DNA of 33,581 bases from a virus. Within the stretch, counting starts at the first letter, position 1, and every line of letters starts with the position of its first letter. The stretch spans positions 1-33,581 of IMG/VR virus record IMGVR_UViG_3300021379_000092; one strand, 5' to 3'. Positions 1 to 33,581 of the stretch are shown in pieces. The notes under the pieces are model-generated. The model was not told the DNA's origin. It saw only the letters and a list, made by a program, of their open reading frames with translations, and did not search any database. A program made the position numbers and the translations under genes.

Positions 1-13
1 GTTGCGAATACCT
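1..13. repeat. Terminal 13-nt repeat, left copy (putative cos end)
   Basis: GTTGCGAATACCT is repeated exactly near the other end of the window (33568-33580). The base after it differs (C here, A there), so identity is 13 nt. On the minus strand this is the far end of the genome, after the last gene, while the other copy lies just before terS. That matches cohesive ends filled in at both termini. A short assembly overlap of a circular molecule is the alternative. Confidence 0.75.
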
Positions 14-36
14 CACATGGCTTGCCTAGAAAGAAC

Positions 37-651
37 CTATCGTTTTGCACTCTTCATTGCCTTAGTAAATGTTTCTGCAAAGTTCTTATCAAAGTTAGCT
101 GCTGCATATTTCTCTGCTATTTTGTAGAAGGGAAACATAGCTTTATAACTAACACTATCTTTGAATCCAACAAGCAGCTTGACTGTCCTATCTTTGTGCC
201 TTTCCCATACACCATCAATGCCTTTGATGTTTCCTATAAATTGATTCTTCTTTTTAACAAGTCCTGTTCTTCTGCCTGCGATATTACCAAACTTATTTAG
301 TCTTGCTTCCTTTGTGTATGGCACACCTATGTTGCTCTCGCTACGTTCAGCACCATGAACAAGACGTTGCATAAACTTATTTGCCCAATCAACAAAACCC
401 AATGTGCCTTCCTGTCTTTTCTTTGTTGCTGCTATTCTGTAAAAAGCCTTAGTAGTTCTTGGCATAGGTCTATCTAGCTTCTTATTCATCTGGACACCCA
501 TAGCTCTATCAAGACCCTTCATTCTATTTGCTTTACCTATTCCAAGTGTCTTGTTGATTGCCATTGCAGTTGCAAAAGGTATTTGTTTTCTTTGTATGTT
601 TGTTGACCACTTCTGCACTTCCTTGAGATTGTCTTTAACAGATATCTTCAT
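37..651 (-). CDS. Putative minor tail / tail completion-like protein
   Basis: A 204-aa basic protein with no signal peptide or membrane segment. The N-terminal stretch (KVKDN-type start, then a helix with QIPFATAMAINKT) and the later KLDRPMPRTTKAF segment resemble a family of phage proteins often called minor tail or gpZ-like; I recall the pattern but cannot confirm it. The ATG at 651 is chosen because GGAG lies 7 nt upstream and it overlaps the previous gene's stop as ATGA; a TTG at 663 would extend it by 4 codons. It is the last gene before the terminal repeat, so on a circular molecule it sits just upstream of cos and terS, away from the other tail genes. Confidence 0.6.
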   Translation of the reverse strand: MKISVKDNLKEVQKWSTNIQRKQIPFATAMAINKTLGIGKANRMKGLDRAMGVQMNKKLDRPMPRTTKAFYRIAATKKRQEGTLGFVDWANKFMQRLVHGAERSESNIGVPYTKEARLNKFGNIAGRRTGLVKKKNQFIGNIKGIDGVWERHKDRTVKLLVGFKDSVSYKAMFPFYKIAEKYAAANFDKNFAETFTKAMKSAKR

Positions 652-812
652 GACTTTCTCCAATGGCTCTTACCTTTAAACTTTATTCCAAGTTCTTGAG
701 CTATTTTCAGCACACTAGACTTGCTAATGTCTAACGTATTAGCCACATCTAATGATGACTTGCCTTTTTCTATCTGTGTCCTCAACCATTCTTTGCTTAT
801 ATCTTTTTTCAT
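648..812 (-). CDS. Small helix-turn-helix protein
   Basis: A 54-aa basic protein. Residues about 19-45 (SSLDVANTLDISKSSVLKIA) form a textbook helix-turn-helix of the homeodomain-like or resolvase-C-terminal type, followed by a basic tail (KFKGKSHWRKS). It probably binds DNA; role unknown. Its ATG overlaps the upstream DUF3310 stop as ATGA, AAGGA lies 5 nt upstream, and its own TGA overlaps the next ATG, so it is tightly coupled to both neighbours. It is too short for most ORF cut-offs. It lacks the size and dimer domain of a classical CI repressor, so a lysogeny role is not supported. Confidence 0.75.
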   Translation of the reverse strand: MKKDISKEWLRTQIEKGKSSLDVANTLDISKSSVLKIAQELGIKFKGKSHWRKS

Positions 813-1030
813 AAATCCTTGTAGTAATTTATTAACTTATTCAAATACCATTGTGCTTTTTCTAAGTCCTGTATGTTTGCATCTTTGTATTTGTGTCTGT
901 GTATGTACTTAATGATAGTGCCTTCTAGGTAAGATGGAAAGTTAGAGCCTAACTGTTGCTCAATGTAATCAATGCACTCTACGCCTTGATTGTTATAATG
1001 TGGTGGATGATTGATGTAATCAATGCTCAT
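809..1030 (-). CDS. DUF3310 family protein
   Basis: A 73-aa protein that matches the DUF3310 pattern: INHPPHYNNQGVECIDYIE at the N terminus, then a helical part with IIKYIHRHKYK and DLEKAQWYLNKLI. The family is common in phages of many hosts and is sometimes annotated as a nucleotide-kinase-like protein, but no activity is established to my knowledge. Length is normal for the core domain. It overlaps the upstream small gene by 11 bp and the downstream HTH gene by 4 bp (ATGA). Confidence 0.85.
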   Translation of the reverse strand: MSIDYINHPPHYNNQGVECIDYIEQQLGSNFPSYLEGTIIKYIHRHKYKDANIQDLEKAQWYLNKLINYYKDL

Positions 1031-1175
1031 TCTGCTTACTCCTTTTTAATTCTATAGATTTATTTTTACAAATTTGTAGTCTTTCCTTTATTAGATCATT
1101 CATTTTTTGCAACCAATAAAGCTCTTCATTAATTTCTTTTATAATTCTTGTTTTATTTTTTATATCTTCAATCAT
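1020..1175 (-). CDS. Small coiled-coil protein of unknown function
   Basis: A 51-aa, highly charged and probably fully helical protein (IKEINEELYWLQKMNDLIKERL), suited to a short coiled coil. The ATG at 1175 lies inside the last codons of the PP-loop gene, with GGAG about 11 nt upstream; an upstream start at 1202 would add 9 hydrophobic residues read from the overlapping gene and is less likely. It overlaps the DUF3310 start by 11 bp. No family recognised. Confidence 0.55.
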   Translation of the reverse strand: MIEDIKNKTRIIKEINEELYWLQKMNDLIKERLQICKNKSIELKRSKQNEH

Positions 1176-2028
1176 GACAGAAACAACTCCTACCATCATC
1201 ATCTAACAAATCTATTTTGTTTTGCTGTGACAATTCTAATAAATCTATATAGGATATTTTTGATTGAAAAGTAGCTTTATAATTAGAGCCATCTGATTTT
1301 TTTTTAACTGCAATTAAATCTTCCATATCAATCCACCATTTAGCTAATTCTGGCTTTTCTTTAATAATTTGCACTTTAGTTTGTGTACCTTTTAGAAAAC
1401 ATAAATCACAATTTCCCACTAAAGTTTTGCCACCATGATTGGGTAGCTTTAAATCAAAATTGCTTTTTTTCCAAAATTCAGCAACATCATTTACAGTTTT
1501 TTTATCATCAAACAATGGTGCATAGTTAAACCATTTATTTTTGCCTGTTTGATTAGCCCTTCTCTGATTAGCAACTCTTCTTGGTTCGTCATATCTTAAA
1601 CCAACTACATTTGACCACTCCTTATAACCAAATGATCTCATGTGTCTATTAATTACTGCCATTTTTAATTCTGCTGTACAGATACGCATAACAGGATTGG
1701 GTAGCATATTTTTTCTTTTTATTAATTGTTTAAAAGGCTCTCCATTTCTACTTGCAGTTTCAAAATTAACAAGTTTATTTCTATAAATAGGTTTTTCTTC
1801 ATATATTTCTAACTCTAACCAAGTTATTGGTATATCCCAACGATCTGAAACTTTTTGTATAAATTCATAGGTTTCTTCTACTTCTTTACCTGTGTTTGCA
1901 AAAACTACATGATAATCATTTGGTATAGAGCCATCATGTGCATCTAAAATTTTTTTAAGCATGTACGCTGAAGTTCTACCACCACTAAAACTAATTAAAG
2001 CAGGGCTTGGAACTATATATGGATTCAT
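1168..2028 (-). CDS. PP-loop ATPase, PAPS reductase-like, with cysteine cluster
   Basis: A 286-aa member of the adenine nucleotide alpha-hydrolase (PP-loop) superfamily. The nucleotide loop SGGRTS is at residues 15-20, and VVFANTGKEVEET (about 41-53) is the usual second strand-loop. Five cysteines lie at 117, 207, 210, 282 and 284; the CDLC pair and C-terminal CFC resemble iron-sulfur or zinc ligands seen in sulfurtransferase relatives such as DndC. Such enzymes activate a substrate by adenylation or act on PAPS. Phage copies are usually labelled PAPS reductase, but sulfate assimilation, tRNA thiolation or DNA sulfur modification cannot be told apart here. The coding region looks richer in A/T runs than its neighbours, a possible sign of separate acquisition. 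It overlaps the upstream gene by 4 bp. Confidence 0.85.
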   Translation of the reverse strand: MNPYIVPSPALISFSGGRTSAYMLKKILDAHDGSIPNDYHVVFANTGKEVEETYEFIQKVSDRWDIPITWLELEIYEEKPIYRNKLVNFETASRNGEPFKQLIKRKNMLPNPVMRICTAELKMAVINRHMRSFGYKEWSNVVGLRYDEPRRVANQRRANQTGKNKWFNYAPLFDDKKTVNDVAEFWKKSNFDLKLPNHGGKTLVGNCDLCFLKGTQTKVQIIKEKPELAKWWIDMEDLIAVKKKSDGSNYKATFQSKISYIDLLELSQQNKIDLLDDDGRSCFCHD

Positions 2029-2207
2029 TTTTTTCTCCTTGCTATTTCGTTTCTGACCTTCTGTCTTACTTTAGGTTTAGTGCTTTCATTGTTAACAATC
2101 TTAATTAGTTCCAGATCGTTAATGTTCTTAATGTAGTAATGCTCTGTAAGCAGCTTACCTGTTTTCTTATCTCTAACTGTTTGACTTGGCTTTAGTTTTA
2201 TTGGCAT
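2025..2207 (-). CDS. Small basic conserved phage protein
   Basis: A 60-aa basic protein with an N-terminal MPIKLKPSQTVRDKKTG stretch, a central EHYYIKNIN and a C-terminal KPKVRQKVRNEIARRKK. I recall this layout (LKPS, then HYY, then TKPKxRxKxRNEL) from many phage hypothetical proteins next to replication genes. No function is known to me. Its start lies inside the end of the preceding 38-aa gene (35-bp overlap, different frame), and an AAGGAG-like element is present just upstream of the ATG. Confidence 0.75.
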   Translation of the reverse strand: MPIKLKPSQTVRDKKTGKLLTEHYYIKNINDLELIKIVNNESTKPKVRQKVRNEIARRKK

Positions 2208-2289
2208 CCTTATCTCCTTTAAAAATCTTATCCCAGTTCTGATCTATTTTCTTTTTATCTTCTGGTCTTCTTTGTGAGCCTTTACTCAT
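2173..2289 (-). CDS. 38-aa conserved small phage protein
   Basis: Reads MSKGSQRRPEDKKKIDQNWD and continues with KIFKGDKDAN before a TAG stop. The MSKGSxxRP...NWDxIF signature is one I recognise as a recurring tiny phage protein of unknown function. The ATG lies inside the last codons of the upstream 169-aa gene (8-bp overlap) and the 3' end overlaps the next gene by 35 bp. It is missed by length-filtered ORF calls but is well supported by its signature and the continuous overlaps. Confidence 0.7.
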   Translation of the reverse strand: MSKGSQRRPEDKKKIDQNWDKIFKGDKDANKTKAKSNS

Positions 2290-2791
2290 TATTAATTTCT
2301 ACCTTTTCAAATTTACTCCCCTCAAACTGTTTAGCTATAAGAATTCTCATATCCATTAGTTCTTTTGGTACTGATCTCAATAACTCTTCTATGCTGATAA
2401 AGTTAGCATCCTTATGTTTCGCAATTAGTTTTGCTCTTGGCATCTGGTAGTCCATATCTGTCACATACCAAATTTCACCATTCCAATCAAAACATCTCAT
2501 ATGTGGCTCAACTGGTTTATATCCAAATTCTTCTAACTCATTGACCAATGCATCATAAGCTCTATACATCATTTCTATCATCTGGTTCATTTCCTGATCA
2601 TCTCTTTTTGCTAAAGCCAACTTGTACAGCTTGGTTGCCTTTTTAAATTTTAAAGATGTTTCAGTAGAAATCAGATCATTGATTCTAGTCATATCACCCC
2701 ATTCAGTTCTGACTGCTTTTATGTGTTGATTTAGCTCCTGCAATTTCTTTGTCACAACAGGACTAAATTTCTTTTCTTTTGCTCTACTCAT
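2282..2791 (-). CDS. Hypothetical protein next to candidate origin
   Basis: A 169-aa soluble protein of no recognised family. The N-terminal half (to about residue 90) is charged and helical with coiled-coil character; the C-terminal half contains a WNGEIWYVTDMDYQ strand-rich segment and ends in charged helices. The ATG at 2791 follows directly on the ACATACA repeat array and has no Shine-Dalgarno sequence upstream, unlike most genes in this window. It could be translated from a leaderless or very short-leader transcript started inside the array, or the true start could be a downstream ATG such as the one at codon 34. Confidence 0.65.
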   Translation of the reverse strand: MSRAKEKKFSPVVTKKLQELNQHIKAVRTEWGDMTRINDLISTETSLKFKKATKLYKLALAKRDDQEMNQMIEMMYRAYDALVNELEEFGYKPVEPHMRCFDWNGEIWYVTDMDYQMPRAKLIAKHKDANFISIEELLRSVPKELMDMRILIAKQFEGSKFEKVEINNE

Positions 2792-2922
2792 GTATGTAAA
2801 TTTTGTATGTAATCATTTGCATGTATGTTGTATGTATTTCTAAGAAATACATATACATACATACACAAATTTAGTGATTTTACATATAAAAACATACACT
2901 TACATACACTTTTACATACACT
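2791..2922. repeat. Iteron-like heptamer array, candidate replication origin
   Basis: The heptamer TGTATGT occurs at 2791, 2804, 2822 and 2829. Its reverse complement ACATACA occurs at 2855, 2859 (overlapping), 2892, 2902 and 2914. The last three form a decamer series ACATACACTT. The two orientations flank a 23-bp palindrome at 2831-2853. The block is almost pure A/T outside the repeats and directly adjoins the primase-helicase gene. Repeats of this kind next to an initiator or helicase gene usually mark an origin or a promoter/operator cluster; origin is my preferred reading but is an inference. Confidence 0.6.
2831..2853. repeat. Perfect 23-bp palindrome inside the heptamer array
   Basis: Arms TATGTATTTCT (2831-2841) and AGAAATACATA (2843-2853) are exact reverse complements around one central base. 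The outer ends of the arms merge with the heptamers. It could be a dimer-binding site or an extruding hairpin at an origin. Confidence 0.75.
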
Positions 2923-2929
2923 CATAAAA

Positions 2930-4843
2930 TCACTTATATAGACCACTAAACTCCACCTTATTTCTGTATTCATTAGCCTGAAACAAATTATTATTTGCAT
3001 CATGATTAACGATATCTAATTCCACCATCTCTTTTGTATATTGATCTATATTGGGTCGCTTCATTGCATTACCTGCTTTTGTTTTACAAACACCAAATAG
3101 ATCACCAACATTAAACCAGTAGTCCTCTAGATTACCACCTTCTGCTGACTGCTTTTCTAGTGCTAATTGTCTTAAAGCTCTATCAACTTCTGCATGTGTT
3201 GACCTCATCTTGATATTGCCTTTTGGTTTATCAGTCACAATGTCTAGATATCCAGATGTCATGTTATAGCCTAGTAAATCCACCTCATTAAACTTAAAGT
3301 CAAGATTAGCCATGCCCTGACCATCCTTGTTTAATGTTTGGCTCAAGGTGACGTACATATCACCACCTATATCTTCTCTAGCTACCTGAAATTCATAGTC
3401 CATTGATGCACCCAAGACTGAACTACCTCTTTGCCTTCCAGAAGCGTTATGTCCTGTGTGATGCACTATGACTACACAGGCTTTATATTTATGAATTATG
3501 TTATCTAACCTACTGATAAACATTGTCATGTCCTCTGTGCTGTTCTCTGAGCCTGCTCCAAAGTTTCTATTCAAAGTATCAACAATAATGCATCCAATCT
3601 CACCTTCTCTTGCACAGATAATATCTAGCTCATCTATGAGCTTTTGATACTCATCTTCATCAAGAATTCTTGTACCCCTATTAGATAAATACAGTGGTGC
3701 ATCTATTAGACTTCTGCCCACTTGTTCTAATGCACTTAATCTTCTGACAGTTCCACGCTTACCTTCACCCACAAGCATGACCACAGGTGCTTTTGTAGCT
3801 TCATGACCAAAGTATTCTGCACCTCTAGCTATCGCAACTGCCATATCTAATGCAACAAAAGACTTGCCCTCTTTTGGCTTACCAAATATTGCAACTAAAC
3901 TTTCACGTTCAAAGATGTCCTTAATCAACCACTCTGGCTCTGTAATCTGACCTAACACCTGATCTGCACGTTCAAAGTAAAGTGTGCCTGCAGGTCTATG
4001 CATAGGATTGTTCTTAATGTAATCCACAAGGTCTGCATGATCTGCAAACAACCCACGTTCTACTGCTTCGTGCATATCTTCTTTTTCTTGCAAGCCTTCT
4101 GGTGGTTTGCATACGCTGACCAATGACCCATGCTTCTGTAAGTGCCTTGAGATGTCATCTGCAAAGCCAAAACCTGCTTCATCATTATCTGGGAATATAA
4201 GCACTTCCCTGCCATACAGAGGTGACCAATCAGTCTTTTGCCACCCTTTACAACCCCCATGATGGCAAGCTACTTGATGCTGATAAATTTGCTCACTTGC
4301 CACTGCTGCTTTTTCACCCTCTACAAGCAACACAGGCTCTGTTTCAGAACGTTTTGGTGTTAAGTATAGGGGTAGCTCTCCAGAAGGTCTTTTGCAGACC
4401 CAGAAGCCATCACTCTGTTTACAGTAAGGAGCATATTTCTGATAGCTTCTGTTGTGACCCTCTGGAAAGCGTAAAACGATAAAGTTGTCTGCATATTTGA
4501 TTTTGATCTCTGCTTCCTTCCAGAGCTTCGCCATCTCATCTCTGGACAACAGTGGGGTAGTTTTAGGGGAACGTATGTTTACTACATTTTTAAGAGAATC
4601 TACCCCACCACTGAAACCAAATCTTTTAAGCACAGCAGCAATGTCTTGATTATGTTCAACCAGAAGTCCATGCACTCCAAAACCTTTATCAGCTTCAAAG
4701 TCATAGAACTGCCCAGTCTCTTTGTTTAGACAAACACTTCCTTTGTTTCCCCATCTAATCTCTGTAGAGGATTCTTGTTTTGGTTCGCCTAACAGTTCAA
4801 GACCTACTGCTCTAGCAATAGATGCCCATTCCTCGTTAGTCAT
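2930..4843 (-). CDS. Primase-helicase (TOPRIM plus RepA-like ATPase)
   Basis: A 637-aa fusion. Residues about 1-80 resemble a primase N-terminal domain (TGQFYDFEADKGFGVHGLL) but lack the CHC2-type zinc cysteines. A TOPRIM domain follows at about 168-260, with the metal-binding glutamate in LLVEGEK (E175) and the acidic motif FPDNDEAG (217-224). The C-terminal part is a RecA-fold ATPase like RepA helicases: Walker A GKPKEGKS (321-328), Walker B IIVD (419-422) and a VHH motif (460-462). It should unwind DNA and may prime synthesis at the phage fork. It lies between the SSB-like gene and the heptamer array, as expected for a replication module. No polymerase gene is present. Confidence 0.88.
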   Translation of the reverse strand: MTNEEWASIARAVGLELLGEPKQESSTEIRWGNKGSVCLNKETGQFYDFEADKGFGVHGLLVEHNQDIAAVLKRFGFSGGVDSLKNVVNIRSPKTTPLLSRDEMAKLWKEAEIKIKYADNFIVLRFPEGHNRSYQKYAPYCKQSDGFWVCKRPSGELPLYLTPKRSETEPVLLVEGEKAAVASEQIYQHQVACHHGGCKGWQKTDWSPLYGREVLIFPDNDEAGFGFADDISRHLQKHGSLVSVCKPPEGLQEKEDMHEAVERGLFADHADLVDYIKNNPMHRPAGTLYFERADQVLGQITEPEWLIKDIFERESLVAIFGKPKEGKSFVALDMAVAIARGAEYFGHEATKAPVVMLVGEGKRGTVRRLSALEQVGRSLIDAPLYLSNRGTRILDEDEYQKLIDELDIICAREGEIGCIIVDTLNRNFGAGSENSTEDMTMFISRLDNIIHKYKACVVIVHHTGHNASGRQRGSSVLGASMDYEFQVAREDIGGDMYVTLSQTLNKDGQGMANLDFKFNEVDLLGYNMTSGYLDIVTDKPKGNIKMRSTHAEVDRALRQLALEKQSAEGGNLEDYWFNVGDLFGVCKTKAGNAMKRPNIDQYTKEMVELDIVNHDANNNLFQANEYRNKVEFSGLYK

Positions 4844-5428
4844 TTAGAATGGGATATCGTCTTGTTTTAATTCTGCTTTTGCTTCTTGCTCTATTTCTGC
4901 AGCAACAGGCACATCCATATTTGCCCATTCTGGAATAACAAAACCTTCTGGTCTTGGCTTATAACCTTGAAACTCAAACTCTGGAATTGCAGAGCTAAAT
5001 CCTGATTCAAACTTAATGGTTTTAGAGCCTGAATATTTAAAAACTGGTAATGCAGGTGCTTCTTTATTAGCACCATGCCAAAAACTAGGACACATATCTC
5101 TGAAGGCTTTTACTTCACCCCATGACATGCGTTCCCATAACACAGGCTTATCATGCCCATGCACAAACACCCAGACACTAAAGGCATCCTTCCATGTTTC
5201 ATCTGGCTTAACTCTTTTACCACCTTTGTGTTCTGCCCACTCAAACTCATAACCACCTGCATATCTGCCTATGCCTGTTTTAATTGTTTCTGGGTCTAAG
5301 ATGATATAGCTAAGATCAACAACATCTTCTCCAATGTACCATGCCTTCTCTTTAGCTAAGTGTTTTAAAAATAAGTCCTGTGGATTATCACTTGAACTCG
5401 CTTCTTCTGTGAAAAAATCTTCACTCAT
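4844..5428 (-). CDS. SSB-like protein with DDIPF tail
   Basis: A 194-aa acidic protein. Its last residues, KQDDIPF (188-194), match the acidic tip of bacterial SSB proteins, which docks host replication and repair partners. The body (about 30-165) is rich in strands and aromatic residues, consistent with an OB-fold single-stranded-DNA-binding core, but it is not close to E. coli SSB and I could not assign the fold by eye. The start has AGGAG 8 nt upstream and a 14-bp gap from the preceding 56-aa gene. It abuts the primase-helicase, which supports a replication role. Confidence 0.7.
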   Translation of the reverse strand: MSEDFFTEEASSSDNPQDLFLKHLAKEKAWYIGEDVVDLSYIILDPETIKTGIGRYAGGYEFEWAEHKGGKRVKPDETWKDAFSVWVFVHGHDKPVLWERMSWGEVKAFRDMCPSFWHGANKEAPALPVFKYSGSKTIKFESGFSSAIPEFEFQGYKPRPEGFVIPEWANMDVPVAAEIEQEAKAELKQDDIPF

Positions 5429-5442
5429 TTCATACTCCTATA

Positions 5443-5613
5443 TTAATGCAGCTTTCTCTCTTCGCTGCGGTTATATAAATCTTCTAACATCTCAATGTTA
5501 GAAACCTTAAATTCATGATAAGTACCATATTCAGTGATACCCATCATCTCACATACCAGACAATAGTTTTGATACCTCATCTGGCAAAAATTCTCAAAGC
5601 CTTCGTCATACAT
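5443..5613 (-). CDS. 56-aa hypothetical protein
   Basis: A small acidic protein starting MYDEGFENFCQMRYQNYCLV and ending YNRSEERKLH. Three cysteines (10, 18, 21) lie in the N-terminal half. The ATG overlaps the end of the resolvase-like gene by 8 bp and the reading frame fills the otherwise empty 5429-5605 gap, which is why I call it. There is no clear Shine-Dalgarno sequence, so translation would have to be coupled. No family recognised. Confidence 0.5.
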   Translation of the reverse strand: MYDEGFENFCQMRYQNYCLVCEMMGITEYGTYHEFKVSNIEMLEDLYNRSEERKLH

Positions 5614-6022
5614 GATGTACATTGTTTAATATTACATCAATTTTCTTGCAGATATCAGATAAGTATCCAATCATTACTGCTTCATTCTTTTTAGGTAAGT
5701 CCTTAATCATTACATGAGCAGGCATGACCACTTTTGGTTTTGTATTGTTGTATTTGTAAATCAGCACAGGAATAAATAGATCACCTGCTGCTTCACATGC
5801 CTGCTTCCACCATCTCTCTTGCATGAAGTGATTGCCATTGCCTTTATATGCCTTGCACTCAATCGCTAACCTACCCCAATAGATGTCAGCTAGACCCTTC
5901 TTCTGATATTGATCTAGGTTTCTTCTGACACGATCATCTGAGCCTGTAGTTTCCAGATAGTCATTTATCTTTTTAACAATAGCTCTCTCAAATGCAGCTC
6001 CTTTGTTTCTTGCGTTTACCAT
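5606..6022 (-). CDS. Holliday-junction-resolvase-like PD-(D/E)XK nuclease
   Basis: A 138-aa protein with the restriction-endonuclease-like active-site pattern: an N-terminal basic helix with E (NKGAAFERAIVKKIN, residues 5-19), then KGLADIYWGRLAIECKAYK with the aspartate of GLAD and the ECK triad (about 42-60). Length fits small phage resolvases and VRR- or Hjc-like nucleases. It probably cuts branched or recombining DNA during replication or packaging. It overlaps the next upstream gene by 7 bp and the 56-aa gene by 8 bp, inside the replication operon. Confidence 0.75.
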   Translation of the reverse strand: MVNARNKGAAFERAIVKKINDYLETTGSDDRVRRNLDQYQKKGLADIYWGRLAIECKAYKGNGNHFMQERWWKQACEAAGDLFIPVLIYKYNNTKPKVVMPAHVMIKDLPKKNEAVMIGYLSDICKKIDVILNNVHHV

Positions 6023-6228
6023 GAGTTGCCTGTTTCTGTTTCAAACATATCTTTAAGCTCTTCTAATGTGTACTTACTAGCTTCTCTAGTAAAAGACCCA
6101 TCATTGTAATGCTTCTCTTTAGTGCCATCTTTGTAAGCTATGGTCACAATCGTTTCACCATACTTATCTGTATTGCGGTAGATAATTTGCTTACACCAAT
6201 CTCTAAATGACAACTTCTTCTTACTCAT
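6016..6228 (-). CDS. Hypothetical 70-aa protein
   Basis: A small mixed-charge protein starting MSKKKLSFRDWCKQIIYR, with strands around TIVTIAYKDGTKEKHY and a final acidic helix (LEELKDMFETE). The ATG at 6228 has GGAG 7 nt upstream; the adjacent ATG at 6231 would add one Met and place GGAG only 4 nt away. It overlaps both neighbours. No family recognised. Confidence 0.6.
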   Translation of the reverse strand: MSKKKLSFRDWCKQIIYRNTDKYGETIVTIAYKDGTKEKHYNDGSFTREASKYTLEELKDMFETETGNSW

Positions 6229-6574
6229 CATCTAACTCCAAATAAGAATCTATTGCTGCTTCTATTCCATCCTTAGTTGCAAATAAACAATGTATTTCAT
6301 GTAAGACTGTTGCTTCTCTATTATCAGTCATGACCTTATTATCATTAGCTAAATATGTTTGCCTAACTTTGTTTTTGTAATCATGATCAAAGTAAGTAGC
6401 TTCTGTGTATGCAATACCTCTATAAGTTCTTTGTTTGACAGTTCTTCGCAACTGTACATCTCGTAATCTTCTTTGATGTGCTTCGTATCTTTGCCTGTGC
6501 CATTCACTAAGACCTGTGTGCTTTTTTGGGTCTAACCATCCTTTAGTTTCTGCTGTAGATGTTGAACTAATCAT
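6221..6574 (-). CDS. Hypothetical 117-aa protein
   Basis: A basic protein with an Arg/His-rich helical middle (LSEWHRQRYEAHQRRLRDV) and an acidic C terminus ending ELDDE. I prefer the ATG at 6574 because it overlaps the upstream stop by 8 bp and has an AGG element close before it; starting at 6595 would add a short hydrophobic MLLGLI stretch that overlaps the preceding gene by 29 bp and could be mistaken for a signal peptide. A few His and Asp residues are present but no HNH consensus is complete. Function unknown. Confidence 0.6.
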   Translation of the reverse strand: MISSTSTAETKGWLDPKKHTGLSEWHRQRYEAHQRRLRDVQLRRTVKQRTYRGIAYTEATYFDHDYKNKVRQTYLANDNKVMTDNREATVLHEIHCLFATKDGIEAAIDSYLELDDE

Positions 6575-6767
6575 TATTAGACCTAATAGCATCAATAATA
6601 CCTAGCTTGATAAAGTAGCCTGCCACTTCACCTATGCTTTTCTTGCCATGCTTGACTTTGTATTCCCAAAGTAATTGATGAACTTCTTTGTCCACCCAGA
6701 CAGCTTCTTTACCTGCTCGTTCTGTCAAGGGGTCATTGAAATCTTTGAATGTTTTTTCTTCTTCCAT
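6567..6767 (-). CDS. Ribbon-helix-helix-like putative DNA-binding protein
   Basis: A 66-aa protein. The segment AVWVDKEVHQLLWEYKVKHG followed by KKSIGEVAGYFIKLGI (residues about 22-59) has the strand-helix-turn-helix pattern of ribbon-helix-helix proteins, with alternating residues at VWVD and a GxxS-type turn. It is the first gene after the promoter at 6787-6814, has GGAG about 9 nt before the ATG, and that promoter carries a 14-bp palindrome across its -10 box. This fits autoregulation. It could be a repressor, or an antitoxin-like accessory without a visible toxin partner. Confidence 0.6.
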   Translation of the reverse strand: MEEEKTFKDFNDPLTERAGKEAVWVDKEVHQLLWEYKVKHGKKSIGEVAGYFIKLGIIDAIRSNND

Positions 6768-6783
6768 GATTTAACTCTCCAAG

Positions 6784-6797
6784 TTAATTATAATTAA
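6784..6797. promoter_or_regulatory. 14-bp palindrome over the -10 box (candidate operator)
   Basis: TTAATTATAATTAA is a perfect palindrome covering the TATAAT box of the promoter that drives the RHH-like gene. RHH proteins usually bind such sites to repress their own operon. In AT-rich DNA a 14-bp palindrome can arise by chance, so confidence is moderate. Confidence 0.45.
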
Positions 6798-6814
6798 AAA
6801 AGGGTAGGTTGCAA
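6787..6814 (-). promoter_or_regulatory. Sigma70-like promoter of the RHH/replication operon
   Basis: On the minus strand TTGCAA (6809-6814) and a perfect TATAAT (6787-6792) are 16 nt apart, with GGAG and the RHH gene ATG (6767) just downstream. Confidence 0.6.
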
Positions 6815-6852
6815 AAACTCTCCAGTTCATACTCCCTTATGCTTCCTACCCT
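6796..6852 (-). terminator. Long-loop inverted repeat after the exonuclease stop (possible terminator)
   Basis: AGGGTAGG and its exact reverse complement CCTACCCT (6845-6852 and 6801-6808) are separated by 36 nt and followed on the minus strand by a run of T. The first arm contains the stop codon of the exonuclease gene. The long loop makes a classical terminator doubtful; an attenuator or a protein-binding site is possible. Confidence 0.35.
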
Positions 6853-7796
6853 ACCTGTTTAATCCTGATAGACTTACGCCTAACACTGTATGCTTCTTTA
6901 GCAGGAACAACCTTCTCTGGTTGAGCCTTGTAATTGATCATTCCCCAGTTCACATGATAATCACCCACTACTGCTTGTTCAGCATTACCCATCATGTCCA
7001 TAATCTGTGTTTGCAACTGATCTTTTTGTTTGCCCATGAGCTTAATGTTCTCATCTAGGTTTTCTATCTGTGCAAGTATGTCTATAGCTTTTGGGTCTAG
7101 CTCTGCCACTTCCTCTGGTATCGCTTCATCATATTTTAGCCATGCATCATCAGATGTTTCTGGGTCAAAGTATGATTCAGTTTTTATACGTTCTTGCCAC
7201 TCTTCAGCAAGCTCTTTAAGTTCATTACCAAACTGCATATCACGTTGATAAAAGTAATAATGCAGCTCATAAGAACTTTGATAGAAAATGATCAAGACAC
7301 CCCAGTTAGTATTAGCACACTCCACCTGTGTCTTGAGCTGTAGCCAACCTCTCCAGTCCAGAGTTTCTTGAGAATGGTCTGGATAATCTTTAGTCAGCTT
7401 ACATTCAATGATGCCTGTGTTGTTGATAAATACCTCATCTGCTTCTGGACAATGCATGCCCTTTGCTTCATCTGGAACTATCGTTAGCTCTTTAGCATCT
7501 GCCATGCCATCCAATGAACACTCTACAGGATAGAATGGATGCTCAAACTTCTTGCCAAATTCTGTGACCACATTAGTCAAGCCAATCTGGTTGCATGCAA
7601 AGTTGATAATGCCTTCTTCTAAGAAGTCACCTAGCTTCATAGCTAAGTTCTGATCAAATCTAATGTTCTCACCATTCTTAGCTTTAATGTTTTCTTTAAG
7701 CTGTGCCTGCCTGCTTTTATATTTGCCCTTGCCCATTGCGTTAGCAACTATAGAAGCAGTTAGCACATCATCCCTAGTTAATTTACCTTCTGCCAT
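6846..7796 (-). CDS. YqaJ-like viral recombinase exonuclease
   Basis: A 316-aa PD-(D/E)XK exonuclease of the YqaJ/lambda-Exo type. Catalytic pattern: E60 in GDFLE, D96 in CSLDGMAD, E131 and K133 in GIIECKLTK, and a glutamine-bearing helix WLQLKTQVEC (151-160). The C-terminal region has a coiled coil (about 240-275) and a short strand domain, as in phage YqaJ proteins. It should resect double-stranded ends for single-strand annealing recombination and concatemer repair. It ends the early operon that starts at 8998. Its ATG overlaps the stop of the 26-aa gene as TAATG. No Redbeta/RecT annealing partner is recognised; the 255-aa upstream protein is a candidate. Confidence 0.85.
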   Translation of the reverse strand: MAEGKLTRDDVLTASIVANAMGKGKYKSRQAQLKENIKAKNGENIRFDQNLAMKLGDFLEEGIINFACNQIGLTNVVTEFGKKFEHPFYPVECSLDGMADAKELTIVPDEAKGMHCPEADEVFINNTGIIECKLTKDYPDHSQETLDWRGWLQLKTQVECANTNWGVLIIFYQSSYELHYYFYQRDMQFGNELKELAEEWQERIKTESYFDPETSDDAWLKYDEAIPEEVAELDPKAIDILAQIENLDENIKLMGKQKDQLQTQIMDMMGNAEQAVVGDYHVNWGMINYKAQPEKVVPAKEAYSVRRKSIRIKQVG

Positions 7797-7876
7797 TACT
7801 TATCCAAATAAAAACTAACAGCTAGTAGGAAAGCTCCTACTAGCACTAATATCATTACGTCTGGAATATTACCCAT
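7796..7876 (-). CDS. 26-aa single-membrane-span peptide
   Basis: An open frame starting MGNIPDVMILVLVGAFLLAV and ending FYLDK. Residues about 8-22 form one hydrophobic span. GAGG lies 5 nt before the ATG (overlapping the previous gene's stop) and the TAA overlaps the exonuclease ATG as TAATG, the same junction used across the genome. It is far below ORF cut-offs. Function unknown; a membrane peptide in a recombination operon is unexpected. Confidence 0.6.
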   Translation of the reverse strand: MGNIPDVMILVLVGAFLLAVSFYLDK

Positions 7877-7878
7877 AA

Positions 7879-8037
7879 TTACCTCACTACCTTAATTTGT
7901 GATCTGAAGCCTGCTTCAAGATTACGCTTGAGCTTCGCCTTCGCCTTTTCTTCATCATTAGTTTTGAAGCAGACAACATAGCTGTCTTTGCTAATGTTGC
8001 CTGCTGCATCTGGAACATATTGAATTACTTGATACAT
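7879..8037 (-). CDS. 52-aa hypothetical protein
   Basis: Starts MYQVIQYVPDAAGNISKDSY and contains a basic helix (EEKAKAKLKRNLEAG) before ending SQIKVVR. The pattern strand-helix-strand suggests a compact alpha/beta protein. AGAGGTGG lies about 5 nt before the ATG, and the ATG overlaps the previous stop as TAATG. It fills the otherwise empty space between the 255-aa gene and the exonuclease. No family recognised. Confidence 0.7.
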   Translation of the reverse strand: MYQVIQYVPDAAGNISKDSYVVCFKTNDEEKAKAKLKRNLEAGFRSQIKVVR

Positions 8038-8804
8038 TACGCCACCTCTCTTATGTCTAATGGTTGAACTTTTGTTGGTCTTTTGTAGTAATAAAAAGTA
8101 CCATCAAAATCTTCTGGCTTTTCTAACTTAGCATCAAAGGTAACTCTTTCACCTTCTTGCAACCTAATCTTGCAATTACGTTTTGAGCATTTGTAAGTAG
8201 GTACAGAACCAAAAACTCTATGACCTGTATCTAGCTCAATAACAGATTTATATACATAACTCTCATAGTAAGAAAAGTTGTTTTCATATTCCTTAATAGT
8301 CTTAATAGTACCTGTCATGGTTATTCTATTTTCAGTATCAAGCTGACCATTCTGTAAGGTGTCAAAACTTTTGCAAGACCTAGCCATGTAGTTTGCCCAA
8401 CATGCATAAACAAAGTTATTGTTTTTTCTTGCAGTTCTTTCAAGAGCTTCCTCTGACCACTTAGCCTTCAGTGCTTCCCATTCTGCCTTCTTTGCTTTTT
8501 CAGCAGCAATGACTTCCTTATCTCTCTGTACAATCTTATTTAGACTTGTTTGATTATTGATTATAAGAGTTTCTTGAGTATCAGAATTTTTGTTACGTCT
8601 AGCAACATATTCTTTTGCTTTAGCAACTGCCTTATCGTAATCAATTGACAAGTTTCTAACATGATAGTCCCTATGATTTTGACCACTTCTGTCACCAATC
8701 CACCATGTCTGCTCCCAATTGTATCTAAGAACATACATCTTGTTTTCCTGACCTGTTGTCAGATAGTAACCTGATTTTGTTACAGCTCCACTATAATCAC
8801 TCAT
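8037..8804 (-). CDS. Hypothetical 255-aa early protein
   Basis: The start at 8804 is chosen because ATG overlaps the upstream stop as TAATG with GGTGAAG before it; an upstream start at 8816 would add four residues. The first 70 residues have many Trp/Tyr residues in a strand-rich block, residues about 75-125 are a charged helix, and the C-terminal 95 residues (from GTIKTIKEYEN on) form a strand-rich unit with four Cys/Lys-rich positions (TYKCSKRNCK) that could be an OB-like or zinc-stabilised nucleic-acid-binding domain. Position directly before the exonuclease suggests a role in recombination, perhaps annealing; this is inference. Confidence 0.6.
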   Translation of the reverse strand: MSDYSGAVTKSGYYLTTGQENKMYVLRYNWEQTWWIGDRSGQNHRDYHVRNLSIDYDKAVAKAKEYVARRNKNSDTQETLIINNQTSLNKIVQRDKEVIAAEKAKKAEWEALKAKWSEEALERTARKNNNFVYACWANYMARSCKSFDTLQNGQLDTENRITMTGTIKTIKEYENNFSYYESYVYKSVIELDTGHRVFGSVPTYKCSKRNCKIRLQEGERVTFDAKLEKPEDFDGTFYYYKRPTKVQPLDIREVA

Positions 8805-8998
8805 TACTTCACCCACTCAAAGTTTAAGGTGAATGAGAACCCTCTAGGGGTTCTCTTCATATCAATACTAGCTGCATCTAACATTTCTTGAATGTCAGCA
8901 TCATTAGCACCACCATGCAAAAGCACATCTGTAATGTGTTGCACCATGTCACTCTCTTGGCGATCTTTAACCAAGTCTGCGTTTTGTAATCTAATCAT
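8804..8998 (-). CDS. First early-operon gene, hypothetical 64-aa protein
   Basis: Starts MIRLQNADLVKDRQESDMVQ and ends TLNFEWVK. The ATG at 8998 is supported by AAGGAGAG 4 nt upstream; a start at 9031 would lie in the promoter leader. It is the promoter-proximal gene of the operon that ends with the exonuclease, so it is probably made early and strongly. N-terminal two thirds helical, C-terminal strand pair. No family recognised. Confidence 0.65.
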   Translation of the reverse strand: MIRLQNADLVKDRQESDMVQHITDVLLHGGANDADIQEMLDAASIDMKRTPRGFSFTLNFEWVK

Positions 8999-9037
8999 TT
9001 TTCTCTCCTTAAATAAATTAGTAGTAAACATAAGAGT

Positions 9038-9067
9038 ATTCTAAATCATAAATATATAAATATGCAA
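9038..9067 (-). promoter_or_regulatory. Candidate promoter of the early recombination operon
   Basis: On the minus strand TTGCAT (9062-9067) and TAGAAT (9038-9043) are 18 nt apart, about 30-40 nt before the AAGGAGAG and ATG of the first gene. The region 9000-9084 has no gene. Confidence 0.5.
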
Positions 9068-9079
9068 ATATATTTATAT
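9054..9079. promoter_or_regulatory. Inverted repeat over the -35 box (candidate operator)
   Basis: ATATAAATAT (9054-9063) and its exact reverse complement (9070-9079) are 6 nt apart and cover the -35 element of the early promoter. Placement suits a repressor or activator site. Confidence 0.45.
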
Positions 9080-9084
9080 ACTGA

Positions 9085-9534
9085 TTATTCTGGGAATAAG
9101 GGATTTATGGTAGGTACGCTTGCAAGAGCTTCAAGTGTTTCTTGGAATGATGTGAGTTCAACCCCCTCACTAACGTGTTTGTCTGTAAAAACATAATACT
9201 TCTGTTGGGTAGTGTTGGGCTTAAATATGAATCTTTTGGAAGGCAAGAATACAAAACACAGAATGTCACAATGATAAGTCCTATGTGACTCTGCTTGATT
9301 CCTGTGATTTTCCAATGGAAATGCATACTTCCCTTCTCTTCCTCTGTTTCGTGATTTGACTTGTACTTTGAACAATGAATTATTGCCCATCTCTACAATT
9401 AGATCAGCAGGATGCCCATAGCATGTTGGATAGACAAATTGGCAATGTTCTGCCAAGAAGGATTGTACTAGCAGCTCCCCATAGCTGCCAATTCTTATTG
9501 CATTATTTAGCTGTTCTTTTGTCTTTTTTGGCAT
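9085..9534 (-). CDS. PD-(D/E)XK endonuclease-like protein
   Basis: A 149-aa protein with a nuclease-like core: RIGSYGELLVQSFLAEH (residues about 13-30, conserved Glu in a helix), then HPADLIVEMG and FKVQVKSRNRGREG, giving D, Q and K of a (D)...(E/Q)xK site. The pattern recalls small restriction-like endonucleases annotated as group I or Holliday-junction-related nucleases in phages. It overlaps the lysozyme gene by 28 bp and has no Shine-Dalgarno sequence, so translation is probably coupled. It is the last gene of the late block and is the third nuclease of this fold in the genome. Confidence 0.65.
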   Translation of the reverse strand: MPKKTKEQLNNAIRIGSYGELLVQSFLAEHCQFVYPTCYGHPADLIVEMGNNSLFKVQVKSRNRGREGKYAFPLENHRNQAESHRTYHCDILCFVFLPSKRFIFKPNTTQQKYYVFTDKHVSEGVELTSFQETLEALASVPTINPLFPE

Positions 9535-9968
9535 GATGCAAGTTGCTCTGAATTGAAGATTGCTCTTCTACCAACCTGTTCTGCATATTTTGAATCAAGT
9601 ATTTCGCTTGCTGCTTTTTCCCACTCGCCCAGTTCCATGTAAGCTCTAGTTTTTCTAAAGCTCATCCAAGTATTAATGCCCATATTAAATGCCACATCTA
9701 TACATACATACTTTGCTGCATCTGGGAATGTTCGCCATACTTCCCATTGCTTATCCAATTGTTCTATTACTTTGTGAATGTCATTATCCAGAAGATACAT
9801 AGCTTCTTCTTCTGATATGCCATTGCTATCTAAGTTTCTGCCTACACCTATACTTAAATAATTTTGTGAGCAGTGATAAGGTTTTAAGACTAAACCTTCA
9901 AAATCCACAAGACGTTTCTTGAGAAGATCAAAGTCCAGACCTTCTTCTTCATGCATTTTCATAAACAT
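9507..9968 (-). CDS. Endolysin, GH24 lysozyme
   Basis: A 153-aa muramidase of the T4-lysozyme family that cuts peptidoglycan at the end of infection. The catalytic glutamate is E24 (DFEGLVLKPYH); the spacing E-8-x-5-x of T4 (E11, D20, T26) falls here on E24, C33 and S39, followed by IGVGRNL. Asp-to-Cys at this position is a known variant of the family triad, so activity is likely. No signal peptide or SAR segment is visible, so it should need the holin. Its ATG overlaps the holin stop as TAATG with AAGGA 6 nt upstream. Confidence 0.88.
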   Translation of the reverse strand: MFMKMHEEEGLDFDLLKKRLVDFEGLVLKPYHCSQNYLSIGVGRNLDSNGISEEEAMYLLDNDIHKVIEQLDKQWEVWRTFPDAAKYVCIDVAFNMGINTWMSFRKTRAYMELGEWEKAASEILDSKYAEQVGRRAIFNSEQLASCQKRQKNS

Positions 9969-10441
9969 TATTTATCCTTATCTGATGAACCAAAATAGTA
10001 GGCAAGCACAGTTGCACTTGCTGCTGTCAGAGAACCTATAGCTAACATAACTATGTCATCTGCTGCATCTGAAACTGGGAACACAGTTATATAAAAGATA
10101 TAACCCACAAAACCTAACATAGTTAGTCCTGCTATAAATTTAGGTGTCCAGTCGTTAGCAAACTTATCTCTGGCATCTTGAATGTCTTTTGTTTGTATTG
10201 AATATAAGTCAACATCAAGTTCCTTCATCTTGACCTCAAAGTCTTTATCTATTTTTTTGAGTTCTACGATTTGTTCTGGGGTAGCCTTCTGAATTGCTTG
10301 CTCTATGCTTTTTGGATTAGGTGAACACCCCAGAGCTTCAGCAATCATACTTGCTGCTGCACCTGCTATTGGACTGCCTAGCCCTGTTGCAAGTGTTGGT
10401 GCTATTGCACCTATTACGTTTTTGATCTTGCCAAACTTCAT
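9968..10441 (-). CDS. Holin, 3-TM (gene-transfer-release holin-like)
   Basis: A 157-aa protein. An N-terminal hydrophobic, small-residue-rich segment (about 8-38) is followed by a charged helical middle (43-95) and two clear membrane spans (about 101-120 and 129-150) before a charged tail SSDKDK. This layout matches the 3-TM holin family found in phages and gene-transfer agents. It would form the lesions that release the lysozyme. The ATG at 10441 overlaps the upstream stop as ATGA; a TTG at 10504 would add 21 unlikely residues. Confidence 0.75.
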   Translation of the reverse strand: MKFGKIKNVIGAIAPTLATGLGSPIAGAAASMIAEALGCSPNPKSIEQAIQKATPEQIVELKKIDKDFEVKMKELDVDLYSIQTKDIQDARDKFANDWTPKFIAGLTMLGFVGYIFYITVFPVSDAADDIVMLAIGSLTAASATVLAYYFGSSDKDK

Positions 10442-10635
10442 ATCTGACTCAATATGTAACCAACCATTGTCAATGATAGTGTGCCTAAGCCACCTAACAT
10501 CCAATTTCTGATAAAGGTTACTTCTTTTTGTAATGACTCAAGATGCTTGAAGTTTGTGACCCACCTCTCATGACACTGCACCTCATGTGCATGAAGCTGA
10601 TTGTGTACACTTGAGACTGTGGGTCTTGCAGCCAT
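10438..10635 (-). CDS. XhlA-like lysis accessory membrane protein
   Basis: A 65-aa protein with an amphipathic or coiled-coil N-terminal part (HNQLHAHEVQCHERWVTNFK, then HLESLQKEV) and one C-terminal membrane span (about 44-63, ending GYILSQI). The topology matches haemolysin XhlA-type proteins, which sit next to holins and assist lysis; an antiholin role is equally possible. Its ATG overlaps the stop of the 30-aa peptide gene as TAATG, and GGAAAAG precedes it. A TTG four codons upstream is less likely. Confidence 0.6.
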   Translation of the reverse strand: MAARPTVSSVHNQLHAHEVQCHERWVTNFKHLESLQKEVTFIRNWMLGGLGTLSLTMVGYILSQI

Positions 10636-10727
10636 TATCTTTTCCAATAATCCTCAAAATCTTCTAAATGCATCCAACAAAGGACACCTGTAATAATGAT
10701 ATTAGCTATAACAATAATCTCAATCAT
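10635..10727 (-). CDS. 30-aa single-span peptide of the lysis cassette
   Basis: Starts MIEIIVIANIIITGVLCWMH and ends with a charged tail EDFEDYWKR. Residues about 3-18 are one membrane span. The ATG overlaps the previous gene by 8 bp, with GAGG about 11 nt upstream, and the TAA overlaps the next ATG as TAATG. Position at the head of the lysis genes suggests a small holin, antiholin or lysis-timing peptide; not proven. Confidence 0.6.
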   Translation of the reverse strand: MIEIIVIANIIITGVLCWMHLEDFEDYWKR

Positions 10728-10947
10728 CTTCTTTTACCTCTGGTTGATTTTGACTTTCAAAGTCATTAATTCTGTAGTCTTTATCTCTACAGAGTTTATT
10801 AAGAGCTGTGTTCAGCTCTCTTATTTGTCCTTCAATAGATAACAACTCATTAAACAAAATCTTTTGCACATCATTTAATTCTGATTCTTTGTAAGACCTG
10901 TGATTAACATTAATTACTTGATCTTCTGTTTTTTGTTCTTTACTCAT
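10720..10947 (-). CDS. Small coiled-coil protein (DUF6447-like)
   Basis: A 75-aa acidic protein. The N terminus has a short strand motif INVNHRSYKESEL, then a long helix (IEGQIRELNTALNKL) typical of a coiled coil. This strand-then-helix layout recalls DUF6447 proteins found beside tail and lysis genes of marine phages; the match is from memory and weak. Its end overlaps the 30-aa peptide gene by 8 bp. Confidence 0.6.
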   Translation of the reverse strand: MSKEQKTEDQVINVNHRSYKESELNDVQKILFNELLSIEGQIRELNTALNKLCRDKDYRINDFESQNQPEVKEDD

Positions 10948-10948
10948 T

Positions 10949-11533
10949 TTACTCTCCTAAAACTGGAAACTCACCTAATGGTCTTGTATAAACAGGCTCT
11001 TCTTCTGTGCCTGTGTTTGTGTACTCATACAATGCTGCAAGTGCATCTACATCTGCTGCGTTATCTATAGCTGTACACATCTCATTAGCTTTTGTTCTGA
11101 TTGCTGTTCTATGTGTGCTGATGTTATCTGGACAAGCTGTGCCACCATCTGCTTCTCTTATTATGTACCAATCTGTCGCTGATAAAAGTGCACCAGCTTG
11201 TGAGTTTATTATTTCTTTGTGATTGTATTTAAGACCTCTGGTAACATTACCCTCATCATCAGTAACATCATCTAATGCTTTTGCAGTTGCAGTACCATAA
11301 GAAGCGGTAACTGTATCGTTTGCAAAAGCAAAACTTTGATTAGTGTTAATGTAATATTCTTTATTTTTTAAGTTGCTGTTATCTATAACCACTTCATAAA
11401 TACCTATGGCTTCTAATTCTTCGCTTGACCATAGATTAAAAATATTTTGCGGATATTGGTTATCCCCAATAGTTATAGCTTTAGGATTTTTATAAACCTT
11501 GCTTACTTCGTTGTTTTCTACTAATGCCCACAT
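10949..11533 (-). CDS. Tail-fibre accessory / DUF4376-like protein
   Basis: A 194-aa protein. The N terminus (MWALVENNEVSKVYKNPKAI, then IGDNQYPQNIFNLWS) matches a domain common in marine phage tail regions. The C-terminal part, LLSATDWYIIREADGG followed by helices with RTAIRTKANEM, resembles the DUF4376 or tail-fibre-assembly domain seen after fibre genes. It may be a chaperone or small fibre tip subunit. It is the last of a run of five fibre-related genes, separated by only 1 bp from the next gene. Confidence 0.65.
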   Translation of the reverse strand: MWALVENNEVSKVYKNPKAITIGDNQYPQNIFNLWSSEELEAIGIYEVVIDNSNLKNKEYYINTNQSFAFANDTVTASYGTATAKALDDVTDDEGNVTRGLKYNHKEIINSQAGALLSATDWYIIREADGGTACPDNISTHRTAIRTKANEMCTAIDNAADVDALAALYEYTNTGTEEEPVYTRPLGEFPVLGE

Positions 11534-11552
11534 AATTAATTCCTATTATATA

Positions 11553-12587
11553 TTATCTTGCTGTTGTTGGTATCCCTGTTGATGTTACAAATGGATTTTC
11601 TGCAAATGCCATGTAGATGTATTTTTCACCACTATTATTTATAATTACATTAGACTGTCTTACTTTAAATCCATTACTTACTAAATCTACTAAATCTGCT
11701 AATACATTATCACCACCATCAGTATCAGGAAAAAGTCTTTTAGTAGCAACATTATGAGGATCTCTTTTATTATCTATTATTACCCACGACCTAGTGTTTT
11801 CAACTCTTTTGAATAAAAGAAAAGCAGGTCTAAAACCTGTATGAACAAATGGTCCATTGGCAGCACCATTACCGACATAACTTCCAACTTTGCTGTAGCC
11901 TTGCACAGAATTAAAGAGATAAGCAATTTTTGCATCGCCCGATGAATTAGCAACAGTTCCTGTAACATAAAATACAGAAGATGTAGGTAATGATGCTCCA
12001 CTTCCAGAAAAAGCAGCATTTGTATTTAGACGCCCAAAATCTAAAGTTCCATCTACTTTGGTGGTGTAAACATACCAATCATATGCATTATCTCTATCTT
12101 TTAAAATTATAATTTCAGGTGTAGAAGATAATCCATGACCAACAGTTACATTAGTACCGCCATTACCTGTATAAGAAACAATACTAAATCCTGCTGTAGT
12201 GTTAGCTTGTACTGTAGAAGTTATAGTTCCATCCGTATTAGAACTGGTTGTACCGCCATTAGCTTTCCATTGCCAACCTACAAAAGTATCACTTGAACCA
12301 TTAACACCACTATTTGTTCCTACTGTAAAACCATCAGTATCAAATTGTGTTAAAAGTTGTGCGTCTGTTGCTTCCGCATTTGCTCCATTTGTTACTAATT
12401 CTTTGGTTGCGCCCCTAGTGGAATCAAAAACACTATGGTTTCCTGTAGTATTTCTTTTTTTAATCCAAACCCAATCAGGTTTTAAGTTACTGTTTCCGTC
12501 ATTGCTAATTGAATGTGTTGAGCCTGTACCAGTATAAGTTGCTATCTGAAAATATACTGATGGGTCATCTATGTTTGTAAAAGCCAT
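11553..12587 (-). CDS. Adhesion-like tail protein (DUF7483-like repeats)
   Basis: A 344-aa Gly/Thr/Asn-rich beta protein. It contains three related units, each with a YTGxG or YVGNG start, a GF/GL...P..(V/I/L)(W/L)(I/F/L)K strand and a WxxxD segment: about residues 16-60, 135-180 and 228-275. This repeat is typical of DUF7483-type proteins attached to phage tails. A receptor-binding or structural fibre role is likely. Its ATG overlaps the LamG/SPRY gene's stop as TAATG, so the two are translated together. Confidence 0.7.
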   Translation of the reverse strand: MAFTNIDDPSVYFQIATYTGTGSTHSISNDGNSNLKPDWVWIKKRNTTGNHSVFDSTRGATKELVTNGANAEATDAQLLTQFDTDGFTVGTNSGVNGSSDTFVGWQWKANGGTTSSNTDGTITSTVQANTTAGFSIVSYTGNGGTNVTVGHGLSSTPEIIILKDRDNAYDWYVYTTKVDGTLDFGRLNTNAAFSGSGASLPTSSVFYVTGTVANSSGDAKIAYLFNSVQGYSKVGSYVGNGAANGPFVHTGFRPAFLLFKRVENTRSWVIIDNKRDPHNVATKRLFPDTDGGDNVLADLVDLVSNGFKVRQSNVIINNSGEKYIYMAFAENPFVTSTGIPTTAR

Positions 12588-13978
12588 TATCCGTACTCCG
12601 CTAAATTTTTAGTGCATAAGGCATAGTAGCCTGAAGGTGGTGCGTATTCAAAGTTACCATATTCTCCGTCAGAATTTCCTGATGAGATTGAGTAAACATG
12701 ATAGCCACCAAAGTTTACTTCGCATTGATCGCTTTGTTGGTAAGTTGATAAACCTAAAAAGTAAGGTGCATCGCCTGTTATCGTATAACCATTTGTACTG
12801 GTATTAGGATTGGCTAAATTTTGGTAAGTACCATTTTTATGAAAATATGCTTTGCCATTATCAACATCAAGTGCTAACCCAACAATATCATCAGCTACAA
12901 AACCTGAAACATTAGTAGGTGATTTATCAACACCATCTTGAAAAAAAGTAGCAGTGTTGCCGTAATATCCAAGACTACCTGTAAGTGCACCAAGATAATT
13001 TTCCCATGTTCCACCACCACCATAAACTGCATCACCTGCAACTCCAATCATAGTGTATTCACTTCCTGCACTTAGTTCAAAATACCACTTGCCACTTGAA
13101 ACACCTAATGTGCTAATTATAGTTCTCCAACCATTATTATTTTTAACAGTAGTTGTAAGACCTTCTTTTCTTGTTGTATCAGGTATTCTATGAAGTGTGT
13201 TTAAAACAGCAAAATTATTAGTAGGTGTATCAGTCGCTTGGTCTGCTGCTGCTATGTTGTTTAGAGTAAAGTTATTACCATTTCCACTTGAATCAGCACC
13301 AAGACTTGAAGAGTCTTCAAAGTCTAAATAGAAACCATTTGTTCCATAAGAACCTGTATATTCTTTAGGTTTCCAAATACCTGAATCATTATCGGTTTCG
13401 CCAAAGTCTGTAGGTGTTAATGCAGTTCCATCAACCAAGTGCATTTCTGCCATATAGCCATTAAAAAATTCAGCGTAAGTGCTTTCATCATTAGTATATT
13501 TACCTACCTCGTGTTCATCAGTGCTGTTCATAAGAGTTTCATAATTTAAAGCCATGTTGTCATAGCTATCTAACCAATCAGCTGTTTGTGCTTCACCATT
13601 CACCCAAAGTTTGGCTCTATCTGTATTTGTTGCTTGAGTTGTATCGCACTGTAAAACTATGTGATACCAAGCAGAGGTATCTCTAAATACTCTGTTAGTA
13701 GCAAAAAAGAAATTTGTACCAGCCGACCTAAAATTAGCCTTTAATCTATCACCATCAAAATGTAAATAAGTATCACCTGCACTTAGTATCTGCATAGAAG
13801 CACTTGAAGCTAGTTCAGTCCTTTTTACCCAACAACTTAATGTCCAAGTTCTTCTATTTCCTGCTGAACTAGGTGTTCTACTAAGATACTCATTATTATC
13901 AGCTTCAAACTTTAAAGAGTTATCAATATCATAAACACCTACTGATGAATTTGCTCCTGCAACTGCTAATAGACTCAT
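12587..13978 (-). CDS. Tail protein with LamG-like and SPRY-like lectin domains
   Basis: A 463-aa secreted-virion-type protein. Residues about 20-230 form a concanavalin A/LamG fold (SLKFEADNNEYLSRT, WTLSCWVKR, WYHIVLQ, FNGYMAEMHLVDG). Residues about 265-440 look like a SPRY domain (GKWYFELSAG, IVGLALDVDNGKAYFHKNG). It ends with the FEYAPPSGYYALCTKNL motif common to this class. Both domains bind glycans or proteins, so it is a good receptor-binding candidate. Cytosolic targeting signals are absent, as expected for a virion protein. Confidence 0.8.
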   Translation of the reverse strand: MSLLAVAGANSSVGVYDIDNSLKFEADNNEYLSRTPSSAGNRRTWTLSCWVKRTELASSASMQILSAGDTYLHFDGDRLKANFRSAGTNFFFATNRVFRDTSAWYHIVLQCDTTQATNTDRAKLWVNGEAQTADWLDSYDNMALNYETLMNSTDEHEVGKYTNDESTYAEFFNGYMAEMHLVDGTALTPTDFGETDNDSGIWKPKEYTGSYGTNGFYLDFEDSSSLGADSSGNGNNFTLNNIAAADQATDTPTNNFAVLNTLHRIPDTTRKEGLTTTVKNNNGWRTIISTLGVSSGKWYFELSAGSEYTMIGVAGDAVYGGGGTWENYLGALTGSLGYYGNTATFFQDGVDKSPTNVSGFVADDIVGLALDVDNGKAYFHKNGTYQNLANPNTSTNGYTITGDAPYFLGLSTYQQSDQCEVNFGGYHVYSISSGNSDGEYGNFEYAPPSGYYALCTKNLAEYG

Positions 13979-13979
13979 G

Positions 13980-14405
13980 TTAGCTTAGTGTTAAGTTTTG
14001 GTTTCTGCCTACTTCTAACCATTTAGTACCATTGTATCTAAAGGTAAATAGATCACCCTTAGATGCAGTAGTAGTTAGAGTAGGTGCTGTATCGTCTTTA
14101 AATTCATAGACTGCATTAAAGGTTAATGTTCTTGAACCAGTGCCATCTTGAATCACAAGTAAAGATATGTATTGACCACTGCCAACAGCATTACTTGGAG
14201 CTGATAATGTTCTATTACCACCTAATGTAAGTTTTGCTATTGGTGAAGTTGCCACATCCCATGAAACAGTAGCACCATCTGTTAAGGTGGCTTCACTGCC
14301 TACTTTTACTTGGCATCCAGTTAAATCAAGAACATCACCACTTGCTATTTCTTCAATAGCAGGTGTACCAGATGAATCTACAATTAAAGGAAATCTTGCT
14401 GCCAT
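13980..14405 (-). CDS. Small fibre / head-fibre-like protein
   Basis: A 141-aa beta-rich protein. It starts MAARFPLIVDSSGTPAIEEI and has strands typical of short fibre modules (GNRTLSAPSNAVGSGQYISL, then a TLTFNAVYEFKDDTAP-like turn), ending in a FRYNGTKWLEVGR motif that also closes many phage fibre domains. It lies 1 bp from each neighbour in the fibre block. Likely a fibre subunit or connector; exact place unknown. Confidence 0.65.
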   Translation of the reverse strand: MAARFPLIVDSSGTPAIEEIASGDVLDLTGCQVKVGSEATLTDGATVSWDVATSPIAKLTLGGNRTLSAPSNAVGSGQYISLLVIQDGTGSRTLTFNAVYEFKDDTAPTLTTTASKGDLFTFRYNGTKWLEVGRNQNLTLS

Positions 14406-14406
14406 T

Positions 14407-17400
14407 TTATACTCCTACGTTTACGTTTCCTGCTCTGCCCTCTACAACTAGAGTTCCAGAAGTTATATTAATATCTACATTAGCACTTCTGCCAATGACT
14501 GTTAAGGTTTGATCTACTGCAACTGTGGAAAATGATAAATTACCAGAACCATCAGTCACTAGAGCTTGCCCATTCGTACCATCACTAACATTTAATTCAG
14601 TAATCCCTACAGTGTTTGCATCTATGTCTGCTGATAAGGCAACATTGCCTGTACCATCAAAAGAAACATTAGAAGCTGTAATATCTCCAGATATACTGAA
14701 GTTCCTTGCAGTTTCTAATGCTGTTGCTGTAGCTGCATTACCTGTGGTGTCTTGATTTAAAGTACCAACAACAAGGTCAATTGTTCCATCTGCATCTTGA
14801 TAAGTAGCAGTAATACCTGTTTCTGTATTACCAGTAAACATTGCACCTACTGTATCTTGCACTTCTTCGCTTAAATCAATATTAGCTGTCCCATCAAAAG
14901 AAACACCATGTATTGTTCTAGCTGTTTGTAATGCTGTAGCAGTTGCAGCGTTGCCTGTAGTGTCTTGGTTAAGTGTGCCAACTTCAAAATCTAAAGTTCC
15001 ATCTGCATCTTGATAGGTGACAGTGATACCTGTTTCAGTATTGCCTGTGACCATGCCACCCACAATATCTTCAACACGTTCCTGTGTGTGATAGAGATTG
15101 CTTGAACCCTCTGCAATATCGTCTGAGTCCAGTACAACAGCACCTGTTTGTGTATTAACAGAACTAACTGGAACTGCAGATGCTGTAAAAGATATTACGC
15201 CTGTGCTTGAGTTGTATGATAAATCACCAGATGCACTTATTGCTGCTCTGCTTCTAGCATCTGTGTAATAGAGATTAGTTCCCTCTGATAAATCAGAGGT
15301 GCTAAAACCAGACAATGAAACAGTTGCATCAATAGCTCCATCAACAGCATCATCATAAGAAAAACTTATGCCTGTATGTGACCCATTGGTCACTAATTGA
15401 CCACCCACCACATCTTGTACACGTTCAGTTGTATGATAGAGATTGCTTGAACCCTCACTGACTGAATCGCTGTCAAAAGATATATTTGCTGAACCATCAA
15501 AAGAAGTACCATTGATTGTTCTAGCAGTTTCTAATGCTGTTGCTGTAGCTGCATTACCAGTGACATCTCCTGTTAAAGCTCCTTCAAAGGTAGCTGCTAC
15601 AAAAGTTTCAGAACCTACAGTCCATTTATCGTCTGTTTCATTCCAGACTAAAGTTTTGTTTGTTTGTGTACCACGTTCAATTTCAATACCACCATTTTCT
15701 GTTGGTGATGAACCAGTGAAATTAGAATTTAAAACAATCTGGTTATCTGCAAGATTAATAGTTTCTGTATTTACTGTTGTAGTTGTTCCAGATACTGTTA
15801 AGTCACCAGAAACTGTTACATCATTAAATGTGACATCATCACTAGTGCCTACTGCTTGCCCAATAGATATAGCACCTGTTGAGTTATTATAAGTAACACC
15901 TGTGCTACCAGATATTAAACCTCTGACTTCTGCATCAGTACGTTCAGTGAAGCTAAAGACACCTGTTGTAGAGTTGTAAGATAAATCTCCAGATGCTGAC
16001 ACTAATCCTCTTACCTCTGCATCTGTCCTTTCAGTGAAGGACATAACACCTGTGGTTGAATTGTAAGATAAATCTCCGCCTGCTGATATTGCTGCTCTAC
16101 TTCTGGCATCAGTGTAATAGAGGTTTGTGCCTTCAGCTAAATCTGACGTGCTGTTATTAGATAAATCATCTTCTGTTGCTGCAATCGTTAATGTATTAGC
16201 TGAATCATCATAAGTCAGTGTGATATTGCTACCTGCAGTCAACAATGAATTTACTCTGTCATCAACACGTTCATTTGTAAAATATAAAGATGATGTTCCT
16301 TCTGTTAGATCGTCTGTGTCTTTTGTAGCTAATCTTGTATCAAATCTTGCATCTGTGTAATAAAGGTTAGTGCTTTCTGGTACTAATGCAGTATTTAAAG
16401 TTGCAGTAGATGCTTGATTAGAAGCATTACCAATAAATATTTTGCCATCATTAAGGTTAGGTGTGGCATTAGACCTGCCTGCACCACCAACTTTGATAAT
16501 ACCTGCAGATGCATGACTTCTAACAACCTTACCTATATTCTGTATTTGTGATGACTCACCAGATGGAGCTGTTGTTGTAAGTGTTCCTGCTGTAGTTGAT
16601 ACATATAGAATCTGACCCACACTGAATCCAGATGTATCAAGTCCAGTTAAATTACCAAAAGTGACAACTTGTAGTGCTGCATTATCATTAGCATCTGCAG
16701 CAGCTAAACCAAAAGCAGGCATTTTAGCAGCATCATCTGCATCTGCTTTTGCAACTGTTGGGGTATTACCAGTGACACCAGTAATACAAACTACATCACC
16801 TTTGCTCAATGCACCATCTGCTTTTGCATCAAATCTGACAGCACCTTCTATATCACCAATAAATTCTCCAGAAGCAGTCACATTGTTAAATGTTACGTTG
16901 TCTGTTGTAGCAACTGCCTGTCCTATTGCAACAGCAGGTGTAGAACCTTCACCAGTTCCACCTGTAATAGTGACACCAGTACCACCAGATATGCTTTCCA
17001 CATAATCGCCTGTCGTATCAGTGCCTAAAACTGTTGAGTCAGAAGATATGGTTGTTGTAATGGTTACGTTACCACTTCCATCAAAAGAAGTAGAACCAGT
17101 AACATCTCCAGATAATTGTATTGTTCTTGCTGTTGCTAAAGTTGTAGCTGTGTCTGCATTTCCTGTTAGATCACCAGTAACATCACCTGTGACATTACCA
17201 GTCACGTTTCCTGTGACGTTGCCTGTAATATCACCTGTAAAAGTATTAGATGCAGTAATGCTGACACCAATAGTAATCCATGCATTGTTAGCTGCATTTC
17301 TGATCTTTAGTAAATTATTGCCTGTATCTACCCAGAGTTGATGTGCAAAAGTAGTTGATGGCTCTGAAGAACCACTGCTAGTAGTAGCAATAGCAGCTAA

Positions 17401-17469
17401 AGCATTATTTAGGTCTGCTCTAAATTCACTACCAATCTGGTTGGCTATATTAAAATCGTGCTGTGACAT
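14407..17469 (-). CDS. Long repetitive tail fibre
   Basis: A 1020-aa protein. The N terminus (MSQHDFNIANQIGSEFRADL, LNNALAAIA, then HQLWVDTGNNLLKIRN) is the attachment domain common to marine phage fibres. The rest is built from repeated modules: a VTGN/VTGD run (about 82-102), a SxLYxTxER or NLYYTDAR unit repeated at least eight times, two RTDAEVRGL copies, and three QDTTGNAATATAL copies with TAR. A trimeric fibre is likely. There is no chaperone-like C-terminal peptidase. GAGG lies 6 nt before the ATG, and 56 bp separate it from the tip gene. Unequal recombination among repeats could change fibre length. Confidence 0.82.
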   Translation of the reverse strand: MSQHDFNIANQIGSEFRADLNNALAAIATTSSGSSEPSTTFAHQLWVDTGNNLLKIRNAANNAWITIGVSITASNTFTGDITGNVTGNVTGNVTGDVTGDLTGNADTATTLATARTIQLSGDVTGSTSFDGSGNVTITTTISSDSTVLGTDTTGDYVESISGGTGVTITGGTGEGSTPAVAIGQAVATTDNVTFNNVTASGEFIGDIEGAVRFDAKADGALSKGDVVCITGVTGNTPTVAKADADDAAKMPAFGLAAADANDNAALQVVTFGNLTGLDTSGFSVGQILYVSTTAGTLTTTAPSGESSQIQNIGKVVRSHASAGIIKVGGAGRSNATPNLNDGKIFIGNASNQASTATLNTALVPESTNLYYTDARFDTRLATKDTDDLTEGTSSLYFTNERVDDRVNSLLTAGSNITLTYDDSANTLTIAATEDDLSNNSTSDLAEGTNLYYTDARSRAAISAGGDLSYNSTTGVMSFTERTDAEVRGLVSASGDLSYNSTTGVFSFTERTDAEVRGLISGSTGVTYNNSTGAISIGQAVGTSDDVTFNDVTVSGDLTVSGTTTTVNTETINLADNQIVLNSNFTGSSPTENGGIEIERGTQTNKTLVWNETDDKWTVGSETFVAATFEGALTGDVTGNAATATALETARTINGTSFDGSANISFDSDSVSEGSSNLYHTTERVQDVVGGQLVTNGSHTGISFSYDDAVDGAIDATVSLSGFSTSDLSEGTNLYYTDARSRAAISASGDLSYNSSTGVISFTASAVPVSSVNTQTGAVVLDSDDIAEGSSNLYHTQERVEDIVGGMVTGNTETGITVTYQDADGTLDFEVGTLNQDTTGNAATATALQTARTIHGVSFDGTANIDLSEEVQDTVGAMFTGNTETGITATYQDADGTIDLVVGTLNQDTTGNAATATALETARNFSISGDITASNVSFDGTGNVALSADIDANTVGITELNVSDGTNGQALVTDGSGNLSFSTVAVDQTLTVIGRSANVDINITSGTLVVEGRAGNVNVGV

Positions 17470-17525
17470 TTAAACCTCTATCCTATTCTAATGTAATTTA
17501 AAAGTGTTCTCCATTACATAATTAA

Positions 17526-20477
17526 TTAATTTGTGTTATCTACTAAAACTGTTAAACCAATGCTTGTATAGTTCTGATCACCAACCATAATGATTCTAAA
17601 TTTAGCTGTTTCGTTTGAGCCACTAAATGTAAGTGTATCGTTATAAATAAAAGTATAAGGTCTATATACTCCTGCACTTAAAGTATGTGTAATACCATCA
17701 GTACAATCACTATAAGTTGAGCCACCATCTACAGAAAATTGCACTCTAAAGTTTTGTATATCTCCTAAAACACCTGTAGCAAAAGCAACAAAAGAACCAT
17801 CAGTCCTACATTGATCAATGCTCACATTAGCACAAGTATGTGTACCTGATTGACCAGTATTTCCTGTACTAGAATATGTACTTTTAAATCTTGTAAGAGG
17901 AACTTTATTGCTATTATGATTAATTATTTTAGAAGTAACATTATCAAACTGTTTTACATTTAATGTATCAGTATCAATTCTTGCTGAATTAACTGTGCCA
18001 GTTGTAATCTTGCCACCATCTATTGTTGTCACATTATTAGTAATAGCGTTTTGCACATCATTAGCATCAAAATCTGTAAAACCAGAATTATTTGTAAGTG
18101 TAGAAATGTTGTCACCCTGTACAACAATATTACCTGCTGAAATAATTGTTGATGCTGCAACAGCACCTGTTGCACCTGCTACTGATTGTACTGGAGCAGC
18201 ACTAGCAGCTCCAGAAGAATCAACATAGCCTGCATTATTGCTTAATGTGGTCACATTATCACCAGAAACTATAATGCTGCCTGCTGATATAACACCTGCA
18301 ACATCTACATCTGCTGCCTTTGTAGGTGTGTTTGTAATACTAAAAGTAAGCGTTGTACCAGTAGATTCAGAACCTTGCCCATTGACTGTTGAAACTGTAG
18401 CCACATAGTTGTTTGCAATTGGTAAAAAATTTAAGTCAACAAAATTGTCACTAACAACTCTGTTTAAAACTTTATTACCAGAAGAATCAACTATAGATAC
18501 TCTAAATTCATATTGTGGAAAATCTGTTATAGCGTTCCATGATATAAATGGTCTGCCTGTATTAGAAGAATCTGTATCAGTAAATGAAAGCCCAGAAGGT
18601 GCTTTAACTTCTCTGCCTGTTGGCACTCTAGCAATACTTTCAATGCTTTCTTGTGGTGGTGCTTCCCAAGTATAAATATCAAGATATTCAATAGCTTGTA
18701 TATCAATTAATCCATTAGGCATTAAATTCATGCCTTCAATTCTAAATAATTTACCTGTAAATCCTAAAGGTGTATAAGATACTGTAATTACATCTCCAAC
18801 TTTTACCTTATACAGCTCTGGCGTTGCAGTAAATGTTATTGTCATTTGATTTCTTGTTCTGCCTAATATGGCTTTGCCCATATTGTAAGCAACATATTTA
18901 TTAACTATATGTGGGAAATCTACTACCAATTCTAATTCTTCACCACCATCATCTGACTTAAAATCTGAAAAATCATCATCACTATTAGGGTCATGAAATA
19001 CAGTCACTGTGTCCATCTCATAGCGTTTTAATGCATTAAAAAATTGAACCACTACTTTGTTTGCTTTTGCTGACTTATCTTCATAATTAACAGTAATGCC
19101 TGTGCTTGCAATAATGTGATCATCTGTGACTGTAAATGCAGATGAAGCAGTGTCCTCTAATGTTATTTCATATTTGCCATCTATATAATTAAGAATACCC
19201 CTCATGTTAGCTAGAAGCTCTTGAGTATTTTCTAAAACGTTTTTGTTTGTATCTATAAGACCATTGCAATGAAATCTTTTTACTTTTACTAAAGCAGTAC
19301 CATTTTCATTAGTGTAATTAGCAGACAACTGACCATCTACAACTAATTGATAAATTGGATTTGTTTCTTCAAATTCATGAAATCTAAGAGCATCTACAAT
19401 AGTGACACCATCTAACTCTGTATTTGAACCAGAATCTTCAAGAGTTAATAAGCCACCAATTTTTGCTCTACCCCATGTAGTAGCATCTACATTTAAAAAT
19501 CTGTCATTAATGCTACCAGTAAAAGTAGCAGCAGATGCAGTACCATCATAATCTGGTGTTTCTTTTATAGTGTCAGATGTATTAGCTGCTGTTTGGAATG
19601 ACTGCAGGTTAATTGCAGAGCTTGCTAAACCTTTACCATATTCATCATTTCTTAAATAATCTAACAAACATAAAGCAGCATTATCTGACCATTCATAAGT
19701 AGATGGTGTGTCATATCTATGACTACCAGAACCACCTGTAATTGAGCCATCTTTTCTAGGGTCATATATTTTCCTACCCTTAACCACTACTGTTAATTGT
19801 GGCATGCTTCTAAACATACCCTCTGTATCGTATTCAAAAGATGCTGCTATATAAGCAATTCCTCTTAACCTATGATTGCTTGACCAGACTTCTGGTGTTG
19901 AAGCAATAAGCATAGGGTCTGCTGCTTGATCATCTGCTCCATGATGTGCATTAAAAACCATGCGATAACGTCTAGCAGGATTTGTACCTGACTCACCTTC
20001 ATTATCTTCTTGTACAACACCTATTTGTGATGCAGTACACAAAGAACCTGCTCCAGAACTAATTTTATCTGAACCTGCATAATAGCCTTGATGAAAAACT
20101 TTTCTATCTTTTATAGATACACCATTTATTTCAATGGTGTCTAATTCTATTTGATCTACCTCACCTACTGCTAACATATATACAGCTACAAGGTTTTGAC
20201 TTCTGCCATCATGTGTATGCATTAAAGCTAATGTGCTGCCAACTCTCCTTCTGCCATATATGACTGGTATCTTCCCACCTTGAGCAGTTTTTTGACCTAA
20301 TATGCCCTGCCCTTTAGCCATTAAATCTTGTGCTTCTCTAAAACCCTTTATTCCTGCTCCAACAGTAATTGCTGTGACTGCCCAACTTATAGCCTTTGCA
20401 ATTTTGCTAGTAGCAAACCAAGTACCTATTTTTGCAAAAATAGATTTTGCAGCAGGAATTGCGGGACCCATAGCCAT
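17526..20477 (-). CDS. Tail tip host-specificity protein (gpJ-like)
   Basis: A 983-aa protein. The N-terminal 45 residues are hydrophobic and resemble the tail assembly (gpI-like) part of marine tip proteins; KIPVIYGRRRVG (about 69-80) and later segments match the lambda J family. Residues about 240-300 include a KGRKIYDPR motif and VLCLLDYLRNDEYGKG-like block typical of J proteins. A fibronectin-III-like unit lies around 625-720 and a beta-rich C terminus follows. It forms the tail tip and contacts the host surface. It begins at TAATG on the previous gene's stop. Confidence 0.82.
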   Translation of the reverse strand: MAMGPAIPAAKSIFAKIGTWFATSKIAKAISWAVTAITVGAGIKGFREAQDLMAKGQGILGQKTAQGGKIPVIYGRRRVGSTLALMHTHDGRSQNLVAVYMLAVGEVDQIELDTIEINGVSIKDRKVFHQGYYAGSDKISSGAGSLCTASQIGVVQEDNEGESGTNPARRYRMVFNAHHGADDQAADPMLIASTPEVWSSNHRLRGIAYIAASFEYDTEGMFRSMPQLTVVVKGRKIYDPRKDGSITGGSGSHRYDTPSTYEWSDNAALCLLDYLRNDEYGKGLASSAINLQSFQTAANTSDTIKETPDYDGTASAATFTGSINDRFLNVDATTWGRAKIGGLLTLEDSGSNTELDGVTIVDALRFHEFEETNPIYQLVVDGQLSANYTNENGTALVKVKRFHCNGLIDTNKNVLENTQELLANMRGILNYIDGKYEITLEDTASSAFTVTDDHIIASTGITVNYEDKSAKANKVVVQFFNALKRYEMDTVTVFHDPNSDDDFSDFKSDDGGEELELVVDFPHIVNKYVAYNMGKAILGRTRNQMTITFTATPELYKVKVGDVITVSYTPLGFTGKLFRIEGMNLMPNGLIDIQAIEYLDIYTWEAPPQESIESIARVPTGREVKAPSGLSFTDTDSSNTGRPFISWNAITDFPQYEFRVSIVDSSGNKVLNRVVSDNFVDLNFLPIANNYVATVSTVNGQGSESTGTTLTFSITNTPTKAADVDVAGVISAGSIIVSGDNVTTLSNNAGYVDSSGAASAAPVQSVAGATGAVAASTIISAGNIVVQGDNISTLTNNSGFTDFDANDVQNAITNNVTTIDGGKITTGTVNSARIDTDTLNVKQFDNVTSKIINHNSNKVPLTRFKSTYSSTGNTGQSGTHTCANVSIDQCRTDGSFVAFATGVLGDIQNFRVQFSVDGGSTYSDCTDGITHTLSAGVYRPYTFIYNDTLTFSGSNETAKFRIIMVGDQNYTSIGLTVLVDNTN

Positions 20478-21028
20478 TAGCTATTACCCCATCTTATGTC
20501 ATCTTTAGTTTGGTCTGCATATTCTAAGCCTTTATCACCTGAATACACTTGTTGTTGAGATTCGTCAGTAAAGTGCCTGCCCTTTTTTAGATTCCAATTT
20601 GCCCAATGATTAGCAACATTAATTGTCACTGCAGATGAATCAATGGTTTCTGATATGCTGCAACTGCTTATTAAGCCTGAAAAAAATGTTGTTGCATCAA
20701 CAAGCGTTTCATTGGTATCAAAAAAGGCTATATAAACATTTACTGATTTATCTGTGTAATCACCACCCTCAATAACAGTTCTTATTGTTGAGGTGACATT
20801 AGACATAGTAATTTGCAGGTCTTGCACTGCAGCTTCACCTGTTTCTTGAGATGCAGCTACATTTAAGAAATTACCACCTGCTTCATAAGCATTAGAATCA
20901 TAAGTGACATCTCTATAAAAGTTGGTGACTCTTATAGGTGTAGAAAAATTTAACTCAACTAGAAAAGCAATATTATTAGCATCATTGGCTATTTGTGTTT
21001 GCAAGCCTGAACTAATAGACCTTGCCAT
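20477..21028 (-). CDS. Distal tail protein, DUF2163-like
   Basis: A 183-aa protein starting MARSISSGLQTQIANDANNI, with the FLVELNFSTPIRVTN strand pattern and a FSGLISSCSISE segment typical of DUF2163/BR0599-type tail proteins that precede gpJ in siphoviruses. It ends in DQTKDDIRWGN, also common to the group. It probably connects the tail tube with the tip. TAATG overlaps on both sides couple it to neighbours. Confidence 0.7.
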   Translation of the reverse strand: MARSISSGLQTQIANDANNIAFLVELNFSTPIRVTNFYRDVTYDSNAYEAGGNFLNVAASQETGEAAVQDLQITMSNVTSTIRTVIEGGDYTDKSVNVYIAFFDTNETLVDATTFFSGLISSCSISETIDSSAVTINVANHWANWNLKKGRHFTDESQQQVYSGDKGLEYADQTKDDIRWGNS

Positions 21029-21630
21029 TATTCTATAACTTCTCTTACTTCAAATTGTATGCTGTAAAGACCAGAAGCATCTGTGGTGTACATAATTTCT
21101 TCTGACGTTAGATAAACTGTAAAAGATGGCTTATTGACTGTGACTGCTGAATCGTTAGCTAATGCAGTCACTAAACTTGGTTCTATAGAAACTGTCACCT
21201 CTCCACCAGAGTTAGAATTAATATCATCTTGCACCATATAAACTTTTGAATGTGCAAACTTAATTAAATCACCTGCTTTTAATACGCCTGTTGTAGATGC
21301 TGCAAAACCATCTAAAGCAATCGTGCTATCACTAACTGCATGTGTACCATTAACTAATATATCTGTTTCTGCTTTACCTGCTCCTCTGTTGTCTGTTGGA
21401 TATGTGATTGTAAAGGTTTCAAAACTACCTTTTTGTTTTTGTAAAAATGCAAACACATCCATTGCATCTGCATAAACCATAGGTGGCATAACAACTTCAA
21501 AAGTAAAATATTGCGAACCAATCTGCCTAACAACTCTTTTCCCAGATAAACTGTGATCTACAATTGTAGGTCTTACGTTTCTAAAATTTAATGCCCTAAA
21601 AGCAGGACTGATAGGAAATGCACCACTCAT
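21028..21630 (-). CDS. Minor / distal tail protein
   Basis: A 200-aa beta-rich protein. The N terminus (SPAFRALNFRNVRPTIVDHS, then RVVRQIGSQYF) and the IQFEVREVIE end are typical of distal tail or minor tail subunits between tape measure and tip. The first half matches tube-like domains; an insertion (about 105-150) carries a small beta unit. The start overlaps the tape measure stop as ATGA. Confidence 0.65.
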   Translation of the reverse strand: MSGAFPISPAFRALNFRNVRPTIVDHSLSGKRVVRQIGSQYFTFEVVMPPMVYADAMDVFAFLQKQKGSFETFTITYPTDNRGAGKAETDILVNGTHAVSDSTIALDGFAASTTGVLKAGDLIKFAHSKVYMVQDDINSNSGGEVTVSIEPSLVTALANDSAVTVNKPSFTVYLTSEEIMYTTDASGLYSIQFEVREVIE

Positions 21631-23213
21631 ATTACACCCACCTTACCTCTTGAGTTCATAGCCTGATTAACCATAGCTGTTATCATGCCTTTTCTTGATA
21701 CTAATAGTTCATCAAAACCAGAAGCATCAACAGTATTAATATTAAAGTTTACAGTAGCAGAAGATGCCATGCTCTGACCTTTTGTATGATCTATTACAGT
21801 TTCATTAGGATGTAATACTGCAGGAAAGCCACCCTTGCCATCTACACCACCTGCTCTAATTCCAGAGCCTGTATATCCACCATTATTAAAGGTTGGTAAT
21901 GCAGGAAATATAGCACCTGCAAGTGGTTTTATAATTGCTTGCTGTATTGCTATTCTTAATAATTGTTCAATAACAAAGTTTGCAAAATCTTTAAAAGCTA
22001 GTTTTCCACTTTTGATACCATTGATAATTGTATCTTCAAATTTCTTCATAGAAGAAACTGCTGCTGTGCCAATTGATTTATTAACATCTTCAAGCTGTGC
22101 CATAAAGACTGCCATTGGATTTTGCATGTCTGTTAAACCACCACCCATACCTTTTAATGTGTCAATAAAATCCTGTGTTACAAAATCACTGTTTTCAACT
22201 TTTTCTAACAGTGCATCCATCTGTTTATTAAATTCTTCTACATTCAAAACTTCTTCATAGGGTATAAATTCAATTTCCATACCTCTTATTTTTCCAAGTA
22301 ATACGAAAAAGTTTTCAAAGTGTTTTTGAAATTGACCTACCTTGTTTAGTCCATTGATTAATTCTGCAATAGCTTCTACTGATACTTGTACAGCACCAAT
22401 AATAGCAGTAGCCATTTTTTTACCTAACTGATCAAATCCACCTACTGCTGCTGCCTGTTCTATTACAAATTGTTTTAAACCTTCTGCAATTGCTAAAAAT
22501 GCAGGTGCTAATGCAACAACTAATTGATTGGCTAAACCACCTGCAGATGCTTTTATTTGTGATACTGTGTCATTAAATTTTTCAACAGTTCTAATACCAT
22601 CTGCACCAATAATAAAACCAAGTTGTTTGCCTTGTTCTATAAAATCCTTGATGCCTTCAGCTCCACCCTCAAAAATTTGTTGGAACTGTGTACCAGACCT
22701 ACCAAATAAATTTGCAAGTGCTGTTGCTCTCTCTGCTTCTGAATTAAAATTAGCAATACCATCTGCAGTATCAAACAATATGTCTGTCATATCTCTGATG
22801 TTTCCATTGACATCAAAGATTTCAACACCCATATCTTTAAATATGTCTGCCTGTGTTTTTAAACCTCTGCTTGCATCACCAACTGATCTAGTAAATTTTT
22901 CTAAACCTTTTTGTGCTGCTTCTATAGATGAGCCTGCTTCTATTGCTCCTTGTTGAAATGCTTGTAGTAAGTCTGTGGATATACCTGTTCTGGTAGCTGT
23001 TTTACCAATAGCATCAACATAATCTAAAGATTTTTTTGTTGCAATAGTTAAAGCAGCAGCAACACCTGTAGCTGCAAGACCTACACCTGCAACTCCTTTT
23101 GCTGTTGTTCTTGCTGCACCACCTACTTTTTTAAGACCATTACCAACTCTATCAAAAGCTGCTTTAGTCTTATCTACTGCAGTAAGTGTAAATTTAACTT
23201 TCTTATTTGCCAT
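21627..23213 (-). CDS. Tail tape measure protein
   Basis: A 528-aa helical protein starting MANKKVKFTLTAVDKTKAAF with a basic N terminus, long helices and a glycine/alanine hydrophobic part (about 33-60, also 225-275). The last 150 residues contain ALPTFNNGGYTG and FPAVLHPNETVI, the lambda-family tape-measure C-terminal signature (gpH-like). At about 0.15 nm per residue its length predicts a tail near 80 nm. It starts 11 bp inside the frameshifted end of the GT fusion, as in lambda. Confidence 0.88.
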   Translation of the reverse strand: MANKKVKFTLTAVDKTKAAFDRVGNGLKKVGGAARTTAKGVAGVGLAATGVAAALTIATKKSLDYVDAIGKTATRTGISTDLLQAFQQGAIEAGSSIEAAQKGLEKFTRSVGDASRGLKTQADIFKDMGVEIFDVNGNIRDMTDILFDTADGIANFNSEAERATALANLFGRSGTQFQQIFEGGAEGIKDFIEQGKQLGFIIGADGIRTVEKFNDTVSQIKASAGGLANQLVVALAPAFLAIAEGLKQFVIEQAAAVGGFDQLGKKMATAIIGAVQVSVEAIAELINGLNKVGQFQKHFENFFVLLGKIRGMEIEFIPYEEVLNVEEFNKQMDALLEKVENSDFVTQDFIDTLKGMGGGLTDMQNPMAVFMAQLEDVNKSIGTAAVSSMKKFEDTIINGIKSGKLAFKDFANFVIEQLLRIAIQQAIIKPLAGAIFPALPTFNNGGYTGSGIRAGGVDGKGGFPAVLHPNETVIDHTKGQSMASSATVNFNINTVDASGFDELLVSRKGMITAMVNQAMNSRGKVGVI

Positions 23214-23684
23214 CTTCCTTTTCAGCTTTTATTTCAAAATAAGCTATCCATCCTTGATATTCTTGGACACTAATTTGCTGCAATTCAAGCAAAGTTTTAT
23301 TTAACTTTTCTGCTAGTGCATATTGTGAATATAAATTAGTATCCTTTATTAGTTTTTTTTAACTTCCTCTACTGGCTCTTGACCTGTTATTTCTTGAGCA
23401 ACCCTCATTAAAACTTCCCTATCTACAGAATTTAATAATGCTTGTTTATCTTCAAGACTAAATAACTTATCACCATTAGAATCAAGTGCTTTATAAATTA
23501 ATACATAAGCCATCATTGTCAGATCATCCTCTCTACTCATTTTATAGAGCTTAGAGGTTTCAGCTAACGTTAATGGCTTGCTGTATATCATTAAAGGTTC
23601 ATCATCTGAACCCCATTCTGGAACTTTAATTACTTTTACATCTTGCTCTGCAAAATGCTTTTTAGCGTTTTCAATAGCCTTCAT
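23203..23684 (-). CDS. Tail assembly chaperone GT fusion by -1 frameshift
   Basis: The zero-frame protein (23349-23684) shifts at 23352-23358 and continues 49 residues, starting LIKDTNLYSQYALAEKL and ending in a tail with EYQGWIAYFEIKAEK, before TAA at 23203-23205. The WIAYFE motif is typical of the T part of tail assembly chaperones. The fusion is 160 aa. It overlaps the tape measure start by 11 bp. Long-tailed phages use this ratio-controlled fusion to recruit tail tube subunits to the tape measure, so this is the gpG-T equivalent. The minor product is inferred, not observed. Confidence 0.8.
23349..23684 (-). CDS. Tail assembly chaperone, short form (gpG-like)
   Basis: A 111-aa acidic, helical protein (MKAIENAKKHFAEQD ... 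EITGQEPVEEVKKN). Size, helical content and location between major tail protein and tape measure match the G chaperone of lambda-like tails. The gene ends right after a run of eight A that forms the slippery site. One base separates it from the major tail protein stop. Confidence 0.82.
   Translation of the reverse strand: MKAIENAKKHFAEQDVKVIKVPEWGSDDEPLMIYSKPLTLAETSKLYKMSREDDLTMMAYVLIYKALDSNGDKLFSLEDKQALLNSVDREVLMRVAQEITGQEPVEEVKKN
23352..23358 (-). promoter_or_regulatory. Programmed -1 frameshift slippery heptamer A AAA AAC
   Basis: Read on the minus strand in the zero frame, the codons are GTT AAA AAA AAC TAA, so the heptamer A AAA AAC sits exactly in the X XXY YYZ register right before the stop. 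A one-base slip back leads into a 49-codon open frame. The zero-frame stop is the very next codon. Confidence 0.85.
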
Positions 23685-23685
23685 C

Positions 23686-24075
23686 TTAGACTGTTGATTG
23701 TGTTAATGCACCAGAACCCTGTACTGAAATGCTTGCTTCAACCATGCCATCAAATGAACCAGACCTTGAAACACCTGTTACAAGAGCTGTACCAGAATAA
23801 TAGGTATCGCCACTATCAGCACCTTCTGGATATACATTTAAAGTCACAGATGAGCCAACAGTTAAAGCACCTTGACCACTTGTGTCAGTTTCATCCCAAA
23901 ACACATCTAAACTTCCAGAAAAAGAAGTTAAAGATGCTAAGTAGGTCTTTGCTGAATCACCCATGCTTGTATCTTCAAGCACGTCTGCAGTTTCATCAAT
24001 TGAGTATGATCTAACTTCTGCTACAGTGTTAGTTCCAACCTTGATGACACCTTCACTACCTTTATGTGTTGCCAT
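23686..24075 (-). CDS. Major tail (tube) protein
   Basis: A 129-aa beta-rich protein: GVIKVGTNTVAEVRSYSIDE near the start, then repeated strands with many Ser/Thr/Gly, ending in a short disordered tail. Length and composition suit compact tail tube proteins of the phi13/HK97 type, and it sits directly before the G/GT chaperones. GAGG lies 6 nt before its ATG. It would polymerise around the tape measure. Confidence 0.75.
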   Translation of the reverse strand: MATHKGSEGVIKVGTNTVAEVRSYSIDETADVLEDTSMGDSAKTYLASLTSFSGSLDVFWDETDTSGQGALTVGSSVTLNVYPEGADSGDTYYSGTALVTGVSRSGSFDGMVEASISVQGSGALTQSTV

Positions 24076-24226
24076 TTTCTACCTCGTCTTTAGACTTTTT
24101 AGAAGAAGATTTAACTTTGTCTTTAGACTGGGCTGCTTCTTCCTTCCAACCCATATTCAATAAAGACTCAACCTTAGAAGGATGAGCATCTATAGAAACT
24201 TTACCATCTGGACTAATCATTTTCAT
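24062..24226 (-). CDS. 54-aa hypothetical protein before major tail protein
   Basis: Starts MKMISPDGKVSIDAHPSKVE, continues with a helix (SLLNMGWKEEA) and ends in a lysine/serine-rich tail. AGGAG lies 6 nt before the ATG, the best-placed site nearby, and its end overlaps the major tail gene by 14 bp. I recall similar ISPDG...HPSKVE...GW proteins before tail tube genes in marine phages, without known function. It fills the 24076-24235 space. Confidence 0.75.
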   Translation of the reverse strand: MKMISPDGKVSIDAHPSKVESLLNMGWKEEAAQSKDKVKSSSKKSKDEVENGNT

Positions 24227-24235
24227 GTTTAACTC

Positions 24236-24673
24236 CTATATTGCTGTTTCAACATCATTTTCATGTGTGTGATATTGAACTGTGAAGGTCATAGTCACAA
24301 AACCTAATGGTTTTTCACCTTCACCATTAAAATCAATTTCAGTAGAAGATATAAATGCATCTTTAGCTTTACTATCTAATGTAGGGTCTGCTGCGATTGC
24401 TTCTTCTACTTCCTTGCATATTGTATCAATTGTATCGTCAAAATTGGTAGTTGCTTTCGCATAGCCTTCAACAACTACTTCTAATTCTCTTAGTAATTCT
24501 CTTGCAGAACCTATGACTACTGGTTCTGAAGTTTCGGATTTTGTGTAAATAACTAGAGCAGGCAATGACTCTAAAGGATAGACTCTGGATTCATGCACTC
24601 TGCTACCTGTGGTTGTAAGACCAGTCAGTGTTGTACCAAAATATTCTCTAATTTGTTGTCTTACATGTGACAT
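24236..24673 (-). CDS. Tail terminator / completion protein (gpU-like)
   Basis: A 145-aa alpha/beta protein (VRQQIREYFGTTLTGL, then RVYPLESLPALVIYT, and a VVVEGYAKA strand). The fold pattern and place in the tail module match lambda U-type tail terminators, which cap the tube at the head end. TAATG overlap with the upstream joining protein; downstream 9 bp to the next small gene. Confidence 0.72.
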   Translation of the reverse strand: MSHVRQQIREYFGTTLTGLTTTGSRVHESRVYPLESLPALVIYTKSETSEPVVIGSARELLRELEVVVEGYAKATTNFDDTIDTICKEVEEAIAADPTLDSKAKDAFISSTEIDFNGEGEKPLGFVTMTFTVQYHTHENDVETAI

Positions 24674-25023
24674 TACACTTCCTCTAATTCAAATGCAGAG
24701 AAACCTGTTCTATCTGCTTGCACATTTACTATGGTGTAATTTTGTGCAGCTTTTAGCGTATTACCATTAACATCTTTTATTGCACTAACTGCTAATGTAT
24801 CGCCAAAACTAGCATTAGGTGCATCTACAGTCCTTAGATATGCAACTGGCTTTAGTGCTTCCACACCAACCCCATTATCTTGTTCAATGTATTCGTTATT
24901 AAGAATAAGATTCACTGTAGTATCTGTAGAGTCTTTTGTGTAAGTTGCTGACACAGCATGACCAAAATCAATATCAAGATATGCTGCCATATCTGCTTCT
25001 GTTTCTAATCTGAACTGTGACAT
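24673..25023 (-). CDS. Head-tail joining protein paralog B (gpFII-like)
   Basis: A 116-aa beta-rich protein. It shares with the adjacent upstream gene the pattern (A/S)YLDxxxGHAV(S/T)AT, (V/I)NLI(L/I), APNxSxxD, GNTLKA and a final strand ending LEE. That makes it a tandem duplicate, with the pair in an FII-like head-tail joining position. TAATG joins it to both neighbours. The separate role of the two copies is unknown. Confidence 0.65.
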   Translation of the reverse strand: MSQFRLETEADMAAYLDIDFGHAVSATYTKDSTDTTVNLILNNEYIEQDNGVGVEALKPVAYLRTVDAPNASFGDTLAVSAIKDVNGNTLKAAQNYTIVNVQADRTGFSAFELEEV

Positions 25024-25421
25024 TATTGCTCCTCTAAGACTAGAGAAACTAGACCTGTATTGTCTGGCTCAACTGTTCTTACTCTGTATTCAGTTTGAGC
25101 TTTAAGTGTATTGCCTTGATCTGTTGTTATTGCATTAACAACTATTTTGTCATTTTGAGAAACGTTAGGTGCATCTGATATTTTTAAAATAGCTCTTGGT
25201 TCAAAACCTGCTACATCTACAGATTGACCACCTATATCAAAATAACCATCATCAATAATTAGATTTATTAAAGTAGAAAATCCATCATCAATAAATCCTA
25301 AAGTGTCTATAAGAGGGTAATCATCAAATAAAACACCTGTTTCAAAGAATGTTGCAGTTACTGCATGACCTGTTGTTGCATCCAGATATGAAGAAAAATC
25401 TGCAGCACTCTCTAAAGGCAT
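25023..25421 (-). CDS. Head-tail joining protein paralog A (gpFII-like)
   Basis: A 132-aa relative of the next gene downstream. It has the same SYLDATTGHAVTATFFETG start, INLIIDDGYFD, SDAPNVSQNDKIVVNAITT, QGNTLKAQTEY and LEEQ end, but carries an extra about 20 residues (LFDDYPLIDTLGFIDD) after the first strand. It overlaps both neighbours as TAATG. Probable connector between portal ring and tail, with or instead of its paralog. Confidence 0.65.
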   Translation of the reverse strand: MPLESAADFSSYLDATTGHAVTATFFETGVLFDDYPLIDTLGFIDDGFSTLINLIIDDGYFDIGGQSVDVAGFEPRAILKISDAPNVSQNDKIVVNAITTDQGNTLKAQTEYRVRTVEPDNTGLVSLVLEEQ

Positions 25422-25633
25422 TATTTTTTAGCTCTTTTCTTTGGAGCTTCCTCTGACTTTTCTAAGCCAACACTTCTATCTGCTTTTTTAGGTTTAGCTT
25501 TACCTGCATGTGGTTCAGCTTTGCCATAGGCACATAGCTCATAACCAATATCTTCTGGTAGTTCTACTATATCGCCTGCTTTGACACGTTGCTTGTTAGC
25601 AACTGTATCTCTAAGTATTAAAAAATTTTTCAT
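25421..25633 (-). CDS. Small basic head-region protein
   Basis: A 70-aa protein starting MKNFLILRDTVANKQRVKAG, then DIVELPEDIGYEL and a lysine-rich tail (KKADR ... PKKRAKK). This N-terminal beta unit with a KAGDxVEL pattern is often seen in small phage proteins after the capsid gene. An upstream ATG at 25675 would read 14 extra residues across a GC-rich hairpin and is less likely, although neither start has a clear Shine-Dalgarno sequence. Its stop overlaps the next ATG as TAATG. Confidence 0.6.
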   Translation of the reverse strand: MKNFLILRDTVANKQRVKAGDIVELPEDIGYELCAYGKAEPHAGKAKPKKADRSVGLEKSEEAPKKRAKK

Positions 25634-25642
25634 ATTTAAGTT

Positions 25643-25660
25643 GGGGGGATTACTCCCCCC
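25643..25660 (-). terminator. GC-rich hairpin after the capsid gene (processing or partial terminator)
   Basis: Six G and six C flank a 6-nt loop (GGGGGG AGTAAT CCCCCC on the minus strand), an exceptional GC run in this AT-rich genome, about 22 bp after the capsid stop. No T-run follows directly, so full termination is doubtful; a stabilising or partial-termination hairpin that raises capsid mRNA is a better reading. Confidence 0.5.
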
Positions 25661-25682
25661 ATTCCAAGTTAGCATTTATTAA

Positions 25683-28256
25683 TTAGCCATCATTAGACAC
25701 ACAGAAGCTAACAGCATGTCTTACTGCTACATCTACAGTTTGTAGAGCAACAATTCTAATAGAACCTGTATTAGACAAGCTGTAAGGGTCAACTGTGATA
25801 TCAAGTGAACCATACATACCAATTAATAGATCAGAGAAGTTACCAAAATAGAAATCACCTGAAGTGACTTGATTTGATCTAACAACTCCATAACCATTCA
25901 TTCTGCCATCTGGCTCAACTACAAACTGACCACTACCTGAATCTTTAGTTACAGTTTTAAGTGTGCCATAGTCTGCAGGCTTACAGATATATGAAAGGTT
26001 GCCAATCAATGCATTGTCATTTGCAACTTCTGATTCCATTGCAATGATTTCAGCATAAGTTGGATTAGCAGCAGCAAATGTTGTGCTGTTAATACCTGAA
26101 GTATTTTTAATACCTGTAGGCTGACCAGAAGAACCTGAACCTGCCAATGCACCTAGATCAATAGCTGTTGCAATTGATTGTGTTAGGTCATCTCTGATTA
26201 GGTTTTCAATATCTAATGAGCTTTGTTGTAGAAGTAATCTAGTAGCATCTGTATGAGCACCAATTACTTTTGGTGACATAGTTACACTGCCTGATGTGAA
26301 CTCTGATTCAGAAGAAGCTGAACCTTCTGTAGCAATCCAACCTGCACTTGAACCTGCGGTTTTCTTAGGAATTACAACAGAACCTTGCAGTCCTCTTAGC
26401 ATAGTTGCACCTGCAGCCATAACTGAAGATGAATTTCTAAGTACGTCTATAAAGTCCCCACCTTTAAAATCCTGTGGAATTAAAGTTGAGTCATCTGATG
26501 AGTTCAAATCCCTTTGACCCCATGTTGCAAGAACGTCTGCAGGAAGCATGATGCCTTGTGCAGTTGTTCCATTTGCTCTAGCTGCTTCTTCACTACATTC
26601 TAGTTCAAAGGCAGCATCTTCTTGTGCTTTTCTGTCAGCAGGATTAGCTAAAGCACGAATGGCTTTCACTACGCTAAATCTTTTGACTTCTTGCTTAGTC
26701 ATACCAATATCTGATGGTGTTTCTAATGGTTGATCGTTAGCAATGTTCTCTAAGAGGACACCTCTAAACTCTTCCACAGAAATACCTTCTGATATGGCTT
26801 TGTCAGCTAAATCTCTTTTGTTGTGTCTGACTGCTAAATCAATAATCTCTTTTGAGTTTCTTTTGAATTCAGCTTTTGCATCTTCAACAGTTTTGGATTT
26901 AACTTCTTCAAGATTAATTTCTTGTTTTTCGTTTTCCATATTTCTCACCTGTTTGTGAATTAAGTTAGTTTCAGAACGCCCAACTCCAACTGATTTGGAT
27001 TGATCTGCAGGAACTGCAACTGAACTTACCTCTAAAGGTGTCCAACTAGCCCTGTAGTATTCCTCATCATTGTCATCTTTGACACGTTCCATCTTATTTA
27101 TTTTGTAGCCTACTGATATATTCATTCTTATACCATCAACTACATCCTCAAAAACTTCACGAGCAAGTGCAGATTTACCAAATCTCACAACTGCAATTGT
27201 CCTCTTAGCAGTCTCATCAAGTTTAAACTCTTCGATTACACCAATTTGTTTGGTCATATCATGATCTAATAAAAAAGGTGCTGTTCCACTTTTCATGAAC
27301 TCCATGTCCACTTCATTTTCTTTGTGTCCTAACACTTCTTTTCCAAAACTTCTGTCTACTGGCATTTCAGATGATACACCCACTCTGACTCTTCTATTTT
27401 CTTCATCAATGTGATCTGCCCTTGATAGGTCAATAGTTCTGTATCTAATAAGATCAACTACCTTCCTTTCATCTTCATCTTCATGCATTGAATTCTCTGC
27501 ATCAGTCGCTTCAACTGGTTCAGATTCTTCAATTTCATCCTCATGATGTTTTGAAAATTCTATAACTACAGAATCTTCTTTTTCATCAATATTTAGGATA
27601 TGTCTTTCATCAACTTTATCCATGCTTTTCTCCTCGTTTTTCGTTGATTGTGGATGTCCTTCTGGTAGCAAGTCAGTATCATGCTTACCACTCCTAAATC
27701 TACCATTTCGCAAGGCATAAAGAAAGCTATTAATTCTAGCTGCTGCCCATTGCTCTGGTGAACTTACATTGGGTCTTACAGATGCAGGATTAGTTTTATA
27801 TGCACCTATACCACGTTCATACACTTTTGATAATGTTCCTACTGTTGTTCTTTTAGAAGCAACATCACCAACTTCTTCATTATGTTCTTCAACTTTGTTC
27901 TTAATCATTTCTAGGGCTTTACCTGATACAGCTCTCTCATCTTCTTTTTTTAGTCGTTCCACTATTTGTCTTGACCAACTATAACCTGCATCTCCACCCC
28001 ATAATGCCCATGCAATTCTGCCATTAGAAGGGTATCCATCTTCACCCTGACTAAATCCTTCAGCTTCTTTATCTACTTCATGTCTTGAGAAGAAGCTGTA
28101 CATTCTTTTGACTGTTTCTTCTGATAGATTCTCTCCTGCTACAATCTGTCTTGCTCTTACAGCACCAACTCTTGTACCACCTCTACCATGTTCTTCACGC
28201 CAATCAAGACCTCTTTGAGCTTCTGCCTTCATGCCTGCTGTTGGCTTAAAGCTCAT
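25683..28256 (-). CDS. Fused prohead protease - major capsid protein
   Basis: An 857-aa protein in five parts. Residues about 1-100 hold a basic/Trp-rich domain (RGLDWREEHGRGGTRVGAVR, later IAWALWGGDAGYSWS). Residues about 145-205 hold a second domain (LSKVYERGIGAYKTN, WAAARINSFL). About 265-430 is an HK97-type (S78) prohead protease, with catalytic candidates H332 in LLDHD and S381 in MNISVGY. About 440-560 is a charged helical scaffold-like delta region. About 570-857 is an HK97-fold capsid protein (SSSVMAAGATMLR, WIATEGSASSESEF, ATAIDLGALAGSG). HK97 has these as separate genes. Strong internal ribosome-binding sites lie before codons 212 and 440. The ATG at 28256 is preferred to GTG codons at 28274 and 28271. 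Confidence 0.85.
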   Translation of the reverse strand: MSFKPTAGMKAEAQRGLDWREEHGRGGTRVGAVRARQIVAGENLSEETVKRMYSFFSRHEVDKEAEGFSQGEDGYPSNGRIAWALWGGDAGYSWSRQIVERLKKEDERAVSGKALEMIKNKVEEHNEEVGDVASKRTTVGTLSKVYERGIGAYKTNPASVRPNVSSPEQWAAARINSFLYALRNGRFRSGKHDTDLLPEGHPQSTKNEEKSMDKVDERHILNIDEKEDSVVIEFSKHHEDEIEESEPVEATDAENSMHEDEDERKVVDLIRYRTIDLSRADHIDEENRRVRVGVSSEMPVDRSFGKEVLGHKENEVDMEFMKSGTAPFLLDHDMTKQIGVIEEFKLDETAKRTIAVVRFGKSALAREVFEDVVDGIRMNISVGYKINKMERVKDDNDEEYYRASWTPLEVSSVAVPADQSKSVGVGRSETNLIHKQVRNMENEKQEINLEEVKSKTVEDAKAEFKRNSKEIIDLAVRHNKRDLADKAISEGISVEEFRGVLLENIANDQPLETPSDIGMTKQEVKRFSVVKAIRALANPADRKAQEDAAFELECSEEAARANGTTAQGIMLPADVLATWGQRDLNSSDDSTLIPQDFKGGDFIDVLRNSSSVMAAGATMLRGLQGSVVIPKKTAGSSAGWIATEGSASSESEFTSGSVTMSPKVIGAHTDATRLLLQQSSLDIENLIRDDLTQSIATAIDLGALAGSGSSGQPTGIKNTSGINSTTFAAANPTYAEIIAMESEVANDNALIGNLSYICKPADYGTLKTVTKDSGSGQFVVEPDGRMNGYGVVRSNQVTSGDFYFGNFSDLLIGMYGSLDITVDPYSLSNTGSIRIVALQTVDVAVRHAVSFCVSNDG
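26937..26950 (-). promoter_or_regulatory. Internal ribosome-binding site before the capsid part
   Basis: AGGTGAG (26944-26950) lies 4 nt (AGGTG, 6 nt) before an in-frame ATG at 26937-26939 (codon 440). It falls where the protease ends and the scaffold/capsid part begins. A start here gives a 418-aa product, the normal length of an HK97-type delta-plus-capsid protein. Confidence 0.6.
27621..27635 (-). promoter_or_regulatory. Internal ribosome-binding site before the protease part
   Basis: On the minus strand GAGGAG (27630-27635) lies 6 nt before an in-frame ATG at 27621-27623 (codon 212). It falls between the N-terminal domains and the protease and is better than the Shine-Dalgarno of the annotated start. 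A start here gives a 646-aa protease-capsid product. Confidence 0.6.
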
Positions 28257-29754
28257 CTTCTTCTTCTCCACCACTGATGACAGCTTCTACTGGTAATTTA
28301 GTTCCAAAAGGTTGATAAGCTAATTCAATACCATATTGTTTTGCTAACTCTATCTCCTTTTGATGTTGTTCAAAAAGTTCTTCTGTGTCTCTACCATAAG
28401 ATGCACAGATATCTGAATAAGTGACAGTTCCATTTTGTAAACCAATTACATTAGATTGCATTTCTTTAAGTGGGTCTATCCAAGCAAAACTTCTAGGTAT
28501 AAAAGTTACTGAACTTGCAAATTTATCTACCTTAGATACTGGCAATTTAATGTAATTAGTTGACACTGCCATTTCTAACCAAGACTTAAAGACTGGTTCA
28601 ATAAAATGTTCAATGACAAATTGTTGATATATCTGAAACATGCTTCTGTCCTCTAAAGCACCTTGCCTGATAGAGCTGTAGTTTACAGATGTAAGATCAT
28701 TAGATAATGAATGATAAGAAATGTTAAGTCCAGATGCTATGCTTCTTAAAACTGATTTAGTAAATGCATCAAAAGCTGACGTTGGATGTTGTGGGTCAAA
28801 TGCTTTAAAGTCCATACCTGCAGGTAATTGTTCAAACACACCTGCTTGTGCTGTCATGGTTGGACTAAATGAATCTTCATATTCACCATCACCAACATAA
28901 CCATCACCATCTGGACTAATAAAGAACCCTTGTTTACTAGCTGATACTCTAGCACTTACTACCTCTGCTTCAAGATAACCATTAAGTTGTTTGACTGTAG
29001 GCATTGCTGTTGCAATTAAAGAAACACCTCTGGTCTGTTCTGCTCTTTGTGGCAAGAAGGCATGAATGATCTCTTCTGCAGGAACTCTTATGTGCTGATT
29101 CTCATTAAGATAAGTTCTCTCATAAGGATGATGCTTGTATAAATGATAAGCAACTGGCTTATCAAACTCATCTACCTCAACACCCATTTTGATTCTGTTG
29201 CCATTCTGTTTGTAGTAATCATTTTTATCTTCATCTAAATGATCTGCTTCTAAGAACTGCAATTTAAAACCAAATGGTGAATTTTTGTCTTTTACTTTTC
29301 TAATAAGAACTTCACCATCTCTGCAAAGTGATTCTATGAATATTTTTTGACAATCTAAAAATGACAATCTGCCATTGGTGGTACAGTTCCCAATCTTTGT
29401 CCATTCCTTCCATGCTTCCTCAATGAGCAGGTTAGCTCTTAGGTCTAGCTTTCCCTTATTAACTGGGTCATCTAGTCGTGCCTTAGAGCTAACTCTTATG
29501 CCATGCTTACCGATAACATTAGACACCATCAGATTTAAGTATCTAGCTATGTAGCTATCGTTTCTTGCTAACTCTCTCGCCCTATCTCTTAGGACTCTTA
29601 TGTTATCTTTAATTTCAGCATCAGCACTTGTAGATGTAGTTAAGAAGTCAGAGAACAATCTGCCTGCATTAGCACCTGTATAACTTCTTCTATAAGCTCT
29701 ACGTTTTTTTGTTTGTACCTCTTTTCTGTTAAATATGTTGTTATACCATGCCAT
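28246..29754 (-). CDS. Portal protein (lambda gpB family)
   Basis: A 502-aa protein. The N-terminal part (RRSYTGANAGRLFSDF, RELARNDSYIARYLNLMVSN) and the RDGEVLIRKV and SVNYSSIRQGALEDR segments are hallmarks of lambda-type portals. It forms the 12-fold ring at the packaging vertex, docking terminase and then the connector. It overlaps the fused protease-capsid gene by 11 bp and lies 2 bp after the joining-protein gene. Length is normal for the family. Confidence 0.9.
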   Translation of the reverse strand: MAWYNNIFNRKEVQTKKRRAYRRSYTGANAGRLFSDFLTTSTSADAEIKDNIRVLRDRARELARNDSYIARYLNLMVSNVIGKHGIRVSSKARLDDPVNKGKLDLRANLLIEEAWKEWTKIGNCTTNGRLSFLDCQKIFIESLCRDGEVLIRKVKDKNSPFGFKLQFLEADHLDEDKNDYYKQNGNRIKMGVEVDEFDKPVAYHLYKHHPYERTYLNENQHIRVPAEEIIHAFLPQRAEQTRGVSLIATAMPTVKQLNGYLEAEVVSARVSASKQGFFISPDGDGYVGDGEYEDSFSPTMTAQAGVFEQLPAGMDFKAFDPQHPTSAFDAFTKSVLRSIASGLNISYHSLSNDLTSVNYSSIRQGALEDRSMFQIYQQFVIEHFIEPVFKSWLEMAVSTNYIKLPVSKVDKFASSVTFIPRSFAWIDPLKEMQSNVIGLQNGTVTYSDICASYGRDTEELFEQHQKEIELAKQYGIELAYQPFGTKLPVEAVISGGEEEDEL

Positions 29755-29756
29755 GA

Positions 29757-30365
29757 TTAACTCTTAGGTGTGATTTGATTTTGACCAAAATTAACTTTGA
29801 TAGTGTTTCCAGAAGCTAAACCATTTTTAATTCTTGCTATCTTCACTTCTTTTAAATATTCAGCTTTGTATCTATCTCTAAATGTCATCAAGTCAGTGAT
29901 AGACATTCTTGATAATGATCTACCTGCAATAGACATAGATTGCTGATCCATGCTTGCTCTGTTTTCAATAACAGCTTCAATTGCATCTAATACTTTTTTT
30001 GCATGACTTCTTACTGAAGCAGAAGTTGTTGCATAGTTATCTTGTATCTCTACATAGCCTTCTTCTAACTTGACCCTTGCAGAGTCAGAGCTTCTTGTTA
30101 TGTAAGAAATCCAGTTGTAGTTGCCAACTGTGTAAGAAGTAGTAGATGAGGTTGAGATGATGTACTCGTCTCCAGACTCTGTTGCAGTCAAAGTGAAGTT
30201 TGCTGCAGTTGAGCCATCAATTAAATTGAATTCATAAGTTAATGCATAATCTGCAACAGGATAATCTGTTGCTAGATCGTCTCTTTTCCATGCCCAGAAA
30301 TCGCCAAGCTGTAATTCACTTGGAACTTGAGTAGGAAAGTTTGCTGAATCGAATTTATTAGCCAA
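29757..30365 (-). CDS. gpW-like head-tail joining protein with N-terminal beta domain
   Basis: A 202-aa protein. Residues about 1-110 are strand-rich and Ser/Thr/Tyr-rich (a possible Ig-like unit). Residues about 115-200 are helical (KKVLDAIEAVIENRASMDQQ, then LSRMSITDLMTFRDRYKAE) and recall gpW, which in lambda is a 68-aa protein located between terL and portal. So it is probably W with an added domain, although the beta part is unusual. It starts about 40 nt downstream of the promoter at 30402-30429. TAA to portal ATG gap is 2 bp. Confidence 0.65.
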   Translation of the reverse strand: MANKFDSANFPTQVPSELQLGDFWAWKRDDLATDYPVADYALTYEFNLIDGSTAANFTLTATESGDEYIISTSSTTSYTVGNYNWISYITRSSDSARVKLEEGYVEIQDNYATTSASVRSHAKKVLDAIEAVIENRASMDQQSMSIAGRSLSRMSITDLMTFRDRYKAEYLKEVKIARIKNGLASGNTIKVNFGQNQITPKS

Positions 30366-30401
30366 ATAAAAACCTCATAATGTTAGATACATCCTAGTAA
30401 A

Positions 30402-30429
30402 ACACTAAGGTCTGTGTAGAAATTGTCAA
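30402..30429 (-). promoter_or_regulatory. Candidate head-operon promoter
   Basis: On the minus strand a perfect -35 TTGACA (30424-30429) is followed 16 nt later by TAGTGT (30402-30407), a weak -10. It lies right after a terminator and before the W-portal-capsid genes, where a promoter is needed. Confidence 0.5.
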
Positions 30430-30430
30430 G

Positions 30431-30463
30431 CCAAAAATAAAAAAGGCTCAATTAAGAGCCTTT
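30431..30463 (-). terminator. Rho-independent terminator after the two-gene cassette
   Basis: On the minus strand the stem AAAGGCTC / GAGCCTTT (30456-30463 and 30442-30449), loop of 6 nt, is followed by TTTATTTTT. It lies about 23 bp after the stop of the 62-aa gene. Stem and T-run are both clear. Confidence 0.85.
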
Positions 30464-30485
30464 AGTAATTTTAGCTAGATATAGA

Positions 30486-30674
30486 TTATTTAAAGTAACC
30501 TTGTTCTTTTTGATTCCTAACTGCATTAGTCAATCTGTCTAAAAGTTTTAAATAGGTTGCATCACCTTTAAGCTCATCTTCATAAGCAATAAAAGTTTTG
30601 TGCATCATTCGTTGCACTAACCTCACCTCTTTTGTAGTGAGATGAGTATTGACTGAATGTTTATCTCTAGCCAT
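30486..30674 (-). CDS. 62-aa cassette protein, unknown function
   Basis: A helical basic/acidic protein starting MARDKHSVNTHLTTKEVRLV, with a second helix region YLKLLDRLTNAVRNQKEQ. The ATG at 30674 overlaps the previous stop as TAATG and has AAGGAG about 8 nt upstream; a GTG at 30683 is less likely. No family recognised. It is the second gene of a unit with its own promoter and terminator between terL and the head genes. The pair may be a moron or a small regulator. Confidence 0.7.
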   Translation of the reverse strand: MARDKHSVNTHLTTKEVRLVQRMMHKTFIAYEDELKGDATYLKLLDRLTNAVRNQKEQGYFK

Positions 30675-31168
30675 TATGCACACTCCTTAACAATGCAAAG
30701 TGTTCTTGAATGTAGTTTTTGCACGTTATAACCACCTGCAAATATAACTCTTATTTGAACAATAAGATTATCAATTAACCATTCTTGAATGTAGGTAAAA
30801 TCACTAACAGTTTCTTCTAAAGACTTAGCTTCTAAATCAGATATGCCATTGCTGATAAGTTTTTTTGCAATTGTATAGTTCCTCTTTTCATGCTTTTGCA
30901 AAACTGGGTCTTGCACCATTTCTAGCACAGTAGCAAATGCAGTCTCTGCATCCTTATTAGCAAAGTAAAAGCGAATTTGACCAACTAAATCTCTGTCAAT
31001 GCCACAATCAGTCATGATTTTTTTCAAGACATCTTGATCAATAATTTTGCTTGACCAATATTCTTGTAGCTCTTGAATTGCATACCTAAGATTATCTTCA
31101 ACAGCTTTTAAAACTTTAGCATCAACATCTGCAAAAAGTTTTTCTAGTTTTGTAATTAAGTTTTTCAT
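30674..31168 (-). CDS. 164-aa cassette protein, unknown function
   Basis: A soluble, fully helical protein starting MKNLITKLEKLFADVDAKVL, with several charged helices (LRYAIQELQEYW, LEAKSLEETVSDFTYIQEW) and three cysteines near the end (IVKEC among them). ATG at 31168 has GGAG 6 nt upstream; earlier ATGs (31180, 31198) have none. No membrane or catalytic motif. It follows the promoter with a 22-bp palindrome. It could bind DNA or protein, modulate host functions, or act with the 62-aa partner; nothing decides. Confidence 0.7.
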   Translation of the reverse strand: MKNLITKLEKLFADVDAKVLKAVEDNLRYAIQELQEYWSSKIIDQDVLKKIMTDCGIDRDLVGQIRFYFANKDAETAFATVLEMVQDPVLQKHEKRNYTIAKKLISNGISDLEAKSLEETVSDFTYIQEWLIDNLIVQIRVIFAGGYNVQKLHSRTLCIVKECA

Positions 31169-31205
31169 GTCGTTCTCCATAGTAATTTGTGTAAACATAC
31201 AACTA

Positions 31206-31233
31206 ATTATATAGATATATACTTATATATCTA
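31206..31233 (-). promoter_or_regulatory. Promoter with 22-bp palindromic operator
   Basis: Perfect -10 TATAAT (31206-31211 on the minus strand). Directly upstream, TAGATATATA (31212-31221) and its exact reverse complement (31224-31233), 2 nt apart, fill the spacer where a repressor or activator would bind. No good -35 (best TTGTAG, 19 nt), so activation by a bound protein is plausible. It lies between the terL stop and the 164-aa gene. Confidence 0.55.
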
Positions 31234-31236
31234 CAA

Positions 31237-33057
31237 TTATTTCCATGAAGTAGCAAAATTTGTGGTGTTTTTTGCTATTTTTCGCCTTTTTTGAGGTTTT
31301 TCAGCAAAATTTGCTGTATTTGTAAGTATTTTTTCCTCAATGACAGCAAAGTTAGGATTAAGGATGTAGATGGCTGCAAAGTTATAAACTAAAGTATCCA
31401 GTGCTTCGTTTCTAGGTCTGATCTGTTTCCAGACTAGAGATTTTTTACCTCTGACAAACTTAGTGACTCTTTTTTCTGCAGTGAGTTGCTTAAAGTATTC
31501 TTCATCAAGGTCTGAACAAAAATGCAGCGTTGTACTTTCCTTATCAGTAGATAATCTTGCAAAGATTGCTTCTTTTGCTGTGTCAGTTCCAACTGGATAC
31601 AGGACAGCTCTGTTTTTTCCAATGAAGGTTGGTCTATTTGCTATTGCTTTCCCAGTCTGGTTTGAACCTTTAACAGCAAACACTCTTCTGGAATGTCGTT
31701 CTTTTGTAAATTCATAAACTCTTTGTGTATGGTGTCCACCAGAGTCAACTGTGCAACATGAGATGGGGATGATTCTTTCTGTTTCAGTTTTAAATCTTTT
31801 CTTGAGATAAGCATCTAGGTCTGACCAAACATTAAATGCATTAGGGTCACCCCAGAGAATCTTGTAATCCAAAACCCATGCTTCATAGTTTTTACCCCAC
31901 CCAACAGTTTGTAATTCAATTCTGTCTTTTTGTACGTCACATCCAACTGTGATTACAAGCACATCTTCTGGAACTGAAGTGTGATCATAATTTAATCTAC
32001 GTTCAAGCAGTGATTCATACTCAACAGCTTCACCTTGTTCTTCCCATGTTTCACCTAAAGAAGTGTTGACCCATGTTTTCAAAGTTTCTGGATTCTTTTT
32101 TGCTTCAAGAAATGCTTTAGCCATATCTGCCCATGTTGACCAGACAGAATACAGCTCTGAAATATGGAAACCTGCAGTTTTGCTTTTGCTTGCACTTGCT
32201 CTCCACTCACCATTCTTGATCATCCATTGTTTTTTAGCTTCATCAATTACAGAACCACATTCTTCACATGCATAAGCTGCAGTTTCATAATTGTTTTCTT
32301 CCCAGACAACATTCTTCCACTTCAATACTTGTTTGTGATCACATTCTGGGCATGGCACATAGTAATAACGTTGGTCTGACTCTTCAAAAGCAGATTCAAT
32401 TGCAGATAACCCTTTGATTGTTGGTGTGCTACACATGTAAATCTTGCGATTCCAGAAGGTTTTAGTTCTTGCTACAGCTAAACTAACTGGACTACCTTCA
32501 CTTCCTGCTGACGTTTCCCATCTATCTACCTCATCCATAAGTAAGATTCTGATTGGTCTTGATGCTAAACCTGCAGGACTGTTGCTACCCACAATAGATA
32601 AATGACCACCTGCAAACTTTTTATGCATGGTTGTGTTGCCACTATCTCTGCTTTTTGCATCTTTTACACATTCTCTAATCTTTTCTGTATCTCTAATCAT
32701 GCCTGCAAGCCTATCTTTAGAGAATGACTGACCCATCTGCAATGTTGGTTGCACTATAAGCATAGGTGATGGGTCTTGGTCTATGTAATAACCAATTGCA
32801 TTGAGCAGTATTTCAGTTTTGCCAACCTGTGAGCTAGTCATGACCACAATCCTTTCAATGTTTGGGTCATTGAAGGCATCCATTATCTCACGTTGATATT
32901 CAGCTCTATCAGTTCTCCACTGACCTGCTTCAGCAGAAGATTCTGGTGATAGTTTTCTGTAATTATCTGACCAAGAACTAACTTGTAGATTTGGTGGTGG
33001 TGACCATATCTGGTTGGTCTGCTGTATCACCTTTTCTATATTTTGTTGGTATTCCAT
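31237..33057 (-). CDS. terL: Terminase large subunit (GpA family)
   Basis: A 606-aa packaging motor. Walker A-like SSQVGKT (75-81), Walker B ILLMDE (171-176), a cysteine zinc-ribbon insertion (Cys 236, 239, 264, 267; CPEC and CEEC) and the nuclease-start motif VGCDVQKDRIEL (about 375-386) match lambda gpA. It translocates DNA into the prohead and cuts at cos. AGGAG lies 4-5 nt before its ATG, which lies inside terS (80-bp overlap). Length is close to gpA (641 aa). Confidence 0.93.
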   Translation of the reverse strand: MEYQQNIEKVIQQTNQIWSPPPNLQVSSWSDNYRKLSPESSAEAGQWRTDRAEYQREIMDAFNDPNIERIVVMTSSQVGKTEILLNAIGYYIDQDPSPMLIVQPTLQMGQSFSKDRLAGMIRDTEKIRECVKDAKSRDSGNTTMHKKFAGGHLSIVGSNSPAGLASRPIRILLMDEVDRWETSAGSEGSPVSLAVARTKTFWNRKIYMCSTPTIKGLSAIESAFEESDQRYYYVPCPECDHKQVLKWKNVVWEENNYETAAYACEECGSVIDEAKKQWMIKNGEWRASASKSKTAGFHISELYSVWSTWADMAKAFLEAKKNPETLKTWVNTSLGETWEEQGEAVEYESLLERRLNYDHTSVPEDVLVITVGCDVQKDRIELQTVGWGKNYEAWVLDYKILWGDPNAFNVWSDLDAYLKKRFKTETERIIPISCCTVDSGGHHTQRVYEFTKERHSRRVFAVKGSNQTGKAIANRPTFIGKNRAVLYPVGTDTAKEAIFARLSTDKESTTLHFCSDLDEEYFKQLTAEKRVTKFVRGKKSLVWKQIRPRNEALDTLVYNFAAIYILNPNFAVIEEKILTNTANFAEKPQKRRKIAKNTTNFATSWK

Positions 33058-33502
33058 TTTCTCCTAGTTCTTCTAGTGCTTCATAAACCTTATCTTTAAT
33101 GATCTGTTCTGCTTCTGGATAGTTCTCAACTGTTATAACTTGATGTGCAATTCTTGATGGCAATGCTATTAGTTTAGCTCTGGCATTAGCTACATAATCA
33201 ATCCATGTATCTTGTACCAATGCTGCAGGTATAAGATTGCCTTCTAGTTGCTCAACTTCTAATTCAGCTTTTCTTGCTTGAGCTGCAGTTAGTTTGGTTT
33301 TCTCCTCTGCAATGTCACCAGTACCAGTCTTCTTGTTGTAGCCACCTAGTTTTCTAAGGTATGAGATATAAGCAAATCTGCAGACATCTATGTTCAATGG
33401 GCTTCTGCCTTTTTTTGATGGCAAAATACCATCTCTAATGAGTTCTGACACTCTTTTGACTGATAAGTCTAAATGTTCAGCAATATCTCTCTGTGTAGCC
33501 AT
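32978..33502 (-). CDS. terS: Terminase small subunit (Nu1-like)
   Basis: A 174-aa protein with an N-terminal winged-helix HTH (RDIAEHLDLSVKRVSELIRD, then GILPSKKGRSPLN) matching lambda Nu1, followed by a coiled coil (KTKLTAAQARKAELEVEQLE, about 68-88) that should mediate oligomers and a C-terminal part that contacts the large subunit. It binds cos and starts packaging. It is the first gene after the terminal repeat. The 80-bp overlap with terL is unusual but both frames are clearly real. Confidence 0.88.
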   Translation of the reverse strand: MATQRDIAEHLDLSVKRVSELIRDGILPSKKGRSPLNIDVCRFAYISYLRKLGGYNKKTGTGDIAEEKTKLTAAQARKAELEVEQLEGNLIPAALVQDTWIDYVANARAKLIALPSRIAHQVITVENYPEAEQIIKDKVYEALEELGENGIPTKYRKGDTADQPDMVTTTKSTS

Positions 33503-33567
33503 ATGAAGCCCTAGTAGCCTATAAAATTACGTTGATTGAAACTGTCCATATCTAAAAATTTTCTGCA
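33503..33567 (-). other. Leader between putative cos end and terS (candidate terminase-binding region)
   Basis: This 65-bp stretch has no gene. By analogy with cosB of lambda it should hold binding sites for the small terminase, but I see no clear repeated site. An AGGG element a few bases before the terS ATG could be its ribosome-binding site. No convincing promoter is visible; transcription may come through the joined ends. Confidence 0.4.
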
Positions 33568-33580
33568 GTTGCGAATACCT
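33568..33580. repeat. Terminal 13-nt repeat, right copy (putative cos end)
   Basis: Second exact copy of GTTGCGAATACCT. It lies about 65 bp upstream of the small terminase start on the minus strand, where lambda-like phages carry cos. One extra base (A, position 33581) follows it at the very end of the window. Confidence 0.75.
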
Positions 33581-33581
33581 A

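Follow-up and report, generated by a model that had tools for sequence, protein, structure and literature searches.

Conserved candidate internal starts at the domain borders of a fused protease-capsid frame in a marine phage

In phages lambda and Mu, C/Nu3 and I/Z, respectively, are protease genes with an in-frame internal start for the scaffold. In HK97, the protease (gp4) is followed by a delta segment and capsid fold (delta-capsid protein gp5), an order that agrees with the marine phage frame described here, but these are separate genes with separate starts and there is no protease-capsid fusion. Pseudomonas phage PaMx73 was reported as a putative Mu-like protease/scaffold case (PMC4378225). 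Protease-capsid fusions, on the other hand, have long been annotated across many groups of phages: entries named "major capsid and protease fusion" include Lactococcus c2, Arthrobacter AM/AU/AN, Gordonia/Rhodococcus small phages, Rhodobacter RcC, Paracoccus prophages and thaumarchaeal proviruses (PMC5513430, PMC8601537, PMC6536676, PMC6563490), all sharing with the marine phage the presence of protease and capsid in one frame. Dinoroseobacter phage R4C (Cronusvirus; PDB 8gta) likewise combines a fused protease-capsid gene with a homologous HK97-fold capsid protein, although it lacks the N-terminal modules A and B introduced below; its T=7 capsid contains 415 capsid copies, and the word protease is absent from the text of the structure paper (PMC10276861). 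Closest to our case are the Roseobacter phages CRP-811, CRP-821/822/823/831 and CRP-406, which have the same gene order and the fused frame (identity of 45-54%, covering 88-100% of the query). The paper on these phages labels the frame just major capsid protein and mentions neither protease nor fusion (PMC12629253). The authors describing EricDab noted an ATG before the protease domain only, and discussed a holin-like segment fused before protease-capsid (PMC9671378). We observed hydrophobic holin-like N-terminal segments ahead of the protease-capsid frame in Rhodococcus RRH1 (L285, 4439-6424) and Gordonia Rahul (L396, 421-2490) as well. In the literature searched, with subscription journals mostly outside the search, we came across no report of an internal start for the capsid within fused genes, no published demonstration of translation from the internal starts considered here, and no account of how fused phages avoid one protease per capsid subunit.

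The window, i.e. the whole stretch of DNA analysed, is a virus record of 33,581 bases with 36% G+C, in which portal, terminase, head-tail and tail genes flank the fused frame. Since its nearest cultured relatives are roseophages (e.g. CRP-811, 54% identity), the host is likely a marine alphaproteobacterium. The fused frame lies on the minus strand at 28256-25683 and comprises 857 codons from its ATG, plus the stop codon, with a predicted mass of 94.1 kDa; begun at an upstream GTG (28274) it would have 863 codons. The region upstream of the primary start (GTGGTGGAGAAGAAGAAG; 28257-28274, minus strand) is situated within the 3' part of the portal gene and has an SD energy of -6.6. ORF analysis together with Pfam and PHROGs matches confirmed the preliminary description of a single 857-codon frame with two N-terminal modules, an HK97-type protease, a predicted scaffold-like segment and the capsid protein, arranged as module A, DUF5824, linker, prohead protease, delta and capsid. 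Two further features of the window were observed. A tail-assembly-chaperone-like gene (23349-23684, minus strand) ends in GAA GTT AAA AAA AAC TAA, with a slippery site near 23352-23360; a -1 slip on A AAA AAC there would lead into another open frame (KKLIKDTNLYSQ...), in the manner of lambda G/GT. A phosphoadenosine phosphosulfate reductase-like gene (phrog_424; 1168-2028, minus strand) is likely an auxiliary metabolic gene.

All parts of the fused frame given in the following are on the minus strand. Module A (phrog_2859; residues 5-110, 27927-28244) is mobile among phage head proteins, and module B is a DUF5824 profile match (residues 129-180, 27717-27872); both are modelled as all-helical, without a significant match to PDB folds. 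The prohead protease domain (Peptidase_S78; residues 281-427, 26976-27416) was recognised by profile and AlphaFold2 model. PF04586 scored 26.2 bits against a curated cut-off of 21 when residues 212-439 were scanned as a fragment (match at 324-429), and was unreported in a scan of the whole 857-residue protein. His332 and Ser381, invariant in an alignment of 50 relatives, are candidate catalytic residues. A match to phrog_617 ("major head protein") spans residues 271-855, and Phage_capsid (PF05065) matches residues 592-853 with an E-value of 1e-40. The predicted mature capsid protein (about residues 590-857, 25686-26489) aligns to the modelled chain of R4C. In the AlphaFold2 model from protease to capsid (mean pLDDT 71.8; the alignments for structure prediction contained viral-contig rows only), the protease folds at residues 281-427, followed by a low-confidence stretch (about 428-453), helices forming a delta/scaffold-like segment (residues 449-562, 26571-26912), a second, disordered linker and the HK97-fold capsid domain, which matches 8gta and HK97 Prohead structures.

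Both internal ATGs singled out in the preliminary description are located in low-confidence linkers between predicted domains, Met440 in the middle of the stretch following the protease. The predicted internal start 1 (Met212, 27623-27621; protease-delta-capsid product of 646 aa) is preceded by GAGGAG (27635-27630) with a spacer of 6 nt, and the predicted internal start 2 (Met440, 26939-26937; delta-capsid product of 418 aa) by AGGTGAG (26950-26944) with a spacer of 4 nt. Pairing with the 16S anti-SD tail amounts to -8.7 kcal/mol at site 1 and -8.4 kcal/mol at site 2, compared with a mean of -3.9 for 33 predicted gene starts of this genome, most of which are weaker. The claim of strong SD sequences at domain borders was thus borne out by coordinates, pairing energies and predicted linkers. 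Among all 1460 ATGs of the window, only 2.2-2.8% match the strength of the two internal sites. Site 2 is not the top one among the in-frame ATGs of the window, another reaching -9.4; site 1 stands out in the window alone when a shorter anti-SD is used. As site 2 is less striking within the window alone, the case rests on conservation. Promoter-like sites within the fused gene were not in excess (4 found versus 8.7 expected), and an internal promoter was rejected on these numbers.

The border starts are under selection at the nucleotide level. Residues before Met440 vary (QVRN, KVKI, EVKL, KEIT, RSDP) while an AGGAG-like stretch and the ATG are kept, the methionine being conserved in at least 90% of 50 aligned relatives. 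The linker is highly variable among relatives save for SD and ATG, which fits the earlier impression that ETNLIHKQVRN resembles translated intergenic DNA. With the ATG of strongest border-region SD taken as site 2, a choice that inflates all figures of this sentence, the best border ATG of 98 non-redundant sequences had a mean of -7.6 kcal/mol versus -2.7 for 1567 other in-frame ATGs and -3.4 expected for the best of the same number; E/K/Q codons were G-ending in 72 of 74 cases four codons before ATG2 (29.2 expected), in 24 of 25 four codons before ATG1 (5.0 expected) and in 23 of 25 three codons before it (4.8 expected), and G-endings were avoided 9-12 codons upstream of ATG2 (5 of 139 versus 52.9 expected). 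It should be noted that this set, like the 63-sequence set used below, consists of sequences related by descent, and counts are not independent events. One could argue that the codon bias is a by-product of a conserved protein motif (K/Q-E-x-x-M) serving as protease cleavage or assembly signal, as KE or similar is frequent before Met440. We regard this as highly improbable: the residues are those variable ones listed above, and whichever residue is encoded, its G-ending synonym is preferred at the frequency just stated.

An SD-based choice of the ATG is avoided in the synonymous-null test, the conserved-column test and the SD-blind figures for the bacterial-genome set. With the methionine chosen SD-blind, site 2 reached -7.53 versus a synonymous null of -3.73 and was better in 65 of 66 sequences; site 1 reached -7.70 versus -3.55 and was better in 38 of 39 scorable non-redundant relatives. 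Local mRNA structure is weaker at site 2 than at a median of 92% of gene positions (75% for site 1), and the residue following the site-2 methionine is T, S or E in 63 of 66 cases. Loci from bacterial genomes repeat the SD signal more weakly (above null in 62 of 80; Wilcoxon p 2e-6) and the low-structure signal strongly (median percentile 0.98). These features bear on the idea that the motifs are SD-like pause sites, at which the ribosome slows between domains to allow co-translational folding but does not initiate. Their location at domain borders would suit such a role, but pausing needs neither an ATG at a fixed short distance nor an initiation-like drop in structure nor start-like second residues, and with all three present this explanation appears very unlikely. 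The preliminary description had named relatives lacking the internal SD sequences as evidence that would speak against internal starts. Such relatives are exceptions: cyanophages S-CBS1 and S-CBS3 have the fusion but no convincing SD where protease and capsid meet, and the SD is weak in several bacterial-genome loci, e.g. those of Acinetobacter. In most relatives, as in nested in-frame genes, an internal start has its own SD and is conserved at the nucleotide level.

The best answer to the objection that long genes hold SD-like ATGs anyway is a control on conserved columns. Among ATG columns of the fused gene shared by 60% or more of 63 diverse relatives, a strong mean SD was found only at the gene start (-8.6) and at Met440 (-8.0; 62 of 63); the next conserved ATG column had -5.25. 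No comparable internal site was seen in conserved ATG columns of the portal gene, where nothing but the region of the portal start is conspicuous (-6.65, as against -4.3 for the next), or of TerL (14 sequences; strongest column -4.85). Site 2 is the firm one of the two internal sites and likely functional; site 1 is probably functional.

If the frame of the window had arisen by recent loss of a stop codon or by a sequencing or assembly error joining separate genes, as the preliminary description had offered as an alternative, relatives should tell, and a comparison of split versus fused genes had been proposed there. We assembled 278 loci (window, viral contigs and phages), of which 274 were scorable, i.e. 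protease and capsid could both be placed. Protease and capsid share one frame in 274 of 274, and also in 80 of 80 bacterial-genome loci; the latter were collected with protease-only search patterns, while some patterns used for the viral relatives span the internal ATGs, as degenerate codons. A linker resembling translated intergenic DNA would be in line with stop loss, as would a split frame in three loci (L039, L237 and CRP-823, i.e. L083), each due to a single in-frame stop or frameshift. L039 has GAA changed to TAA at 1344 relative to the near-identical L038, CRP-823 an additional T within a run of Ts near 3700 relative to CRP-821, and L237 an in-frame stop at 3868. The splits look like single lesions or errors, two of them because near-identical sequences are intact, and we did not use the three loci as natural proof of separate capsid expression. 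The breaks fall upstream of ATG2, and the capsid part could still come from ATG2. With every scorable relative fused, isolated and sequenced phages included, a stop loss or assembly error specific to this genome is excluded, and joining by accident has a next to negligible probability.

Upstream of the protease, composition differs among relatives. In place of module B, relatives have a PYPNEHAARL or a Hva1_TUDOR module, or nothing, so that A, DUF5824, PYPNEHAARL and TUDOR modules precede the protease in differing combinations (e.g. the N-terminal regions of L027, L047, L082 and L086). The A and B modules match predicted viral proteins bearing annotations such as prohead protease, XkdF and portal, many of them head-associated; in uncultured phages, the module types are found joined to several head proteins. 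Site 1 is located where the conserved protease-side sequence (RHILNV) begins, and thereby marks where a swappable cassette meets the core gene. Initiation at site 1 may allow the phage to produce protease-capsid lacking the cassette. Where relatives carry other N-terminal modules, site 1 is missing or differs, and conservation supports it within the clade bearing the present module arrangement only. In the CRP-811-like clade (L200, L204, L223, L235 and L277), module A is followed, ahead of the next module, by an ATG with a motif of GAGGAT type, which suggests further internal starts.

Candidate border starts were also seen in fused genes of other lineages, of which we checked a few hand-picked genomes (c2, R4C, Gordonia, Arthrobacter, Curtobacterium and others); those checked carry a border ATG with an SD-like motif. 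In the 629-codon gene of R4C, the strongest in-frame SD-ATG is Met189 at the protease-capsid border; scanning viral contigs with the R4C protein yielded no relatives. In Lactococcus c2, Met131 is the strongest internal ATG; it directly precedes a coiled-coil-like segment and is kept in close relatives. In GMA5, Rahul, Schiebs, Root and Noely, a border ATG with a G-rich motif coincides with a minimum of structure (percentile 0.95-1.00), while the SD-like motif is weak in Whytu and moderate in RRH1. This suggests that border starts are general among fused phages. We lean slightly towards the broader proposal that the "fusion" genes of tailed phages are generally nested genes, several unrelated lineages having kept or re-gained a capsid start at the border, with the marine group adding a second start and thus three graded products.

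For the marine phage, we consider it likely that the frame is a set of nested genes, in which the border start supplies delta-capsid in excess over protease-bearing subunits. According to this proposal, initiation at 28256 would give the full-length protein of 94 kDa, initiation at site 1 a protease-delta-capsid protein of about 71 kDa, and initiation at site 2, within the disordered linker between protease and delta, a delta-capsid protein of about 44 kDa. As the three products share the capsid protein as their C-terminal part, they would co-assemble in one procapsid, with the short form making up most of the subunits and a minority bringing the protease and N-terminal modules inside. The protease would then cut at the delta-capsid border and strip everything N-terminal, leaving mature subunits of about 28 kDa. 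Ribosome use of the sites, product ratios and co-assembly are predicted here from sequence; the cleavage site at the delta-capsid border is proposed by analogy with R4C and HK97, and proteolytic removal of the predicted delta segment by analogy with R4C only.

A true polyprotein, made as the full-length form only and cleaved by its fused protease, with the SD-like stretches as relics or chance, would also agree with the universal fusion in this family and with removal of N-terminal parts in related systems (the mature c2 protein begins at codon 206 according to its record note, and the modelled R4C chain has 268 of 629 residues). Relics would decay, however, while here the SD is kept by codon choice as adjacent residues change. 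Furthermore, 415 full-length copies would hardly fit into a T=7 procapsid: at solid protein density and an assumed inner radius of 17-21 nm, 415 full N-terminal parts (66 kDa) fill 0.87-1.63 of the interior, whereas those of the short form fill 0.22-0.41. This is a plausibility argument, because the radius is that of HK97 proheads (17-21 nm). It also has to be weighed against the fact that in HK97-like phages 1:1 fusions of scaffold and capsid can work, and large N-terminal fusions are possible in principle. Taken with the codon evidence, we think a polyprotein unlikely and prefer the nested genes. A conserved capsid-specific internal start would explain how fused phages avoid one protease per capsid subunit. 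If true, the annotated product of fusion genes would not be the main product, and the capsid protein would join the nested short forms that bring a protease into the prohead.

The preliminary description had proposed nested products by internal initiation, with capsid in excess as in lambda C/Nu3, and this reading gains support from the conservation of SD and ATG, strong at site 2 and confined to the clade at site 1. In contrast to lambda C/Nu3 and Mu I/Z, the short product in the marine phage would consist of delta and capsid protein with no separate scaffold, and there are two internal starts. A short product that is a scaffold distinct from the capsid, as defines the C/Nu3 and I/Z type, was not found in this frame, whose predicted short form includes the capsid itself. 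Because the short form is capsid protein, the frame is not a strict member of that type, but it would work like C/Nu3 and I/Z: one frame, an internal SD and start, a protease-bearing long form, a presumably abundant short form and a common C-terminal part, by which the protease would be carried into the prohead.
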